Below, piece by piece: positions 1-64,000 of a DNA stretch of 64,000 nucleotides (its first letter is position 1; the number at the start of each line of letters is the position of its first letter). Both the position numbers and the translations under genes were made by a program. Under the pieces are notes generated by a model. That model was not told the DNA's origin. It did no database searches and saw only the letters and a program-made list of their open reading frames with translations. Source of the DNA: Haloferax sp. Q22 (GTDB taxonomy: Archaea; Halobacteriota; Halobacteria; Halobacteriales; Haloferacaceae); contig NZ_LOEP01000016.1 of assembly GCF_001482285.1 (NCBI RefSeq), forward strand, positions 62,001 through 126,000, written 5' to 3'.

Positions 1-399
1 GAGCGCCGTCTCGAAGGAGAGCTGCCACGGGTCGGGCACGTCGTCGTGGTCGCCGCGCTCGAAGGCGTGGAACGCCCGGCGGTAGTGGTCGGCGAAGGTG
101 ACGAGGTAGTCGGCGACCCACTCGGGGTCGGTGAACTCGTCGCCGCCGAGGCCGCGGTCGACTTCGGCGGTCACGCGGACGTAGATGGTCAGGAAGGCGG
201 CTCGGCGGTCACCGCGCTCGTACAGGAGCGATTCGAGCGCCGACAGGCGGTCGTGGGCGTCGGCCACGTCCCGGAACGGCGCGTCGACGAGGTCGAGAAT
301 CTCATCGCTCGCGTCACGGGCGACGCCGGCGAGCGACGGGTTCGGCGTCCGCACCGCGGCCGCGAGCTTCCTCCCCTCCTCGAACGTCGTCCGTCGCAT
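1..399 (-). CDS. DUF5995 family protein (partial, C-terminus outside window)
   Basis: The minus-strand frame is open from an ATG at 399 to the window edge, giving 133 residues. It contains the pattern I associate with DUF5995: a region reading LYERGDRRAAFLTIYVR, then TDPEWVADYLVTFADHYRRA, followed by an Asp/Pro-rich stretch ending PWQLSFETAL. The family has no established biochemical function; members are mostly helical and common in haloarchaea and actinobacteria. The gene is cut by the left edge, so its length and partners downstream cannot be judged. The plus-strand frames over the same bases are Arg- and Val-rich shadows. The family name is a pattern judgement, not a database hit. Confidence 0.6.
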   Translation of the reverse strand, partial: MRRTTFEEGRKLAAAVRTPNPSLAGVARDASDEILDLVDAPFRDVADAHDRLSALESLLYERGDRRAAFLTIYVRVTAEVDRGLGGDEFTDPEWVADYLVTFADHYRRAFHAFERGDHDDVPDPWQLSFETAL

Positions 400-481
400 G
401 AGCTGAATTCTCAGACGGTCTCGGCTTCGATAACGATACCGGCGCGAACGCGCTCGCGACCGAGAACCGTCCGTGGAGCGC

Positions 482-937
482 TCACGCGCGCCGGCGCTGA
501 AGCCCGGACCGGGAGTCGATACGAAGCTCCCAGCCGAGGATGTCCTGCATCGGCTCCGTCTCGGAAAACAGGGTCGGATACCACGCGTTGTCTTCGAGTA
601 CGTCGCGGACGCGGTCCCAGTCACCGTCGTCAACCCGGTGGAGTTCGCCGTCGACGACGACGCTCTCCCACTCGTCCCGCGAGGGGGCGTTCCAGACGGC
701 GAAGCTCGCGCGGGCGGTCCGCTCGGCGAACTCGGTCTTCTTCGAGGACTCGCCGGGGCGGAGGAAGACGAAGTAGAGTCGCTCCCGCTCGGCGTCGTAC
801 CCGAACGAGAGGGGAATCCCGTAGGCGACGCCGTCGTCGGCGAGCGAGAGGACGCCGACGCCCTCCTCGCGGAGCAGGCGGTCTATCTCCTCCGGCGGCA
901 TCTCGATTCGGTTGTGTTGGGCGAAGTCAGGGGCCAT
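482..937 (-). CDS. Pyridoxamine 5'-phosphate oxidase-like flavin-binding protein
   Basis: A 151-residue protein with the split beta-barrel fold signature of PNPOx/FMN-binding proteins: an early strand VGVLSLADDGVAYGIPLSF, then a strand ending LYFVFLRPG, and an aromatic-rich strand (SFAVWNAPS) after a Lys-Lys loop. These proteins bind FMN, F420 or haem, and the substrate here cannot be read. The longer open frame (to 1144) is rejected because its extra 69 residues are Arg-rich and non-conserved; ATG at 937 follows an AT-rich stretch (atatctac on the minus strand). It is divergent from nucS and probably monocistronic. Confidence 0.75.
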   Translation of the reverse strand: MAPDFAQHNRIEMPPEEIDRLLREEGVGVLSLADDGVAYGIPLSFGYDAERERLYFVFLRPGESSKKTEFAERTARASFAVWNAPSRDEWESVVVDGELHRVDDGDWDRVRDVLEDNAWYPTLFSETEPMQDILGWELRIDSRSGLQRRRA

Positions 938-1093
938 GGTAGATATACGCTCGGAGATGGCATAAGCCTGCCAGCGACCCGGAAACCGGCGACCAGCGAC
1001 CGACTGGCGACCGCCGCGGCGCTCGCTAGCTCGACCCCGACGCGCGACGCGGGGCTTATCCCCGGCGGCGACGAACCGCGGGACGACACCCGG

Positions 1094-1900
1094 ATGACGG
1101 TGAACACACTCCACCGGCCGACGCATCGCGACGCCCTCGTCCACCTCGAAGCCGCCTTCGAGCGCGGCGACATGGTGACGATATTCGGGCGGTGCACGGT
1201 CGACTACGACGGCCGCGCGACGAGCGAACTCGGCCCCGGCGACCGGCTCGTCGTCCTGAAGCCGGACGGCTCAATTCTGGTCCACACCGACGAGAAGCGG
1301 ACGCCCGTCAACTGGCAGCCGCCGGGGTGTACCCACTCCGCGAGCGTCCGGGACGGCCGGCTTCGGGTCCGGAGCACGCGCACGAGCCCCGACGAGCGAC
1401 TCGACGTACATTTCGAGCGCGTCGAGCAGTGTTCGTCCTACGCCGTCAACGACCGCAGCGACCTCGAACTCGTCGGCAGCGAGGAAGACCTGCGCCAGCA
1501 CATCCTCTCGGACCCCGACAGCCTCGAACCGGGGTTCGAGCCGCTGGAGACCGAGCGACAGAGCGACGCGGGCGCTATCGACATCTTCGGGAAGGACGCG
1601 GACGGCGTCCCGGTCGTCGTGGAGTTGAAACGGCGACGCGTCGGCCCCTCGGCGGCGAGTCAGCTTCGACGGTACGTCGATGCGCTCCATCGGGAGTTCG
1701 GCGACGACGAGCCGATTCGGGGCGTCCTCGTCGCTCCTTCGGTGACTGAGCGAGCGGCGGACATGCTCGACCGCGAGGGGCTGGAGTTCGTCGCGCTCGA
1801 CCCCGAGACGGGCGAGCCGCCGGTCGAGGAGGACGACGGCGAAACCAACGGTTCAGATGGGGGCGAATCGGAAGAAGACGGCGACGGCGACGACGCCTAA
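1094..1900 (+). CDS. nucS: Endonuclease NucS/EndoMS, mismatch-specific
   Basis: NucS/EndoMS cleaves both strands at mismatches, or branched DNA, and acts with the sliding clamp. The 268-residue protein has an N-terminal beta-sandwich (to about residue 120) and a RecB-like nuclease domain with D163 in GAIDIFGKD, E177/K179 in VVVELKRRR and the later Q190/Y194. The C-terminus is a long acidic tail (about residues 243-268), and I see no clear PCNA-interacting peptide in it. ATG 1094 is preferred over the longer open frame, whose upstream part overlaps the divergent gene and is Arg-rich. The stop abuts the convergent amidotransferase gene with no spacer. Confidence 0.93.
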   Translation: MTVNTLHRPTHRDALVHLEAAFERGDMVTIFGRCTVDYDGRATSELGPGDRLVVLKPDGSILVHTDEKRTPVNWQPPGCTHSASVRDGRLRVRSTRTSPDERLDVHFERVEQCSSYAVNDRSDLELVGSEEDLRQHILSDPDSLEPGFEPLETERQSDAGAIDIFGKDADGVPVVVELKRRRVGPSAASQLRRYVDALHREFGDDEPIRGVLVAPSVTERAADMLDREGLEFVALDPETGEPPVEEDDGETNGSDGGESEEDGDGDDA

Positions 1901-2551
1901 TCAGTCCAGGCCGGCGGCGGCGACGAAGTTCTCGACGGTTCGAGCGGCCGTCACGTCGTCGAAGTCACGGTCTGCGTCGGCGTCGGGCCAGCCGAAGTCG
2001 TCGGCGATGCGGTCGAGGAGGGCGGCCGTGAACTCGGGGTGGTACTGGACCGTCCACACGGGCGCGTCCTCGTGGCGCGTCGCGAGGTGGTCGTAGTAGT
2101 CCGCGGAGGCGACGGTCTCCATGCGGTCGCCGGGGGCGACGACGTAGTCGCCGTGGACCATCGGAATGCGCCCGGAAACGCCATCGAACAGGGGGTCGTC
2201 GCCGAGGTCGACGTCGGCGATACCGCGGCGTTGGTCGCCGGCTTCGACGGTACCGCCGAGGGCGTCGTTGACGAGTTGGTGGCCGAAGCAGACGCCGAGC
2301 GTGGGGAGTTCGCGGGCGACGAGGTCGCGGGCGAGCAGGCGCGCGTCGTCGAGCCACGGCCGCTCGTCGGCCTCGTAGACGCCCGCAGTGCTCCCGGTGA
2401 GGACGACGGCGTCGACGTTCGAGAGCGTCGGGAGACCGTCGTCGGGGAGCGAGTGAACGGTCCCCTCGCGGCCGTCGAGGGCGAGGTCGGCGAGGGCGTC
2501 GGTGAAGTACGCGGGGCCGTCCGCAGGCATGCAGTCGCAGACGAGTAGCAT
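1901..2551 (-). CDS. Class I glutamine amidotransferase-like protein
   Basis: A 216-residue class I amidotransferase domain of the GMP-synthase-like stand-alone type. The nucleophile elbow GVCFGHQ places Cys at residue 88, and the His/Glu pair lies in QYHPEF (H171, E173), so the triad is complete. Such proteins hydrolyse glutamine to supply ammonia, or hydrolyse gamma-glutamyl bonds; no synthetase partner is adjacent, so the acceptor is unknown. ATG 2551 starts the beta-strand MLLVCDC, and upstream extensions lack conserved sequence. It is convergent with nucS at a zero-base gap and divergent from rpl10e. Confidence 0.85.
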   Translation of the reverse strand: MLLVCDCMPADGPAYFTDALADLALDGREGTVHSLPDDGLPTLSNVDAVVLTGSTAGVYEADERPWLDDARLLARDLVARELPTLGVCFGHQLVNDALGGTVEAGDQRRGIADVDLGDDPLFDGVSGRIPMVHGDYVVAPGDRMETVASADYYDHLATRHEDAPVWTVQYHPEFTAALLDRIADDFGWPDADADRDFDDVTAARTVENFVAAAGLD

Positions 2552-2750
2552 TGTCCGAACCGTGGCGACGGCGGCGCATAAGACTGTCTCCCGGCCGGAA
2601 CAGTCTGCCCCTTTGCTGTCACCGGCCCGAGGGTGATGAATCGACAGCGCCGGGGGGAGTGCGGGTCGATGGGGTTCGCAGACCCGAACAGAGCGAACCG
2701 GCGTGCGAGCCCCTGACACGACCGCGGCGGGCGAATGAAGCTTCGAAGCG

Positions 2751-2757
2751 TTTTTAG
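2751..2757 (+). promoter_or_regulatory. TATA-like box of rpl10e
   Basis: The T-rich hexamer TTTTTAG sits about 35 nt before the rpl10e ATG, in a region otherwise GC-rich. This matches the archaeal TATA position if the transcript has a very short leader. It is inferred from sequence only. Confidence 0.5.
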
Positions 2758-2788
2758 CCCGCCTGACCCTTCGGTTTCACAAGTAACC

Positions 2789-3319
2789 ATGTCAGACAAA
2801 CCCGCCTCTATGTACCGGGAGATTACGAACCCGGCGTACACCCGACGCGAGTACATCACGGGTATCCCCGGTTCGAAGATCGCACAGCACAACATGGGCG
2901 ACCTGCAGGCCGACCCCGAGGACTACCCCGTCCAGATCAGCCTGAAGGTCGAAGAGGAAGTGCAGATTCGCCACGGTTCGCTCGAATCCGCGCGTCTGTC
3001 TGCCAACCGTCTCATGCTCAAGCACGCGGGCGAAAAGCAGTACAAGATGATTCTGCGTAAGTTCCCGCACCACGTCATCCGCGAGAACAAGCAGGCGACC
3101 GGCGCGGGTGCGGACCGTGTCTCCGACGGGATGCGCCAGTCGTTCGGGAAGGTCGTCGGGACCGCCGCTCGCATCCCCAAGGGCGAGACGGTGTTCACCA
3201 TCTACTGCGACGTCGAGGACGCCGCGACCGCGAAGGACGCCTTCCGCCGCGCGTACAACAAGATGTCGCCGCCGTGCCGCATCGTCGTCGAGCGCGGCGA
3301 AGAGCTGCTCGTCGCGTAA
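2789..3319 (+). CDS. rpl10e: Large subunit ribosomal protein uL16 (archaeal L10e)
   Basis: A 176-residue protein beginning [20 protein letters not shown], the classic archaeal/eukaryotic L10e (uL16) start. The conserved central loop ([20 protein letters not shown]) approaches the tRNA sites of the large subunit, and the C-terminal half carries the [18 protein letters not shown] strand. Length is as expected for haloarchaea. ATG 2789 follows a TATA-like box; the upstream 18-residue extension in the same frame is not conserved. It is not in a ribosomal protein operon here; the next gene downstream is an ATP-grasp ligase, 85 nt away. Confidence 0.95.
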
Positions 3320-3404
3320 GTTCGCGACCTCGCGCCGGCGCGTGCTCGGAACGCGCCTCGCCTCGAACCCACCATTTTTCCCCCGGGACCTCGCCTCGTA
3401 GCGT

Positions 3405-4277
3405 ATGCTTCGGTTGGCGGTCACCACCTCCAGCGAGACGTTCGAGCGAATGCGCGGCCCGCTCGGCGACCGCGGCATCGACGTGGGGCACCTCCGCGCC
3501 AAGGAGTTCGCGCTCGACCTCTCGACGCCGCCGACCGAGTCGTTCGACGTCGGCTTCGTCTACCCCTCCCGCCCGATGGAAGGCGGGGTCGTCACCGCCA
3601 GACACGACCTCCCGTGGGTGAACACGCGCGAGGACGTGCTCACCTCGCGGAACAAAGCGGGCGTCATCGCGGCGCTCGAACGCGCCGGCCTGCCGGTCCC
3701 GCGGAGCGTCTGCGTCTCGAACCCGGCCGACGAGTCCGACCTCCTCGACGCCGTCGAGTCGGCGGGCCTCGACTATCCGGTCGTCGTCAAGCCGAACTCC
3801 ACGACGCGCGGCGTCGGCATCGCCAAGGCCCACGGCCCGGACTCGCTTTCGGGGCACGCGGACGTGCTGAGCCTCGTCCACGACTTCCGGGCGACCGGCG
3901 ACAAGTCGTTCCTGATTCAGGAGTGGCTGCCGGACGCCCGCGACTATCGGGCGATGGTGCTCGACGGCGAAGTCGTCGGCGCGGTGGAGCGCCGACTGCT
4001 GGACGGCGCGCGCGACGGCGGGCGCTGGAAGCACAACGTCCACCGGGGCGCGGAGGCGGTCGGCGTGGACCTCCCGAATCGACACCGCGACCTCGCCGAG
4101 GCAGTCGCCGACGAGTTGGACATTCGCTATCTCGGGGTGGACCTGCTCGAATCCGACGGGCGGGTCGTCGTCTCGGAGACGAACGCCCGCCCGACCATCG
4201 ACGACGACGCGAAGTACGACGACGGCTTTTTCGACCGACTGGCGGCGCTCGTCGAGCGGGTCGCAAAGAAGTCCTGA
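3405..4277 (+). CDS. RimK-type ATP-grasp ligase
   Basis: A 290-residue ATP-grasp enzyme. The N-terminal preATP-grasp domain (1-90) ends with NTREDVLTSRNKAG, typical of RimK/LysX-type ligases. The ATP-binding elements are YPVVVKPNSTTRGVGI, FLIQEWLPDARDYRAMVL and the Mg-binding end ETNARPTID. Relatives add amino acids to carboxylates (RimK on ribosomal protein S6, LysX/ArgX on carrier proteins, CofF on F420). No carrier protein is nearby, so the substrate is unknown. The position after rpl10e, with an 85-nt gap, raises the possibility of a ribosomal target, which is inference. The next gene is convergent. Confidence 0.82.
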   Translation: MLRLAVTTSSETFERMRGPLGDRGIDVGHLRAKEFALDLSTPPTESFDVGFVYPSRPMEGGVVTARHDLPWVNTREDVLTSRNKAGVIAALERAGLPVPRSVCVSNPADESDLLDAVESAGLDYPVVVKPNSTTRGVGIAKAHGPDSLSGHADVLSLVHDFRATGDKSFLIQEWLPDARDYRAMVLDGEVVGAVERRLLDGARDGGRWKHNVHRGAEAVGVDLPNRHRDLAEAVADELDIRYLGVDLLESDGRVVVSETNARPTIDDDAKYDDGFFDRLAALVERVAKKS

Positions 4278-4301
4278 GCGGGCCGCGGCGAAGTCGAGTC
4301 G

Positions 4302-4664
4302 CTACTCGACGTCGATAGCGGCGGAGTCCTCAGCGCGGTCGAACGTGACCTGCAGGACGCCGTTGTTGAAGGTGGCCGATGCGGAGTGCTCGTCGACGCG
4401 GGCCGGGAGGCGGATGCGTTCGTCGTACTCGCGGCGGTCACCGGCGGCGCTGATAGTCAGCGTCTCACCGTCGCACTTGAGGTCGATGGCGTCTTTGTCG
4501 ACGCCCGGGAGGTCCGCGACGAGTCGGAGTGTAGAACCCTCATCGTACACGTCGATGTGGGTCTCGGAGGCGAATCCGGCGTCGCCTCCGGTCATGTCGT
4601 TCATCATCCGTTCGATTTCGTCGAAGATGTTGTCGAACGGGTCGTCGCGGTCGTCTCTGACCAT
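4302..4664 (-). CDS. Small heat shock protein, Hsp20/alpha-crystallin family
   Basis: A 120-residue Hsp20 with a short N-terminal arm (1-32), an alpha-crystallin domain (about 33-112) containing LVADLPGVDKDAI and the signature strand FNNGVLQVTF (100-108), and a very short tail. Such proteins hold unfolding clients in an ATP-independent way. ATG 4664 is chosen over the longer frame because a TATA-like element (CGTTTTATCC on the minus strand, 4686-4695) lies 27 nt upstream, giving a leaderless transcript. It is one of three Hsp20 genes in the window; the other two are tandem at 37054-38024. Confidence 0.92.
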   Translation of the reverse strand: MVRDDRDDPFDNIFDEIERMMNDMTGGDAGFASETHIDVYDEGSTLRLVADLPGVDKDAIDLKCDGETLTISAAGDRREYDERIRLPARVDEHSASATFNNGVLQVTFDRAEDSAAIDVE

Positions 4665-4886
4665 GGAGGCCGCTATGAAATCGGAGGATAAAACGTTTCT
4701 GCCTGTGACAGTCACCTGGCAGCGAATCGCCAGTATTCGGCCGCGAGCGACCGTCTACGGACGGACGGCGCGTCCCCGTGTGGGCGTGTCAATTCCCGTT
4801 CGTGTGTGACCGATAGTGATTGTTTCTGTAGTAATGTTGATTGCGAATGAAAGGTAACGTTCGATTCAGTCGGATTTACCGAAACA

Positions 4887-4894
4887 GATATACT
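4887..4894 (+). promoter_or_regulatory. TATA-like box of type I GAPDH gene
   Basis: GATATACT lies about 40 nt before the ATG in a markedly AT-rich 130-nt stretch. With the usual spacing, transcription would start near 4915, giving a leader of under 20 nt. A second AT-rich block (TATTGATATGG, 4909-4919) is too close to the ATG to be the main TATA element. Confidence 0.5.
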
Positions 4895-4922
4895 GCTGCA
4901 ACTGGGATATTGATATGGATAC

Positions 4923-4938
4923 TACTCGAACATGAGTG
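4923..4938 (+). promoter_or_regulatory. Candidate TrmB-type operator overlapping the GAPDH start
   Basis: TACT-N7-GAGTG spans 4923-4938 and overlaps the ATG at 4932. As I recall, the consensus reported for the Halobacterium sugar regulator TrmB is TACT-N7/8-GAGTA, so this differs at one position. It lies downstream of the TATA-like box, where TrmB acts as a repressor in that system. The regulator itself is not in this window, so binding is inference. Confidence 0.4.
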
Positions 4939-5984
4939 AAAAATCCTACCTCAGCGCGGGCGAGAACGTGGATGAATCGGACGTGGTGCGGGTGGCACTC
5001 AACGGCTTCGGCCGCATCGGCCGGAACATCTTCCGTGCCGTCCTCGACAACCCGAAGGTCGAATTAGTCGCCATCAACGACGTCATGGACTTCGACGACA
5101 TGGCGTACCTCGCGAAGTACGACTCCGTCATGGGCCGACTCGACGGCGTCGAGCGCGACGGCGACTCGCTGTCCATCGGCGGCACCTCGGTTGGCCTCTA
5201 CAACGTCCAGTCCCCCGCGGAGCTCCCGTGGGGCGAACTCGACGTGGACGTGGCGCTCGAATGTACGGGCATCTTCCGCACGAAGGAAGACGCCTCCGCA
5301 CACCTCGAAGCGGGCGCGGACAAGGTCGTCATCTCCGCGCCGCCGAAGGGCGACGAGCCGGTCAAGCAGATCGTCTACGGCGTCAACCACGACGAGTACG
5401 ACGGCGAGGACATCGTCTCGAACGCCTCCTGTACGACCAACTCCGTCACGCCGGTCGCGAAGGTGCTCGACGAGGAGTTCGGCATCGAGAACGGCCTCCT
5501 GACGACCGTCCACGCCTACACGGGCAGCCAGAACCTCATCGACAGCCCCCACGCGAAGCAGCGCCGCGGGCGCGCCGCCGCCGAAAACATCGTCCCGACG
5601 ACGACCGGGGCGGCGCAGGCGGCCACGGAGATTCTGCCCCAGCTCGACGGCAAGCTCGACGGCATGGCGATTCGCGTCCCCGTGCCGAACGGCTCGCTCA
5701 CCGAGCTCGTCGTCCGCCTCGAGGACAAGCCCTCCGTCGAGGAGATCAACGACGCCTTCCGCGCCGCGGCCGACTCCGGCCCGCTCGCGGGCGTCCTCGG
5801 CTACACCGACGACGAGGTCACCTCGCGTGACATCCTCGGTCTGCCGTTCTCCAGCACCGTCGACCTCAACACAACGAACCAGGTCAACGACGGCGGCCTC
5901 TACAAGATTCTGACGTGGTACGACAACGAGTTCGGCTTCTCCAACCGGATGCTCGACGTCGCCCACTTCGTCACGCACCAGTAG
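4932..5984 (+). CDS. gapI: Glyceraldehyde-3-phosphate dehydrogenase, type I (bacterial class, phosphorylating)
   Basis: Oxidises glyceraldehyde 3-phosphate to 1,3-bisphosphoglycerate with NAD(P)+. The 350 residues show an 18-residue extension, then the Rossmann motif NGFGRIGRN (24-32), the cofactor loop AIND (Asp50), the catalytic SNASCTTN with Cys167, His194 in TVHAYTGSQ, and the C-terminal WYDNEFGFSNRM. This is the bacterial/eukaryotic class, not the archaeal class found at 9084-10151. As I recall, in H. volcanii the type I enzyme serves sugar breakdown. pgk follows 75 nt downstream in the same direction, supporting a glycolytic role. Confidence 0.95.
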   Translation: MSEKSYLSAGENVDESDVVRVALNGFGRIGRNIFRAVLDNPKVELVAINDVMDFDDMAYLAKYDSVMGRLDGVERDGDSLSIGGTSVGLYNVQSPAELPWGELDVDVALECTGIFRTKEDASAHLEAGADKVVISAPPKGDEPVKQIVYGVNHDEYDGEDIVSNASCTTNSVTPVAKVLDEEFGIENGLLTTVHAYTGSQNLIDSPHAKQRRGRAAAENIVPTTTGAAQAATEILPQLDGKLDGMAIRVPVPNGSLTELVVRLEDKPSVEEINDAFRAAADSGPLAGVLGYTDDEVTSRDILGLPFSSTVDLNTTNQVNDGGLYKILTWYDNEFGFSNRMLDVAHFVTHQ

Positions 5985-6030
5985 ACCCCTCCACGAATCG
6001 CCCGCCCTTTCAGCGCGACTTACCCACCAC

Positions 6031-6040
6031 TAAGTAATCC
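6031..6040 (+). promoter_or_regulatory. TATA-like box of pgk
   Basis: TAAGTAATCC is centred about 25-28 nt before the pgk ATG, predicting a leaderless pgk transcript separate from the GAPDH mRNA. An imperfect TACC-N7-AAGTA (6021-6036) overlaps it, a weak relative of the element at 4923. Confidence 0.45.
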
Positions 6041-6059
6041 CTCTACGTTCTTCCACCCG

Positions 6060-7265
6060 ATGTTCAAGACCCTCGATGACCTCGACCCGGAGCAATGCGT
6101 ACTCGTCCGACTCGACCTCAACTCGCCGGTCGAAGACGGCGAGGTCCAAGACAACCGACGGTTCGACCGCCACGCGGAGACCGTCCGCGAACTCGCCGAG
6201 GCCGGCCACCGCGTCGTCCTCATGGCCCATCAGGGCCGCCCCGGCGACGACGACTTCGTCTCGCTCGAACAGCACGCGGACATCCTCGCGGGTCACATCG
6301 ACCGCGACGTGGGGTTCGTCGCTGACACCTACGGCGACGAGGCCATCGCCGCCATCGACGCGCTCGAAGCGGGCGGGGTGCTCCTGCTCGAAAACACGCG
6401 GATGTGCGACGAGGAACTCCCCGAGGAGGACCCCGAAGTCAAGGCCGACACCGAGTTCGTCCGGACGCTCGCCGAGCACGTCGACGCCTACGTCAACGAC
6501 GCCTACTCGGCGGCCCACCGCTCGCACGCCTCGCTGGTCGGCTTTCCGCTCGTGTTACCCGCCTACGCGGGCCGCGTGATGCAGACCGAGTACGAGGCCA
6601 ACTCCTCCATCGCCACCCGCGAGTTCGACGGGCAGGTGACGATGGTCGTTGGCGGGACGAAAGCCACGGACGTCATCGACGTGATGAACAACCTCGGCGA
6701 CAAGGTCGACCAGTTCCTGCTCGGCGGCATCGCCGGCGAACTGTTCCTCCGCGCCGCCGGCAACGACGTGGGCTTCGACCTCGAAGGGATGGACTTCTTC
6801 GACGACCAGTGGGAAGCGAACCGCGAGACCATCGAGTCGCTGCTCGACGAGCGCGGCGACCAGATTAAGCTCGCCGTCGACCTCGCCTACGAGGACGAGA
6901 CCGACGACCGCGGCGAAATCGCGGTCGCCAACATCACGGAGAAGGACCGCGCGTACCTCGACGTCGGCTCGATGACGGTCGACGAGTACGACCCCATCAT
7001 CCGCGACTCCGAGGCCGTCTTCGTGAAGGGCGCGCTCGGTCTGTTCGAAGACGAGCGCTTCGCGGTCGGCACGACCGGCGTCCTCCGCGCCATCGCCGAG
7101 ACCGACTGCTTCTCGGTCGTCGGCGGCGGCGACACTTCCCGCGCCATCGAGATGTACGGCATGGACGAAGACGACTTCGGCCACGTCTCCATCGCCGGCG
7201 GCGCGTACATCCGCGCGCTGACCGGCGCGCCGCTCGCCGGCGTCGAGGCGCTGAAGCAGGACTGA
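6060..7265 (+). CDS. pgk: Phosphoglycerate kinase
   Basis: Transfers phosphate between 1,3-bisphosphoglycerate and ADP. The 401-residue protein has the N-terminal substrate domain (VLVRLDLNSPVEDGEV near residue 14; VLMAHQGRPGD near 53; a LLLENTRM segment; NDAYSAAHRSHASLVGFP) and the C-terminal nucleotide domain ending with VVGGGDTSRAIE and HVSIAGGAYIRAL. Length is normal for archaeal PGK. It follows type I GAPDH, the enzyme making its substrate, after 75 nt and has its own TATA-like box, so it may be transcribed both together with and apart from it. Confidence 0.96.
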   Translation: MFKTLDDLDPEQCVLVRLDLNSPVEDGEVQDNRRFDRHAETVRELAEAGHRVVLMAHQGRPGDDDFVSLEQHADILAGHIDRDVGFVADTYGDEAIAAIDALEAGGVLLLENTRMCDEELPEEDPEVKADTEFVRTLAEHVDAYVNDAYSAAHRSHASLVGFPLVLPAYAGRVMQTEYEANSSIATREFDGQVTMVVGGTKATDVIDVMNNLGDKVDQFLLGGIAGELFLRAAGNDVGFDLEGMDFFDDQWEANRETIESLLDERGDQIKLAVDLAYEDETDDRGEIAVANITEKDRAYLDVGSMTVDEYDPIIRDSEAVFVKGALGLFEDERFAVGTTGVLRAIAETDCFSVVGGGDTSRAIEMYGMDEDDFGHVSIAGGAYIRALTGAPLAGVEALKQD

Positions 7266-7273
7266 AGCCGCGC

Positions 7274-7573
7274 TCAGGAATCCGCGTTCTTTTCTGCGAC
7301 GATACCGGCGGCACCCTCGACGAGTAACACCACGCCGGCTGCGAAGATGACGAGCGTCAAGACCGCGGTGAGAGCCCCGCCTGCCGGGAACGAACCAGCG
7401 GCGCGGACCGCGAGTGTGTGGGATGCGCTGTACGACGCACCCCCGACGAGCACCGCGCCGCCGAAGACAGTTTGTCGGTCACTAGTTTCGAGGACGAGAA
7501 CATCCGATTCAGCCGAATCTGTCGGCTCGTCGTCGCGGGTGTCGTCACCGTCGCGGTTTGGGTCGCCGCTCAT
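7274..7573 (-). CDS. Small membrane protein of unknown function
   Basis: A 99-residue protein with a hydrophilic Asp-rich N-terminus (1-33) and two hydrophobic segments (about 36-58 and 64-90, the latter ALTAVLTLVIFAAGVVLLVEG). I recognise no family. It is convergent with pgk after 8 nt and divergent from the phosphodiesterase gene. Third-position GC fits a coding region and the plus-strand alternatives lack membrane-like or conserved features. Confidence 0.65.
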   Translation of the reverse strand: MSGDPNRDGDDTRDDEPTDSAESDVLVLETSDRQTVFGGAVLVGGASYSASHTLAVRAAGSFPAGGALTAVLTLVIFAAGVVLLVEGAAGIVAEKNADS

Positions 7574-7679
7574 ACCTCGGCCTCCGAGTCGATGGCGAAG
7601 TGAGACATACCGGCGACACCGAGCGCTTGAATAAAAGTGTCACCCAACGTTGATAGCCGACGCCGCCGAACCGACGCGC

Positions 7680-8168
7680 ATGAAACTCGGCGTCGTCTCC
7701 GACACGCATGACAACCTCGACTACGTCGAAGCCGCGGTCTCGCACTTCGAATCAGAGGGTGTAGACGTGGTCGTCCACTGCGGCGACATTGTCGCGCCCT
7801 TCTCGGCCGCGCCGTTCGACGCGGACTTCGACTTCCACGCCGTCCGCGGCAACAATGACGGCGAGTGGGCGCTCCGCGAGGCGGTGGACTCGTTCGGCAC
7901 CTACCACGACGACTTCGCGCACCTGACGCTCGACGGCCAAGAGATAGCGGTCTACCACGGCACCGAGGCCGGACTGGTCGATGCTCTCGTCGACTCGGGG
8001 ACGTACGACTTCGTCCTGCGCGGCCACACCCACGAGCGGGTGGTCGAACACCGCGGGAAGACGACGCACATCAACCCCGGCGGCCTGCCGATTCCCGGGG
8101 CTGACGACGAGTTCCATGTCGCGGTCGTGGACCTCGACACGGGGAACGTGGCATCGCGGTCGCTGTGA
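7680..8168 (+). CDS. YfcE/MJ0936-type metallophosphodiesterase
   Basis: A 162-residue calcineurin-like phosphoesterase of the small YfcE/MJ0936 class. All five metal-binding blocks are present: SDTHDN (D8, H10), HCGD (D36), RGNND (N59), YHG (H93) and RGHTHE (H116, H118), followed by NPGG. Family members hydrolyse phosphodiester bonds with Mn2+ or Ni2+; the cellular substrate is unknown. ATG 7680 is chosen because the first strand starts directly with MKLGVVSDTH; the 10-residue extension is non-conserved. Confidence 0.9.
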   Translation: MKLGVVSDTHDNLDYVEAAVSHFESEGVDVVVHCGDIVAPFSAAPFDADFDFHAVRGNNDGEWALREAVDSFGTYHDDFAHLTLDGQEIAVYHGTEAGLVDALVDSGTYDFVLRGHTHERVVEHRGKTTHINPGGLPIPGADDEFHVAVVDLDTGNVASRSL

Positions 8169-8325
8169 GCGGCGAGTCGAGTTGGTAGCCCGCTTACGCC
8201 TAGTATTCATCGGGCTATCGTGTGAAACAGCCGCTCAGTAGTACATGCGGAGTTATTGACTGACTGTCGACGACCCGGCGGAATAGTCTCGATGAGTTGA
8301 ACTGGCCACTTCCCTTCTCCACGAT

Positions 8326-8937
8326 ATGATGACCGACGAACTCGACACCTTGCTCGAATGGTTCGACTTGAAGGACGAACTTCGGACGGGATGGGTGCTT
8401 CGGAATATCGACTCGCCTGAATCGGTCGCAGCCCACACGTGGGGGACAGCGTCGCTTTGTCTGCTCTACGCCGAGCAGGAAGAGATTGACCGTCAGAAAG
8501 CAGTGACGATGGCACTCATTCACGACCTCGGCGAAGCTCGAACGGGCGATATCGCAACCCGCGCAGAGGAGGGACGCCAGACCACTCCCACGTCCGAGAA
8601 GGAGGCAGCTGAACGGAGCGCAGTAACCGATCTCGTCGGACCTTTCAACGACAGCGAACTGCTGGCGCTCTGGGAAGAGTACGAAGCCCGTGACACCCCG
8701 ACGGCACAGTTCGTCAAGGACATGGATCTGATCGATAATTGTCTCCAAGCGCTCAAGTACGAGCGCCAAACTCGGTACGACGAGGCCGAGGCGAACGATC
8801 ACTTTGCCGAGTTCGAGAATTTGGACGAGTTCTTTGCTACCGCCGCGCCTCGCCTCCGGACAGCGTTCGGACAGAACTTGTTCGAGCAAATCAAATCGCA
8901 GTACGAACGAGAACTCGGGCGACCCTGCCAACTCTGA
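8326..8937 (+). CDS. HD-domain nucleotide phosphohydrolase (YfbR/HDDC2-like)
   Basis: A 203-residue HD-superfamily protein. The metal ligands read as H37 in AAHTWG, H66-D67 in ALIHDLGE and a distal Asp in KDMDLIDN (132-134). The ARTGDI segment after the HD motif matches the 5'-deoxynucleotidase YfbR/HDDC2 group, which removes the phosphate from dNMPs. The gene uses more A/T-ending codons than its neighbours and has longer, less biased flanks, a hint of more recent acquisition. ATG at 8326 or 8329 are equally possible. Confidence 0.8.
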   Translation: MMTDELDTLLEWFDLKDELRTGWVLRNIDSPESVAAHTWGTASLCLLYAEQEEIDRQKAVTMALIHDLGEARTGDIATRAEEGRQTTPTSEKEAAERSAVTDLVGPFNDSELLALWEEYEARDTPTAQFVKDMDLIDNCLQALKYERQTRYDEAEANDHFAEFENLDEFFATAAPRLRTAFGQNLFEQIKSQYERELGRPCQL

Positions 8938-9083
8938 ATACGTCTTTCAGTCGCAACTTCCCTGGTCGGTGTCGCACCTGTACTGACCGCAGAGAGTCTG
9001 ACTACACCATCTGCTAAGGAGTTCAAAGAGTCGAATGGGTGGAAAAGCCGCGACCGCACCGAACTGAGCAGACGATTCGTCGA

Positions 9084-10151
9084 TTAGTCGTCCGCGAACT
9101 CTGCGCGCGCCTGCTCAGCGAATCCAGACGGGCTACCGGAGATACCGATACCGAGCGTCTGGTCCGTGAGTTCCATGCTCGTCTGCTGGTCTTCGATGTC
9201 GAACATCGCGCGGATGGCGTCGACGTTCTCGGGAATCACGTCGGACTGCTGGTGGATGGCTTGGAACAGGTAGAGGTCCCGGCCGTTGACGCCGATAGAC
9301 TCGCCCCACACACAGTTCTCCCACATGTCGCCGCGCGGGCGGCCCGCGTCGAGTGCGAAGTCCATGAGCTTACCCGCGCCGTCGATGCCCATGCCCTCCG
9401 GGATGACGTAGACGCGGTTCTCGCCTTCGAGCAGTTGCCGGACGTGCGCGCCGGTCACGTCGTCTTCGAGCGTGACGTTGAGCGCGTGGACGTGCATCAG
9501 CGTCGCCGGGACCTTCAGCCCGAGCGTATCGATTTCGAGGTCGGGGAAGATGGTCTTCACGTCGGGGCCGTGGTGAGAAGGAATCTTGATCGGGTTCGGC
9601 AGGATGTCGTTTATCGGCCCACGGGAGTTCTGTCCGGGGTCGCCGCCGCGGCGGACGAGCGTCGCCCGGACCTTCTCGACGCCGTACTCCGCTTCGAGCG
9701 GGGCGATGATGCGCGAGAGACCGGTCGTGTTACAGGAGACGACGCGGACGTAGTCGGCGTCGCGGGCGGCGTCGAAGTTGGCCCGCGCGTTGAAGCTCAC
9801 GTCGGCCACGTCGGCGTCCTCGCCGCCCTGGAAGATGGCGGGCGTGTGGTGTGTCTCGTACAGTTCGCGGTTCTCCGCGCCGATGCCCGACGGCGTGCAG
9901 TCGACGATGATGTCCGCCTCCGCGACCAGTTCGTCCACCTCGCCGGCGAGGTCGACGCCGGCCTCGGAAAACAGCGGTGAACGTTCGGGAATCGCGGCGT
10001 ACATCGGGTAGCCGCGTTCGCCCGCGGTGTGCGCTTCGAAGTTGGGCTGGGTCTTGGCCACGCCGATGAGTTCCATGTCGGGCTGCGCGTTGACCGCGTC
10101 GGCGACGCGCTTTCCGATTGTGCCGTAGCCGTTGACACCCACTCGTATCAT
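9084..10151 (-). CDS. gapII: Glyceraldehyde-3-phosphate dehydrogenase, type II (archaeal class)
   Basis: A 355-residue archaeal-type phosphorylating GAPDH. The Rossmann motif is [13 protein letters not shown] (4-16), the catalytic Cys140 lies in VVSCNTTGL, and RRGGDP plus the [11 protein letters not shown] segment are family hallmarks. As I recall, the H. volcanii type II enzyme works in gluconeogenesis while type I works in glycolysis. ATG 10151 is preferred to a TTG 9 nt upstream; a TATA-like TAACTATAG (minus strand, 10174-10182) sits 27 nt before it. The gene is on the opposite strand to type I GAPDH and pgk and so is regulated independently. Confidence 0.95.
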
Positions 10152-10173
10152 GGGTGACAAACGACCGGGCCCG

Positions 10174-10182
10174 ACTATAGTT
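10174..10182 (-). promoter_or_regulatory. TATA-like box of type II GAPDH gene
   Basis: Minus-strand TAACTATAG, 27 nt upstream of the ATG at 10151, within an AT-rich 40-nt block (10172-10212). It predicts a leaderless transcript. AT-rich sequence further upstream (10192-10212) could host regulator binding, but I see no clean palindrome. Confidence 0.5.
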
Positions 10183-10340
10183 ATTTCGATGGTTAATACT
10201 TAGAAATTAACTCTCGGGCGAGTGAGTCCCTTGATTACCTCCGAGGCGAGTGAAACCGCCGATTCGGGGCGACGGGGCGGGAGCCGAACGCGAGGGGGCA
10301 GATGGGAACGCCTAACAGCGCCGCCGGCGCAGGTTCCCCC

Positions 10341-11300
10341 ATGCCCGAATCCGACGCAGACCTCCGCGCCGCCAGCGAGACGGCGGTCCGCCAGTGTCTC
10401 GACCTCCAACCCGACGAGTCGCTCGTCGTCGTCACCGACGACAAGCGCGAGCGTATCGGCGAGGCGCTCTACGAGGTCGCCAGCGAAGTGACCGACGACG
10501 CGACTATCGTCCGCTACCCGCCGGGGAACCAACACGGCGAGGAGCCGCCCGCGCCGGTCGCCGCCGCCATGCAGGCCTGCGACGCCTTTCTCGCGCCGAC
10601 GACGAAGAGCCTGAGCCACACCCGCGCCCGCGGCAACGCCTGCGACGCCGGCGCTCGCGGCGCGACGCTGCCGGGCATCACCGAGGAAGTGTTCGTCACC
10701 GGCCTCGACGCCGACTACGACGACATCTACGACCACAGCGCGGCGATGCTCGACGCCGTCGGCGACGCCGACGAACTCCGCGTCACGACCGAGACGGGCA
10801 CGGACATCACGTTCGTCCGCGGCGACCGCGAGTGGCTCGCCGACACCGGCGCAATCGCGGAGGCTGGCTCGTTTTCGAACCTCCCGGCGGGCGAAATCTT
10901 CCTCAGCCCCGCGTCCGCGACGGGCACCTACGTCGTCGACGGGACGATGATGCCTCACGGCCTCCTCGATGAGGGACAGGAACTCCGCTTCGAGGTCGAA
11001 GACGGCTACGTCACCGATATTTCCGACGACGACATCCGCGAGCAGGTCGAGGCCGCAGCCGAGGAAGTCGGCGACGACGCCTACAACCTCGCCGAAATCG
11101 GCATCGGAACCAACGTCGGCGTCACCAACCTCGTCGGCTCCGTCCTGCTCGACGAGAAGGCCGCGGGCACGGTCCACATCGCCATCGGCGACGACGCCGG
11201 CATCGGCGGCGACACCGACGCGCCGCTCCACCTCGACGGCATCATCCGCGAGCCGACGGTGTACGCCGACGGCGAGGAAGTCGACCTGCCGCGGCCCTGA
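10341..11300 (+). CDS. M29-type aminopeptidase (thermophilic metallopeptidase family)
   Basis: A 319-residue protein resembling family M29 aminopeptidases, which remove N-terminal residues with a two-metal site. Recognisable blocks are FSNLPAGEIFLSP in the centre, then AEIGIGTNVGVTNL, LLDEKAAGTVHIAIGD and APLHLDGI near the C-terminus, matching the GE, GTN, DEK-GT-H and H-D ligand regions of the family. It is shorter at the N-terminus than bacterial AmpS/AmpT (about 410 residues). ATG 10341 is chosen over 10302 because the intervening Ala/Gly/Pro stretch is not conserved. It is convergent with the lipoprotein gene. Confidence 0.82.
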   Translation: MPESDADLRAASETAVRQCLDLQPDESLVVVTDDKRERIGEALYEVASEVTDDATIVRYPPGNQHGEEPPAPVAAAMQACDAFLAPTTKSLSHTRARGNACDAGARGATLPGITEEVFVTGLDADYDDIYDHSAAMLDAVGDADELRVTTETGTDITFVRGDREWLADTGAIAEAGSFSNLPAGEIFLSPASATGTYVVDGTMMPHGLLDEGQELRFEVEDGYVTDISDDDIREQVEAAAEEVGDDAYNLAEIGIGTNVGVTNLVGSVLLDEKAAGTVHIAIGDDAGIGGDTDAPLHLDGIIREPTVYADGEEVDLPRP

Positions 11301-11328
11301 GTTCGGACCGAGCGCCGACACGCTGATT

Positions 11329-12591
11329 TTAGCCGACGAGACAGCGTCCGCCGACGGTCAGCGCGCACGATTCGAGACAGCGCAGTTCGTTGCGGTGGGC
11401 GAGGTAGACCGCGCCATCGACGACTGCAATCGACTCGCGCATCTGTCCAAACGGAATCGGACCGCGACCGAGGGTCGACCCCGTCCGCGCGTCGAAAGCG
11501 TAGAGATACTGCTTGGGGTCTTCCGCGTCGGTGAGTGCGGGGACGTAGACGACCGACCCGGCGACGACTGGTGTCCAGCTTATCGCCACCGAAGCCGCCG
11601 GGTCGAACGACCAGACCGCCTTGCCGGTGTCGAGTCGGCGAACCGAGAACGCACCGTCGGCAACGTAGTAGACGAGTCCTTCAGCGACCGCGATGCCCGC
11701 AGGGGTTCGCCTACTGGCGGGCTTTCGCCAACGAATCTCGCGACTCCGCCGGTCGAGCGCCGCGACGAAGCCGGGGTCGCCGTCGAGCGGGACGAGAAGC
11801 GTGTCGCCTGCGACTGTGACGGGTCCGCCGACGGGGAGCGACCGTTCCCACTTTCGCGCACCGGTTTCGAGGTCGAGCGCGACGAGGCCCGCCTCGCCCC
11901 CACGGAAGGGGACGTAGACGGTTCCGCCGGCCGCTGAGAGCATCAGCGGACGGCGGCGGGAGGCGAATCCGGCCCGCCACACTGGGTCGCCCGTCTCTGC
12001 GTCGACCGCAACGACGCCAACGGGCGGAATTCGCTCCCCGTAGGTCGCGGTCACAACCAGACCGCCGGAGACGACCGGCGGGGCGGTGCGCGGATACGGT
12101 CTTCCAGTGGTCGGCACCGGGTGAGTCCAGCGGAGGCGTCCGTCGGTCGAGAGCGCGTGAAGCCCGTCGAACGACCGGACGTAAACGCGGCCGTCGGCGA
12201 CGACCACCGAGTCGTGGTGGGAGGCGGGGCCGTGCGTCTCGGCTTCGGTGACGACGGTTCGCCACAGTTCTTCCCCGCTCGTCGCGTCGAACGCGGAGAC
12301 GACCGTCTCGTGGGCGACACCGTACTCGCGGGTATGCAGGTGATACACGGTCCCGTCGGCGACGACCGGAGAACTCGTCGGATACCCCCCGAACACGTCG
12401 GTGCGCCACGCCACGTAGAGGTCGCCGGTCGGTCCGTCAGCGGGCGAAAACCCGGTTCGGGCGTCATCGTACCCGCGGCGCGACCACGTCCCCTCGTAAG
12501 TCGGCGAGTCGGCGGTGACACAGCCGGCAGTCGCGGCCAGTCCGGCGGCTCCGAGCGAGGTGAGAAACCGGCGACGTGTCGGACCGGACAT
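11329..12591 (-). CDS. PQQ-type beta-propeller lipoprotein, Tat-exported
   Basis: A 420-residue exported protein. The start MSGPTRRRFLTSLGAAGLAA is a twin-arginine signal ending in a lipobox with Cys24 (ATAGC), so it should be anchored outside the membrane. The body has repeated blade-like units with Trp and GxVY patterns (VADGTVYHLHT, VADGRVYVRS, VVSGGLVVTAT, VADGAFSVRRLDTG), typical of PQQ/BamB-like propellers. There is no sign of an enzymatic domain, so a binding or scaffold role is more likely than a quinoprotein dehydrogenase. It is divergent from the zinc finger gene. Confidence 0.82.
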   Translation of the reverse strand: MSGPTRRRFLTSLGAAGLAATAGCVTADSPTYEGTWSRRGYDDARTGFSPADGPTGDLYVAWRTDVFGGYPTSSPVVADGTVYHLHTREYGVAHETVVSAFDATSGEELWRTVVTEAETHGPASHHDSVVVADGRVYVRSFDGLHALSTDGRLRWTHPVPTTGRPYPRTAPPVVSGGLVVTATYGERIPPVGVVAVDAETGDPVWRAGFASRRRPLMLSAAGGTVYVPFRGGEAGLVALDLETGARKWERSLPVGGPVTVAGDTLLVPLDGDPGFVAALDRRSREIRWRKPASRRTPAGIAVAEGLVYYVADGAFSVRRLDTGKAVWSFDPAASVAISWTPVVAGSVVYVPALTDAEDPKQYLYAFDARTGSTLGRGPIPFGQMRESIAVVDGAVYLAHRNELRCLESCALTVGGRCLVG

Positions 12592-12733
12592 CGTGCAAAT
12601 GTTGGCTTAGTAAAAACAAAAACCGACCGGCTGCGACGCTTCCGCACCGGCGCGGACGCCCACCCCCGCTACCAACACCCACGGTCGAGTGGAGAAAGGC
12701 GGCTTTTTACGGCCTGATGGGCTAGCGACCCGT

Positions 12734-13390
12734 ATGAGCCTACCCGACGCCGGCGAGCGCGTCCCCCTCTCCTGTCCGACGTGTTCGCCCGACGAACCCA
12801 CCGTTCACGAGGTGCTGAAGCCCGGCGGTCACTCGACCGTCCGGTGTACCGAATGCGGCCACGTCCACAAGGAGAAAGTCGAGATTCCCGACGAAACCGA
12901 GATGAACGTCGTCGTCTCGCAGGACGGTGACTCCGTCTCGACCGAAGTGCCCGTGCCGGTCGGCACGACCATCGAGGTCGGCGACGAGTTCATCGTCGAC
13001 ACGCCCGAAGCGATTCAGCTCGTGCGCATCACGGGCATCGAAGTCGGCCCCGAACAGCGCGCCGACGAGGCCGAGGTGGCCGACGTGAAGACCGTCTGGA
13101 CCCGCGTCGTCGACAACGTCGCGGTCAACGTCACCATCCACCCGAAGGACGGCAAGCGCGAGGACACCCGCAGCGTCACCGTCAACGTCCCCGGCGACTA
13201 CGAGTTCGTCGTCGGCGAGACGGAGGCGTTCGGCGACGAGGAGGTCGAAATCGAAGGCCTTGTCGTCCGCTCGGACGCTCCGGAGTACCGCCACGGCAAG
13301 CTCGACCACCCCGGCGACATGGTGTACGCGAAGGACGCGAAGCGCGTCTATGCCCGCGACCAGACCTCGACCGCGTGGTCGGTCTGGTAA
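12734..13390 (+). CDS. HVO_0476-type zinc finger protein
   Basis: A 218-residue protein with an N-terminal zinc ribbon made by CPTC (C14, C17) and CTEC (C38, C41), followed by a beta-rich domain with repeated VEVG/VPV strands (about 50-215). I recognise it as the haloarchaeal family named after H. volcanii HVO_0476; no function is established. The zinc ribbon suggests nucleic-acid or protein binding. ATG 12734 precedes MSLPDAGERVPLSCPTC; the longer frame adds a non-conserved 15 residues. A methyltransferase follows 97 nt downstream on the same strand. Confidence 0.82.
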   Translation: MSLPDAGERVPLSCPTCSPDEPTVHEVLKPGGHSTVRCTECGHVHKEKVEIPDETEMNVVVSQDGDSVSTEVPVPVGTTIEVGDEFIVDTPEAIQLVRITGIEVGPEQRADEAEVADVKTVWTRVVDNVAVNVTIHPKDGKREDTRSVTVNVPGDYEFVVGETEAFGDEEVEIEGLVVRSDAPEYRHGKLDHPGDMVYAKDAKRVYARDQTSTAWSVW

Positions 13391-13487
13391 GGGCGAAAGC
13401 GACGCCGAAACGCTCCGCCACGCCAACACCGGGCGGCACCGCCCGCCCAACGCACGACCTTTTGTCTCCCGACCCGTCGGTGCGACC

Positions 13488-14426
13488 ATGCCTACCCGCG
13501 ACCGGTCGCAGTCGTCGGTCGAATCGCTCGCGCTCCTGTGGGCCGCCCGCGAGAGCGGCGTCATCGACGCGCTCACGACGAGCGCCGGCACCGCCGAGGC
13601 TGTGGCCGAGACCGCCGGTATCGACTCCCGAGCCGCCCGCATCACGGTCGAGGCGCTGGCCGCGATGGGCTTCATCAAGCGCGTCGGCGACGAGTACGAG
13701 ATAACCAACCGCGCGCTCGGCTTCCTCGCCAAGCGCGACGTTCGCTCCATCGGTCGCCTCCCGCACGCGCTCGACCGCTTTTCGCTCTACGCCGACCTCC
13801 CGGAGACGATGGTGTCCGGCGAGTCGCCCGCGCTCCCGGACGACTGGCTTCGGAACCGACTCGGCGCGCACGACGCCGCCGAGGAGTCGGTCGTCCGGGC
13901 CTGCGTGACTGCCGCGGTCCGCGAGGCGCCCGACGCGACGCGCGTCCTCGACCTCGGCGGTGCGTCGGGCGTCTTCGCCCGCGAGTTCGTCGCCCGCGGC
14001 CGCGACGTGACGCTCGTCGACGACGCCGAGACTGTGGAAGTCGTCCGACCGCTTCTCTCCCGCGCCGGCGTGGATCTCGTCGCGGGCGACTCGACCGACC
14101 CGCCGGTATCGGGCTTCGGATTGGTCTTCGTCGGCGACGCCTTCGCTGGGCGCGACCCGGACGGCGCGCGAGCGCTCGTCTCCGGCGCGCACGACACCCT
14201 CGAACCCGGTGGGTCGGCGGTGTTCGTCGATAGTCTCCACGGGCGCTGTCCGACCGAGGCGACTGCGGGGCGGGCGGTGGACGCGCTCGCCACCGGCCGC
14301 GGCGACCTCTACGACGAGCCGACGGTTCGCTCGTGGGTCGAATCGGCCGGATTCGGCGGCTGTACGGTCCGAGACGTGCCAGGGACCGACCTGCAGGCGG
14401 TCGTCGGCGAGCGTGCGGTTGATTAG
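13488..14426 (+). CDS. SAM-dependent methyltransferase with N-terminal winged helix
   Basis: A 312-residue class I methyltransferase of the small-molecule O-methyltransferase type. Residues 10-85 look like the winged-helix dimerisation domain (SLALLWAARESGVIDAL, then EALAAMGFIKRVGDEYE). The SAM-binding motif is VLDLGGASGVFAREF (153-167), followed by VTLVDDAE. No catalytic His/Asp pair can be assigned with confidence and the substrate is unknown. It is followed after 21 nt by a second methyltransferase, so the two are probably cotranscribed. Confidence 0.78.
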   Translation: MPTRDRSQSSVESLALLWAARESGVIDALTTSAGTAEAVAETAGIDSRAARITVEALAAMGFIKRVGDEYEITNRALGFLAKRDVRSIGRLPHALDRFSLYADLPETMVSGESPALPDDWLRNRLGAHDAAEESVVRACVTAAVREAPDATRVLDLGGASGVFAREFVARGRDVTLVDDAETVEVVRPLLSRAGVDLVAGDSTDPPVSGFGLVFVGDAFAGRDPDGARALVSGAHDTLEPGGSAVFVDSLHGRCPTEATAGRAVDALATGRGDLYDEPTVRSWVESAGFGGCTVRDVPGTDLQAVVGERAVD

Positions 14427-14447
14427 GACCGACCTCCGAGTTCGGCT

Positions 14448-15182
14448 ATGGACAACTCGGTGCTGCGCGACGACATGGTCGACGGCCTGGAGCACTCGCT
14501 GGAGTCGCTCCCGGAGGCCGTCTCCATCGCCATGCGCAGCGTCCCGCGACACGAGTTCATCACCGACTCGCCGTACCAGAACCGCCCGACGGAGCACCGC
14601 GACACGAACACGACCATCCTCGCGCCGACGACGGTCGCGCGCCTGCTCTCCGCGCTCGACCCGCAACCGGACGACGAGGTACTCGTCGTCGGCGCGGGCG
14701 TCGGCTACACCGCCGCGGTCCTCGCCGAAATCGTCGGCGACGCCCGCGTCCACGCGGTCGACATCACGCGTTCGCTCGTCTACGAGGCCCGCGAGAACCT
14801 CCAGCGCGCCGGCTACGGCGGCGTCCTCGTGGACTGCCGCGACGGCGCGGAGGGGCTGGCCGACTACGCGCCGTTCGACCGCATCCTCGTCGAAGCCTCG
14901 GCGGTCCGCCCGCCCGCACGACTCCTCGCGCAACTCGCCGACGGCGGCCGGCTCGTCATGCCGAAAGGCGTCGGCGAACAGACGCTCGTCGCCGTCGAGG
15001 ACGGCGAGGTGGCCGAGTCGTTCGGCCCGCTGTCGTTCAAACCGCTGCTCGTGGACGGCGAACAGACGGGGAGCATCGTCAGAAACCGGACGCGACGCGA
15101 GGACCCCGAGTACGAGGGCCGGGGCTGGCACGCCGGCCACGGCTGGGAACAAGACTGGATAGACTGGGGCGGTCGCGGGTAG
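14448..15182 (+). CDS. Protein-L-isoaspartate O-methyltransferase-like protein
   Basis: A 244-residue PCMT-family protein. The SAM motif is VLVVGAGVGYTAAVLAE (78-94), with VHAVDI and RILVEASA following in order. PCMT repairs isoaspartyl residues in aged proteins. The substrate loop normally reads T-I-S-x-P; here it is TTILAP (55-60), so the Ser that contacts the substrate is Leu. Many haloarchaea carry one canonical and one diverged copy, and this looks like the diverged one, so isoaspartyl activity is uncertain. It lies 21 nt after another methyltransferase. Confidence 0.78.
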   Translation: MDNSVLRDDMVDGLEHSLESLPEAVSIAMRSVPRHEFITDSPYQNRPTEHRDTNTTILAPTTVARLLSALDPQPDDEVLVVGAGVGYTAAVLAEIVGDARVHAVDITRSLVYEARENLQRAGYGGVLVDCRDGAEGLADYAPFDRILVEASAVRPPARLLAQLADGGRLVMPKGVGEQTLVAVEDGEVAESFGPLSFKPLLVDGEQTGSIVRNRTRREDPEYEGRGWHAGHGWEQDWIDWGGRG

Positions 15183-15301
15183 ACGAGTAGGACTGAGCCC
15201 TCGACGTGTCGGCCGACGTGACAGTCACGCTTCTCCGAGCGCGGGAACCACCAATTTACGATTTAGCCGCGGAGCGCGTAACTAGAGCCGGTGAATCAAC
15301 C

Positions 15302-15577
15302 ATGGAGAAGAACGTCGGCGGCTACGATCGCATCGCGCGCGCCGTCCTCGGACCAGTGCTCATCGTCGTCGGGGCGGCGAGCCTCGCGGGCTTCCTGACC
15401 ATCGCAGCCGGAACCCTCGGACTCGTCGTCGCGGTCGCGGCGCTCCTCGTCGGAGCGGTCCTCGCGACCACGGCAATCACCCAAAAATGCCCGCTGAACG
15501 ACCTGCTGGGCTTCAACACCTACGAGGGCGCGAAGACGACCGAGACCGAATCCGCGGGCAAGCCCCGCGCGCAATAA
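15302..15577 (+). CDS. DUF2892 (YgaP-type) small membrane protein
   Basis: A 91-residue membrane protein. MEKNVGGYDRIARAVLGP and the end of the domain, CPLNDLLGFNTYE, are the DUF2892 signatures, enclosing two transmembrane segments (about 14-34 and 39-62). In bacteria the domain is often fused to rhodanese in YgaP; here it is alone. ATG 15302 is preferred because the 32-residue extension is not membrane-like or conserved. The function is unknown. Confidence 0.85.
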   Translation: MEKNVGGYDRIARAVLGPVLIVVGAASLAGFLTIAAGTLGLVVAVAALLVGAVLATTAITQKCPLNDLLGFNTYEGAKTTETESAGKPRAQ

Positions 15578-15589
15578 TCATTTTCGAGT

Positions 15590-15608
15590 GAGCTGCTGAC
15601 GGCAGCTC
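15590..15608 (+). terminator. Hairpin after the DUF2892 gene
   Basis: GAGCTGC (15590-15596) pairs perfectly with GCAGCTC (15602-15608) around a 5-nt loop, 12 nt after the stop codon and preceded by ATTTT. It may end or stabilise the small membrane protein mRNA. Intrinsic archaeal terminators mostly rely on T-runs, so the call is weak. Confidence 0.35.
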
Positions 15609-15720
15609 GTGTTCCGTGGGTTGAACCGTGCGAGCGGACGATTCGTATTTCGCTTTGGTTATCAAAACAGATATCTCGCGGGAAACACCTTTCTCGCCCC
15701 TCCCGAGACCAGGAGTAGCG

Positions 15721-17013
15721 ATGACGCCACCACTCCCGACGCGGGAACAGCTCCCGGACGACCTCCTCGAACGGGCCAACTGGGTCGGGTGGCAAACACG
15801 GACCCGTGACGGTGCCGAAACGACGGTTCTGAAGGGCACGACCGGCGGGCTCGCGTCGGTGACCGACGTTTCGACGTGGACGACGTTCGACGAAGCGCTC
15901 GCGTACGCGCGGGACGGCCCCGCCGACGGGGTGGGGTACGTTTTCACCGACGACGACCCGTTCGTCGTCGTCGACATCGGCGAGTGCCGCGACAGCGAGA
16001 CCGGCGCGACCGAGCGCTGGGCGTGGGAACTCGTCGACCGCCTCGACTCTCACACGCAGGTGAATCCCTCGGGGACGGGCTGTCGCGTCCTCGTCCGCGG
16101 GACGCTTCCGTCGGGAAGCGACCGAACTGAGAACCTCGAACTCTCGGACGGCGCGGGCTTTTTCCCCGCGACCGGCGACCGACTCGAAGGCACGCCCGCG
16201 GCGATTGCCGAGCGGAGCGACGTGCTCGCGGCAATTCACGGCGCCTACTTCGAAGCCGGCCCGGAGCCGTCGCCGGCCCCGGCGGTCGACTCGGTGGCTC
16301 CGGATTCGTCCGGTGTGCCCGTTGACGCGCGCCTCGACGAGGTGAGCGGCCCGGGCAACGACCTCGCGGACGGCGAGGTTATCGACCGCGCTTCGACCGC
16401 GGTGAACGGCGTGAAGTTCACCCATCTGTGGCGGGGAGACACCAGCGGCTACGACAGCCACGACGACGCGGACGCGGCGCTGTGTTCGATTCTCGCGTTC
16501 TGGACGGCCGGCGACGCGCGCCAGATGTGCCGCCTGTTTCGAGACTGCGAGCTCTTTCGGCCGAAGTGGGACGAGGTGGCGCACGCGGACGGGTCGACCT
16601 ACGGCGCGAAGACGGTCCACCGCGCGATTCGAGAGACGAGCGAGTTCTACGACCCGTCTGGCTGGTCGAGCGCGGTTCGACCCGCGACGACGCCCACGGA
16701 CGAGGACCGACGGGGAGACAGCCGGTCCGACGGCGCGCTCGACGGGCAGCCCGACGACCCCGGGTGTGAACCACGGGGACCGCCGCCGACCACCGCGTCG
16801 CCGGTTGGCGAGCGCGAAGCGTTCGACCGCTTCAGCGAACTCCGGGCGCGGCTCGACGACGCTGTCGACGAGAACCAGCGACTCCGCGACGAACTCGACG
16901 CGGAGCGCGAGCGCCGGCGCGACCTCGAAGCACGGGGACGCGGTGGCGGGGCCGGTGAGAGAGACGAGAAAGCGGGGCGCGGGTGGTCGCTGTTCGACTG
17001 GCTTCGGTCGTGA
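15721..17013 (+). CDS. Orphan NrS-1 polymerase-like protein: degenerate primase domain plus HBD domain
   Basis: 430 residues in three parts. 1-160 resembles a primase-polymerase (AEP) N-terminal domain: VGYVFTDDDPFVVVDIGECR (71-90) and NPSGTGCRVLVRG (115-127). 236-303 is the helical HBD domain of phage NrS-1 polymerase: HLWRGDTSGYDSHDDADAAL, LAFWTAGDARQMCRLFRDCE, PKWD and TYGAKTVHRAI. 364-405 is a coiled coil before a GWSLFDWLRS end. Catalytic motifs are altered: D85-I-G instead of DxD, and no His after SGTG. No helicase domain or replication neighbours are seen. It is probably a domesticated viral or plasmid replication protein without polymerase activity. Confidence 0.72.
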   Translation: MTPPLPTREQLPDDLLERANWVGWQTRTRDGAETTVLKGTTGGLASVTDVSTWTTFDEALAYARDGPADGVGYVFTDDDPFVVVDIGECRDSETGATERWAWELVDRLDSHTQVNPSGTGCRVLVRGTLPSGSDRTENLELSDGAGFFPATGDRLEGTPAAIAERSDVLAAIHGAYFEAGPEPSPAPAVDSVAPDSSGVPVDARLDEVSGPGNDLADGEVIDRASTAVNGVKFTHLWRGDTSGYDSHDDADAALCSILAFWTAGDARQMCRLFRDCELFRPKWDEVAHADGSTYGAKTVHRAIRETSEFYDPSGWSSAVRPATTPTDEDRRGDSRSDGALDGQPDDPGCEPRGPPPTTASPVGEREAFDRFSELRARLDDAVDENQRLRDELDAERERRRDLEARGRGGGAGERDEKAGRGWSLFDWLRS

Positions 17014-17045
17014 GCGACGCTATGTTAGCTGTGTTCTGAGCTGAT

Positions 17046-18149
17046 TCACGATTTGAGTCCGCTTCCGGTGAGCGGTACGACCACGTCGGCGTCGCGGTCG
17101 AGGACGCCCGAGAGCCGCAGTTCGCGGAGCGCCGCGGGTGCGACGGCGCAGGTCGGCTCCGTATAGAAGCCGTGGCGGTGGAGCCTGTCGAGTTCGTCTT
17201 CGACCGCGTCGGACGAGAGCGCGATGGCGTCGCCGCCGGTGTCGTCCAGCGCCTCGTGAATCTCGGCCTCGCGGACGGGGTCGAGAATCTGGATGCCGTC
17301 GGCCACGTCGTTCGTCTCGTCGGGCGTGTGGTGCCGAGCGTCGGCGATGGGTGAGTAGCCGGCGGCCTGCGCGCCGTACAGTTCGGGCATCCGGTCGGTC
17401 CAGCCCGCCTCGTAGAGCGCGCGGAAGCCGCGGTACGCGCCGAGGAAGAGCGTCCCGTGGCCGAGCGGCGTGACGACCGCGTCGGGGACCGACCAGTCGC
17501 GCTGGGCGGCGATTTCGTAGGCGACGGTGGCCGTGCCCGCGAAGAACGCGGGGTTCCACGCATGACTCGCGTACCACGCGTTGTCGGCCTCGACGGCCTC
17601 GACGCAGGCGTCGGTCACGTCCTGTCTGGAGCCCTCGATTCGGACCGGCTTGGCCCCGGCGCGCTCGATGGCGCGGACCTTCGAGGGCTTGACCGACGCG
17701 GGCACGTAGATTTCGGCGTCGATGCCGGCGCGGGCGGCGTAGGTCGCGACGGCGGCCCCCGCGTTGCCCGAGGAGTCCTCGACGACGCGTTCGACGCCGA
17801 GCTCTGACGCGAGAGAGAGCATCGTCGTCGCGCCGCGGTCCTTGAACGAACCGGAGGGGAAGACGTACTCCAGTTTGAACGAGGCCTCCCACTCCACCGC
17901 GTCGACGAGGGGCGTCATCCCCTCGCCAAGAGTCGCGTGCGGCTCGGTCGGCAGGAACTCGTCGAACGCCCAGAGGCCGTCGCGGTAGTCGAGGGCGGCG
18001 TCATCGGGGGTGGCCGCAGACGGCGTCGGGTCGGACGCGAAGTCCAGCGGCTCGCCGCAGGTGCAGCGCCAGCGCCACGCATCGTACGTCTCGCCACAGG
18101 CGTCGCACGCGAGTCGGAGCCGAGCGGGGAGGTCGTGTGATGTCGTCAT
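17046..18149 (-). CDS. Threonine synthase-like PLP enzyme
   Basis: A 367-residue fold-type II PLP enzyme of the threonine synthase group, which converts O-phosphohomoserine to threonine. The N-terminus is a zinc-ribbon-like CDAC...CTC (C15, C18, C29, C31); PLP binds Lys103 in PSGSFKDRGA, with EDSSGNAGAAVA and a Gly-rich PLGHGTLFLG loop. The phosphate loop and end (VVPLTGSGLK) fit the family. Haloarchaea often carry several such paralogues, so cysteate or other beta-replacement activity is possible. It lies 59 nt after the aspartoacylase-like gene on the same strand. Confidence 0.8.
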   Translation of the reverse strand: MTTSHDLPARLRLACDACGETYDAWRWRCTCGEPLDFASDPTPSAATPDDAALDYRDGLWAFDEFLPTEPHATLGEGMTPLVDAVEWEASFKLEYVFPSGSFKDRGATTMLSLASELGVERVVEDSSGNAGAAVATYAARAGIDAEIYVPASVKPSKVRAIERAGAKPVRIEGSRQDVTDACVEAVEADNAWYASHAWNPAFFAGTATVAYEIAAQRDWSVPDAVVTPLGHGTLFLGAYRGFRALYEAGWTDRMPELYGAQAAGYSPIADARHHTPDETNDVADGIQILDPVREAEIHEALDDTGGDAIALSSDAVEDELDRLHRHGFYTEPTCAVAPAALRELRLSGVLDRDADVVVPLTGSGLKS

Positions 18150-18208
18150 GGGAAGTGAGGTGGTGGGTGGGTGTGGGGTGAGGTGGTGCGGGTGAAGTAA
18201 GTCAGGGG

Positions 18209-19165
18209 TCAGTACGTGTCGAGGTCGATGCCGACGGAACAGACGTACTCGCCGGAAGCGACCTGCGGGAGGCGGCGTGCCCGCCAGAAGATGCCGTCGT
18301 GGTCGGCGGTGACGCGGGCTTTGAGCTTGCCGAACACGTCCGTCACCTCGAACACCACGTCGCCGGCGGAGACGCGCTCGCCGAGGTCGCGCTTGAACCG
18401 GACGAGGCCGCCGACCGGCGAGCCGTACTGGTCGAAGCCGCGGGCGCGGGTCTGGGCTTCGAGTTCCACGTCACCGTCGAGGAAGTCGTACCCGCGGAGG
18501 ACGTTGTAGACGCCGCGGACACCCTTCTCGATGCTCTCGTCGTCCCAGCCGACGCAGCCGCCGAGTTCGGGGTCGATGGTCGGGATGCCGGCGTCCGGGC
18601 CGGCGCGGGCGAGTTGGCCGTCGGGGCCCTTCTGGTCGAGGACGTAGCCGCAGCCGAACGTCTTGGCGAGTCGGAGGCACTTAGCGTGCATCCGGTGGTG
18701 GCGACCGCAGCGGACGCGGACCTCGTCTATCATCTGACTCGTCGAGCCCTGATGGAGGTCGACGATGAGGTCGGCGTCGCGGGCGGCGGCGAACGTCGCG
18801 GCCGCGATGCGCTCCGAGGAGGTGCCGCGCTCGTCGCCGGGGTACGCCCGGTTCATCTTCGTGTCGTCTATGGGGTTGCGGTGCTGTGCGACCTGAAAGG
18901 CGTGGTAGTTGACGATGCCGACGACGAGAATCGTGCCGGAGATCTCCGCGGGGTCGAGCTGCGGGACGACCCGCTGGATGACGCCGACGCCGTTGAGTTC
19001 GTCTCCGTCCGAGGCCGCCTGCATGTAGAGCGTCTTGCCCGACGACGCGCCGTTGATGACGGCGACGGGCAGGCCGACGCTCCCGCCGTCGCGGGACTCG
19101 CCGACTTCGAGACGGCCCACGTCCATCTCCCCGGGGGCCGCGCTCGCCGTTCCCAAGGTAATCAT
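18209..19165 (-). CDS. Succinylglutamate desuccinylase/aspartoacylase-like metalloprotein
   Basis: A 318-residue M14-like amidohydrolase. Seen: SDGDELNG (52-59) where the family reads HGxE, so the first Zn ligand His is Asp53 while Glu56 is kept; DTKMNRAYPG (substrate Asn-Arg); VDLHQGS with His138; and TIDPELGG giving the catalytic Glu200. A C-terminal beta-barrel (about 230-318) follows. Relatives release acyl groups from N-acylated amino acids or diamines; the substrate here is not readable. It precedes the threonine-synthase-like gene, with which it probably forms an operon. Confidence 0.8.
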   Translation of the reverse strand: MITLGTASAAPGEMDVGRLEVGESRDGGSVGLPVAVINGASSGKTLYMQAASDGDELNGVGVIQRVVPQLDPAEISGTILVVGIVNYHAFQVAQHRNPIDDTKMNRAYPGDERGTSSERIAAATFAAARDADLIVDLHQGSTSQMIDEVRVRCGRHHRMHAKCLRLAKTFGCGYVLDQKGPDGQLARAGPDAGIPTIDPELGGCVGWDDESIEKGVRGVYNVLRGYDFLDGDVELEAQTRARGFDQYGSPVGGLVRFKRDLGERVSAGDVVFEVTDVFGKLKARVTADHDGIFWRARRLPQVASGEYVCSVGIDLDTY

Positions 19166-19235
19166 ATCGCCAACCTCGGACCCGCCTCCCTTTAGGGGTT
19201 CGGTCCGCTGACCCCCCGAGGAAAGCGTTGCCGCT

Positions 19236-19553
19236 ATGGTCTCGCGGCCGCTACCGGCGACCGTGACAGACGACGTTCCCGAACGGCCGCCGACGGGGGG
19301 ACTGGTACAGGCGCTGGACGTGCCACGAAACGCCGCTATCGGGGCGGCCGTCGGCCTCGCGTTGGCCGTCGTCGCCTACCTCTTTCGGGTCCTCGAACTG
19401 TTCGGCCCGTTCGCCGGTACCCGCGAGTATCCGATACTCGGACCCGAGGGCTGGTTCCTCATCCTCGCGTTCGTCCTCGCCTCTGCGACGGCGCTGCTCG
19501 TCGCGACAGTGCTCACGCTCGTCTCGGCGTATCGACTGAGTAAAACGCTCTGA
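19236..19553 (+). CDS. Small membrane protein, two transmembrane segments
   Basis: A 105-residue protein with a hydrophilic N-terminus and two membrane spans (about 33-55 and 73-98). The pattern resembles small conserved haloarchaeal membrane proteins, but I cannot name the family with certainty. A GTG at 19263 (starting MTDDVPERPP) is an alternative start. It is divergent from the aspartoacylase-like gene and convergent with the PhoU/TrkA-C gene. Confidence 0.68.
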   Translation: MVSRPLPATVTDDVPERPPTGGLVQALDVPRNAAIGAAVGLALAVVAYLFRVLELFGPFAGTREYPILGPEGWFLILAFVLASATALLVATVLTLVSAYRLSKTL

Positions 19554-19582
19554 GCCGTCGGTTCCGTCGGTTCGGCCTCGCC

Positions 19583-20791
19583 CTACTCGTCGAACTCGCG
19601 CTCGTCGCCGACGAGTTCGCCCAGTCGTTCCGCGCCGGCTCTGGTTCCTTTCGCGATGATGAGGTCGCCGCCGTGGAGCCGCGTTTCCGACCCCGGCGAG
19701 ACGACCCACTCGCGGCCGCCAGCCCGGCGGACCGCGATGACGCGCATTCCCGTCTCGGTCTTGACGCGCCGGTCGCCGAGGGTCGCCTCCGCGAGGTCGC
19801 TTGCGGGGGCGACCCGCAGGCGGATGATGACCTCGTCGGACTCCTTGACCGCGGCGGCGACGACCGGGTGGGCGTCGATGCCGCGGAGGACGCCCTCGGC
19901 GATTTCGAGCGCGGCGTCCGAAATCATCTCGGTCGCGCTCGCGAGTTGGACGAGCCCACGGAGCGACACGGGGTCTTCGACCCGGCTCGCCGCGCGGAGC
20001 GTCCACGCCTCGAACCGGGACTTGAGCGCGTCCACCTCGGCTTCGAGTTCCTCGACCTCTTCGGCGACGCCCTCGCTGTCGAACAGCACCGCGCCGTAGG
20101 CGAGGTCGACGGCGAGTTCGCTCATATCCTTCATCAGGACGATGGAGTCGACCGCCCGCTCGAGGTCCTCGATGGTCGGCTCCGGCACATCCGGCGGGTC
20201 GTACCGGAGGCCCGTGGCGGCCTCGTGGACGGTCTGGAGGCCGTCGTCGCGGCCGCGGAGGAGGAGCACGTCGCCGGCGCGGAGCGTCGTCTCGTGGTCG
20301 GGGTTCGTCACCCACTCGCCGGCGCGGTGGATGGCGATGACGCGGACGCCCGTCTCGGTCTCCATGTTGATGTCGCCGAGCGTGCGACCCGCGTACGGCG
20401 ACTCGTCGGTGAGTTCGCACCGGATCGTCGTCTCGACCGCCTCGGGGAGCGCCGCGCGGATGGCGTCCGGGAGGCCGATGTCCTCGATGACGACCTTGGC
20501 GATGTCGCCCGCGGCGTCCGAAATCTTCTCGGCCGCGCCGACGACGCCGAGGACGGGCGCGAGTTCCTCCGCGTCCTCGGGGCTCCGGGCCGCCATCATC
20601 AGGCTCATGCGCGCCTGTAGCTGAAGGATGTCCATCCGCTCTTCGAGGTCGAGGACCTCGGCCGCGAGGTCGTCGTTGGCGTGGAGGACGGCGGAGTACG
20701 AGAGGTCGATGAGTAACTCCGCGGTGTCTTTCATCTCGGCGAGGACGGCCTTGACGCTGACAGGCTCGTACTCGATGTCCTCCGGATTCAT
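19583..20791 (-). CDS. Duplicated PhoU-like/TrkA-C (RCK_C) regulatory protein
   Basis: 402 residues made of two copies of one module: a PhoU-like helical domain (about 10-105 and 205-315) followed by an RCK_C/TrkA-C domain (about 110-195 and 320-400). The copies align visibly: TLGDINMETETGVRVIAIHRAGEWV against TLGDRRVKTETGMRVIAVRRAGGREWV. RCK_C domains bind nucleotides such as c-di-AMP and gate K+ channels or transporters. No channel gene is adjacent, so the partner is elsewhere. ATG 20791 is chosen because the longer frame's extra residues are non-conserved. Confidence 0.88.
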   Translation of the reverse strand: MNPEDIEYEPVSVKAVLAEMKDTAELLIDLSYSAVLHANDDLAAEVLDLEERMDILQLQARMSLMMAARSPEDAEELAPVLGVVGAAEKISDAAGDIAKVVIEDIGLPDAIRAALPEAVETTIRCELTDESPYAGRTLGDINMETETGVRVIAIHRAGEWVTNPDHETTLRAGDVLLLRGRDDGLQTVHEAATGLRYDPPDVPEPTIEDLERAVDSIVLMKDMSELAVDLAYGAVLFDSEGVAEEVEELEAEVDALKSRFEAWTLRAASRVEDPVSLRGLVQLASATEMISDAALEIAEGVLRGIDAHPVVAAAVKESDEVIIRLRVAPASDLAEATLGDRRVKTETGMRVIAVRRAGGREWVVSPGSETRLHGGDLIIAKGTRAGAERLGELVGDEREFDE

Positions 20792-20948
20792 GCGCCCGCC
20801 TTCACGACGGGACGGCAAAAGGCTTGCCAGGAATAGTGGTGCCACCGTGGTTCGAGAGAGCTACGTCGCGGGCGGATATGACTTCGCGGGTGGCCCGAAC
20901 CGCGCGCGACCGCCCTCGGTGAACCCCGTATAAGGGCACCGAAAACAA

Positions 20949-20960
20949 CGACAATTGTCG
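20949..20960. promoter_or_regulatory. 12-bp palindrome upstream of citrate synthase
   Basis: CGACAATTGTCG is a perfect palindrome just before a TATA-like ACTATTTTAG (20963-20972), in the divergent region between the PhoU/TrkA-C gene and citrate synthase. Its size and place suggest a dimeric regulator's operator. The target promoter is uncertain because citrate synthase also has a nearer TATA-like box. Confidence 0.4.
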
Positions 20961-21056
20961 AACACTATTTTAGACACCGGCTACCCACGAAATCGACAGA
21001 CGGGGCTGCCGTTGTATGTGTATGGCGGTCGATAACATATGAGTGAAAACGATAAC

Positions 21057-21065
21057 GCTTTTTTG
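21057..21065 (+). promoter_or_regulatory. TATA-like box of citrate synthase
   Basis: GCTTTTTTG is centred about 28 nt before ATG 21089, predicting a leaderless transcript and supporting that start over the upstream ATG at 21068, which would fall only 3 nt after the box. Confidence 0.5.
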
Positions 21066-21088
21066 AGATGGTAGGCAACGTTCTGGGT

Positions 21089-22228
21089 ATGTCAGGCGAA
21101 CTGAAGCGGGGGCTGGAAGGTGTGCTGGTCACCGAATCGAAACTCAGCTTCATCGACGGCGATGCGGGACAACTCGTTTACTGCGGTTACGACATCGAAG
21201 ACCTCGCACGGGACGCAAGCTACGAGGAGGTACTCTACCTTCTGTGGCACGGAGAGCTTCCGACGCGCGAGGAACTGGATGCGTTCTCCGACGAACTCGC
21301 GGCCCATCGCGGCCTCGATGACGGCGTCCTCGACGTGACGCGCGAACTCGCAGAGCAGGACGAGTCGCCGATGGCGGCGCTCCGAACGCTCGTCTCGGCG
21401 ATGTCGGCGTACGACGAAAACGCCGACTTCGAGGACGTGACCGACCGCGAGGTTAACCTCGAGAAGGCAAAGCGCATCACGGCGAAGATGCCGTCGGTAC
21501 TCGCGGCCTACGCCCGCTTCCGTCGCGGCGACGACTACGTCGAACCCGACGAGAGCCTGAATCACGCGGCGAACTTCCTCTACATGCTCAACGGCGAGGA
21601 GCCGAACGAGGTGCTCGCCGAGACGTTCGACATGGCGCTCGTGCTCCACGCCGACCACGGTCTGAACGCTTCCACGTTCTCCGCGATGGTCACGTCCTCG
21701 ACGCTGTCTGACCTCTATAGCGCGGTCACGTCCGCCATCGGCACGCTCTCGGGGTCGCTCCACGGCGGCGCGAACGCGAACGTCATGCGGATGCTGAAGG
21801 ACGTCGACGACAGCGACATGGACCCGACCGAGTGGGTCAAAGACGCCCTCGACCGCGGCGAGCGCGTCGCCGGGTTCGGCCACCGCGTCTACAACGTCAA
21901 GGACCCCCGCGCGAAAATTCTCGGCGCGAAGTCCGAGGCGCTCGGCGAGGCCGCCGGCGACATGAAGTGGTACGAGATGTCGGTCGCCATCGAGGAGTAC
22001 ATCGGCGAGGAGAAGGGTCTCGCGCCGAACGTGGACTTCTACTCCGCGTCGACGTACTACCAGATGGGCATCCCCATCGACCTCTACACCCCCATCTTCG
22101 CCGTCTCGCGCGCCGGCGGCTGGATTGCGCACGTCCTCGAACAGTACGAGGACAACCGTCTCATCCGCCCCCGCGCCCGCTACACCGGCGAGAAAGACCT
22201 CGAGTTCCCGTCGGTCGACGAGCGATAG
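21089..22228 (+). CDS. citZ: Citrate synthase
   Basis: Condenses acetyl-CoA and oxaloacetate to start the citric acid cycle. The 379-residue protein begins MSGELKRGLEGVLV, as I recall for Haloferax citrate synthase. The catalytic residues are visible: His225 in GSLHGGAN, His265 in FGHRVYNVKDPR and Asp316 in PNVDFYSA. Length matches the small archaeal/type I form without the bacterial N-terminal extension. It is monocistronic: the next gene, a MATE exporter, is convergent. Confidence 0.96.
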   Translation: MSGELKRGLEGVLVTESKLSFIDGDAGQLVYCGYDIEDLARDASYEEVLYLLWHGELPTREELDAFSDELAAHRGLDDGVLDVTRELAEQDESPMAALRTLVSAMSAYDENADFEDVTDREVNLEKAKRITAKMPSVLAAYARFRRGDDYVEPDESLNHAANFLYMLNGEEPNEVLAETFDMALVLHADHGLNASTFSAMVTSSTLSDLYSAVTSAIGTLSGSLHGGANANVMRMLKDVDDSDMDPTEWVKDALDRGERVAGFGHRVYNVKDPRAKILGAKSEALGEAAGDMKWYEMSVAIEEYIGEEKGLAPNVDFYSASTYYQMGIPIDLYTPIFAVSRAGGWIAHVLEQYEDNRLIRPRARYTGEKDLEFPSVDER

Positions 22229-22362
22229 ACAGCGAGTCAACGAGTCGCACGCGACTTTTTCCCGTTCGCCGTCTCCCGGAGCGACGCGTCGTCCCTCGCG
22301 GTCGCCCCGTTCCTCGCTTCCACAATTTCCGCGAGTCCTACGTCGCCCGTGCCGTCTCGCGC

Positions 22363-23754
22363 TCAGTCGTCTTCGCCCACGTCGTCGACGCCGACGCTTC
22401 CGCGTTGGACCATGAGCGAGTCGGCGTGGCCCGCCCAGTCGGCGTAGTAGAACGCGACCAGCGCGAACAGCCCCATCCACGTGAACGACAGGACGATGCC
22501 GATTCGCGCGCCGAGCGGGCCGTAGCCGAACACCTCGACGAGCAGGTAGGACGCGCCGACGAAGAAGCCGAACACCCCGGTCAGCCGGGCGACGAAGGGG
22601 ATTCGCGTCGCGCCCGCGCCCTGCAGCGACCCGGACAGGCCGACGAAGAGCGCCAGTCCCGGCGCGGCGAGGCCGTAGGCGACGGCGAACTTCACGGCCC
22701 ACTCGAGGTCCGCGCCGCCGCCGGAGCCGACGAGGCCGACGACGGGTTCGGTGAACGCCGCGAGGAAGAGCCCGATGCCGCCGACCGTAACGACTGACAG
22801 GAGCGCCACCGCGCCGCCCTGATACCGCGCGGCCTCGCTGTCGCCCGCCCCGAGCGCCTGCCCGACGAGGACGCTGGCGGCGACGTTGTAGCCGCGCGCC
22901 AGCGGGCTCGCGACCTGCTGGTAGACCCGGCGGCCGATTTGGAAGCCGGCGTTGACGGCGTCGCCGAAGCCGAGGAGCAGGGCGTTGAACGGGAACTCCG
23001 CGAGTTCGGCGGCGATTCCCTCGCCGACCCGCGGGGTCGCGATGCGAACGAGTTGGCTGGCGACCGTCCGGTCGCGGGGGCGGACCAGCGAGGTCGGCGA
23101 CGCGGGCCGGGCGAGCGCGACGAGAAGCAGTCCCGCCGAGAGGACGTTGGCGGTGGAAGTCGCGAGTCCGACACCCAGCACGCCGAGCGCCGGCAGGCCG
23201 ACGAGACCGAAGCCGAGACCGACCGACAGCCCGATGTTGACGACGTTGGCGAAGACGTTGACCAGCATCGGCGTCCGGGTGTCGCCGACGCCCTGAAGCG
23301 ACCGCGAACCGACCAGCGAGACCAATCGCGCGGGCGAGGTGGCGAAGATAACCGCGAGATACGTCGTTCCCAAGGCGACCGCCCTGTCGCTCGCCGGGAA
23401 CGCGCCGATGGCCGCCTCGCCCAGCGTGAACCCGAAAATCAGGAACGGGATGCCCGCGAGGAACGCGAGGAGGAGCGCCGTCGAGATAGCCTCGCTCCGG
23501 TTGGCGTCCGCGCCGCTCCCCGTGTCCTGACTGGAGAGCGCAATCGCACCGCCGCCGAGGCCGAGGCCGATGCGGAGCGGGAACCGTGCGTAGAGGTCGG
23601 CGAGGCCGATAGCGACGACGGCGGCCGGGGAGAGCGCCGCGGTGACGGCAACGTCCACGGTCCGCATCGCCGTCTGTGCGGTCTGCTCGGCCATCACCGG
23701 CCACGCGAGCGAGAAGATCCGCTTCCAGACTCGCCGGAGACGGCCGAGGTTCAT
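22363..23754 (-). CDS. MATE-family multidrug/toxin exporter
   Basis: A 463-residue membrane protein with twelve predicted spans in two homologous halves. The start (RRVWKRIFSLAWPVMAEQ) and the phrases SLQGVGDTRTPM and GYNVAASVLVGQALGAGD correspond to conserved MATE family positions. MATE proteins export cationic compounds using Na+ or H+; the substrate is not readable. The next genes on either side are convergent (citrate synthase) and divergent (ilvA), so it is monocistronic. Confidence 0.9.
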   Translation of the reverse strand: MNLGRLRRVWKRIFSLAWPVMAEQTAQTAMRTVDVAVTAALSPAAVVAIGLADLYARFPLRIGLGLGGGAIALSSQDTGSGADANRSEAISTALLLAFLAGIPFLIFGFTLGEAAIGAFPASDRAVALGTTYLAVIFATSPARLVSLVGSRSLQGVGDTRTPMLVNVFANVVNIGLSVGLGFGLVGLPALGVLGVGLATSTANVLSAGLLLVALARPASPTSLVRPRDRTVASQLVRIATPRVGEGIAAELAEFPFNALLLGFGDAVNAGFQIGRRVYQQVASPLARGYNVAASVLVGQALGAGDSEAARYQGGAVALLSVVTVGGIGLFLAAFTEPVVGLVGSGGGADLEWAVKFAVAYGLAAPGLALFVGLSGSLQGAGATRIPFVARLTGVFGFFVGASYLLVEVFGYGPLGARIGIVLSFTWMGLFALVAFYYADWAGHADSLMVQRGSVGVDDVGEDD

Positions 23755-24110
23755 GCCGAGGCCACGGACCTCGCGCAGTTGACGGTATCGGAAGCGGCGG
23801 TCCCGTCGGGCACTCTCGATGCGACGCGCGAATGACGAGTGTCATACGCGAGCGATGGGTCGCCGCTGTCGTGCGCTTTCACTTTCACTCCGGGTGGGGG
23901 ACGTTTATATGCACGGGGACCAGAAAGACAGTTGCACGTCACACGCGTGCATTCCCCCTTTCCCCCTTCCCGACCGGCGAGCGACGGCGACGGCGCGCGT
24001 TGACGGAGGCGAATCCGAGTTTTCAACCGACGACCATGAGGGTTGACATCACGGCCCTGATACGGACGAGTTCCCGAACGATTAAACACAGACACGGGTG
24101 ATTTCTGACC
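23755..24110. other. 356-nt divergent intergenic region between MATE gene and ilvA
   Basis: Holds two TATA-like boxes on the plus strand: TTTATAT at 23904-23910 and GATTAAAC at 24080-24087, the latter placed to give a leaderless ilvA. A transcript from the first would carry a 170-nt leader with a short GCACG/CGTGC hairpin (23932-23948). A 21-codon ORF (24036-24101) rich in Thr and Ile codons ends 9 nt before ilvA. I see no convincing longer gene; the 75-codon frame here is biased against known haloarchaeal codon use. Confidence 0.5.
24080..24087 (+). promoter_or_regulatory. TATA-like box of ilvA
   Basis: GATTAAAC is centred 27 nt before the ilvA ATG at 24111, the standard position for a leaderless haloarchaeal gene. 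Confidence 0.5.
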
Positions 24111-25322
24111 ATGCTCACGCTTGACGACGTACGCGCCGCCCGCGAGCGCGTCGAAGCGGTCGCCCGATGGACACCGCTGGAGTACTCGCACACCTTCTCG
24201 GAGATGACGGGTGCAGAGGTGTACCTGAAACTGGAGAACTCCCAGCGCACGGGGTCGTTCAAGATTCGCGGAGCGACGAACCGCATCACCACGCTCTCCG
24301 ACGAGGAGCGAGACGCGGGCGTCGTGACCGCGAGCGCCGGCAACCACGCGCAGGGCGTCGCGCTCGCGGCGTCGCGGGCGGGTGTGAACGCGAAAATCGT
24401 CATGCCGGAGTACGCGCCGATTTCGAAGGTGAAAGCGACCGAGCGCTACGGCGGCGACGTGGTGCTCTACGGCAACGACTACGACGAGGCGCAGACCAAA
24501 GCCCACGAAATCGAAGCGGAGGAGGGGCGGACCTACGTCCACGCTTTCGACGACGAGTACGTCATGGCCGGGCAGGGGACCATCGGCCTCGAAATCGCGG
24601 ATGACTGCCCGGACCTCGACACCGTGGTCGTCCCCATCGGCGGCGGCGGACTCATCTCCGGTATCTCGACGGCCATCAAGGAACAGTTCCCCGACGCCCG
24701 CGTCATCGGCGTGCAGGCGGAACAGGCCTCCAGCGCCGCGGACTCGCTGAACAAAGGGTCGATTCAGACCATCGACGAGGTGGACACCATCGCCGACGGC
24801 ATCGCCGTCCGCAGAATCGGCGACAAGCCCTTCGAAGTCATCCGCGAGCGCGTCGACGAGGTCGTCACCGTCTCCGACGAGGAAATCGCGGTGGCGCTTA
24901 CCTACCTGCTCGAACGCTCGAAGACGCTGGTCGAGGGCGCGGGGGCCGTCGCGCTCGCGGCGCTGGTCTTCCAGAAGTTCGACTACGAGGAGGGCGAGGT
25001 CGTCGTCCCCGCGCTGTGCGGCGGCAACATCGACATGAACACGCTGACGACTGTCGTGATGCGCGGACTCGTCGAGACGGGCCGGTACCTCAAGATTCGG
25101 ACCGAACTGAAAGACCGCCCCGGCTCGCTCGAACAGCTCATCGAGATCATCGCCGCGGAGAAGGCGAACATCTACGCCATCAGGCACGACCGCACCTCTC
25201 GGAAAATCGCGCTGAACGCGACGGAAGTCGAAATCGACCTCGAAATGCGCGGGCCCGACCACGTCGATTCGCTCCTCGGGGAGCTCCGCGACGCGGGCTA
25301 CGACGTGGAAGTCCTCGACTGA
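24111..25322 (+). CDS. ilvA: Threonine deaminase (threonine ammonia-lyase) with ACT domain
   Basis: Converts threonine to 2-oxobutanoate and ammonia, the entry to isoleucine synthesis or threonine breakdown. The 403 residues hold a fold-type II PLP core (Lys51 in TGSFKIRGATNR; ASAGNHAQGVALAA; the Gly-rich PIGGGGLISG) and a C-terminal ACT domain (about 325-403, starting ELKDRPGSLEQLIEII) that usually mediates amino-acid feedback. The product passes through the unstable 2-aminocrotonate imine, the substrate of RidA, whose gene lies 3.3 kb downstream. Confidence 0.93.
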   Translation: MLTLDDVRAARERVEAVARWTPLEYSHTFSEMTGAEVYLKLENSQRTGSFKIRGATNRITTLSDEERDAGVVTASAGNHAQGVALAASRAGVNAKIVMPEYAPISKVKATERYGGDVVLYGNDYDEAQTKAHEIEAEEGRTYVHAFDDEYVMAGQGTIGLEIADDCPDLDTVVVPIGGGGLISGISTAIKEQFPDARVIGVQAEQASSAADSLNKGSIQTIDEVDTIADGIAVRRIGDKPFEVIRERVDEVVTVSDEEIAVALTYLLERSKTLVEGAGAVALAALVFQKFDYEEGEVVVPALCGGNIDMNTLTTVVMRGLVETGRYLKIRTELKDRPGSLEQLIEIIAAEKANIYAIRHDRTSRKIALNATEVEIDLEMRGPDHVDSLLGELRDAGYDVEVLD

Positions 25323-25370
25323 CCGCGTGGCCGGAGGCGGGCTTCGAGTCCCGCGTTGGAAGCCGGGGGG

Positions 25371-25577
25371 TCAGGCGAGTCGCGTGAGGCCCATAAACAC
25401 GAGGAGCGTGCCGATGCCTCGGTAGAGCCAGACGGGCGGGGCGGACCCCTCGGACCCGTCGGAAGACGTGTGGCGGAGGAACTCGAACCCGAACGCGTGG
25501 ATTCGCGCCGGGAAGACGAGGTACGCGACGCCGAGCGCCACGACCCCGACGGAGCCGACCTGCCACAGGAGGTTCAT
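25371..25577 (-). CDS. Small membrane protein, 68 residues
   Basis: Two hydrophobic segments (about 3-23 and 50-67) flank a short polar loop with HTSSDGSEGSAPP. The frame starts with ATG and runs between convergent ilvA and the divergent cydA promoter region. No family is recognised. Its small size and hydrophobic pattern are the only support. Confidence 0.55.
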   Translation of the reverse strand: MNLLWQVGSVGVVALGVAYLVFPARIHAFGFEFLRHTSSDGSEGSAPPVWLYRGIGTLLVFMGLTRLA

Positions 25578-25809
25578 GTGCTAAGTCCGAACTGTTCCGG
25601 CATATGCCCGTCGGTCGGGTCGGCGCGTCGGCGGCCGGAGTTCGTCCGAGACGGGCGCGTTTCGGGAGTGTGAGCGCGTTTCTGTCCCCGACGAACGCTC
25701 GCCTTTTTACCCGGACGATTATGTCGAATTCGGGCGAGAGACACCACCTACGATGGTTTTCAGTTCGTGGGAAGCATGCGGGGATTGACCCTCCCCCAAT
25801 ACGAAGGCC

Positions 25810-25814
25810 TTTAA
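25810..25814 (+). promoter_or_regulatory. TATA-like box of cydAB
   Basis: TTTAA in GGCCTTTAACAGG lies 62 nt before the cydA ATG, predicting a leader of about 35 nt. A second AT-rich element, CTTTTTACCC (25693-25702), lies further upstream. The rest of the 298-nt divergent region (25578-25875) shows no gene. Confidence 0.4.
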
Positions 25815-25875
25815 CAGGGAAGTCCCCGCCCCTCGCTCCCTGGTTCGCCCCGTCGTCGGCGCTCCCCACCAAACC

Positions 25876-27297
25876 ATGCTCGACCCAGTCATCGCCAGTC
25901 GGCTGCAGTTCGCGCTCACGACCATCGTCCACATCATCTTCCCCGTGATGAGCATGGGCCTCGCGCCCTTCCTCATCTACTTCACGTGGAAAGACATCCG
26001 CACCGACGACCCCGTGTACGAACAGCTCAGGCGGTTCTGGACGAAGATTTTCGCCGTCTCGTTCGTCGTCGGCACCGTGACCGGCATCGTCCTCGAATTC
26101 GAGTTCGGGACGAACTTCGCGGCGTTCTCGACGGCGGCCGGCGAGCTGTTCGGCGGCCCGCTGGCGACCGAGGGGATGATGGCGTTCATGCTCGAAGCGA
26201 CGTTCCTCGGGGTGTTCGTCTTCGGCCGCGAGAAGGTCTCCGACGCGCTCTACATGGTTTCGGCCGTCGCCGTCGGCCTCGGGACGTGGCTCTCGGCGGT
26301 GTGGATTCTCGTCGCTAACTCGTGGATGCAGACGCCCCGGGGGTACGAACTCGCGCGCGAGGGCGGCCAACTCGTCGTCTCGCTCGTCGACCCAATCGCG
26401 GCGTACGCCAACCCGCGGTTCCCGTGGATGTTCGTCCACATGCAGAACGCCGCGGTGTTGTCGGTCGCGCTGTTCATGGCCGGTGTCGCGGCGTACCACG
26501 TCTGGCAGCGCGGCATCGACGCCGACGACGAGCGCGAGGACGCGCGCTTCTGGCGGAAGACGCTCAAAATCGCGCTCGTCGTCCTGCTCGTGACCGCGCC
26601 GTTTCAGGCGATCCACGGCGACGCCTACGGCCGGCACGTCTACGAGACCCAGCCGCAGAAGTTCGCCGCCATGGAGGCCGTCTGGGAGACCGACAGCTAC
26701 GTCCCGGAGTACATCTTCGCCATCCCGACGAGCCTCGAACACATCACCGACCCGCGCGCCAAGGAACTGCTCGGCATCGGGATTCCCGGCGGGGCGTCGT
26801 GGCTGGCGAGCGGGGGTGACCCCCAAGCCGAAATCACCGGCCTGAACGAGTTCGACACGGAGGCCCCGCCGGTCGCCATCGTCTTCTGGTCGTTCCGGCT
26901 CATGGTCGCCGCCGGCTTCTGGTTCATCCTGTTGGCCTTCTGGGCGGCCTATCGCTGGTGGACCGACGACCTGTACGACGACGACCTGTTGCACAAGGCG
27001 TTCGTCGGGTCGTCGCTCCTCGGCATCTTCGCCGTCGAAGTCGGCTGGATAGTCACCGAGGTGGGCCGACAGCCGTGGGTCATCCAAGGCGTCCTCAGGA
27101 CGAGCGAGGGCGTCTCGCCGGGGCTCACCGGCTTCGAAGCGACGCTCACGCTCGCCGGCTTCGCCGTCGTGTACACCGGCCTGCTCGCGCTTTACACCTA
27201 CGTGATTCGCCGCATCATCCGCGAGGGTCCGCCGAGCGTCGACGAGACGGCGGCGGGCGAGGCCGCCTCCCCCGCGGAGGTGACCGGCGATGACTGA
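25876..27297 (+). CDS. cydA: Cytochrome bd ubiquinol oxidase subunit I
   Basis: Haem-bearing subunit of a bd-type terminal oxidase that reduces O2 with quinol without proton pumping. In the 473 residues, His19 (TTIVHIIFP) matches the haem b595/d ligand, His188 (FPWMFVHMQ) the b558 ligand, and Glu100/Glu108 (ATEGMMAFMLEATF) the conserved proton-path acidic pair. Nine or so membrane spans are expected. The quinol loop is short, as in non-proteobacterial enzymes. Its stop overlaps the cydB start by 8 nt, indicating translational coupling. Confidence 0.95.
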   Translation: MLDPVIASRLQFALTTIVHIIFPVMSMGLAPFLIYFTWKDIRTDDPVYEQLRRFWTKIFAVSFVVGTVTGIVLEFEFGTNFAAFSTAAGELFGGPLATEGMMAFMLEATFLGVFVFGREKVSDALYMVSAVAVGLGTWLSAVWILVANSWMQTPRGYELAREGGQLVVSLVDPIAAYANPRFPWMFVHMQNAAVLSVALFMAGVAAYHVWQRGIDADDEREDARFWRKTLKIALVVLLVTAPFQAIHGDAYGRHVYETQPQKFAAMEAVWETDSYVPEYIFAIPTSLEHITDPRAKELLGIGIPGGASWLASGGDPQAEITGLNEFDTEAPPVAIVFWSFRLMVAAGFWFILLAFWAAYRWWTDDLYDDDLLHKAFVGSSLLGIFAVEVGWIVTEVGRQPWVIQGVLRTSEGVSPGLTGFEATLTLAGFAVVYTGLLALYTYVIRRIIREGPPSVDETAAGEAASPAEVTGDD

Positions 27298-28288
27298 CTA
27301 CGGCGCGTTCGCCACGGACCCGCTTTTCGGCCTGCCGCTGCAGGAGTTGTGGTTCGGGCTCGTCTTCTTCATCCTCGGGATGTTCCTGTTCCTCGACGGC
27401 TTCGACTTCGGCGTCGGGGCCGTCTTCGCGACCCGCGACGACGACGAGGAACGCGAGACGCTTTTGGCCGCCATCGGCCCCTTCTGGGACGGCAACGAGG
27501 TGTGGCTCGTCGTCTTCGGCGGCGCGCTGTTCGCCGCGTTCCCGGCGGTGTACGCGAACCTCTTCAGCCGCCACTACCTGCTCATGTTCGCCATCCTCGG
27601 GGCGCTCATCCTCCGCGGGCTCGCCCCCGAGATGTACGAACAGCGCCACGACGAGGCGTGGCAGACGTGGTGGGGGCGAGCGTTCGTCGTCGGCAGCGTG
27701 AGCGCGCCCTTCTTCCTCGGCGTGTTCGCCGCCCACTGGCTCCTCGGCGTCGAGTCGCTCCTGTCGCTTCCCGGCGTCGTCGTCGGCCTCGCCGTCGTCG
27801 CGCTCACCGTCGTCGCCGGCGTCGGTTTCCTCGCCATGAAGACCCGCGGGAGCCTCCAGCGCGACGTTGCCGACTACGGTCCGCGGGCGATAGCGGCCTA
27901 CCTCGCGCTCGTCGTCGTCACGCTCGGCTACCTCGTCGCCGTCCGCCCCGACCTCGGCGTCCTCGCGCCGATTCCGCTGGCGCTCGTCGTCGTCAGCCTC
28001 GCCGCCGCCGCGGGCTACCTGCTCGCGCTCCGCGACGGGCGCTACACGCTCGCGTTTGGGACCGTGCCGGTCCTCGTGTTCGCGTTCGTCGCGCTCGTGG
28101 CGACGCTCATGTTCCCCCTGGCCGACCCCGCGACCGGGCTGACCGTCGCGGACGCCATCATCTCCGTGCTCCCGCTGAACATCATGAGCGTCGCGTCGGC
28201 GCTCCTCCTGCCGCTCGTGTTTACCTACTTCGGCATCCTCTACACGACGTTCAGCGGCCCCATCGAAACCGGAGAATCGTACTCCTGA
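27290..28288 (+). CDS. cydB: Cytochrome bd ubiquinol oxidase subunit II
   Basis: A 332-residue membrane subunit with about eight spans. The N-terminal block ELWFGLVFFILGMFLFLDGF followed by DFGVG, and then IGPFWDGNEVWLVVFGGALF, are CydB signatures. It forms the oxidase with CydA and may bind a structural quinone rather than haem. It overlaps cydA by 8 nt and is followed after 39 nt by a 68-residue membrane protein gene on the same strand. Confidence 0.95.
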   Translation: MTDYGAFATDPLFGLPLQELWFGLVFFILGMFLFLDGFDFGVGAVFATRDDDEERETLLAAIGPFWDGNEVWLVVFGGALFAAFPAVYANLFSRHYLLMFAILGALILRGLAPEMYEQRHDEAWQTWWGRAFVVGSVSAPFFLGVFAAHWLLGVESLLSLPGVVVGLAVVALTVVAGVGFLAMKTRGSLQRDVADYGPRAIAAYLALVVVTLGYLVAVRPDLGVLAPIPLALVVVSLAAAAGYLLALRDGRYTLAFGTVPVLVFAFVALVATLMFPLADPATGLTVADAIISVLPLNIMSVASALLLPLVFTYFGILYTTFSGPIETGESYS

Positions 28289-28327
28289 CCGACTGCAATC
28301 GACCCTTCCCCCACAACCAATCCAACC

Positions 28328-28534
28328 ATGGCTACGCTCCCCAACACCAAACCCACCGCCGAATCGCTCACCAAACCGCTGACCCTCCTCGGCCTCGGAC
28401 TGGTCGTCGTCAGCGTCGCCGTCGCGGGGTTCGCGCTCCGAGACGGCGACGTGGTCACCGCGCTCGGGATGGGGCTGTTGTTCGCCTCGGGCGTCCTCAC
28501 GACCGGCATCAGCCTCTCCGGGAAGTCGGTGTAA
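28328..28534 (+). CDS. Small membrane protein following cydAB
   Basis: A 68-residue protein with two membrane segments (about 19-38 and 44-64), starting MATLPNTKPTAESLTKPL. It lies 39 nt after cydB in the same direction, so it is likely in the oxidase operon. Bacterial bd oxidases carry a small third subunit (CydX/CbdX, about 30-40 residues, one span); this is longer with two spans and shows no clear similarity, so a subunit role is only inferred from position. Confidence 0.7.
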   Translation: MATLPNTKPTAESLTKPLTLLGLGLVVVSVAVAGFALRDGDVVTALGMGLLFASGVLTTGISLSGKSV

Positions 28535-28618
28535 CCCGACGGACCACGGCGGGGAGGTTCCGCCGCGGACCCGGTCGTTCCACCCTATTTTATCACGTCG
28601 TGGCGAAATCCACCGCGT

Positions 28619-29005
28619 ATGAAGCGCGTCATCGAAACCGACGAAGCGCCGGCCGCGGTCGGTGCGTACAGTCAGGCGACGACCAACGGCTCGCTGCTCT
28701 ACACGGCGGGGCAGATTCCGCTGACGCCGGACGGCGAACTCCTCGACGACGAGGACATCGCGACGCAGACGACGCAGTCGCTCGACAACGTGATGGCCAT
28801 CCTCGCGGAGGCCGGCGCGGACGCGACCGACGTGCTGAAGACGACGGTGTTCCTCGCCGACATCGACGACTTCGAGGAGATGAACGAGACGTACGCGACC
28901 TACTTCGACGAGGAGCCGCCGGCACGCTCGGCGGTCGAGGTCGGCAACCTGCCGAAGGGCGTCGGCGTCGAAATCGAGGCCGTCGCCGTCGTCGACGAGG
29001 AGTAA
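28619..29005 (+). CDS. ridA: RidA family enamine/imine deaminase
   Basis: Hydrolyses reactive 2-aminoacrylate and 2-aminocrotonate released by PLP enzymes such as threonine deaminase. The 128-residue protein has the family signatures AVGAYSQA, LYTAGQIPLTPDGEL, the catalytic Arg103 in PPARSAVEVGNLPKG and Glu120 near the end. It is complete. It sits 3.3 kb from ilvA, the main source of its substrate, though not in the same operon. The next gene starts 1 nt after the stop with a GTG. Confidence 0.95.
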   Translation: MKRVIETDEAPAAVGAYSQATTNGSLLYTAGQIPLTPDGELLDDEDIATQTTQSLDNVMAILAEAGADATDVLKTTVFLADIDDFEEMNETYATYFDEEPPARSAVEVGNLPKGVGVEIEAVAVVDEE

Positions 29006-29006
29006 C

Positions 29007-29213
29007 GTGGTCCGCCGCGTCCGGTCCGCGCTCGCGTGGGGCGCAGCGAGCCTCCTCCTCGTGGGCGTCCTCGCGCAGGGCGCGGTCCTCCTCGGACTCG
29101 GCATCGACGCGTCGTTCGGGGCGGTCGCCGCGGTGGCGGTCGCGTCCGGCGTCGCCGTCGGGTCCGTGACATACGTCATCGAACCGCGACTCGAACGGAA
29201 AGGAAGGGCTTAA
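29007..29213 (+). CDS. Small membrane protein coupled to ridA
   Basis: A 68-residue protein from a GTG start directly after the ridA stop (1-nt gap), suggesting translational coupling. It has two hydrophobic segments (about 8-30 and 37-57) and a basic tail (RLERKGRA). The last codons overlap the TATA-like box of tRNA-Ser. No family is recognised. Confidence 0.6.
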   Translation: MVRRVRSALAWGAASLLLVGVLAQGAVLLGLGIDASFGAVAAVAVASGVAVGSVTYVIEPRLERKGRA

Positions 29214-29216
29214 ATT
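29209..29216 (+). promoter_or_regulatory. TATA-like box of tRNA-Ser
   Basis: CTTAAATT lies about 30 nt upstream of the mature tRNA 5' end, inside the last codons of the preceding small ORF. Confidence 0.5.
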
Positions 29217-29242
29217 ATCCAGGCGGGAACGTTGCGTTGTAA

Positions 29243-29323
29243 GCCAGGATGGCCGAGCGGTAAGGCGCACGCCTGGAAAGCGTGTTCCCTCTGGGATCGG
29301 GGGTTCAAATCCCTCTCCTGGCG
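29243..29323 (+). tRNA. tRNA-Ser (anticodon GGA)
   Basis: An 81-nt class II tRNA. The acceptor stem GCCAGGA pairs with TCCTGGC, followed by discriminator G; the D arm carries GCCGAGCGGTAAGGC; the anticodon stem CACGC/GCGTG encloses CTGGAAA with anticodon GGA; the long variable arm TTCCCTCTGGGA marks a serine tRNA; and the T arm is CGGGGGTTCAAATCCCTC, of which GAGGG/CCCTC-like pairing is the stem. No intron and no encoded CCA. The 3' end is duplicated 145 nt downstream. Confidence 0.96.
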
Positions 29324-29328
29324 CTTCT
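29302..29328 (+). repeat. Direct repeat copy 1: tRNA-Ser 3' end (att-like)
   Basis: The 27 nt from the T-loop through the tRNA end plus CTTCT recur exactly at 29447-29473. The 3' half of a tRNA gene is the usual integration target of archaeal tyrosine recombinases, with the core repeated at the far end of the element. Confidence 0.75.
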
Positions 29329-29389
29329 TCCGAACTCAACCCACGTAGCAGCGCGTCTCGTCGCGCTGCGGACTGCGAGTTCGGAAGAA
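29325..29389 (+). terminator. Long hairpin immediately after tRNA-Ser
   Basis: A perfect 13-bp stem (29325-29337 with 29377-29389) encloses a second perfect 8-bp stem (29348-29355 with 29362-29369, loop TCTCGT). It begins 2 nt after the tRNA end. It may act as a tRNA 3' trailer or terminator, a small RNA, or a recombination substrate. There is no T-run after it, so termination is uncertain. Confidence 0.45.
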
Positions 29390-29446
29390 CGCCTCAGTTG
29401 GATTTGAACCAGAGAGCGAAGCGAACAGAGTGAGCGGAGCGACTGA

Positions 29447-29473
29447 GGTTCAAATCCCTCTCCTGGCGCTTCT
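29447..29473 (+). repeat. Direct repeat copy 2: duplicated tRNA-Ser 3' end (att-like)
   Basis: An exact 27-nt copy of 29302-29328, separated by 118 nt of non-tRNA sequence. There is no 5' tRNA half in front of it; instead the preceding bases (29400-29410, GGATTTGAACC) are the inverted complement of its first 11 nt, forming a hairpin around GAGCGAAGCG-type repeats. This is consistent with the remnant of an excised or decayed element. Confidence 0.7.
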
Positions 29474-29767
29474 CTGAAAAGCCACATCTGCGACCCCGAC
29501 CCGAACCGAGCACACCGACTCGAATCACTTGCCTTCGTGCCAGGTACACATAGCTTCTCCCTCAATCGCCGGACGGCGGGAACCGTCGCCGGAGTCTATC
29601 GCCCCGCTCGCCAAGGACCACTTACGTCGAAACTGGCAGGGCACCCCCAGTTCGACGCGACCCGAGGCACCACCACAGACCCAACCTACGGCAGCGCCAC
29701 AGAAGCGACCGTATCAACTGTTCGGACAAAACATTCATCCCCATGGGATACGATACCACGATTGACA
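29474..29767. other. 294-nt stretch without a clear gene
   Basis: Follows the second att-like repeat. Codon bias is weak in all frames and base composition is more even than in neighbouring genes. I see no integrase fragment, inverted terminal repeats or tRNA. The last 60 nt contain ACAAAACATTCATCC (29726-29740), a possible promoter for the small gene at 29768. Confidence 0.4.
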
Positions 29768-29950
29768 ATGCCTGACACCAAGACCGGCCGCGAGAAGAAG
29801 GGCCTCAACAAGCGGACCCAGCTCACCGAGCGGCTGTACGAACGAGAGTTATCGGTGTTAGACGAAGACGACGACGAGCCCCCGCTCGACGCCGCGAGAG
29901 ACGAGACCGACGGCGAGTTCATCGCGGACGAACTCCCCGACGACGACTGA
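29768..29950 (+). CDS. Small acidic protein of unknown function
   Basis: A 60-residue protein, with a basic N-terminus (DTKTGREKKGLNKRTQLTER) and a strongly acidic C-terminal half ending in DELPDDD. ATG 29768 is preferred over the longer frame from 29537, which has non-haloarchaeal composition. No family is named with certainty. Its charge pattern suggests a soluble protein or nucleic-acid associated factor, but this is inference. Confidence 0.62.
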   Translation: MPDTKTGREKKGLNKRTQLTERLYERELSVLDEDDDEPPLDAARDETDGEFIADELPDDD

Positions 29951-29998
29951 CGGCGCGACCGCCAACCACGCGAATTTTTATCGGGCGCAACAGAACGT

Positions 29999-30397
29999 GT
30001 GAGCGTGCAACACCGTGCGAACTACGCGACCGTGTTTATCGGGTCGCACCTCCACCCCGAAGGAGAGGCGCTCGACCTCGACTGGGCGGACGACGCCGGA
30101 GACGAGACGGCGACGTTCGAGTTCGACGTCCCGACCGACGACCCGCGAGAGCCGTACCTCGGTATCCAGGCGTTCGACGTGGGCGAGTACGGCCACGAGA
30201 TTCGAATCAACGGCGACTCGCTTTCGGGGTTCGACATCCCGCCGGGCGACGGCTGGCAGTACTGGGTCGACACCGTGACCGGCGCGAGCCTCGTCGAGGG
30301 CTCGAACACCATCCGAGTCGTTCGCGACGACGACGGCGACGACGCGTTCGCCGTCGGAACGGTGACGGTCCACTGGAAAGAGCCGGTCGAAGAGTAG
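29999..30397 (+). CDS. Uncharacterised beta-rich haloarchaeal protein
   Basis: 132 residues from a GTG start that sits about 25 nt after a TATA-like AATTTTTATC (29973-29982), consistent with a leaderless gene. The sequence is rich in short strands (ATVFIGSHLHP, ATFEFDVPTDDP, HEIRINGDSLSGFDIPP, NTIRVVRDDDGDD) with Gly/Asp turns, like a carbohydrate-binding or jelly-roll fold. No signal peptide is seen. I recognise it as a haloarchaeal hypothetical family only. Confidence 0.72.
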   Translation: MSVQHRANYATVFIGSHLHPEGEALDLDWADDAGDETATFEFDVPTDDPREPYLGIQAFDVGEYGHEIRINGDSLSGFDIPPGDGWQYWVDTVTGASLVEGSNTIRVVRDDDGDDAFAVGTVTVHWKEPVEE

Positions 30398-30549
30398 CGT
30401 ATAAAGAGGCTCGGCCGGGACAGAATTGTGGTGTGAAATGACGTACCACAGCAAATCCTCGAACACCCGATAGGACGCATCTGTCGCGCGTTTACCGGGA
30501 TAACGCGGCAAACGCACGGAGTTCAGTGCTCGATTCGTCGGCGAAGCTT

Positions 30550-30557
30550 TTTTATAG
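30550..30557 (+). promoter_or_regulatory. TATA-like box of thermosome gene
   Basis: TTTTATAG, preceded by CGAAGC, lies about 29 nt before ATG 30583. A strong T-rich TATA with CGAA in front resembles the heat-inducible cct promoters described for Haloferax. It supports the downstream ATG over the longer frame that runs through the promoter. Confidence 0.55.
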
Positions 30558-30582
30558 AATCACAAACAATCAAGGCCTGTCT

Positions 30583-32256
30583 ATGAGCCAGCGAATGCAG
30601 CAGGGTCAGCCGATGATCATCATGGGCGAGGATGCACAGCGCGTCAAGGACCGCGACGCGCAGGCGTACAACATCCGCGCCGCACGAGCAGTCGCCGAGG
30701 CGGTACGTTCCACACTCGGCCCGAAGGGGATGGACAAGATGCTCGTCGACTCGATGGGCGACGTCACCATCACGAACGACGGCGTCACCATCCTCAAGGA
30801 GATGGACATCGACAACCCGACGGCCGAGATGATCGTCGAAGTCGCCGAGACGCAGGAGGACGAAGCCGGCGACGGAACGACGACGGCGGTCGCCATCGCG
30901 GGTGAACTCCTCAAGAACGCCGAGGACCTCCTCGAACAGGACATCCACCCGACGGCCATCATCCGCGGCTTCAACCTCGCCTCCGAGAAGGCGCGCGAGG
31001 AGATCGACAACATCGCAGAGCGCGTCGACCCCGACGACGAGGAACTCCTGAAGAAGGTCGCCGAGACCTCCATGACGGGCAAGAGCTCCGAGCTCAACAA
31101 GGAGCTGCTCGCGGACCTCATCGTCCGTGCCGTCCGGCAGGTCACCGTCGAAGCCAACGATGGCTCCCACGTCGTCGACCTCGAGAACATCTCCATCGAG
31201 ACGCAGACCGGTCGCTCCGCGTCCGAGTCCGAGCTCCTCACCGGTGCCGTCATCGACAAGGACCCCGTCCACGACGACATGCCGGTCCAGTTCGACGAGG
31301 CCGACGTGCTGCTGCTCAACGAGCCCGTCGAGGTCGAGGAGACCGACATCGATACGAACGTCTCCATCGAGAGCCCCGACCAGCTCCAGAAGTTCCTCGA
31401 CCAGGAGGAGGCCCAGCTGAAGGCGAAGGTCGACCAGATCGTCGACTCCGGCGCTGACGTGGTCTTCTGCCAGAAGGGCATCGACGACCTCGCCCAGCAC
31501 TACCTCGCAAAGCAGGGCATCCTCGCGGTCCGCCGGACGAAGAAGTCCGACATCCGCTTCCTCAAGAACATCACCGGTGCGGCGGTCGTCTCCGACCTCG
31601 ACTCCATCGAGGCCGCAGACCTCGGTCGCGCCTCCATCCGCCGCGACGAGGCCGACGAGCTGTTCTACGTCGAGGGCATCGGCGACGACGTCCACGGCGT
31701 CACGCTCCTGCTCCGCGGCTCCACCGACCACGTCGTCGACGAACTCGAACGCGGCGTCCAGGACGCTCTCGACGTTGTTGCGTCCACGGTTGCCGACGGT
31801 CGCGTGCTCGCCGGCGGCGGCGCTATCGAGGTTGAACTCGCCTCGCGCCTCCGCAACTACGCCGACTCCGTCTCCGGGCGCGAGCAGCTCGCCGTCGAGG
31901 CGTTCGCCGACGCGCTCGAACTCGTCCCGCGCGTGCTCGCCGAGAACGCCGGTCTCGACTCCATCGACACGCTCGTCGACCTCCGCGCGGCCCACGAAGA
32001 AGGTCAGGTCCGCGCCGGTCTGAACGTCTTCACCGGCGAGGTCGAAGACGCGTTCGAGGCTGGCGTCGTCGAGACGGCCCACGCGAAAGAGCAGGCCGTC
32101 GCCTCCGCCTCCGAAGCCGCCAACCTCGTCCTCAAGATAGACGACATCATCGCGGCCGGTGACCTCTCCACCGGCGGCGATGACGACGAAGAGGGCGGCG
32201 CACCCGGCGGCATGGGTGGCATGGGCGGCATGGGCGGTATGGGCGGCGCGATGTGA
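30583..32256 (+). CDS. ths: Thermosome (group II chaperonin) subunit
   Basis: A 557-residue CCT/thermosome subunit that builds the double-ring ATP-driven folding chamber. ATP-site motifs are in place: [12 protein letters not shown] near residue 45, [10 protein letters not shown] near 65 and GDGTTT at 96-101. The C-terminus is the flexible (GGM)n tail, [14 protein letters not shown] before AM, which points into the cavity. Length agrees with Haloferax Cct2. The upstream promoter is of the heat-inducible type. Other subunits are not in the window. Confidence 0.96.
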
Positions 32257-32562
32257 AGATCGGCTAACGACTTCACTCACCCATCCCCCGACGCCTGCAC
32301 CGCGCGACAGACCATTTCATTTTAGGCAGAAGACGGCAGTCGAATGGCCGAGTAGCCGCAGCTACACCCTCAAAACGACGGCACACGATACAGCGGCAGT
32401 CGGAGACCGTCGATTGCGACTGGCCCGACAATCGACCGAGAGCCGGCCACGTTGAGTCACCGACTCCATAATAGTTGGATAATTCTCTCACTTTCTAAGA
32501 CACACTTGCAGTTGTGTTCAGAAATGGAACGAACTAAGTAGCAGGTACGGCAACGTGTCTCC
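32257..32562. other. 306-nt intergenic region with candidate small RNA
   Basis: After the thermosome stop lies a TATA-like CATTTTAGG (32318-32326) with no protein start at the expected distance. About 65-90 nt further, GTCGATTG (32409-32416) pairs perfectly with CAATCGAC (32429-32436). AT- and T-rich sequence (32467-32500) follows and could end such an RNA. A separate AACTAAGTAG (32530-32540) is well placed to drive the alanine dehydrogenase-like gene. Confidence 0.35.
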
Positions 32563-33558
32563 ATGCGCAAGACGCTGCTGTTGAACAAGGACGACGTTCA
32601 CGAGAACGTCCAGATGCCGGAGCTCATCTCGGCCATCGAGGACGCCTTCGCCGCCTACGAGTCCGGCGACGCCCAGATGCCGCCGAAGTCCTACATCGAC
32701 CTGCCGCAGTACAACGGCGACTTCCGGTCGATGCCCGCCTACCTCGACGCGGGCGACTGGGACGCCGCGGGCATCAAGTGGGTCAACGTCCACCCCGACA
32801 ACGGCGACAAATACGACCTGCCCACCGTCATGGGCACGATGATCTACTCCGACCCCGAGAACGCCTTCCCGCTGGCGCTCCTCGACGGGACGGAACTCAC
32901 GATGCTCCGCACCGGCGCGGCCGCGGCTGTCGCCACCGACTACCTCGCCGTGGAGGACGCCTCTTCGATGGGTATCATCGGCGCGGGCGTCCAGTCGTAC
33001 ACGCAGCTTCGCGCCATCAGCGAGGTCCGCGACATCGAGGAAGTCGTCATCTCCGACCTCGACGAGGAGCGCGTCGCCGACTTCATCGACGCCTTCGAAG
33101 ACCAGTTCGACATCCGCGCAGGCTCCATCGAGGAGGCCGCCAGCTGTGACGTGCTGTCGACCGTAACCCCCGTCGAGTCGCCCATCGTCCCGCGCGACGC
33201 GGTCGGCGACCACACCCACATCAACGCGATGGGTGCCGACGCCGAGGGCAAGCACGAACTCGCCGACGAGGTGCTCTTGGACGCCAAACTCGTCATCGAC
33301 GACCACGCCCAGACCACCCACTCCGGCGAAATCAACGTCCCGTACAATCAGGGCGTCCTCACCGACGACGACATCCACGGCGCAATCGGCGACATCGTCC
33401 TCGGGAACCTCGACGGCCGCACCGACGCCGACGGCATCAGCGTCTTCGACTCCACGGGACTGGCGATTCAGGACGTCGCAGCGGCCCACGTCGCCTACGA
33501 ACACGCGTTCGAAAACGACAACGGCTACGCGTTCGACCTCCTCGGTCTCGCCGAGTAA
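32563..33558 (+). CDS. Ornithine cyclodeaminase/alanine dehydrogenase family protein
   Basis: A 331-residue member of the OCD/mu-crystallin family, which includes archaeal alanine dehydrogenase and ornithine cyclodeaminase. Visible features: Lys72 in GIKWVNVHPDN, RTGAAAAVATDYL, the dinucleotide-binding MGIIGAGVQSYTQL (136-149) and INAMGADAEGKHEL. The family reduces or oxidises small amino acids or imines with NAD(H). The alanine dehydrogenase reading is likely from the archaeal grouping but cannot be separated from cyclodeaminase by motif alone. Confidence 0.85.
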   Translation: MRKTLLLNKDDVHENVQMPELISAIEDAFAAYESGDAQMPPKSYIDLPQYNGDFRSMPAYLDAGDWDAAGIKWVNVHPDNGDKYDLPTVMGTMIYSDPENAFPLALLDGTELTMLRTGAAAAVATDYLAVEDASSMGIIGAGVQSYTQLRAISEVRDIEEVVISDLDEERVADFIDAFEDQFDIRAGSIEEAASCDVLSTVTPVESPIVPRDAVGDHTHINAMGADAEGKHELADEVLLDAKLVIDDHAQTTHSGEINVPYNQGVLTDDDIHGAIGDIVLGNLDGRTDADGISVFDSTGLAIQDVAAAHVAYEHAFENDNGYAFDLLGLAE

Positions 33559-33618
33559 GGTCGCCCGACGCGACGCCGCTGGCATTCATCTTTCTCTTTT
33601 GCGGTCCGACGCCCCGAG

Positions 33619-33837
33619 CTACGGGTTCGGGCCACGCTGCGCGTTGAGGTAGCCGAACACCTTCGAGAGCACGTAGACGATGGCGATGAAGGGCAAGAAC
33701 GGTACCAACAGGACGATGAGTATGAGAAGCATCGTCCACCCGATGGAGTCCATCTCGCTGTCGGGGCGCATTCGGGACCCCGGCGTGACGGTGTGGTAGG
33801 CCTTCTGTGCGAGGCTCAGCGAGTCGTCTTCGCTCAT
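33619..33837 (-). CDS. Small single-span membrane protein
   Basis: 72 residues: a polar N-terminus (MSEDDSLSLAQKAYHTVTPG), one long hydrophobic segment (about 33-60, WTMLLILIVLLVPFLPFIAI) and a short tail with NAQRGPNP. It seems a conserved haloarchaeal small protein, function unknown. It is convergent with the alanine dehydrogenase-like gene; leuS lies upstream on the other side, transcribed toward it. Confidence 0.68.
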   Translation of the reverse strand: MSEDDSLSLAQKAYHTVTPGSRMRPDSEMDSIGWTMLLILIVLLVPFLPFIAIVYVLSKVFGYLNAQRGPNP

Positions 33838-33949
33838 GCGGTAGTGTTAGTTCGACGAGACGATAAGTCGAACGCCGACCGGACGCGCCGCTCCGAGCGT
33901 CGCGTTCGGCCGAAAGTGGGTTCGGTCGCGGAACGCGCGGCGCGCCCGA

Positions 33950-36826
33950 CTATTCGAGGTGGACCGCGGGGCGGAACGGAATCGCCTTCGAGGCGCGGTC
34001 GGCGGGGTCGACGATGTCGGGGTCGTCCTCGGCGAACACCTCGACCTCGGCGTCGAACTCGCGGGCGAGGAAGTCGGCGGCGCGCTCGTAGGTGCCGGCC
34101 TCGTCCAGTTCGAGTTGCGCGCGGAGCGTCGACTCGTCGCGCCCGCGAGTCTGCTCGACGAGGTCCTGCACGAGGTCGTTCACGTCGTTGCCCTTCTCGC
34201 GCAGGTCGGGATCCTGCATGACCTGTCCCATGATTGCGCCGACGTTGTCGCCGTTTTCGACGACCGTCTCGAACACGTCGCGCTTCCAGTCGGCGGCGAC
34301 GTAGACCCGGATGGTGTCGGGGTTGGAGTCAGTCACGTCGATGATGTCGCGCACGTCCTCGGTCAGGCGCTCGACCTGTCGCTCTTCGAGTTCGACCGAC
34401 TCGTCTTCGAACTCGGCGTCCGGTTCTGGCCACGGCGCGTCCTCGGCGGGCGTGCCGGTCAACTGCTCGTGCAGCTCGTTCGTCATGAACGGGATGAACG
34501 GCGCGAGCAGGCGCAGGCGCGTTTCGAGGACCGTCCGGAGCGTCCACTTCGCCGCGGGGCGGTCGAGGTCGGTCCGGCGGCGGTACCACCGCAGCGACTC
34601 CTCGAAGTTGTAGAACGCCGCCTGACTGGCCGAGCGCGTCTCGGACTCGTCCATCGCGGTCGTCACGTCGCGGACGGTGTCCTGCAGCTTCGACAGGAGC
34701 CAGCGGTCGACCGTCTCCAGTTCGGGCCGTTCGTCCGGACCGGGATCGGCGATAATCTCCTGTGCGCGGTTCCAGAAGCGTTCCAGTTGGTCGTGGACCG
34801 AGCCGACGAGGTCGTCGCGCCAGTCGTAGTCCTGCCACGGTTCGGCGGAGTTGAGCAGGAAGAAGCGGACGGTGTCCGCGCCGTACTCGCCGATGGCCTC
34901 GCCGGGGAGGACGACGTGACCCTTCGACGACGACATCTTCTGACCTTCGAGCAGGCCCATGCCCATGATGACGATGCCCTGCGGCCACTGCGGCTCGTCG
35001 AACAGTTCGCCGTGGTGGAACTGGTAGAACGTCAGGTGGTTCGTGATGAGGTCGTTTCCAGAGAACCGGTAGTCGACGGGGTACCAGTAGTCCCACTCCT
35101 CGCGGAGGTCGAGGGCCTTCTCCGGGGCGTCCTCTACGGCCTCGGGGCCGTAGAACAGCGCGTCGAAGAAGTCCTGCGTGAGTTCCTCGGTCGGAATCTC
35201 CTGCAGGCGGTGGGCGATGGTGTAGTACGCCATGTAGATGGTCGAGTCCGAGAGGGGCTCGATGACGAACTGGTCGTCCCACGGCAGGCGGGTGCCGAGG
35301 CCGTAGTTGCGGATACACGGCCACCCGTTGAGCCAGTCGATAGTGTGGTGGTACTCGTCGCGGGTGTTCTCGGGGATGGCGTCCAGCCCGTCGGCCACGT
35401 CGTGGGCGAGTTGCTTCCAGTCCTCGTCGTCGTACGAGAGGAACCACGTGTCCTGTTCGGCGACGACGACGTCGCCACCGCAGCGGCAGACGACCTCCTC
35501 GGAGAACTCCTGCATCACGTCGAACTGACCGGCCTCGATGCCGTCGGCCTTGAACTCGTCGCGGACCTCTTCGACGAGGCCGCCGGCGTAGTCACCGTAG
35601 AACTCCTTGAGGCGACCCGCGTGGAACTCCTTGTTGTAGAGGTCTTTCGTCGCCTTTTCGAGCGCGGGGTCGTCGGAGGACTCGATGCCTCGGTTCTCGA
35701 CGGCCGACTTCGCGGGAATCTCGCCGTACGTGTCGTCATCGGAGTCGATGTCGAGAATCGGAATCGGCTCGATGGCGGCCACGTCGGCGGGGTCGATGCC
35801 GAACGATTCGAGGTAGTCGGTGTCGGCCTTGGCCTCCTGCAGCGCCACGTAGTCGTCGGGGCTGTGGGCCGGGACGGACATGACGACGCCCGTCGCGTTG
35901 TCGGCGTCGACGAAGTCGGCCGGCAGGACGAGCACGTCGTCGCCGGTGACGGGGTTTTCGACCGTCTGGCCGACGAGTTCGGCACCCTCGACGGTTTCGA
36001 GAATCTCCACGTCGCGGGCTTGATATTCGAGTTTGTCGGCCGCGTACTCGGAGACGAACCACGTCTCGCCGTCGACTTCGGCGACCACGTAGGTCGCCTC
36101 GGGGTCGATGTAGGCGTTGGTCACGCCGTGGACCGTCTCGGGGCGCAGGGTCGCCATCGGGACGACCACGTCGCCGCCGTCTCGCTCCCAGCCGAAGCGA
36201 ACCAGCGTGTACTCCTGGAACTCCGCGTTCTCGCCTTCGAGCAGGTCGTGAGTCGTGACCGGCTGTTCCTCGTTCGTACAGAACTTGACGGGGTGGAGGC
36301 CCTTCTCCAGTCGCCCGCGCTCGCGGAGCGTCCGGTACTGCCACTCGACGAACTTCGAGTAGCGCTCGTTGTTCGTGGTGAACTCGCGCCGCCAGTCCAC
36401 CGACAGACCCAGCGACTGCATCCCCTTTTTGTAGTGTTCCTCGATGAAGTACCGCGCCCATCCCATGGGCGATTCGAGGTCCGAAAGCGTGTCCTCGGGG
36501 ACGTTGTAGGTGTCGGTCAGAACCGAGAGCTGTTTCTCCTCGCGGTTTTTCAGGCGCTCCACCGCGCCGATGATGGGGGTTCCGGTGACGTGCCACGCGA
36601 TGGGAAACAGGACGTTGTCGCCCTGCTGTCGTCGGTAGCGAGCGTACACGTCGGGAACGGTGTACGTCCGCGCGTGCCCGATGTGCATCCCGCCGCTGGG
36701 GTACGGATAGGGCACCGTCACGAACGTCGCGTCGTCGGCGTCTGCGTCCGGGTCGGCCTCGTATCGGCCGGACTCGGACCAGCGCTCCCGCCAACGCGCT
36801 TCGAGTTCCTGCGGGTCGTAGTCCAT
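33950..36826 (-). CDS. leuS: Leucyl-tRNA synthetase
   Basis: A 958-residue class I synthetase charging tRNA-Leu, of archaeal/eukaryotic type. The HIGH motif is exact in GGMHIGHARTYT (H48-H51) and the KMSKS loop reads EGQKMSSSKGHVV. The editing domain insertion is present (TLRPETVHGVTNAYIDPEA), and the Cys-rich CRCGG fits the zinc region. ATG 36826 follows a TATA-like GTTATTTTAG; the longer frame adds 58 non-conserved residues. Overlapping long plus-strand frames are shadows. Confidence 0.96.
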   Translation of the reverse strand: MDYDPQELEARWRERWSESGRYEADPDADADDATFVTVPYPYPSGGMHIGHARTYTVPDVYARYRRQQGDNVLFPIAWHVTGTPIIGAVERLKNREEKQLSVLTDTYNVPEDTLSDLESPMGWARYFIEEHYKKGMQSLGLSVDWRREFTTNNERYSKFVEWQYRTLRERGRLEKGLHPVKFCTNEEQPVTTHDLLEGENAEFQEYTLVRFGWERDGGDVVVPMATLRPETVHGVTNAYIDPEATYVVAEVDGETWFVSEYAADKLEYQARDVEILETVEGAELVGQTVENPVTGDDVLVLPADFVDADNATGVVMSVPAHSPDDYVALQEAKADTDYLESFGIDPADVAAIEPIPILDIDSDDDTYGEIPAKSAVENRGIESSDDPALEKATKDLYNKEFHAGRLKEFYGDYAGGLVEEVRDEFKADGIEAGQFDVMQEFSEEVVCRCGGDVVVAEQDTWFLSYDDEDWKQLAHDVADGLDAIPENTRDEYHHTIDWLNGWPCIRNYGLGTRLPWDDQFVIEPLSDSTIYMAYYTIAHRLQEIPTEELTQDFFDALFYGPEAVEDAPEKALDLREEWDYWYPVDYRFSGNDLITNHLTFYQFHHGELFDEPQWPQGIVIMGMGLLEGQKMSSSKGHVVLPGEAIGEYGADTVRFFLLNSAEPWQDYDWRDDLVGSVHDQLERFWNRAQEIIADPGPDERPELETVDRWLLSKLQDTVRDVTTAMDESETRSASQAAFYNFEESLRWYRRRTDLDRPAAKWTLRTVLETRLRLLAPFIPFMTNELHEQLTGTPAEDAPWPEPDAEFEDESVELEERQVERLTEDVRDIIDVTDSNPDTIRVYVAADWKRDVFETVVENGDNVGAIMGQVMQDPDLREKGNDVNDLVQDLVEQTRGRDESTLRAQLELDEAGTYERAADFLAREFDAEVEVFAEDDPDIVDPADRASKAIPFRPAVHLE

Positions 36827-36850
36827 ATCCGTGGTAGTGGTACCCCGGCC

Positions 36851-36860
36851 TAAAATAACT
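36851..36860 (-). promoter_or_regulatory. TATA-like box of leuS
   Basis: Minus-strand AGTTATTTTA, centred 29 nt before the leuS ATG, predicting a leaderless transcript. Confidence 0.5.
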
Positions 36861-37053
36861 CCTATACTCGACTTGCGCGGCTGTCTGATTGCGGCAGATA
36901 TTGCCACTCCGTGGCACGGGACAGACCGGAAATTCGAGACGCGAAACGGGGAGAAAGAAACGGAATCCGAGAATACCCAGAAACGGGGAACATCCACCAC
37001 GAGGGGACCATCGCGGGCGGCGAGCAGAGACGCGTGCGAGCGACGACGACCGC

Positions 37054-37497
37054 TCAGTCGATGTCGATGCGGCGGGAGTCGTCGGGTTCGACGTCGCGCT
37101 TGGGGAGGGTGACCGTCAGGACGCCGTTGTGGTAGCTGGCGGACGCGCCGTCCTCGTCGACCGCCTCGGGGAGGCGAATCGTGCGGCGGGCGGACTCGTG
37201 GCGGCGCTCGCGGCGGAGGTACTCGCCGTCGGCGCGTTCCTCGTCGAGTTCGCGCGTCGCCTCAACCGTCAGCGTGCGGTTAGCGACCGATAGGGAGATG
37301 TCCTCCTTCTCGTAGCCCGGAAGGTCGACCGTGACGACGATTTCGCCGTCGTGGTCGGTGACGTCGATTGCCATCTCGTGGCGGACCTGCGCCATCATGC
37401 CCGACCGGTCGAACTGTCGTCCCATCTCGTCGAACTGGCGGGACATTCGCTCGAACAGTTCCTCGAAGTCGTCGAAGGGGTTGGTACGTCGCATCAT
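37054..37497 (-). CDS. Small heat shock protein, Hsp20 family (tandem copy A)
   Basis: A 147-residue Hsp20. The N-terminal arm starts MMRRTNPFDDFEELFERM, similar to its upstream neighbour. The alpha-crystallin domain (about 45-140) has VDLPGYEKEDISLSV, an Arg-rich loop (LRRERRHESARRTIRLPE) and SYHNGVLTVTLPK. The tail ends RRIDID, an IxI-like motif used for oligomer contacts. ATG 37497 is taken rather than the ORF start at 37509. It lies 116 nt after the second Hsp20 gene on the same strand. Confidence 0.92.
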   Translation of the reverse strand: MMRRTNPFDDFEELFERMSRQFDEMGRQFDRSGMMAQVRHEMAIDVTDHDGEIVVTVDLPGYEKEDISLSVANRTLTVEATRELDEERADGEYLRRERRHESARRTIRLPEAVDEDGASASYHNGVLTVTLPKRDVEPDDSRRIDID

Positions 37498-37613
37498 GTG
37501 TGTTTTCACCGAGGCATATGGACGCCGTCTGAGGAGATAATCGTTGCTGGAACGCAGATAACAGTTCGCACGCTACAGCCTTCGAAACATCCACATTCAA
37601 AAGATAAGCCGCC

Positions 37614-38024
37614 TCACTCGATGTCGATTTGCGTCGAGTCGTCGCCCGCGGGTTCGGCCTTCGGGAGCGTCACGGTCAGGACGCCGTTTCGGTACGAGGC
37701 CGTCACCTCGTCACGGACGACCTCGGTGGGGAGCGTAATCGTCCGGGAGACGGACCGCTGGCTCCGCTCGCGGCGGACGTACTGGTCGTCGTCGACCTCG
37801 GACGACTCCTCGTGGTCGGCCGCGATGGTGAGTCGCCGCCCGCTGACGCTCACGTCGAGGTCGTCCTTCTGGAAGCCGGGGAGGTCGGCGACGACCTCGA
37901 TTGCCTCGTCGGCATCGACGACATCGAGGGAGATGTCTTGGAACCGACCGATACCGGACTCCTCGAACGACCGGCCCATCCGGTCGAACAGGTCTTCTAT
38001 CTCGTCGAACGGGTTTCGTTGCAT
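37614..38024 (-). CDS. Small heat shock protein, Hsp20 family (tandem copy B)
   Basis: A 136-residue Hsp20, clearly paralogous to the next gene: MQRNPFDEIEDLFDRM at the N-terminus, VADLPGFQKDDLDVSVSG, YVRRERSQRSVSRTITLP and SYRNGVLTVTLPKAEP, ending TQIDIE. The shared order and the NGVLTVTLPK strand indicate a recent tandem duplication. ATG 38024 is selected because the 54-residue extension is Arg-rich and non-conserved. The two genes may be cotranscribed or separately heat-induced; I see no clear operator. Confidence 0.92.
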   Translation of the reverse strand: MQRNPFDEIEDLFDRMGRSFEESGIGRFQDISLDVVDADEAIEVVADLPGFQKDDLDVSVSGRRLTIAADHEESSEVDDDQYVRRERSQRSVSRTITLPTEVVRDEVTASYRNGVLTVTLPKAEPAGDDSTQIDIE

Positions 38025-38137
38025 ACGGGCTTGGATACGTCGCCGACGACAAAGAAAGATGTGCCCGTACTCACATTTTGAGAGCGCCCGAGGTGGTGTG
38101 ATGGGACGCGGGTGGGCGTCTCGGCGTCGGAATCGCG

Positions 38138-38944
38138 TCAGTACAGCACGTGCCGCGTGTCGTACGACCCGAGGACGCGAACCCATCCGTTGCGGGCGAT
38201 GCCCTCGACCTCTTCGAGCGCCTCCTGCATCCGCTCTTCGTAGAGGCCGGCGTCGGCGTCGATGTGGAACAGGTAGTCGCCGAGGCGGTTCCCGCTCGGG
38301 CGCGATTCGATGCGCGAGAGGTTGATGTCGCGTTCGGCGAACGCTTCGAGCAGTTCCAAGAGGAGTCCGGGGTAGTTGGCGTTGGGATAGACGACGAGCG
38401 AACTCTTGCCGCCGGCGTCCGAGCGGGCGGACTCGGGCGCGATGACGAGGAACCGCGTCGCGTTCGACGACTGGTCTTGGATGTCCTCGGCGATGATTTC
38501 GAGGTCGTCACCCACGTTGTCGGGGTGGCCGATGCCCGCGACCGACGGGTCCGCGCGGGCGCGTTCGACGCCGCGGGCCGTGCTGGCGACGGCTTCGAGC
38601 TTCGCGTCGGGGTAGTTCTCTTCGAGGTACGACCGGCACTGCGCGAGCGCCTGCGAGTGGCTGGCGACGACGTCGAAGTTCGCGCTCTGGGCCAACAGCG
38701 CGTGGCGGATGGGCGTGACGATTTCCTGGACGACGCTCACGTCCGAGTTCGCCACGGCGTCGAGGCTCTCGGTGACGCTCCCTTCGATGCTGTTTTCGAT
38801 GGGTACGACGCCGCGCTCGAACGACCCGTCGGCGACCGCTTGGACGATAGAGGTGACCGATTCTCGGAAGGCGACGTCGTCGGCGACCGCGCGGGCGGCG
38901 CGATGGGAGTACGTGCCCGCCGGGCCGAGCGTGACTGCCTGCAT
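38138..38944 (-). CDS. pheA: Prephenate dehydratase with ACT domain
   Basis: Makes phenylpyruvate from prephenate in phenylalanine synthesis. The 268 residues start directly with MQAVTLGPAGTYSHRAARAV; the dehydratase core carries the TRFLVIA segment (about 172), and the ACT regulatory domain (about 185-265) has the ESRP motif followed by YLFHIDADAG for Phe feedback. There is no chorismate mutase domain, as is usual in archaea. It is preceded 54 nt upstream by hisH on the same strand. Confidence 0.94.
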   Translation of the reverse strand: MQAVTLGPAGTYSHRAARAVADDVAFRESVTSIVQAVADGSFERGVVPIENSIEGSVTESLDAVANSDVSVVQEIVTPIRHALLAQSANFDVVASHSQALAQCRSYLEENYPDAKLEAVASTARGVERARADPSVAGIGHPDNVGDDLEIIAEDIQDQSSNATRFLVIAPESARSDAGGKSSLVVYPNANYPGLLLELLEAFAERDINLSRIESRPSGNRLGDYLFHIDADAGLYEERMQEALEEVEGIARNGWVRVLGSYDTRHVLY

Positions 38945-38998
38945 GGACTCCTCTTCACGAAGCGGCGACAAAAGACCGTCGGGGCAGGCAGATTCGGC

Positions 38999-39658
38999 CT
39001 ATCGCTCCGCGCAGAACTCGACGAAGTTGCGGAGGATGGTCAGCCCGGTCTCGCCGGACTTCTCGGGGTGGAACTGCGTGCCGAAGACAGTTCCTTCTTC
39101 GTTGGCGACGACCGCGGGGAACTCCACGCCGTAGTCGGTCGAGGCGACGACCGCGTCCTCGTCGTCGGGGTCGGCGTAGTACGAGTGGACGAAGTAGGCG
39201 TACTCGCCGTCGACGCCCTCGACGAGCGGGTGGTCGCGTTGGACGTTGAGTTCGTTCCAGCCCATGTGCGGGACCTTCTGTCCCTCGTCGAAGCGGACGT
39301 TGCGGCCGGGGATGAAGTCGAGACCTTCGACCTCGCCCTCGCCCGCGTGGTCGGCCTCCTCGGAGGAGGTAAGCAGCATCTGCATCCCGAGACAGATACC
39401 GAAGATGGGCGTCCCGTCGGCGGCGGCCTCGGCGAGCGGTTCGCGGAACGGGCCGGCGTTCTCCATGCCCTCGGAGAACGCGCCGACGCCGGGGAGGACG
39501 ATGCCGTCGGCGTCGTCGAAGTCGGCCGGGTCGTCGGAGACGACGACGTTCGCCCCCGCGCGTTCAAGCCCGCGCATGGCACTCCGAAGATTTCCGAGCC
39601 CGTAGTCAACCATCACCACGTCGGCGAGGGTCTCTTCGGGCGACTGTGTCGTGCTCAT
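38999..39658 (-). CDS. hisH: Imidazole glycerol phosphate synthase, glutaminase subunit
   Basis: Supplies ammonia to HisF in histidine synthesis. The 219-residue class I amidotransferase has VDYGLGNLRS near the start, Cys89 in FGICLGMQ, and the His-Glu pair in QFHPEKSGETG. An N-terminal 12-residue extension (MSTTQSPEETLA) precedes the family start. HisF is not in the window, so the two subunits are encoded apart; pheA follows 54 nt downstream. Confidence 0.94.
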   Translation of the reverse strand: MSTTQSPEETLADVVMVDYGLGNLRSAMRGLERAGANVVVSDDPADFDDADGIVLPGVGAFSEGMENAGPFREPLAEAAADGTPIFGICLGMQMLLTSSEEADHAGEGEVEGLDFIPGRNVRFDEGQKVPHMGWNELNVQRDHPLVEGVDGEYAYFVHSYYADPDDEDAVVASTDYGVEFPAVVANEEGTVFGTQFHPEKSGETGLTILRNFVEFCAER

Positions 39659-39766
39659 GCGTACACGTGCGAGACCGGGAGGCAAGTGAGTTTCCGTCGC
39701 GGCGACGGTCGCCCGATGACCACGGGACAGCTGCGGTATCACAAAATCGCCCGACTGTTCTATGTT

Positions 39767-39779
39767 TACTCACAGAGTA
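39767..39779. promoter_or_regulatory. 13-bp palindrome upstream of phnDCE
   Basis: TACTC-ACA-GAGTA lies 12 nt before the TATA-like TTTATATC (39791-39798), in the AT-rich divergent region between hisH and the phn operon. The place suits a repressor or activator of the transporter; I cannot name the regulator. Confidence 0.4.
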
Positions 39780-39790
39780 CGCAATATGAC

Positions 39791-39798
39791 TTTATATC
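39791..39798 (+). promoter_or_regulatory. TATA-like box of phnDCE
   Basis: TTTATATC, about 72 nt before the phnD ATG, would give a leader near 45 nt. GATTTAAC (39829-39836) is an alternative that would make phnD nearly leaderless. Confidence 0.4.
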
Positions 39799-39866
39799 TA
39801 TGTACCTATACGGAGAAAGAATAGGAAGATTTAACCTCAGTGTGTCTGAGTGTTCTGACGAATCAC

Positions 39867-40832
39867 ATGTCTTCCCGACGGAGTTTCCTCAAGAAGACCG
39901 GTGCGCTCGGCGCGCTCGGCGTTTCGGGGTTGAGCGGGTGTATCGGTAGCGTCACGGGTGGGTCGGATTCGGTCAACTTCCTCCTCACGCCGTCCGAATC
40001 GGACGTCGACATTCAACAGCAGTATCAGCCGCTGTTCGAATACCTCGAGTCCGAGACGGACGTGACCGTCGAGTCGTCGGTCGCCGCGGACTACGCCGCG
40101 GTGTACCAGGCGTTCAAGTCCGGGCAGGCCGACCTCGCCGACTCGTCGCCGACCATCGCCATCCAGGGCGGCAACGAGGGCGTCACCGAGGTCATGGGCA
40201 TCCGCGTTGCCTACGGCGCCGCGAAGTACTTCTCGATTATGACAACGACGCCGGACAGCGGTATCGAGGAACTCACCGACCTCGAAGGCGAGACCATCGC
40301 GTTCGCCGACCGCCTCTCGACGAGCGGGTCGCTGTTCCCGCTTTTCATGCTGAACCAGGCCGGTCTTGACACGGGCAACGCCCCCGACGGCGAGCCCGTC
40401 GACTTCACGGGTCAGTGGTCCGACCACGCGACCGCCCGCGAGACGCTCGTCAACCGCGACGAGGTCGTCGCCGCCGGCACGGGCGCGTTCTCGACCGCGC
40501 CACACGTCCCGGAAGACCAGTTCCCCCAGGAGTTCCTCGACACCTCCGCCGAGAACGACGGCGACCTCGGGACCGCGGAGCCCGAACTCCAACTGCTCGC
40601 GGTCTCTGACCCCATCCCCCGCGCACCGATAATCGTGCGCTCCGAACTGGAATCGGACCTGAAGTCGTCGATGACGGACGCGCTCACGAGCGTCACGCAG
40701 GACGACCTCATCAACGAGGACCTCGGCGACGACCAACAGCTCTGGTTCACCGGCGTCGAACCGGGTACCGTCGAGGACTACCAGCCGATTCAGAACGTCA
40801 TCGACACGCTCGGAATCTCCCTCGGACAGTAA
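39867..40832 (+). CDS. phnD: PhnD-like phosphate/phosphonate ABC transporter binding lipoprotein
   Basis: A 321-residue substrate-binding protein. MSSRRSFLKKTGALGALGVS is a twin-arginine signal followed by a lipobox with Cys25, so it is anchored outside the membrane. The body is of the PhnD type: FLLTPSESDVD, QPLFEYLESETDV, ADLADSSPTIAIQGG and LEGETIAFADRLSTSGSLFP. Ligands in the family include phosphonates and phosphite. ATP-binding (40918) and permease (41670) genes follow. There is no C-P lyase in the window, so phosphate, phosphite or phosphonate uptake cannot be distinguished. Confidence 0.9.
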   Translation: MSSRRSFLKKTGALGALGVSGLSGCIGSVTGGSDSVNFLLTPSESDVDIQQQYQPLFEYLESETDVTVESSVAADYAAVYQAFKSGQADLADSSPTIAIQGGNEGVTEVMGIRVAYGAAKYFSIMTTTPDSGIEELTDLEGETIAFADRLSTSGSLFPLFMLNQAGLDTGNAPDGEPVDFTGQWSDHATARETLVNRDEVVAAGTGAFSTAPHVPEDQFPQEFLDTSAENDGDLGTAEPELQLLAVSDPIPRAPIIVRSELESDLKSSMTDALTSVTQDDLINEDLGDDQQLWFTGVEPGTVEDYQPIQNVIDTLGISLGQ

Positions 40833-40917
40833 TCGGCTCACAAATAATTCCATTGCAGTATCATTTTGGCGGTGCCGCGCCCACGAACCGTAGACGCGGG
40901 AAGTCCGCCCACACACC

Positions 40918-41673
40918 ATGAGTACCATCGAAGTACGTAACCTCACGAAAGCGTTCGGCGACGTCCGGGCGTTGGACGACGTCTCTTTCACCATCGAGGA
41001 CGGCGAGTTCGCCGTCCTCCTCGGGCAGTCGGGGGCGGGGAAGTCCACGCTCCTTCGCTGTCTGAACGGCCTGACGAAACCAACGTCCGGCGAGATTCGA
41101 ATCGACGGCGAGCCGGTCAAAGGCCCGCGAGACGACGTGGCCATGATTTTCCAGCAACACTACGTGCTGGGCCAACTCAGCGCCTACGGCAACGCGCTGA
41201 CCGGCGCGCTCAACCGCACCTCGTTCCTCCGGAGTCTCGTCGGCTGGCACTCCGAGGAGGACAAGTTCGAGGCGCTCCGCGCGCTGGAGACCGTCGGTCT
41301 GCTCGACCAGGCGAGCCAGCGGACCCGAAGCATGAGCGGCGGGCAGCAACAGCGCGTCGGCATCGCCCGTGCGCTCGTGCAGGGGCCGAGCCTGCTTTTG
41401 GCCGACGAACCCGTCGCCAGCCTCGACCCCGCCAGCGCCGAGACGGTGATGGGCTACATCCGGAGCGCGGCCGCGGAGCGCGACCTCTCGACGCTCGCGA
41501 GCCTCCACCAGGTGAACCTCGCCCGCGAGTTCGGCGAGCGGTTCCTCGCGCTCCGCGACGGCGAACTCGTCTTCGACGGCTACCGCGAGGACCTGACCGT
41601 CGATGTCATCGACCGCATCTACGGCGACGTCCAGACCGCGGACATCCGCGAAGGGACCGAGGTGAGCGCATGA
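40918..41673 (+). CDS. phnC: PhnC-like ABC transporter ATP-binding protein
   Basis: A 251-residue ABC ATPase. Walker A is GQSGAGKST (36-44), the Q-loop [12 protein letters not shown], the signature MSGGQQQRV, Walker [14 protein letters not shown] and the H-loop SLHQVNLA. The long loop [19 protein letters not shown] is characteristic of PhnC. It overlaps the permease start by 4 nt (ATGA), giving translational coupling, and powers import for the PhnD-like protein. Confidence 0.93.
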
Positions 41674-42674
41674 GCGGCGACGCGGCCCCGGACGACAGCC
41701 CGCGAACTGGAACTGGAGACGCCCGAACCGACGGTGGTGCCGAAACCCAGTCCGGGTCGCTCGACCGCGCGCTCCGAGACATTACCCTCACGAAGCGAAT
41801 CAAGTGGGGGATGGCGTTCGCCATCTCGGTCGTCTTCGGCTTCTTCTTCTTCGAGGCGCTCTCGGAGGTCGGCTTCTCGGTCGCCGAAATCCTCTACTAC
41901 TGGCCGGAGTTCCAGGAGGCGCTCGGGGACTTCTTCCCGCGGACGACCCTGTTCGGCCTCCCGTTCGTCGACTTCGGCTCCTACTGGCAGTTCATTCAGG
42001 AGCGCGACCTGTTCGGCGCGGCCATCGTCACGCTGGCGATGGGCTTCGCCGGGACCGTCCTCGGCATCCCCGGCGCGCTCCTCCTCGGCGTCCTCGGCTC
42101 CGAGCGCGTGACACCGTACCCGTTTAACTTCATCTTCCGCGGCACGATGAGCGTCATCCGCGCCATCCCGGCGCTCGTCTGGGCGCTCATCTACATCCCG
42201 CTCGGCGGTGTCTCGCCGTTCACGGCGACGCTCGCCATCGGGACCGACACGATGGGCAACCTCGGCCGCCTGTTTACCGACGCGCTCGAAGAGGTCGAAG
42301 ACGGCCCGATAGAGGCCATCGAATCGACCGGCGCGAACCGCCGGCAGACGGTCGTCTTCGGGATGCTCTCGCAGGTGTTTACGCCTTTCATCGCGTGGAC
42401 GATGTACATCCTCGAAATCAACACGCGCATCGCCGTCACCATGGGACTCATCGGCGGCGGCGGTATCGGCTACGTCCTGCAGACCCAGCGGAGCCTGTTC
42501 AAGTACACGAACATGATGGCGACCATCCTCGTCATCTTCGTGCTCGTCGTCTCCGTCGAGTTCGTGAGCCAGCGCGTGCGCTCGTACATCCGCGGCGAGG
42601 AAGAAGAGGGCATGAGCGTCCTCAAACTCATCATCGAGTTCCCCCAGCGGATGGCCCGCTCCATCTGGGAGTAA
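41670..42674 (+). CDS. phnE: PhnE-like ABC transporter permease
   Basis: A 334-residue permease with an acidic hydrophilic N-terminal stretch (1-40) and about six spans. The cytoplasmic coupling loop (EAA-like) reads ALEEVEDGPIEAIESTGANR, and the C-terminal membrane part contains GLIGGGGIGYVLQ, typical of PhnE. It is coupled to phnC by a 4-nt overlap. A single permease gene suggests a homodimer. Confidence 0.93.
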   Translation: MSGDAAPDDSPRTGTGDARTDGGAETQSGSLDRALRDITLTKRIKWGMAFAISVVFGFFFFEALSEVGFSVAEILYYWPEFQEALGDFFPRTTLFGLPFVDFGSYWQFIQERDLFGAAIVTLAMGFAGTVLGIPGALLLGVLGSERVTPYPFNFIFRGTMSVIRAIPALVWALIYIPLGGVSPFTATLAIGTDTMGNLGRLFTDALEEVEDGPIEAIESTGANRRQTVVFGMLSQVFTPFIAWTMYILEINTRIAVTMGLIGGGGIGYVLQTQRSLFKYTNMMATILVIFVLVVSVEFVSQRVRSYIRGEEEEGMSVLKLIIEFPQRMARSIWE

Positions 42675-42748
42675 CCCAGCGGCCCGACCGAGACGGTCGC
42701 TCCCGCGGTACGGTTTTTATCGGTCCGTCGCGTCTCACAGCGTAGCCT

Positions 42749-43534
42749 ATGTCGTCGTCGCGTTCCGTCTCGTCGCCGCCGTCCGCCGCCTCGGGGTCGC
42801 GTCGCGCCACCTCGCGGGTCGCCCTCGCCGCGCTCGTGGCCGCGAACCTCGTCCCGCTCGTCGGCGTCGTCTGGTTCGACTGGAGTCTGAAGGCGCTGCT
42901 CGTCGCCTACTGGCTCGAAAGCGGCGTCGTCGGCCTCCTGAACGTCCCCAAGATTCTCGCCGCCAGCGGCCGCGGCGACGGCGGGTCGAACATCAAGGCG
43001 ACCATTAACGGGAGGCCGGTGGAACTCTCACCGCCCGACGACCCCCGCGACGGCTTTCACCTCTACCCGTCGAACGTCCCCATCGCGGGCTTTTTCGCCA
43101 TGCACTACGGGATTTTCTGGGTCGTCCACGGCGTGTTCGTCTGGTCGTTCGACGCCTTCGCGGTCGGGGCCGGCGCGGTCGGCGGCGTCCCGCTCGGCGC
43201 GGTGCTCCTCGCCGCGGGCGCGACGGTTCTCAGCCACGGCGGGTCGTTCGCCGTCAACTTCGTCGGCCGCGGGGAGTACCGAAGCATCTCGCCCGGCAAA
43301 CAGATGTCCGAGCCCTACCGCCGGGTCATCGTCCTCCACCTGACCATCATCCTCGGCGCGTTCCTCGTCGCCTCCTCGGGCGCGCCCGCCGCGGCGCTCG
43401 TCGTCATGGTCGTCGTCAAGACCGCGCTCGACGCGGGCGCGCATCTCAGAGAGCACGCCCGAGCCAAAAAGCGGGCGAGGCGGGCGGACGAGCCGACTGG
43501 CGAGCGCATCGAGGTCCGCGACGCGTCGGCCTGA
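42749..43534 (+). CDS. DUF6498-like multi-span membrane protein
   Basis: A 261-residue integral membrane protein with about five or six spans and a Ser/Arg-rich N-terminus and basic C-terminus (HAREHARAKKRARRADE-like). The early segment WFDWSLKALLVAYWLESGVVGLLN resembles the DUF6498 start (a tryptophan then YWxE pattern). The function is unknown. It follows phnE after 74 nt on the same strand but has its own TATA-like TTTTTAT (42713-42719). Confidence 0.72.
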   Translation: MSSSRSVSSPPSAASGSRRATSRVALAALVAANLVPLVGVVWFDWSLKALLVAYWLESGVVGLLNVPKILAASGRGDGGSNIKATINGRPVELSPPDDPRDGFHLYPSNVPIAGFFAMHYGIFWVVHGVFVWSFDAFAVGAGAVGGVPLGAVLLAAGATVLSHGGSFAVNFVGRGEYRSISPGKQMSEPYRRVIVLHLTIILGAFLVASSGAPAAALVVMVVVKTALDAGAHLREHARAKKRARRADEPTGERIEVRDASA

Positions 43535-43559
43535 GGTCGGAGAGACGCCCCCGCCGCGC

Positions 43560-44156
43560 TCAGAAGTCGCCGAGGCTGGCCTGTCCGTCCGAGGAGTCGG
43601 CGAGTCCCGAGAGGTCGGCGGCGCGTGCGATGGTCTCGAAGAAGCCCTCGCGCTGGCTCCGGTCGTAGAGCGTCGCCGCGGGGTGAACCGAGAGGAGGAC
43701 GCGGTAGGAGGCGTCGCCGACGCGGGCGTCCACGACCGACCCGGACTCGCTCGTGATGGCGACGCCGCGGTCGAGTAGATGTTGCGAGGGGACCTTCCCG
43801 AGCGTGACGATTAGCTCGGGGTCGACGAGTTCGAGTTCGCGGGCGAGGTAGCCCCGGCAGTTCGACAGTTCGTCGCTCGTCGGGTCGCGGTTGTCCGGCG
43901 GGCGGCACCGCACGCAGTTGGTGATGCGAACGTCGGCGCGGGCGAGGCCGGCCTCGCGGAGCGCGTCGTCCAGCACGGAGCCGGAGCGACCCACGAACGG
44001 CTCGCCGCCCTCGTCTTCCTTCGCGCCCGGCGCTTCCCCGAGGAAGAGCAGGTCGGCGTCGTCGGGGCCGACCCCGTTGACGATGCGACTCCGCGAGTCG
44101 ACGAGTTCGGGGCATCGCTCACAGCCCGTCACGCAGAGGCCCTCCATGTGTTCCAT
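43560..44156 (-). CDS. udg: Uracil-DNA glycosylase, family 4 (Fe-S type)
   Basis: Removes uracil from DNA formed by cytosine deamination. The 198-residue protein has motif I GEAPGAKEDEGGEPFVGRSG (40-59), the NCVRCRPPDNRDP block, and motif II HPAAT. The Fe-S cysteines are C12, C15, C84 and C100. It is the last gene of a minus-strand set with DUF5786 and DUF99 genes, separated from DUF99 by 24 nt. Confidence 0.92.
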   Translation of the reverse strand: MEHMEGLCVTGCERCPELVDSRSRIVNGVGPDDADLLFLGEAPGAKEDEGGEPFVGRSGSVLDDALREAGLARADVRITNCVRCRPPDNRDPTSDELSNCRGYLARELELVDPELIVTLGKVPSQHLLDRGVAITSESGSVVDARVGDASYRVLLSVHPAATLYDRSQREGFFETIARAADLSGLADSSDGQASLGDF

Positions 44157-44180
44157 ACGGGGTTCGAGGACGGGGACGGC

Positions 44181-44792
44181 TTAATCCCCGGCGAAGCGTC
44201 GCGCGGCGCGGGCCGCCATCCGGGCCACGCGAATCGGCTCGGGCCGGCCGCCGGTCGGGGTAAAGCCGCGGACGACCCGCGCGGCCTCGTCATCGTCGCA
44301 GCCCGCGGTCCGGACGAACACCGACTCGCCGTTCACCTCGACGGGGCGGCGAGGCGGGGCCGCGCGATACGTGGCGAGTCGCCGGTCGAGCGCCGCGCCC
44401 GAGAAGTGAGCCGAGAGCGCGGGTTCGAGTCCCTCGCTCTCCTCGAAGGAGACCGAGAGCACCGGGCGGTCGAGGTCCGTGGCGAGGCGTTCGATGTCGA
44501 CGAGGTTGAACCACGCCGGGGCGATGCCGGAGATGAGCAGGTAGCGCACGTCTTCCCGGTCGAGCGAGGCGTACAGCGAGGCGATGGCGTCGGTCGCGTC
44601 GTCGCCGCCGACGGTGCACGTCTCGAAGGCGAGGCCGTCGACGACCCGGTCGGCGCGGACGACCGCGCCGCAGAGGACACTCTCCGGAGACGTGTCTGTC
44701 GAAAAATGAGCGCCGTCAGCGTCGTCTGTGGGTGCGCGCGCCGCCCCGGGGGAAGATTCCGCGACCCCGAGGGCGCGAGACCCCGACTTCAC
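44181..44792 (-). CDS. DUF99/endonuclease dU-like protein
   Basis: A 203-residue DUF99 (UPF0215) protein, from a GTG start: MKSGSRALGVAES, then SVLCGAVVRADRVVDG and YLLISGIAPAWFNLVD are family signatures. The fold is related to endonuclease V, and some members are reported to act on deoxyuridine-containing DNA. The start overlaps the stop of the DUF5786 gene by 4 nt (GTGA), and the uracil glycosylase gene follows by 24 nt, a context consistent with repair of deaminated bases. Confidence 0.85.
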   Translation of the reverse strand: MKSGSRALGVAESSPGAARAPTDDADGAHFSTDTSPESVLCGAVVRADRVVDGLAFETCTVGGDDATDAIASLYASLDREDVRYLLISGIAPAWFNLVDIERLATDLDRPVLSVSFEESEGLEPALSAHFSGAALDRRLATYRAAPPRRPVEVNGESVFVRTAGCDDDEAARVVRGFTPTGGRPEPIRVARMAARAARRFAGD

Positions 44793-44959
44793 TCGTCTTT
44801 AATCTCCTGGAGCCGGTCGAGGAGTTCGTCGTTGGACGCGCCGATTTCGAAATCGACTTCGCCCTCGTGTTTCTCCTCACTCGTCGTGACGCCGTCTTCC
44901 TCGTCGAAGTCGACGTTCTGGTCTCCTTGTTCGGACTCGTCGTAGCTCCCAAATCCCAT
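44789..44959 (-). CDS. DUF5786 small acidic haloarchaeal protein
   Basis: 56 residues starting MGFGSYDESEQ, the hallmark of the haloarchaeal DUF5786 family; the middle is Asp/Glu-rich and the end EIGASNDELLDRLQEIKDE could form a helix. The longer frame from 45004 is rejected since the family starts at this Met. The stop overlaps the next start (DUF99) by 4 nt, so the three genes DUF5786, DUF99 and udg are probably one transcript. Function unknown. Confidence 0.85.
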   Translation of the reverse strand: MGFGSYDESEQGDQNVDFDEEDGVTTSEEKHEGEVDFEIGASNDELLDRLQEIKDE

Positions 44960-45090
44960 ACACTCATACGTACACGACCGAGCCCCAAAAAGGATTTGTC
45001 GCACGAGTTCGACGTTTGGGGGCGAGTCGCGGTGTCGCGGGGAACGTCTCGCCCGTCCGACTTTTTCCGTTCGGGCGCGTACGCGGAGGT

Positions 45091-45717
45091 ATGGAAGTCA
45101 TCCCAGTCACCGCCGACGCCGAGACCTTCACCTGCAACGCCTACCTCGTCCTCGGCGAGCGAACCGTCCTCGTCGACGCCGGGACGATGCCGGGCGTCGA
45201 GGCGGTCGTCGCCGAGCATACCGACGACCTCGACGCGGTGGTCGTCACTCACCAGCACTCCGACCACGTGGGCGAACTCGACGCGGTGGTCGAGCGGTTC
45301 GACCCGGACGTGTACGCCTACGCCGACCACCCGCTTCGGACCCACGAACTCGAAGACGGCGACCACGTCGAGATGGGCGACGAGTCGTTCGAAGTCGTCT
45401 ACACGCCCGGCCACGCCGACGACCACGTCTCGCTCGTGAGCGGGCGGTCGCTGTTCTCCGGCGACGTGTTCGTCTACAACGACGGCGCGTTCGACGACGG
45501 CAGTTTCGGCCGCACCGACATGCCGGGACAGTCCCGCGAGCGCCTCATCAGCAGCCTGCACACGCTCCTCGACCGCTTGCCCTCGACCGTCAAGGCGCTG
45601 TACGCCGGGCACGGTGACCCCTTCGAGAACGAGGCCGGCGGCGACACCGTCCGCGACGCGCTCGAACGCGCCATCGAACGCGCGGAACGCCGCGAGCCGA
45701 AGTACCCGGAGGCCTGA
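45091..45717 (+). CDS. Metallo-beta-lactamase fold hydrolase
   Basis: A 208-residue MBL-fold protein, small and glyoxalase II-like. The metal site THQHSDHVG gives H54, H56, D58 and H59; YTPGHADDHVSL and a GDVFVYND strand supply the next ligands, and the end YAGHGDPF the last His. The substrate is unknown (thioesters, phosphodiesters and lactones are used in the family). ATG 45091 is chosen because the fold starts at MEVIPV. The following membrane protein gene starts 1 nt after its stop. Confidence 0.9.
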   Translation: MEVIPVTADAETFTCNAYLVLGERTVLVDAGTMPGVEAVVAEHTDDLDAVVVTHQHSDHVGELDAVVERFDPDVYAYADHPLRTHELEDGDHVEMGDESFEVVYTPGHADDHVSLVSGRSLFSGDVFVYNDGAFDDGSFGRTDMPGQSRERLISSLHTLLDRLPSTVKALYAGHGDPFENEAGGDTVRDALERAIERAERREPKYPEA

Positions 45718-45718
45718 G

Positions 45719-46099
45719 ATGGCGACCGACACATCCCGGGGCGCGGGCGACGGCCTGACGCGACTGCACTACGTCGGCGTCGGTCTCGCGGCCGTGACCG
45801 GCGTGATTCACCTCGTGCTCGGCGCGGGCGCGCTGGCCGCGAACCTCGCCGACCCGCTCGGCATCGCGTTCATCGGGGCCGCGGCGGGCTTCGCGGCCGG
45901 CATCGTCGGCATCCTGCGCGGCGACGAGCGACTCCGCCCGCGAGTGGTGTTGCTCGGCATCCCCTTCACCGCCGGACAGGTGGTCCTCTACGTCGCGCTC
46001 AACTGGCCGGACATCTTCGGTATCGGCGGTATCGTGGACAAACTCGTCCAGCTAGCGCTGCTCGCGGTACTGTTCGCGCTGTATCGGCGAGACGCCTGA
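45719..46099 (+). CDS. Four-span membrane protein coupled to MBL gene
   Basis: A 126-residue protein with about four spans (approx. 18-38, 45-63, 73-94, 103-121). The start RLHYVGVGLAAVTGVIHLVLG resembles a haloarchaeal membrane family I cannot name for certain. It begins 1 nt after the stop of the MBL-fold gene, so translation is probably coupled. It is convergent with the L40e gene. Confidence 0.75.
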   Translation: MATDTSRGAGDGLTRLHYVGVGLAAVTGVIHLVLGAGALAANLADPLGIAFIGAAAGFAAGIVGILRGDERLRPRVVLLGIPFTAGQVVLYVALNWPDIFGIGGIVDKLVQLALLAVLFALYRRDA

Positions 46100-46116
46100 G
46101 AGAGAAGCGTGCGGGC

Positions 46117-46263
46117 TTACGCGGCGCGGCGTTCCTTCGACTTGGGTCGAAGGTGCTTGTAGCCGCACTTGCGGCACTGCTTGGCCTTCTGGGGGTTACG
46201 CGCGTTGCACCGCATGCAGATCTGCTTCTCGAGCGTCCGCTTCGTCGCAGCGTCACTAGCCAT
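46117..46263 (-). CDS. rpl40e: Large subunit ribosomal protein L40e
   Basis: A 48-residue zinc ribbon ribosomal protein. The cysteines C16, C19 (CMRC) and C30, C33 (CRKC) bind zinc; the rest is basic ([13 protein letters not shown]). ATG 46263 is the family start and lies 28 nt after a TATA-like CGTTATACG on the minus strand. In eukaryotes the homologue is fused to ubiquitin; here it is stand-alone. Confidence 0.95.
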
Positions 46264-46376
46264 GCTTACGAGTCCCGCCGCCGGTCGTATAACGCTTGCG
46301 AGACACACCGCCGGCGCTCGCGGCGCCCTCGGCAGTCGTCCGGATGGGTCGGAAAACGCGGCGGTCCGCGGCGCGT

Positions 46377-46643
46377 CTACGCGCCGGCCTGGCTCAGCGC
46401 CGATTCGATGTCGTCGCGCTGGGTGACGCCCACGAAGCGGTCGACGATGCCGTCGTCGTTCTCGACGATGAGCGTCGGGAGCGAGCGAACCTGATACTGG
46501 TTGGCAACGTCCTGTTCTTCGTCGACGTCGACCTTGACGAACTCGACGTTCTCGTAGTCGCCCTCGAGGTCGTCGAGAATCGGGTCCTGCGTCTTACAAG
46601 GGCCGCACCAGTCCGCGTAAAAGTCCAAGAGTCGAACAGTCAT
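46377..46643 (-). CDS. trxA: Thioredoxin family protein
   Basis: An 88-residue short thioredoxin-like protein with active-site WCGPC (C13, C16), the cis-proline segment VRSLPTLIV and [11 protein letters not shown]. It lacks the first beta-alpha unit of classical thioredoxin (about 105 residues), as in archaeal glutaredoxin-like thioredoxins. ATG 46643 is chosen because the first strand is [12 protein letters not shown]. It lies upstream of L40e with 113 nt between. Confidence 0.92.
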
Positions 46644-46864
46644 CGTATCCCGACGCAACTTGCCTGCCCCCGCGCATAAGGATTACTCATGGGCCCGCGG
46701 CTCTCCGGTTGTGCTTCCAGTCATGCAAAACGGGTTCCGACCCGTCGGTCCCCGAGACGGCCGCGAGCGGGCTCGTTCGATGAGCGCGTTTTTTCGGCCC
46801 GCGCCGGGGCGCGTTTCGAGCGCGAGCCGAAACGTTTACGCGGCGGACGCACGGACGGTGGGAC

Positions 46865-47029
46865 ATGAGCAAGGGCCAGAACAGCGGCGGTCTGATGTCG
46901 AGCGCGGGCCTCGTCCGCTACTTCGACGCGGAGGACCGCAACGCGATTCGAGTCGACCCCAAGACCGTCGTCGCCACGGGAGCGCTGTTCGGCATCGGTA
47001 TTCTGGTGCTGAACGCGCTCGCGCTCTGA
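46865..47029 (+). CDS. Sec61-beta/SecG preprotein translocase subunit
   Basis: 54 residues: a Gly/Ser-rich cytosolic start ([20 protein letters not shown]), the conserved [17 protein letters not shown], and one C-terminal transmembrane helix ([16 protein letters not shown]). This is the archaeal Sec61-beta pattern, the tail-anchored third subunit of the protein channel. It is often missed because of its size. pdxT follows 55 nt downstream on the same strand. Confidence 0.95.
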
Positions 47030-47084
47030 ACCGCGCCGACCGCCGAACGGACGCTTTTTGTCCGCGGCTTCCCGAGACCCCTCC

Positions 47085-47693
47085 ATGACTACGCTACGCG
47101 CCGGCGTCGTCGCCGTGCAGGGCGACGTGTCCGAGCACGCCGACGCCGTCGAGCGGGCCGCTGCGGCCCACGGCGTCGACGCCGAAATCGTTGAGATTCG
47201 AAGCGACGGCCTCGTCCCCGACTGCGACGTGTTACTCATGCCGGGCGGCGAGTCCACGACCATCTCTCGACTCCTCGAACGCGAGGGCATCGACGACGAG
47301 ATTCGCGCCCACGTCGACGCCGGCAAACCCGTCCTCGCCACCTGCGCCGGCCTCATCGTCGCCTCCCGCGACGCCAAAGACGACCGCGTGACGACGCTCG
47401 ACCTCCTCGACGTGACGGTCGACCGCAACGCCTTCGGCCGACAGGTCGACAGCTTCGAGGCCCCGCTAGATGTGGCCGGCCTCGACTCGCCGTTCCCCGC
47501 GGTGTTCATCCGCGCGCCCCTCATCGACGAGGTCGGCGAGGGCGTGGAGGTGCTCGCCGAGTGGGACGGCAACCCGGTCGCCGTCCGCGACGGCCCCGTC
47601 GTCGGTACCTCGTTCCATCCCGAACTGACGCCCGATAGCCGCATCCACGACCTCGCGTTCTTCGACGAACTGGCGGTCGAAGTCGACGCCTGA
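47085..47693 (+). CDS. pdxT: Pyridoxal 5'-phosphate synthase, glutaminase subunit
   Basis: Supplies ammonia to PdxS for PLP synthesis. The 202-residue class I amidotransferase has AGVVAVQGDVSEHADA at the start, LMPGGESTTISRLL, Cys87 in VLATCAGLIV, FVRAP-like IRAPLIDEV, and the His-Glu end SFHPELT. PdxS is not present in the window. The gene is flanked by Sec61-beta (55 nt upstream) and hisE (75 nt downstream), all in one direction. Confidence 0.95.
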   Translation: MTTLRAGVVAVQGDVSEHADAVERAAAAHGVDAEIVEIRSDGLVPDCDVLLMPGGESTTISRLLEREGIDDEIRAHVDAGKPVLATCAGLIVASRDAKDDRVTTLDLLDVTVDRNAFGRQVDSFEAPLDVAGLDSPFPAVFIRAPLIDEVGEGVEVLAEWDGNPVAVRDGPVVGTSFHPELTPDSRIHDLAFFDELAVEVDA

Positions 47694-47767
47694 GCGACCG
47701 GCTAGCTGGCAGAGTGGCGGCCGCCCGAACCAGAGGGTCTTTTTCCGCGCCCGCCCGTCGTGCGACC

Positions 47768-48070
47768 ATGGACGCCGACACCCCGACCGAGGAGGTCTTA
47801 GACGAACTCTTTGGGACCATCGAGTCGCGCAAGGCGGAACTCCCCGAAGACTCCTACACGACGACGCTTTTCACCCACGAGAAAGGCGAGAACTACGTCC
47901 TCGAAAAGCTCGGCGAGGAGATGACAGAGACCATCCTCGCGGCCAAGGACGACGACCGCGAGGAACTGCTCTACGAGAGCGCCGACCTCGTCTACCACCT
48001 GCTTGTCCTGCTGTCGATGAAGGACGCCTCGCTCGACGACCTGCGCGAAGAGCTGAAAGCACGGTTCTGA
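47768..48070 (+). CDS. hisE: Phosphoribosyl-ATP pyrophosphatase
   Basis: Second step of histidine synthesis. The 100-residue MazG-like protein has the metal-binding helix pattern EKLGEEMTETILAAK and the second helix ELLYESADLVYHLLVLL, matching HisE; the N-terminal part SYTTTLFTHEKGENYVLEK is also typical. It is stand-alone, not fused to HisI. ATG 47768 begins the family; the earlier frame is not conserved. Confidence 0.94.
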   Translation: MDADTPTEEVLDELFGTIESRKAELPEDSYTTTLFTHEKGENYVLEKLGEEMTETILAAKDDDREELLYESADLVYHLLVLLSMKDASLDDLREELKARF

Positions 48071-48314
48071 GACCGTCTTCCCGGACGGCTCTCCACGGCC
48101 GCACCCCGCAACGCGGCGTCGGCGTTCGACCGTCGCCGCTTGCTGGTCGTCGCCCGCAGTTTCCGGACGAGACGGCCCGATTGCAAAGCACCAAGAGCGT
48201 GGACTCACGATAGCGCACTCTCTCGATGCACGCCCCCCGAACCCGCGTCCGCCAGTCCGTTCCCGCGCACCCCACGCCCCACCGCGCCGCGCCCGCCTCC
48301 CGAGGGTCGGCCGC

Positions 48315-49568
48315 GTGAGTCGGCTGTTCGGCGGCGACGAGCCGTCAGTCGAGTTCGTCGCCGGGAGCCTCATCGCGGGCGTCTTCTTCGGCGGCGTCGG
48401 CGCGGGCGTCGCCTTCCCGACGCTGCCGACGCTCGGTCCCATCATCGGCATCACGCCGTTCGTGGTCGGTCTCATCCTCTCTGCGAACCGGTTCACCCGA
48501 CTGGTCGTGAACACGCCCGCCGGGCAGATACTCGACCGGATGGGGACCCGCCGGCCGATGATAGCCGGATTCGTCGTGCAGGGGCTGTCGCCGTTCGGCT
48601 ACGTCCTCGGACTGAACCCCGGTCCGATTCCGCTCGACAGCGCGACTATCTTCCTCCTGTCGCGGGCCTGCTGGGGCGTCGGCTCGGCGTTCGTCTTCGT
48701 CGGCGCGTTCAGCACCATCACGCACGTCACCTCGGGCGAAAACCGCGGGAAGTGGGTCGGCTACATGCGCGGCGGGCAGAGCCTCGGCTTCCCCGCGGGT
48801 CTCGTCGTCGGCGGCCTCGTCACCGACGCGTTCGGCTACGCCACCGCGTTCGCCGTCGCGGGGTTCGCGGGCCTGTTCGCCGCCCTCGTCGCCATCTCCG
48901 TCCTCCCGGACGTGCAGACCGACGTGACGGCGGCGAGTTCGCTCCGCGACGTGCCGCGGCTGGTGCGCTCGGACATCCGCATCTTCACCGTCGGCACCGT
49001 CAACTTCGCCGTCCGATTCCTGTTTGCGGGCGTCCTCCTCTCGACGGCCGTGCTGTACGCGACGGCGAACGACATCTCTCTCGGCGGCCTCTCCGGAGCC
49101 GGCGTCAGCGGCGTCGTGATGGCCGTCGGCGTCGTCGCGTCGAGCGTCACGACGCTCGTCGTCGGGCGGTACTCCGACCGTCTGTCGAACCGCGCGGCGC
49201 TGACGCTGCCCGCACTGGGCGTCCTCGCGTCCGGGTTCGCGCTGTTGGCGCTCGTGCCGACGCTCCCTTCGACGCTCGCGGGCGTGGCGCTCATCGGCAT
49301 CGGCGTCGGCGGGTCGAACCCGCCGCTTCTGGCCTATCTCGGCGACCTCAGTCCGGCCGACGACGTGGGGAAACTCGGCGGCGTCTACAACGTCTTCGGC
49401 GACTCGGGGTCGACGCTCGGCCCGCTCGTGGCCGTCCCGCTGGCCGAGGTGGTCGGCTTCCGCGTCGAGTACCTCGCCTGCGTCGCGCTCGTGGTTGTCG
49501 TCGGACTGCTCGTAGCGCGGACGCTCTACGGGGAGGCCGCGACGGCACCGCGGTCGGAACTGTCGTGA
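48315..49568 (+). CDS. Major facilitator superfamily transporter
   Basis: A 417-residue transporter with twelve predicted spans. The loop between spans 2 and 3 reads GQILDRMGTRRPM, the MFS motif; the mirror loop in the second half is GRYSDRLSNRAAL. The substrate is unknown. The GTG at 48315 is used because the fold starts soon after, and no ATG is suitably placed. The 244 nt before it (48071-48314) show no gene. Confidence 0.88.
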   Translation: MSRLFGGDEPSVEFVAGSLIAGVFFGGVGAGVAFPTLPTLGPIIGITPFVVGLILSANRFTRLVVNTPAGQILDRMGTRRPMIAGFVVQGLSPFGYVLGLNPGPIPLDSATIFLLSRACWGVGSAFVFVGAFSTITHVTSGENRGKWVGYMRGGQSLGFPAGLVVGGLVTDAFGYATAFAVAGFAGLFAALVAISVLPDVQTDVTAASSLRDVPRLVRSDIRIFTVGTVNFAVRFLFAGVLLSTAVLYATANDISLGGLSGAGVSGVVMAVGVVASSVTTLVVGRYSDRLSNRAALTLPALGVLASGFALLALVPTLPSTLAGVALIGIGVGGSNPPLLAYLGDLSPADDVGKLGGVYNVFGDSGSTLGPLVAVPLAEVVGFRVEYLACVALVVVVGLLVARTLYGEAATAPRSELS

Positions 49569-49598
49569 GAAATCGCGTCGGGCGCGGGTCGAACGGCG

Positions 49599-50267
49599 CT
49601 ACTTGAACTCGATGCCGAGGTCGTGCAGGCCGTCGTTGTTCTGTGCGACGTTGATGAGAAGCGGCGTCACCGCCTCGATTTCGGGGGCGTTGGCGAGGCC
49701 GCCGCCGTCGAGGGCGCGGAGGCCGTCGATGCCCTCGGCGAGCAGGCGCACCGTCTCCTTCGCGTCCTCGTCGTCGGCGACGAGGAGCGTGTCGATGCCG
49801 AGGTCGGCGTCGAGGTCGGCCAGTCGGCCGGCCGCGAGGTTGTGGAACGCGCCGACGACCGGCACGTCGTCGGGAGCCGCGTCGGCGACGAGCGCCGTCA
49901 CGCTCCCCGCCTTCGGCGGGTGGTAGTGGAAGCCGTCGTCGTCGCGCTTGATGCCCGCGGCGGGCGTGACGAGCACGTCGCCCTCGGACAGGGAGTCGAC
50001 GACGGCCTCGACGGTGTCGGAGACGTGGTACGGCGGCACGGCGAGGACGACCACGGAGGCGCGGTCGGCGGCCATCTCGTTCGTGAAGCCGTTTACCTTC
50101 ACGTCGCGGCCGCGGCTGGAGAGTTCGGTCTCGTACTCGTCGGCCTTCGCGCGGGCCTTGTCGGGGTCGCGCGACCCGATGATGACCTCGTGGTCGGTGT
50201 GGTAGGCCCAGCGGAGGGCGAGGCCCTCGCCGATGTCGCCGGTCCCACCGAGGAGTGCGATTCGCAT
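49599..50267 (-). CDS. npdG: NADPH:F420 oxidoreductase-like protein
   Basis: A 222-residue Rossmann protein. The start MRIALLGGTGDIGEGLALRW is the NADP-binding motif; GSRDPDKARAKADEY contains the Ser/Arg pair expected for NADPH phosphate; and the AVPPYHVSDTV and GAFHNLAAGRL blocks fit the F420H2:NADP oxidoreductase (Npd/Fno) family. It would transfer hydride between F420 and NADP+. ATG 50267 starts directly at the first strand. Confidence 0.86.
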   Translation of the reverse strand: MRIALLGGTGDIGEGLALRWAYHTDHEVIIGSRDPDKARAKADEYETELSSRGRDVKVNGFTNEMAADRASVVVLAVPPYHVSDTVEAVVDSLSEGDVLVTPAAGIKRDDDGFHYHPPKAGSVTALVADAAPDDVPVVGAFHNLAAGRLADLDADLGIDTLLVADDEDAKETVRLLAEGIDGLRALDGGGLANAPEIEAVTPLLINVAQNNDGLHDLGIEFK

Positions 50268-50346
50268 ACTCACACCTCCGGACCGAGCCGACCTAAAGGG
50301 TTGTGCGACCGGTCGGTTCTGCCTGTGTCCGCGAGGAGAAAACGCT

Positions 50347-50574
50347 ATGGGTTCAAAGAACTGTCATGAAAGCGTGAACGAATCGAGGTACTTTCAGGCG
50401 CTGACGCTGTGGTTCGTCGTGCTGATTTTCATGCAGACTGCGCCGGGTCTCGACGGTATCCTCGGAACCGCGCTCGGTGTCTTCTGTATCGCGCTGATAT
50501 GGGTGCTGCCGGTGTATCTCGTCGTCAGGCTGGTCGACGACCTCGGCGCACGGTTCGGGAGTCGGTCCGGCTGA
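50347..50574 (+). CDS. Small two-span membrane protein
   Basis: 75 residues with two membrane spans (about 17-37 and 42-62). The N-terminus MGSKNCHESVNESRYFQ contains a Cys. No family recognised. ATG 50347 is chosen over the longer frame by composition. It ends 4 nt before the convergent small membrane protein gene. Confidence 0.58.
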   Translation: MGSKNCHESVNESRYFQALTLWFVVLIFMQTAPGLDGILGTALGVFCIALIWVLPVYLVVRLVDDLGARFGSRSG

Positions 50575-50578
50575 GGCG

Positions 50579-50791
50579 TCAGGCGTCGTCGTCGGACTCG
50601 AAGAGCGCCTGCACCCGCTCGAAGCCGTCGCGGTAGACGAGCCACCACGCGACCACCGGGGCCAAAAGCAGGAGCGGCCCGACGAGGAACAACTGCGTGA
50701 ACGGGTCCGGCGGGAGGAGGTACGTCCCGACGACGACCACGACGGCGTCGAGCGCGAGCAGCGTGACGACGAAGGCGCGGAGGTGTCCCAT
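50579..50791 (-). CDS. Small two-span membrane protein downstream of HAD gene
   Basis: 70 residues with two hydrophobic segments (about 5-26 and 33-52) and an acidic C-terminus (ALFESDDDA). It lies 49 nt after the HAD hydrolase gene on the same strand and is probably cotranscribed with it. Function unknown. Confidence 0.65.
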   Translation of the reverse strand: MGHLRAFVVTLLALDAVVVVVGTYLLPPDPFTQLFLVGPLLLLAPVVAWWLVYRDGFERVQALFESDDDA

Positions 50792-50840
50792 CAGCGGCCC
50801 TCCGGCGTCGAAACGGGTGTCGGAGTCAGCGTCCGAGCCA

Positions 50841-51695
50841 TCAGTCGAGCAGGTCCGGAAGCTCGTTCACGTCCTCGACGACGGCGGCCGCGCCGATTTC
50901 CGAGAACTTCTGTCGGCCGTCGTCGCCAGTCAGGCCGCCGGAGAGGACGCCGACGCCGTAGTAGACGCGGTCGGGGTCGGCGGCGTCGGCGTTCAGCGCC
51001 GTCTTCACGTCGTCGAGGGTGTCGCCGACGAAGACGACCGAGTCGGCTCCGAGGCGCTCTGCAACCGTCACGAGCGCGGCCGGGTGGGGCTTGCCCTCCT
51101 CCCAGTCGTCCATCGTGAACCGGTGGTCGTCGGCCACGTCGAGGCCGACGCGGTCGAGCGCGATGTCGGCCTCGGCGCTGGGGCGACCGGTGACGACGCC
51201 AAGTTCGCGGTCGCCGAGGGCGTCGAGTGTCTCCTGACGGAGGAGCACGGGTTCGTCGTGGATGTAGCCGGCGGCCTCGAACGGCGGCTCGCCGTCTTCG
51301 AGGTCGCCGTAAAGGTCGCTTCCGAGGTAGAGCGCCTGAAACGTCTCGCGGAGCGCCTCGGGGTCCCACTCGTCGAAGACGACGCTCGGGTCGGAAAACA
51401 GGGCTTCGACGGTCGCCTCGGCGGCGTCGAGGCCGCCGCCGCGGGTCTCGATTTCGTCGGTGAACTCGGCGACCGACAGGTCGGTCTCGCGGGCAGCGAG
51501 GACGTACAGCGCCGCCGCGTACGTCAGTTCCCAGTCGTTGTTGAAGCCGCCGGCGTCCTTGAACAGTTGGACCTCGTCGCGGGAGATGGTCGTGCCGTAG
51601 TGTCGGTCCACGGATTCGACGATGGCGCGCCGGTAAGAGTCGGCGACGTCGACGAGCACTCCGTCGATATCGAGGACGACAGCGTCCGCGTGCAT
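50841..51695 (-). CDS. HAD-superfamily hydrolase (subfamily IA, TIGR01548 type)
   Basis: A 284-residue HAD hydrolase. Motif I is [10 protein letters not shown] near the N-terminus, motif II VVTGRPS, the Lys in EEGKPHP and the acidic [14 protein letters not shown] motif. A long helical cap (about 30-150) fits the TIGR01548 group, which is common in haloarchaea and often lies near histidine-synthesis genes elsewhere. The substrate is unknown. It is transcribed together with the small membrane protein downstream. Confidence 0.85.
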
Positions 51696-51747
51696 ACCGG
51701 AACCGCGCGGCGAGCGGGCAAGTGCCTTACTCTTGGGCCCGAGCGGA

Positions 51748-52179
51748 CTAGTCCCGCCGGGCGCGCCGACCCCGCCGCCCCCGCTCGGCGACGTACAGCG
51801 TGTCGCCCGGAAGCGTCTCGCGGGCGACCGGAATCGAGGGCTCGTCGTAGCCGAGCGTGGTGAACAGGAAATCGGCGTCGGCGCGGCGGGCGACCTCCGC
51901 AGCGGGCCGGTGGAGTTCGACGGGGACGTTCAGGGCGTAGACGACATCGACGTCGGCGTAGGGGCCGAGGTCGGAGGCGTCGGCGCGGGCGAACACGTCG
52001 TCGCGGACGAACGAGACGGCTTCGGGAACGGGAACGTCGTGCACGTCGACGGCGACCACGTCGACCCCGCGGTCGGCGAGGGCGGCCGCCACCGATGGCT
52101 CCCGACCAACCCCGACTTCGACCGCGCGGTCGTACCCCGACAACCGTGCGACGAGCGCGTCGCGAAGCGATTTTTTCAC
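51748..52179 (-). CDS. UPF0146 family Rossmann-like protein
   Basis: A 143-residue protein with a shortened Rossmann pattern: [17 protein letters not shown] as the nucleotide or SAM loop, then VVAVDVHD, and a strand [12 protein letters not shown]0146 is an archaeal family without known function, resembling methyltransferases that lost the C-terminal half. It begins with GTG and is divergent from the archaemetzincin gene over only 39 nt. A basic tail ([10 protein letters not shown]) is present. Confidence 0.82.
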
Positions 52180-52218
52180 GTCGGGATATTTAAGAAGCGT
52201 CCCCGCTTAATCCCTCGC
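52180..52218. promoter_or_regulatory. Compact divergent promoter between UPF0146 and archaemetzincin
   Basis: The 39-nt gap contains ATATTTAAG (52186-52194), centred about 30 nt before the archaemetzincin ATG, and on the minus strand GGATTAAGC (52205-52213) about 30 nt before the UPF0146 GTG. Both genes would be leaderless and their promoters overlap face to face. Confidence 0.45.
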
Positions 52219-52740
52219 ATGCTCGTCGATATCGTGCCTATCGGGGATATTTCTGCGGCCGTCAAGCGGGAGGCATCCGCCGGACTCCGCTCCGTCTACG
52301 ACTGCGACGTGACCGTGCACTCGAATCAGGCGATTCCCGAGGGCGCGTTCGACCGGAGCCGAAACCAGTACCGGGCCGAGCAGTTCATCGAGCTGGCGAG
52401 CCGCATCGGCCGCGGCGAGAAGAACATCGGCATCACGGAGAAGGACCTCTACTACCGCCGCCGAAACTACGTCTTCGGCCTCGCGTACCTCAACGGCAAC
52501 GGCTCCGTCATCTCCACTTACCGACTCCAGACCTCCACCGACGGCGGCATCACGAACAAGCCCGCCGACGAAGTGCTGTCCGACCGCGTTCGCAAGGAGG
52601 TCGTCCACGAGATCGGCCACACCCTCGGCCTCGAACACTGCGACAACAACAAGTGCGTCATGTCCTTCTCGCCGACGGTCCGCGAGGTGGATGTGAAAGA
52701 AGAGAACCTCTGCGGCACCTGCAGTCGACTCGTCCACTAG
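52219..52740 (+). CDS. amzA: Archaemetzincin family zinc metalloprotease
   Basis: A 173-residue member of the archaemetzincin family. The zinc signature is HEIGHTLGLEHC: H130, E131, H134, H140, followed by the Met-turn CVMSFS (M148). Four cysteines (C141, C146, C165, C168) form the second structural zinc site found in this family. The protein has no signal peptide, so acts in the cytosol. Physiological substrates are not known. Confidence 0.93.
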   Translation: MLVDIVPIGDISAAVKREASAGLRSVYDCDVTVHSNQAIPEGAFDRSRNQYRAEQFIELASRIGRGEKNIGITEKDLYYRRRNYVFGLAYLNGNGSVISTYRLQTSTDGGITNKPADEVLSDRVRKEVVHEIGHTLGLEHCDNNKCVMSFSPTVREVDVKEENLCGTCSRLVH

Positions 52741-52822
52741 CGCTCGGGAACCGGTCTCGGTTCGGCTCGTCCCGACCCGTCTCGTCTCACCCTTTTTCTC
52801 GTCTCGGCACCTGTATTCAGGT

Positions 52823-53272
52823 ATGAACTTCGTCGTTGCAGTAGACGGCTCTGCGGCCGCAGACAGAGCGCTCGACCACGCGCTCACGATGCTCGAACCG
52901 CTGGGTGCGACGGTCACCATCGTCCACGCGGTCGAACCGCAGGTCCTCGTCGAAGGCGGCGAGGAGCCCGTGGCGGGCGTCGCCAGAACCGGCGACCGAA
53001 TCGTCGCCGAGAGCCTCGAAGACGCGGAATCACGCGCAGAACACGTCCTGCAAGCGGCCGCCGAGCGCGCCGCCGACGCGGGCGTCGAAGCGACCACGGA
53101 ACTCCTCTACGGCGACCCCGTGGAGGCGATTCCGACCTACGCCGACGAGGCGAACGCGGACGGCATCTTCGTCGGCCACCGCGGCCTCTCGAAGCGCTAC
53201 GAGGGACTGGTCGGGAGCGTCGCCAAGGAACTGGTCGAGCGGGCGTCCTGCCCCGTCACCGTCGTCCGCTGA
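52823..53272 (+). CDS. Universal stress protein (UspA) family
   Basis: A 149-residue single-domain USP. It starts MNFVVAVDGSAAADRALDHA, contains ILV-rich strands (VTIVHAVEP), GIFVGHRGLSKRY and the C-terminal GSVAKELVERASCPVTVVR. The ATP-binding G-2x-G-9x-G(S/T) pattern is partly present (GHRGLS...GSVA). It ends exactly where the rtcA gene starts, with no gap. Confidence 0.88.
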   Translation: MNFVVAVDGSAAADRALDHALTMLEPLGATVTIVHAVEPQVLVEGGEEPVAGVARTGDRIVAESLEDAESRAEHVLQAAAERAADAGVEATTELLYGDPVEAIPTYADEANADGIFVGHRGLSKRYEGLVGSVAKELVERASCPVTVVR

Positions 53273-54382
53273 ATGCGCCGACTCGACGGGCGCGACGGCG
53301 GCGGCCAACCCCTGCGAACCGCCCTCGCGCTCTCGGTCGTGACCGGCGAGCCGTTCGAGATGACGAACGTCCGCGGGAACCGCTCGACACCCGGTCTGAA
53401 GGCCCAGCACGTCGCCTGCGTCTCGGTCGCGGCGGCCGTCTCGAACGCCGACGTCGAGGGCGGCGAAGTCGGCTCCTCGACGCTCCGCTTCTCGCCCCGC
53501 GGAGTCCGAACCGACCCGGTCGAGGCGGCCGTCGGAACCGCCGGGAGCGCGACGCTCGTCTGCGAGACGCTGCTCCCCGCGGCCGTCGCTCTCGACGACC
53601 CGCTTTCGCTCACCGTCACCGGCGGCACCGACGTTCGGTGGTCGCCGCCGGCGGACTACCTCCGGTACGCGAAGCGCCCGCTGTGTTCGGCGTTCGGCGT
53701 CGAGTTCGGCGTCTCGGTGCCTCGCCGCGGCTTTTACCCGGCCGGGGGCGGCAGGCTTTCGCTCCGCATCGAGCCGGCCGAGCCGACGCCGCTGGCGCTG
53801 TCCCGCCGCGCAGAACCCGACGAACTCCGGGTCTACTCGGTCGCGAGCGACTCGCTCGCTGAGGCCACGGTAGCCGAGCGACAGGTCGAGGGCGTCCGCG
53901 ACGCGCTCGCCGATGCCGGCGTCGAACTCCCGGTCCGGTCGTCGGTCTCGTCGGTCGAGAGTGACTCGCCCGGGTCCGTCGTGGTCGTCGTCGCACGAGG
54001 CGGAGAGGACGAGAGAGGCGGCGACTGCTCCGCGTCGCTCGTCGCCGGCTTCGACGCCTACGGCGAGCGCGGTACGCCGGCCGAAACAGTTGGGTCGCGG
54101 GCGGCCGCGTCGTTCCTCGACTGGCTCCGCGGCGACGCGCCCGTGGATCGCCACATGGCCGACCAACTGCTCGTCTGGGTCGCGCTCGCCGGGGGTCGCG
54201 TGCGGATTCCCGCCGTCACGGACCACGTGCGGACGAACCTCGACGTGATTCGTGCCTTCGGCTACGACGTGACGCTCCGGGCGGGCGAAGACAGCGACCG
54301 CGGCGCGGGGTCGGGCGCTGTCGCAGGTCTGGGGGCGGGGACGGGGACGGGCGCGGTCGTCGAGTCAGACGGCGGCCGCTGA
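53273..54382 (+). CDS. rtcA: RNA 3'-terminal phosphate cyclase
   Basis: Converts RNA 3'-phosphates to 2',3'-cyclic phosphates via a covalent His-AMP. The 369 residues have the family start GRDGGGQPLRTALALSVVTG, the NVRGNRSTPGLKAQH block (32-46), the RRGFYPAGGG motif and catalytic His294 in VDRHMADQL. The C-terminus ends with a low-complexity Gly/Ala/Thr-rich tail (305-369). The ATG directly follows the USP stop (no spacer), suggesting coupled expression. Confidence 0.92.
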   Translation: MRRLDGRDGGGQPLRTALALSVVTGEPFEMTNVRGNRSTPGLKAQHVACVSVAAAVSNADVEGGEVGSSTLRFSPRGVRTDPVEAAVGTAGSATLVCETLLPAAVALDDPLSLTVTGGTDVRWSPPADYLRYAKRPLCSAFGVEFGVSVPRRGFYPAGGGRLSLRIEPAEPTPLALSRRAEPDELRVYSVASDSLAEATVAERQVEGVRDALADAGVELPVRSSVSSVESDSPGSVVVVVARGGEDERGGDCSASLVAGFDAYGERGTPAETVGSRAAASFLDWLRGDAPVDRHMADQLLVWVALAGGRVRIPAVTDHVRTNLDVIRAFGYDVTLRAGEDSDRGAGSGAVAGLGAGTGTGAVVESDGGR

Positions 54383-54406
54383 CCGGAAGGTCCGGCTTCG
54401 GCAGCC

Positions 54407-54889
54407 TCAGGGCGCGTATTTTCCGGTCAGTTGCGTCTCGGCGGTGACGTGTCCCGCGATGGCGCGCTTCAGGTCGGCTTTCGTCGCACCGGCGTCGAGG
54501 TCCAGAGCGGTGTCGAGCGCGTACAACAGGAACCGATAGGTGTGCTCGCCGTCCGGCGGGTTCGGCCCGCCGTAGCCCGTCTCGCCGTAGCTGTTAGTTC
54601 CCTCGACCGCGCCCGGGGGCGTCTCGCCCGCCTCGATGGCGTCGATGTCGGAGTCGATGTTCCAGACGAGCCAGTGGTCCCACACCTTGCCCGCGGGCTT
54701 CACCGCGTCGGGGTCGTCCATCACGAGCGCGAGCGAGACGGTTCCCGGGGGAACACCGCCGATTCGGAGTGGCGGGCTCTCGTTTTCGGTCGCGTAGCCG
54801 TGCGTGCGAGGTATCGGGCTTCCGTCGTCGAACGCCGGGCTCTGGAGGGTGAGCCCGCGACGGCGCTCGCTCGAATCGCTCGATATCAT
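54407..54889 (-). CDS. YbhB/PEBP-like (phosphatidylethanolamine-binding) protein
   Basis: A 160-residue PEBP family member. SLALVMDDPDAVKPAG, WDHWLVWNI and the GYGGPNPPDGEHTYRFLLYALD block are family landmarks around the ligand pocket. The cellular role of archaeal YbhB proteins is not known. No signal peptide is visible. It is convergent with rtcA. Confidence 0.9.
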   Translation of the reverse strand: MISSDSSERRRGLTLQSPAFDDGSPIPRTHGYATENESPPLRIGGVPPGTVSLALVMDDPDAVKPAGKVWDHWLVWNIDSDIDAIEAGETPPGAVEGTNSYGETGYGGPNPPDGEHTYRFLLYALDTALDLDAGATKADLKRAIAGHVTAETQLTGKYAP

Positions 54890-54943
54890 ACCGTCCCGTT
54901 AGGCGACCAGCGACAAAACGATTAGTTCGGGGAAACCGACGCG

Positions 54944-55861
54944 TCAGCGTCCGTGAACGACGCGAACGCCGATTCCGTCTGGGTCGGAGAGGACGAGCGA
55001 ATCGGTCGTGGCGGCCGCGGCGGTCACATCACCGTCGCCGGGCTCGACCTCGTCGAACTCGTGGCCGGCGGCGACGAGCGACCCGCGGACCGCGTCGAGC
55101 GTCTCGGCGTCGGGGACGACGATTTCGAACCATTCGATTCCGCGGCCCTCTCCGGCCGGTTCGCTCCGGTTGTTCCAACTGTTCAGGCCGACGTGGTGGT
55201 GGTACTCGCCGGCGGCGACGAACGACGCGCCGGGGTAGCCCTCGTCGCGGACGCGCATGCCGAGCGCGTCGACGTAGAAGTCCCGCGAACGGGGGACGTT
55301 CGTGACTTCGAGGTGGACGTGGCCGAGGTCGGTGCCGTCTGGCGCGCGGTCCGCGCCGGCGGCGTCGTCCGCGAGCGACCCGAGGTCGAGCGGAAGCGTG
55401 TCCATCGACACCCGGCGGTCGTCGGTCCACGGCCACTCCTCGCGCGGGCGGTCGTGGTAGACCTCGACGCCGTTGCCCTCTGGGTCGCGGAAGTACAGCG
55501 CCTCGCTGACAAGATGGTCGGACGCGCCGGAGAGGGTCGCGCCGGCGTCGCTGGCGCGGGTTCGGGCGCGGGAGAGCACGTCGCCGAGCGCGCCCCGGTC
55601 GGGCACGCGAACCGCGAGGTGGAACAGCCCGGCTTCGCGGCGGCCGCGCTCCGGGGCGCCGGGGGCTTCGTCGAGGACGACGATGGGGGTCTCACCGGCC
55701 GAGAGAATCGCTTGCGAACCGTCGCGTTCGCGCTCGACTTCGAGACCGACCACGTCGCGGTAGAACGGGACGACGCGGTCGAGCGAGCCGACGCGAAGCG
55801 CGACCCGGCCGAGATGGGCGTCGTCCGTGAGCGAACCGTCGGATGGGGAATCGTTCGTCAT
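54944..55861 (-). CDS. VOC family (CatE-like) ring-cleavage dioxygenase-like protein
   Basis: 305 residues in two VOC domains (about 15-135 and 175-300). The first reads LGRVALRVGSLDRVVPFY, FHLAVRVPDRGALGD and NGVEVYHDRPREEWPW; the second starts LGHVHLEVTNVPRSRDFY. The GVEVYxDRPREEWPW phrase is common in CatE-type catechol 2,3-dioxygenases, which use Fe2+ to open aromatic rings, though many haloarchaeal members may act on other substrates. Metal ligands H and E are visible but not verified. Confidence 0.83.
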   Translation of the reverse strand: MTNDSPSDGSLTDDAHLGRVALRVGSLDRVVPFYRDVVGLEVERERDGSQAILSAGETPIVVLDEAPGAPERGRREAGLFHLAVRVPDRGALGDVLSRARTRASDAGATLSGASDHLVSEALYFRDPEGNGVEVYHDRPREEWPWTDDRRVSMDTLPLDLGSLADDAAGADRAPDGTDLGHVHLEVTNVPRSRDFYVDALGMRVRDEGYPGASFVAAGEYHHHVGLNSWNNRSEPAGEGRGIEWFEIVVPDAETLDAVRGSLVAAGHEFDEVEPGDGDVTAAAATTDSLVLSDPDGIGVRVVHGR

Positions 55862-56000
55862 ACCTCCGTCTTCGAGCGTGACCGTGAAAACGCCCGTAGT
55901 AACATCGGGGTCACTCGTGGCGCGGCGTGTAGCCGGAGGTGTGGGAGCGAAGGACGGAGAAACTGAGGGGTGAAAACGCGAGCGAACGGGTACCGAGTCG

Positions 56001-57815
56001 CTATTCGGCGTAGTAGTACTCGCCGGCGCGCTTCTGCTCGCGGTCGAGTTGCGAGTCGGGCTTGTTGATGCGCGGGCGCTGAGTGCGCTCGTCGCGGCGG
56101 AACGTGATGTCGAGGTCCGACAGGAAGTCGTTCATGCCGTCGCGCATCTCCTGTGGTTTCGAGGCGTGGCCCTCGATGGACGGCTCGCCGTCGAACACCA
56201 TCAGGCGGTCCGCGAGCAGGTCCATCATGTAGATGTCGTGGTCGATGACCATGACCGTCGCGTCGTGGTTCTCGGCGTAGCGGCGGATGGCCGAGGTGGC
56301 CTGCACGCGCTGTTCCACGTCGAGGTGGGCAGACGGCTCGTCGAGCAGGTAGAGGTCGGCGTCCTGCGAGAGGCACGCCGCGATGGCGACCCGTTGACGC
56401 TCACCGCCGGAGAGGTCGGTGAGGTTGCGCTCCATGATTCGGTTGAGCTGGAGCGGATTCGCGATTTCGGTGTTCCAGTACGACGAACCGAACTGGTCGG
56501 TGATAGACGAGAGGAACGCGTCGACCCGCATCGGCTGGTCGATTTCGATGTACTGCGGCTTGTACGAGATGTCGAGCGCGAAGTCGAGCTCGCCAAGGTC
56601 GGGCGTCAGGTCGCCCGTGAAGAGCTGTGCGAGCGTCGACTTCCCGATACCGTTGGGACCGACGATGCCGAGCACTTCGCCGTTGTAGATGGTGCCGGCC
56701 TCGACGTCGAGGGAGAACTCGCCGTCGCCGTAGGACTTGGCGAGTTCGGGGTACTCGACGAGGGGTTCGGCCTTCGTCGTCTCGCGCGGCGCGTGTTCCT
56801 CGAAGGTGATAGCCTCCGGACGGATGCGCATGTTCTCGTTCGAGAGGTACCCTTTCAGATACTCGTTGATGCCGTTTCGGACCGACTTGGGGTCGGTGAT
56901 GACACCGTACGCCCCGGGCTCACCGTAGGCGACGTGGAGCGTGTCGGCGAGCAAGTCGAGAATTGCGAGGTCGTGTTCGACCACGAGCACCGCGCGGTCT
57001 TCTTCCTCCGCGAGTTCGCGGATGAGCCGCGCAGCGGTGACGCGCTGGCCGATGTCGAGGTACGGCGAAATCTCGTCGAGGAAGTAGAAGTCGCGGTCGC
57101 GGGCGAGCGTCGCCGCGAGGGCGACCCGCTGGAGTTCGCCGCCGGAAAGCGTCTTGATGTCGTTGTCGACGACGGGACCGATGTCGAGGCGGTCGATGTA
57201 GGAGTCGAGCGCGCCGCGCTCGTCGGTCGCCTCCAGGAGGTCGCGGGCAGAGCCGTCGAACTGCTTGGGAATCTGGTCGACGTACTGCGGCTTGCGCGCG
57301 ATGGAGACCTCGCCGTCGCGGACCCGCTCGACGTAGTTCTGGAGTTCTGTCCCGCGGAAGCGGTCGAGGACGGACTCCCACGTCGGCTCCTCGTCGTAGT
57401 TGCCGAGGTTAGGAACCATCTCGCCCGCGAGGGCGCGGACGGCCGTGGTCTTCCCGATACCGTTCGGTCCGAGGATACCCGTGACCGAGCCGGATTCGGG
57501 GACCGGAAGCCCGTACAGCGAGAAGGCGTTCTCGCCGTAGCGGTGGGTCGGCTCCTCGTCGAGCTCCGAGGGGAGATTGATGATTTCGATTGCATCGAAG
57601 GGGCACTTCTCGACGCAGATGCCGCAGGTCTCGCCGAGGCAGATCTCCTCGGAGATACGCACTTGGTCGGGACCGCCCTGCTCGGCGTCCTCGCCGCGGA
57701 GCGTGATGCACTCTTTGCCCGTTCGGTTCGGCGGACAGAAGTTCGAGCACTCGTAGCTACAGCGGTCGGGGGAACACCGGTCTAAGTCGACGACGGCGAT
57801 ACTATCGTCGGCCAT
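56001..57815 (-). CDS. abce1: ABCE1/Rli1 ribosome-recycling ATPase
   Basis: Splits post-termination ribosomes into subunits. The 604 residues begin MADDSIAVVDLDRCSPDRCS with two 4Fe-4S cluster domains (CSYECSNFCPP; CLGETCGICVEKCPFDA), followed by two ABC domains (Walker A GPNGIGKTTA and GPNGIGKSTL; signatures LSGGELQRV and LSGGERQRV; Walker B FYFLDEIS and LYLLDEPS). ATG 57815 is supported by the family start; the 252 residues upstream in the longer frame cover the next gene in a wrong frame. The EMC6-like gene lies just upstream, 2 nt away. Confidence 0.96.
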   Translation of the reverse strand: MADDSIAVVDLDRCSPDRCSYECSNFCPPNRTGKECITLRGEDAEQGGPDQVRISEEICLGETCGICVEKCPFDAIEIINLPSELDEEPTHRYGENAFSLYGLPVPESGSVTGILGPNGIGKTTAVRALAGEMVPNLGNYDEEPTWESVLDRFRGTELQNYVERVRDGEVSIARKPQYVDQIPKQFDGSARDLLEATDERGALDSYIDRLDIGPVVDNDIKTLSGGELQRVALAATLARDRDFYFLDEISPYLDIGQRVTAARLIRELAEEEDRAVLVVEHDLAILDLLADTLHVAYGEPGAYGVITDPKSVRNGINEYLKGYLSNENMRIRPEAITFEEHAPRETTKAEPLVEYPELAKSYGDGEFSLDVEAGTIYNGEVLGIVGPNGIGKSTLAQLFTGDLTPDLGELDFALDISYKPQYIEIDQPMRVDAFLSSITDQFGSSYWNTEIANPLQLNRIMERNLTDLSGGERQRVAIAACLSQDADLYLLDEPSAHLDVEQRVQATSAIRRYAENHDATVMVIDHDIYMMDLLADRLMVFDGEPSIEGHASKPQEMRDGMNDFLSDLDITFRRDERTQRPRINKPDSQLDREQKRAGEYYYAE

Positions 57816-57817
57816 CG

Positions 57818-58132
57818 TTATATCTGAACACCCGAAGTCAGGAGGATGGCGAACGTGATGAACCAGAGCGCGAAGGTCATGAACACCACGTAGATGTAGT
57901 CCTTCGCGCCGAACCCGTTGACGTCGACGCCAACGACGCGAAGCACCGGGAACTGGACGAGGACGGATGCCCCGAGGATACCCACGGCCAACTGATTGGT
58001 CGCGGCCTCGGGACTCGTCCCCACCACAGCCCCGGAGAGCACCGCGGCGGCGATGCCGGCGAGGCAGGCGAGTGTCGTGACCGTCACTCCTCGAATATGA
58101 CTGGAGAGACCGGTCTGCGTTTCCGTGGCCAT
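57818..58132 (-). CDS. EMC6-like membrane protein
   Basis: A 104-residue protein with three transmembrane segments (about 14-37, 44-60 and 78-99). VTTLACLAGIAAAVLSGAVVG and YIYVVFMTFALWFITFAIL match the pattern of EMC6, a core subunit of the ER membrane protein insertase, for which archaeal homologues are known. The stop lies 2 nt before the ABCE1 start on the same strand, so the two are probably translated from one mRNA. A TATA-like CCTTTTGAC (58158-58166 minus) precedes it by about 29 nt. Confidence 0.78.
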   Translation of the reverse strand: MATETQTGLSSHIRGVTVTTLACLAGIAAAVLSGAVVGTSPEAATNQLAVGILGASVLVQFPVLRVVGVDVNGFGAKDYIYVVFMTFALWFITFAILLTSGVQI

Positions 58133-58256
58133 GTGTTTCCCTGCGACATCCGGCGTCAAAAGGCGTTCGTTCCTGCCGCCGCCGCGCGGATAAAGCGTTG
58201 TCGGCCGGTCGCGGGCCAACAAGGTTTATGCTGGTAGCGCGTTTCGATTCGTAACG

Positions 58257-58550
58257 ATGGCTGGAACAGAAGAGGAGAGTCTCGACGACCTCCCACCGAG
58301 TGCGAAGCTTGTTTTCAAAGTGCTCGAATACAACGGTCCGCTCACCCAGAAAGGCATCGTCGAAGAGTCGATGCTCTCGGCGCGAACCGTTCGCTACGCG
58401 CTCGAACGACTGGAGGGAATCGGTATCGTCGACGAGGACGTCTACTTCGCCGACGCCCGACAGAACCTCTATCAGTTGACCGATCTCGCGCCGCAGCAGG
58501 CGCAGGCCAAAGCCGACGGCGGCAAGGAAAAGGCCTGCTGCGCCGAGTAA
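58257..58550 (+). CDS. Winged-helix DNA-binding protein
   Basis: A 97-residue wHTH protein. Residues 12-72 form the domain: PPSAKLVFKVLEYNGPLT, helix IVEESML and recognition helix SARTVRYALERLEGIGIV, then the wing. The C-terminal tail ends KEKACCAE, with a Cys pair. It is divergent from the ABCE1-EMC6 pair over 124 nt and has a TATA-like GTTTATGC at 58223-58230. Targets are unknown; autoregulation or control of the neighbour is possible. Confidence 0.85.
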   Translation: MAGTEEESLDDLPPSAKLVFKVLEYNGPLTQKGIVEESMLSARTVRYALERLEGIGIVDEDVYFADARQNLYQLTDLAPQQAQAKADGGKEKACCAE

Positions 58551-58661
58551 CCAGAACCGTCGCGGAACCACCGCACGCTTCGCAGTCGGTGTCGGAAGAG
58601 ACCTGTTGCGACGTGTCGATCCGGTCGAGCCTCGACCGACGAAAACGATTCGGCCGTTCTC

Positions 58662-60542
58662 CTAGGCCGGAACGACCGTAATCTGCTGTTTTCTATCGAT
58701 AGCGTTCTCCAGTTCCTCGGCGATGGCGCTGCCGCGCGAGACCTGAATGTCGCCGCCGCGGCCGACCGTCGCCGTGAACAGGTATTCGTCGTCCGCGCGG
58801 ACCTCGACAGTCTCGCCGACGTGGCCGTCCATCCGGACGATGACGTGCCGCGAGGTGACCTCGGGCGTCACGACGACGCCCTCACCGGCCCCGCCGCCGG
58901 AACCGGACGCGCCGGACTGTCCGCCGGCGTTCGCGCCCGCGTGCTGTCCCGACGACGAGGGCTTCTCGTCGTGGGTCCGCACGTCGATGTCGATGCCGAG
59001 ACGGTCTTCCACGTCCGAGATGCGCCCGCCGCCCTTCCCGATGACGTAGGAGATGTCGTCTTCCTCGACGTAGACGACCGCGCGGTTCTGGCCCTTCAGG
59101 TCGACGTCGACGTGGCCGCGGGCGATGGAGCGAATCTCGCGTTCGATCTCCTGTTTCGCCAGCCGGGAGACGCCGCTTTCCTTCTCCTCGCCGCCCTCGC
59201 CGAGCGGGACGGTGACGACCTGCCGGTTGAACGTGTAAATCTCGTACTCCGGCGTGCCGGTCTCGAAGTCCCGAATCTGGATGACCGGGCGGGCGAGGTC
59301 CTCCGCGAAGAGGCCCTCGGGGACCTTCACCTCGGTGCGCACGTCGTACACCGTGTGGACCTCGCCGTCTTCGATGTAGACGACGGTGTCGACGACCTGC
59401 GGAATCATGCCGAGTTCGACCCGGCCGACGAGGCGCTGGAGCGCGTCGATGGCGCGGGTGGCGTGGACGACGCCGACCATGCCGACGCCCGCCAGACGCA
59501 TGTCGGAGAACACCGAGAAGTCCTCGGTCTTTCTGACCTCGTCGTAGATGGTGTAGTCCGGGCGCACGAGGAGCAGGGAGTCGGCCGTCTTCGCCATGTC
59601 GCCGCCGAGGGCGGTGTACTGGGTGATGTCGGGACCGACCTGCAGGTCGCGCGGCTTCTCCATCGTCTTGACCGCGTAGTCGCTGTCGTTGAGGAACTCG
59701 GCGACCGCCTGCGCGAACGTGGACTTCCCGGCACCGGGCGACCCGGCGATGAGGACGCCGCGCTGGCGCTCGGCGAGTCGGTCGCGGAGTTCGTCGGCGA
59801 ACTCGTAGTCGTCGAGTTCCGTCTTGACGATGGGGCGGACGGCGGTGATTTCGATGCCGTCGGCGAACGGCGGGCGGGCGACCGCGATGCGGTAGTCGCG
59901 GAACTGGACGATGTCCATGCCCGGCTCGGAGAGTTCGACGAAACCGTCGGTGGCGGCGCGGGCGGAGTTAACGATGTCGTCGGCCCACTCCTTCATCGTC
60001 GCCTCGTCGGTCGGTTCGTCGGCGATGGGCTGGTAGTGCATCTCGCCGACCGCGCCGCGTTTGGCCTTCGGACGGGTGTCGGTCTTGAGGTGCACCGACA
60101 TCGTCTGGTCGTCGAAGAAGCGCTCGATGATGAGCCCGCCGGAGCCGCGGACCGCGGCCTCGACGTACTCGACCGAGACGCCCTTCGCCCGCGCCACTTC
60201 GGCCTGCACCACGTCGCTCGTCAGGAGCGTCGCCGACCGCTCGGTGGCGATGTCGCGGATGAGCGCGTCGATGTCGCCCTCGCCGGCACCTTTCGTCTCG
60301 CCCGAACTCGGGCGACGGCCGACGTACTTGAGGTCGATGACGCCGTCGTCGGCGAACTCGGCGAGACGCTGGAGTTCGGAGAGGCCCTCCCAGCCCGTGT
60401 CACGGCCGTCGTTGGCCTGCGATTCGAGTTCGCTGACGACCGCCTCGGGGACGAGTACGTCGGCACCCTCGTAGGTGCCGTCGTCGACTCGCTCGGACAC
60501 GCGACCGTCGATGACCGCGCTCGTGTCCGGCACTATCTTCAT
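58662..60542 (-). CDS. PINA-type ATPase: PIN, PilT-like AAA and KH domains
   Basis: 626 residues: N-terminal PIN nuclease-like domain (MKIVPDTSAVIDGRV; acidic D6 and later Glu/Asp), a central PilT/VirB11-like ATPase with Walker A AGSPGAGKSTFAQA and Walker B-like VRPDYTIYDEVRK, then a KH domain (YVIGKGGGRISDVEDRLG, about 505-530) and a Gly/Ser-rich linker before a beta C-terminus. In Sulfolobus the PINA protein forms a hexamer and moves Holliday junctions with Hjc. The start MKIVPDT is conserved. Confidence 0.9.
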   Translation of the reverse strand: MKIVPDTSAVIDGRVSERVDDGTYEGADVLVPEAVVSELESQANDGRDTGWEGLSELQRLAEFADDGVIDLKYVGRRPSSGETKGAGEGDIDALIRDIATERSATLLTSDVVQAEVARAKGVSVEYVEAAVRGSGGLIIERFFDDQTMSVHLKTDTRPKAKRGAVGEMHYQPIADEPTDEATMKEWADDIVNSARAATDGFVELSEPGMDIVQFRDYRIAVARPPFADGIEITAVRPIVKTELDDYEFADELRDRLAERQRGVLIAGSPGAGKSTFAQAVAEFLNDSDYAVKTMEKPRDLQVGPDITQYTALGGDMAKTADSLLLVRPDYTIYDEVRKTEDFSVFSDMRLAGVGMVGVVHATRAIDALQRLVGRVELGMIPQVVDTVVYIEDGEVHTVYDVRTEVKVPEGLFAEDLARPVIQIRDFETGTPEYEIYTFNRQVVTVPLGEGGEEKESGVSRLAKQEIEREIRSIARGHVDVDLKGQNRAVVYVEEDDISYVIGKGGGRISDVEDRLGIDIDVRTHDEKPSSSGQHAGANAGGQSGASGSGGGAGEGVVVTPEVTSRHVIVRMDGHVGETVEVRADDEYLFTATVGRGGDIQVSRGSAIAEELENAIDRKQQITVVPA

Positions 60543-60659
60543 GCGCGTGAGTTTGGGCGGGTGACGGATAAGGTTGTAGATAAAAGCGGTGACACCGCCG
60601 GTGGGGCGTCGGGTGGTACCGCGGCCCGCGTTCCGCGTCCCACGTTCCGCGCCCTCGAC

Positions 60660-62291
60660 TTAGTCGTCGGCCAGCGCGGTGGGTCGCTCCCCATCGACGA
60701 CCTCGAACGACCCGACGAGTCCGTCGAGGTCGGCCGCCCGCGACGACAACACCTCGGTCTGGTCCGCGAGGTCGCCGATAGATTCGGACTGCTCCTGTGC
60801 CGTCTCCACGACGGTCCGCGACTGACCGGAAGTCTCCTCGGAGATGTTGGCCACGTCGTCGACGCGGGCGGCGATGTCCGCCGCCGACTCGGCCTGCTGG
60901 TCGGTCGCGGCGCTCACCTCGGCCACGCTGGCGTCGATGTCCGTCACCATGTCCACGATGGTCTCGAACTCGCCGATGGCCTCGGTGACGGTCTCCAGAC
61001 TGTCCGCGACCTGCCGGTTCATCTCCCGCACGTCGGGGAGCGTCTCCTCGGAGTGCTCGGTGATGTCGGCGATGAGGTCGGACACCTCGTCGGCCGAGTC
61101 GCGGGTCTCCTCGGCGAGCGACTTGACCTCCTGTGCGACGACGCCGAAGCCGTCACCCGCCTCGCCCGCGTGGGCGGCCTCGATAGCCGCGTTGATGGCG
61201 AGCAGATCAGTCTGGGAGCCGACGTGGTCGATGAACGCCGCGATTTCGTCTATCTCCTCGATGCTCTCGGTGAGTTCGGCGACGGCGTCGGCGGTGCGGT
61301 CGATTCGGGCCTCGACGGTGTCTAACTCCTCCATCGCCTCGGTCGCCGCGTCCCGGCCGACCTCGCCGCGCTCGGAGGCCGTCTCGGCGGTGGTGGCGAC
61401 CTCGTCCGCGGAGGCGGCTATCTCCTCGACGGTCGCAGAGAGCGTGTTGAGTTCGTCGGAGACGGTCTGGAGGTGTTCCGTCTGCGCCCCCGCGCCGTCG
61501 GAGATTTCGGTGACCGAGGCGGCGACTTCCTCGCTGGCGGCGTCGGCCCGGCGGACGTGCTCGCGGGCGGTCGAACTCATCTGCGACACCTCCTGTGCGA
61601 ACGACTGCACCTCGCCGATGGTCGACGAGAGGGTGCTGACGAGGTCGTTGTAGGTCGCCGCGACCTCCTCGTATCGCTCGTCGTCGACGCCCCAGTCGTC
61701 GGTGTCGATGGTGGCGGTGAGGTCGCCAGCCTGCGCCCGCGAAGTCGCCTCGGCGAACGCCTCCACGAGGTGCTGGAGGTTGCGCGTGTAGTCGGCGAGG
61801 TCGCGCTGCATCCGGTCGAGCGCGTCGCCGAACTCGCCCGGCAAGTCCTCGTCGAGCGCGGGGTCGTCGAACCGCTGGTCGGCGAGCGCGCCCGCCTGCG
61901 AGGCGACGACGCAGAGGTGGTCGTGCATCGCGCCGAAGTCGTCGGCGAGGCGGGCCACCTCGTCGTTCCCGCTCACGTCCGGGGGACGGGCCGACAGGTC
62001 GCCCGCGGCGACGCCCGCGGCCGCCGACGAGATGGACTCGATGGGTGAGACGATGTCTTTTCGCGTGATGATAATCGTGTTGACGAACGCGAGGCCGGCA
62101 CCGAACACGAAGAGCGCCGAGAGTTCGAGTCGGAGCGCCCCGGTCGCGACCCACGGGAGCGCGGCCTGCGCGAGCGAGACCGCGAACTGGATGGCGACGG
62201 CTGCGACGACTTTTCTCTCGACCGAATCCGAGATACCGAGCGCGTCCATGCTTCCCCAGAGCAACCGTTCGTACGTCGAGACGAATCGCAT
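60660..62291 (-). CDS. Methyl-accepting transducer with HAMP domain, no extracellular sensor
   Basis: 543 residues: a short cytosolic start, two transmembrane segments (about 26-46 and 56-77) with only a short loop between them, a HAMP region ([20 protein letters not shown]), a helical linker, and the signalling hairpin with the conserved tip [29 protein letters not shown] (given in parts: [16 protein letters not shown] and [17 protein letters not shown]). It should signal to CheA/CheW. No sensor domain lies outside; the sensor may be a partner membrane protein or the membrane itself. ATG 62291 chosen. Confidence 0.9.
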
Positions 62292-62450
62292 ACTCGGACG
62301 TGCGGGGAACGCACAATAAGCCGGGTCGTGCATTCTCGAAATTTGATAACGGCGGGTGCTGTGCGGCGGCAGTCACCCCCGGCTGCGACGGGTACACGCG
62401 CGGACTGCCGGACGCCACACGCTTTTGAGGCGACCCGCCGACGGGCCGGC

Positions 62451-63545
62451 ATGGACGAACTCCGCGACCTCACGGCGGCCCTCGTGTCGGTGCCGAGCCA
62501 CGAGGACGAGACCGCCGTCGGCGACCGCATCGAATCGTGGCTCCGCGAGGAGACCGACGCCGACGTGACCAGAGACGACGCGGGGAACGTCGTCGCCCGC
62601 GCCAACCCCGGCGTCGGCGAGTCGCTCGCGCTCGTCGGCCACCACGACGTGGTCCCGCCGGCCGACCGACAGACGACCGACGACGGTGACTACGTGGTCG
62701 AGACTCGCGATGGCCGACTCTACGGCCGTGGGGCGGCGGACATGAAAGGAGCAGTCGCGGCCTCGATGCTCGCCTTCCGCGACGCCGCCGCAGACGCCGA
62801 GTCCGAGGTCGTCTTCGCCTCGTTCGTCGGCGAGGAAATCGGTGGAGAGGGCGTCCGCGCCGCCCTCGACGACGGCTTCGAACTCGACTACGCCGTCGTC
62901 GCCGAGGGGTCGACGAACTACACCGGACCGGACCGGACCGACGTGGTCGTCGCCCACCGCGGCCGTCGGGCGAGCACCCTCGTCGTGACCGGGGTCGCCT
63001 GCCACGCCAGCGTCCCCGAGAGCGGCGAAAACGCCGTCTACCGCGCCTGCGACGCCGTCGACGTGGTGCGCGGACTGACGTTCCCAGACACGGAGGTCCT
63101 CGGCCACACCGTCTCGGGGAGCATCGCCGTCACCGAAATCGACGGCGGGAGCGCGTGGAACGTCATCCCCGACCGCTGCGAGGTGACTATCGACGAGCGG
63201 ACCGTCCCCGGCGGCTTCGCCGACCTCGCGCTGACGGAGAACATCGAGGGCGTCGAGTGGGTCGTCGAACAGGACCTCCCGCCGATGGCGTGCGACGACG
63301 CCGACTTCGCGGAGCGCGTCCTCGACGTCGCCCAGTCGGTCCACGAGGCCCGCGGGGACGCGGACCCTGAACAGACGACGAAACCCCACGCGACCGACGC
63401 CGGATGGCTGGCGCAGGCGGGCACGACCTGCGTCGTCTACGGCCCCTCGGAACCCGGCGAGGCGCACACGAAAGACGAGAGCGTGTCGCTCGACGTACTG
63501 GAGCGCTGTTACGAGACGTACCGCGCGCTCGTGGAAGACTGGTGA
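62451..63545 (+). CDS. M20 family metallopeptidase/deacylase (ArgE/DapE-like)
   Basis: A 364-residue M20 hydrolase. The Zn ligands fall in ALVGHHDVVPP, GRGAADMKGAV and FVGEEIGGEG (the Glu pair), with the inner catalytic set completed by VAEGSTN and the C-terminal EAHTKDESV. The lid domain is present (HRGRRASTLVVTGVACHASVP). Substrate could be N-succinyl-diaminopimelate, N-acetylornithine or a dipeptide. ATG 62451 fits the family start MDELRDLTAALVSVPSH. Confidence 0.9.
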   Translation: MDELRDLTAALVSVPSHEDETAVGDRIESWLREETDADVTRDDAGNVVARANPGVGESLALVGHHDVVPPADRQTTDDGDYVVETRDGRLYGRGAADMKGAVAASMLAFRDAAADAESEVVFASFVGEEIGGEGVRAALDDGFELDYAVVAEGSTNYTGPDRTDVVVAHRGRRASTLVVTGVACHASVPESGENAVYRACDAVDVVRGLTFPDTEVLGHTVSGSIAVTEIDGGSAWNVIPDRCEVTIDERTVPGGFADLALTENIEGVEWVVEQDLPPMACDDADFAERVLDVAQSVHEARGDADPEQTTKPHATDAGWLAQAGTTCVVYGPSEPGEAHTKDESVSLDVLERCYETYRALVEDW

Positions 63546-63631
63546 GCGCGGCCAACCGCCGCCGCGACGACGACTGAACGCCCCGCCCGCGACGAGACCT
63601 GAACACTCCATCCGCGACGACTCCCGACAAA

Positions 63632-63760
63632 CCACCGGGCGGGACTGAAAGGGGCCGTGAGCGAGGGCGAACCCCGGCGGCGTGAGCACCGCAGGCCGGA
63701 GGCCGAGGAGCGCGCGTCGCCGCGGGAGCCGTCGCTCGCGGGGGCTTTCGCGGTGTTGTT
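63632..63760 (+). repeat. Haloarchaeal dispersed repeat-like sequence
   Basis: The plus strand translates in one frame to PPGGTERGRERGRTPAA before a stop, a phrase I remember from spurious haloarchaeal ORFs. That suggests a widespread intergenic repeat element. The match is from memory and only one copy is seen in the window. Confidence 0.35.
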
Positions 63761-63864
63761 CACGGCTGTTGTGTCGGTGAGTCCGGTTGGCACGTTGTCG
63801 GTGCCAGTAGAGCAACCAGTTGCGGGCGAATCTCGAAACACACACACCGATAACCGGCTCCTGC

Positions 63865-63872
63865 GATTTAAT
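63865..63872 (+). promoter_or_regulatory. TATA-like box of the M32 carboxypeptidase gene
   Basis: GATTTAAT, centred 30 nt before ATG 63899; this fits a leaderless transcript. Confidence 0.5.
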
Positions 63873-63898
63873 ACGCCTCCGAGACCACCGTACGTACC

Positions 63899-64000
63899 AT
63901 GGCACAGTCCTCCGCGGAATCCGACTCGGAGTCGGCGTACGACCGACTCCTCCAGAAGTACAAGCGAATCGCCAACGTCGAGAACGCCGGCGGCATCCTC
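63899..64000 (+). CDS. M32 family carboxypeptidase (partial, N-terminus only)
   Basis: The first 34 codons before the window edge: an acidic Ser-rich start (MAQSSAESDSESAYDRLL) then QKYKRIANVENAGGIL. The phrase YDRLLQKYKRIA...GGIL is the usual N-terminal helix of M32 (Taq-type) carboxypeptidases, where the WDQ motif would come next, outside the window. The metal site HEXXH is not visible, so the call rests on this short stretch. Confidence 0.65.
   Translation, partial: MAQSSAESDSESAYDRLLQKYKRIANVENAGGIL

Follow-up and report, generated by a model that had tools for sequence, protein, structure and literature searches.

The 3' end of the tRNA-Ser(GGA) gene, the single tRNA gene returned by a tRNA gene search of the 64,000-nt stretch analyzed here (the window), is repeated exactly a short distance downstream, raising the question of whether the second copy is the trace of a lost provirus or part of an organized structure. 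A first reading made from the letters alone (the sequence-only reading) had noticed the 27-nt repeat, considered it too exact for chance, and proposed a possible attachment-site remnant, namely the scar of an excised element with most of its interior deleted, an empty tandem attachment site, or a strain-specific target. Here we describe the structure of this locus, its occurrence behind other tRNA genes, and the processes that may have produced it.

Structure of the tRNA-Ser(GGA) locus

A repeat search confirmed two identical 27-nt copies with starts 145 nt apart. The "145 bp downstream" of the sequence-only reading holds as this start-to-start distance, but the second copy begins 123 nt past the tRNA end. 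Allowing up to 3 mismatches, the 27-mer has no other match in the 3.98-Mb genome, which excludes chance. Read from the tRNA outward, the first tail is followed by a hairpin (S1), then by an inverted T-arm (A') and a loop of GAGCGAAGCG type (L), and finally by the second tail (Table 1). RNAfold predicts that S1 and A'-L-tail fold as two separate hairpins.

Table 1. Features of the tRNA-Ser(GGA) locus in window coordinates
Feature	Position	Strand	Remarks
tRNA-Ser(GGA) gene	29243-29323	+	nt 53-73 (G53 to discriminator) = 29303-29323
Copy 1 of 27-nt direct repeat	29302-29328	+	tRNA tail plus 5 nt of trailer
S1 hairpin, directly 3' of tRNA	29325-29389	+	arms 29325-29337/29377-29389, 13 bp, 100% complementary
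A', inverted T-arm copy GGATTTGAACC	29400-29410	-	pairs with second tail copy
L, class I loop AGAGAGCGAAGCGAACAGAGTGAGCGGAGCGACTGA, palindromic by itself	29411-29446	+	
A'-L-A hairpin	29401-29456	+	covariance model R2, 81.6 bits; one of the 17 sequences building R2
Copy 2 of 27-nt direct repeat	29447-29473	+	displaced tRNA tail = 29447-29468 (GGTTCAAATCCCTCTCCTGGCG)

ARAGORN calls the tRNA at 29243-29324, and the Rfam tRNA match ends at 29323; in an Rfam scan of the locus the tRNA alone exceeded the threshold, with no other RNA family. Because the interior contains an inverted T-arm and a perfect 13-bp inverted repeat, the 118 nt between the copies are organized and not deletion debris; no gene lies within this short interval, and none of the 12 integrase matches of the genome falls within the window's part of its contig (C8). 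Positions 29324-29468 are one non-coding "tail-hairpin unit" of about 140 bp directly behind the tRNA, with all of the features that define the family described below: S1, A', L, and a copy of nt 53-73 of its own tRNA, on the same strand. In the window's copy, identity to the tRNA extends 5 nt beyond the usual end.

Distribution of tail-hairpin units

BLAST of the locus against relatives matched the tRNA plus a dispersed piece (query 181-239) that corresponds to A'-L-A. In the same genome, the arrangement recurs behind tRNA-Asp, tRNA-Ser(TGA), tRNA-Lys, tRNA-Glu, and tRNA-Gly, each with its own tail. Using a tail-copy test (an ungapped match to the final 24 nt of the same tRNA, scoring 14 or more and located no further than 400 bp downstream), we found own-tail copies at 26 of its 50 tRNA genes; as controls, the 5' third and the middle third of the tRNA each gave 3/50, and the tails of other tRNAs seldom reached a score of 14. 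Genome G037, from another family of the window's order, has such copies at 20/35 tRNA genes, and G066, of the same phylum outside the order, at 2/35, both due to neighboring copies of the same tRNA. Throughout the four haloarchaeal genomes surveyed, the unit anatomy stands behind about half of the tRNA genes. G037 also has about a dozen closely packed tRNA genes, most of them low-scoring and all on one strand (C1:2635124-2637763), possibly on a mobile element.

A GTDB scan with the pattern GATTTGAACC-N20-50-GGTTCAAATC returned at least 120 stretches; among the matches listed, 106 are haloarchaeal and hold 108 elements, 98 of which follow a tRNA on its strand at a distance of no more than 400 bp. 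A covariance model of 44 class II/III hairpins (R1), run on 295 genomes of the phylum, matched 51/53 genomes of the window's order, with 2-17 matches per positive genome among the 17 candidates scored for each, and 0/242 of the others. A second model, for class I (R2; 17 sequences including the window's), matched 33/39 relatives. Best-match loci lie directly behind a tRNA in 51/59 cases, and most of the other eight involve a tRNA missed by the gene finder, a slightly greater distance, or a partial tRNA that an inserted element has left behind. Similarly, all 65 matches sampled from five genomes are downstream of a tRNA on the same strand, 31-542 bp away, in arrays of up to five units. Across the order, many different tRNAs are followed by the same classes of loop, in which asymmetric bases are conserved, and the class II/III motif AGTCGC...CGTCT is conserved order-wide.

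This recurrence as a family at many tRNAs and in many species rules out a one-off attachment scar; an organized unit behind about half of haloarchaeal tRNA genes is neither a gutted interior nor a strain-specific remnant. The sequence-only reading had itself named two observations that would speak against a scar. One, the same arrangement in all haloarchaea without a known integrase that uses this core, largely agrees with what we find; the other, a repeat family far from tRNAs, is not, as the family lies beside them.

We found no description of these units in Rfam or in the openly searchable full-text literature, and the family is apparently undescribed so far, although an earlier notice in subscription papers is possible. 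Two single cases deserve mention: a tRNA-Val unit has its loop L inverted relative to all others (L124:4117-4173), and at L556:1725-2042 a 105-aa ORF (FEAGSERSERPRFESAPTHF) runs through a unit, so that units probably yield spurious haloarchaeal protein annotations.

Boundaries and tRNA specificity of the copied segment

When 241 copies are compared with their host tRNAs, identity stays at or near control level up to nt 51, reaches about 0.9-1.0 at nt 53-73 (about 0.98 for the segment), and falls back to near control level immediately after the discriminator (nt 73); 194 of the copies have at most one mismatch. They are followed by CTT, TTT, or similar and not by CCA, and therefore the mature tRNA was not the template. 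The copies match the T-loop variant of their own tRNA (His, Val-CAC, Thr-GGT, Gly-CCC), and A' and copy together track unusual T-loops: GAATTGAACC...GGTTCAATTC behind tRNA-His and tRNA-Gly(CCC), and GAGTTGAACC...GGTTCAACTC behind a tRNA-Val. On the flanks of A', the match to the own tRNA falls to control level past 3-4 positions. A second type, with 36 copies, starts at T60/C61, and its inverted piece is the acceptor strand (seen at tRNA-Ala). Two irregularities were observed: several copies have gained a single base in their T-loop, repeatedly giving GGTTCACAATC (e.g., L372, L370, L375, L213), where A' retains GATTTGAACC; and, about 130-260 nt behind tRNA-Ser in Haloferax genome G008 (L013), a tail copy that breaks into short CT-rich tandem repeats (cttcccacctctcccc-like).

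Filled sites, empty sites and arrays

At tRNA-Lys(CTT), the unit is present in the window's own genome and G007, and the site is empty in G011 and G002 with collinear flanks. The alignment has one clean 139-bp gap with the tail as direct repeat; in the empty genomes the tRNA with its tail runs straight into the shared flank TTCCTTCATC, with nothing between. Seven more genomes lack a unit here (G001, G003, G014, G013, G008, G009, G012), and two have units with other S1 sequences (G010, G005). In a pair of tRNA-Ala(GGC) genes in the window's own genome, one copy has an extra unit exactly between the tRNA end and TTTCTGAACG. Units are thus gained or lost as a block, and inserted as a unit. The sequence-only reading was right to regard the duplicated tRNA end as att-like insofar as it bounds an insert, as the filled and empty Lys sites demonstrate, but not as a solitary scar. 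Taken alone, this pair may reflect either gain or precise loss, since recombination between the 21-bp tails would leave the same empty site.

An empty site was found at tRNA-Lys and not at the window's tRNA-Ser, where the alignment across Haloferax that the sequence-only reading had suggested reveals the unit in 12/14 readable genomes, with two S1 types; one genome has both types in tandem, one has an internal deletion, and one has a degenerate unit. Sister species carry different unit types at this same locus, and the tail copy has decayed in several species.

Within an array, L loops are hardly more alike than between genomes (similarity 0.716 versus 0.69) while the tails match, which indicates that most units are not fresh duplicates of each other; similar divergence within arrays and between genomes is expected of separate insertions. 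At loci chosen by their units, the first tail was better than the last in 58:8 comparisons, a gradient that we suspected of selection bias for that reason. At a larger set of loci chosen only by their tRNA, with units recognized without the acceptor part, the first copy prevailed 15:4 with 11 ties (p=0.01; the sequences are not independent). Of the four cases that run the other way, three look as if the palindromic TTCGAA of A' had been scored as a copy. The acceptor part alone gave 5:4 in the first two tRNA-chosen genomes (the window's own and G037), where the gradient was not confirmed. We conclude with moderate confidence that arrays grow at the tRNA side.

These patterns also bear on the idea that units are by-products of replication or repair, made by template switching at the T-arm palindrome and shuffled by recombination between tail copies, with no dedicated enzyme or function. 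Everything in the units is palindromic, inverted tail pieces come in two kinds (T-arm and acceptor), and tail repeats have given rise to a duplicated unit in a tRNA-Glu tandem and to an internal deletion at L017. De novo template switching, however, would not yield loops of one class, conserved in their asymmetric bases, behind many different tRNAs, and the units are restricted to one archaeal order; we regard this origin as unlikely.

Proviruses, plasmids and integrases

A search of viruses and plasmids, which the sequence-only reading had advised, did not provide the expected carrier. Pattern scans of IMG/VR gave 8 matches, none with a haloarchaeal unit, and two further scans gave 0 and 0; phage records held no unit match, and a plasmid collection yielded one weak match. 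No integrase lies near the pHGLR2 match. We therefore reject a viral or plasmid origin.

Integrated elements do occur between tRNA and unit (L096, L112, L118, L133, L241, L270, L295), and in several of these loci a partial tRNA (attR) is left before S1. No A'-L hairpin was found at these attR ends; the units are thus not att arms of those elements, and the elements identify no autonomous parent. Among the loci read, no autonomous transposon partner of the kind that defines MITEs was seen. At tRNA-Lys of G006, the first ~45 nt of S1 lie beside the tRNA and a 4-kb stretch ends at a perfect distal tail; its tyrosine integrase gene (L555:3027-4052; PF00589 + PF02899) is 43% identical to the SNJ2 integrase. 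We considered this stretch as a full-size parent of the units, but its right end lacks A'-L, and we read it as a provirus remnant at the distal tail. At tRNA-Val of G014, the distal tail is followed by a 1.4-kb insert. Both cases suggest that displaced tails can serve as attachment sites; in this respect the sequence-only reading of the repeat as an attachment site stands, whereas the attR ends without the hairpin set the unit itself apart.

A further insert, at L092:3182-4328 between a tRNA-Ala and its unit, consists of two adjacent genes. Judged by eye, the 221-aa product is a possible nucleotidyltransferase with HTH and the 162-aa product possibly HEPN-like, resembling an MNT-HEPN toxin-antitoxin pair. 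As the unit's own S1 comes after the pair, the two genes are inserted ahead of the unit and are not cassette cargo.

The G006 and G014 loci could also be taken to mean that the host keeps displaced tails as decoy attB sites for tRNA-targeting proviruses. Many integrations nevertheless strike the tRNA itself and push the unit away, the A'-L hairpin is superfluous for a decoy, and tRNA-targeting integrases restore the tRNA anyway (PMC8371274), all of which makes such a role quite improbable. Descent from a single provirus, excised or internally deleted at tRNA-Ser, fares worst: it accounts for the direct repeat of the tRNA tail, but the regular anatomy at many tRNAs and species, a 22-nt tail missing from viral contigs, and element ends at unit loci that do not resemble the unit leave it scarcely credible.

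Covariation, strand bias and a possible trailer function

The units might alternatively be structured tRNA trailers with a function. In such a scheme, the unit would be transcribed behind the tRNA, S1 and A'-L-A would fold as RNA, and the paired tail copy would guide or protect 3'-end processing, termination, or precursor decay, or would offer an alternative 3' half competing for the acceptor stem; the acceptor 5' strand of the tRNA is indeed predicted to pair with the second copy. Helix covariation is strong: 15/20 pairs have double changes, and 260 double-change cells were counted where shuffles give 80 (sd 8.5). G·T exceeds A·C on the tRNA strand by 55:10 in outer stems and 18:7 in inner stems, together 73 versus 17, although covariance-model alignments favor G·U and the two sets share a few units; the class II/III stems of the seed set show no signal (G·T 4, A·C 5). 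This excess implies transcription through the unit and fits either RNA selection or pairing or transcription-linked mutation. Predicted folds are more stable for the sense than the antisense strand in 72/98 units, and the invariant strand and tRNA side of the 65 sampled matches and the order-wide class II/III motif point the same way. On the other hand, roughly every second tRNA gene of a cell does without a unit, sister species differ by gain or loss of the unit at orthologous tRNAs, the copies retain the acceptor part (nt 65-73) though A' leaves it unpaired, and the tail copy has decayed in several species. A trailer function is accordingly a serious possibility that falls short of probable, and it retains this standing mainly because of the G·T excess.

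Comparison with known elements

The units share several traits with tRNA-targeted integrative elements such as SNJ2-type betapleolipoviruses: a direct repeat of the tRNA 3' end bounds the insert, the tRNA stays intact, and sites occur filled and empty. However, they are only about 140 bp long, carry no integrase or any other gene, contain an inverted T-arm, and stand behind about half of one genome's tRNA genes. The SNJ2 att site comprises 13-14 bp at the acceptor end (PMC8371274).

Like REP/BIME sequences, MITEs, and the PATEs and Small Mobile Repeats of Haloquadratum, tail-hairpin units are short, non-coding, hairpin-forming, present in many copies, and without an enzyme of their own. Those elements are dispersed, as described for PATEs and Small Mobile Repeats over the Haloquadratum genome (PMC3119063), and MITEs are tied to known transposon ends, whereas tail-hairpin units lie solely behind tRNAs and carry the host tRNA's tail; the 65/65 and 51/59 model matches directly behind a tRNA contrast with the tRNA-independent dispersal of REP/BIME.

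Tandem, non-coding repeats behind a tRNA are also represented by the rtT repeats of Escherichia coli tyrT, each with a piece of the tRNA's 3' end; they occupy one locus in one bacterium and have longer repeat units. The haloarchaeal units, by comparison, span a whole order and many isoacceptors and have an inverted T-arm and a hairpin loop, and rtT was not among the Rfam matches listed up to E=10 at the locus. Integron attC sites form imperfect hairpins, have a conserved GTT at their junction, and stand in tandem arrays that grow from one end. Tail-hairpin units resemble them in all of these respects, but lack an integron integrase and cassette genes, and their box is GTTCAAATC instead of GTTRRRY.

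Origin and significance of the units

Considering all of these observations, we favor a very small non-coding unit that inserts specifically at tRNA 3' ends, non-autonomous and moved by recombination specific to the tRNA end, a reading whose mover and function are inferred and whose chances we put at about even. The insert is bounded by the tRNA tail, the proximal tail completing the tRNA and the distal one being the displaced tail. A recombinase that acts in trans at the tRNA T-loop and 3' end would mobilize the unit, with the T-arm dyad formed by A' and A as a candidate recognition structure. The difference at the Lys site would then represent gain and not precise loss. New units would arise beside the tRNA while older displaced tails drift off and decay, and spread between cells might proceed via homologous DNA uptake or mating. 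Several points count against this insertion: with no enzyme linked to the units, none of them in the virus and phage collections and one weak plasmid match, the mobile carrier is missing; the integrated elements that displace units reveal no autonomous parent; and a pure DNA element needs no excess of G·T over A·C.

In its broadest form, which we advance tentatively as possible but not probable, the proposal is that tail-hairpin units are a new class of non-coding mobile units of less than 150 bp, confined to haloarchaeal tRNA 3' ends, that restore the tRNA by means of the tail they bring along, accumulate in arrays growing at the tRNA side, and leave displaced tails as spare provirus attachment sites.

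Because units come and go as blocks, mobility and RNA function are both testable. The units occur in the laboratory genus Haloferax too, and Haloferax volcanii offers a simple genetic test between insertion of a 140-bp hairpin at a tRNA and a role as trailer. Tail-hairpin units confuse the calling of att sites and prophages, and would account for many of the "duplicated tRNA ends" taken for prophage scars.
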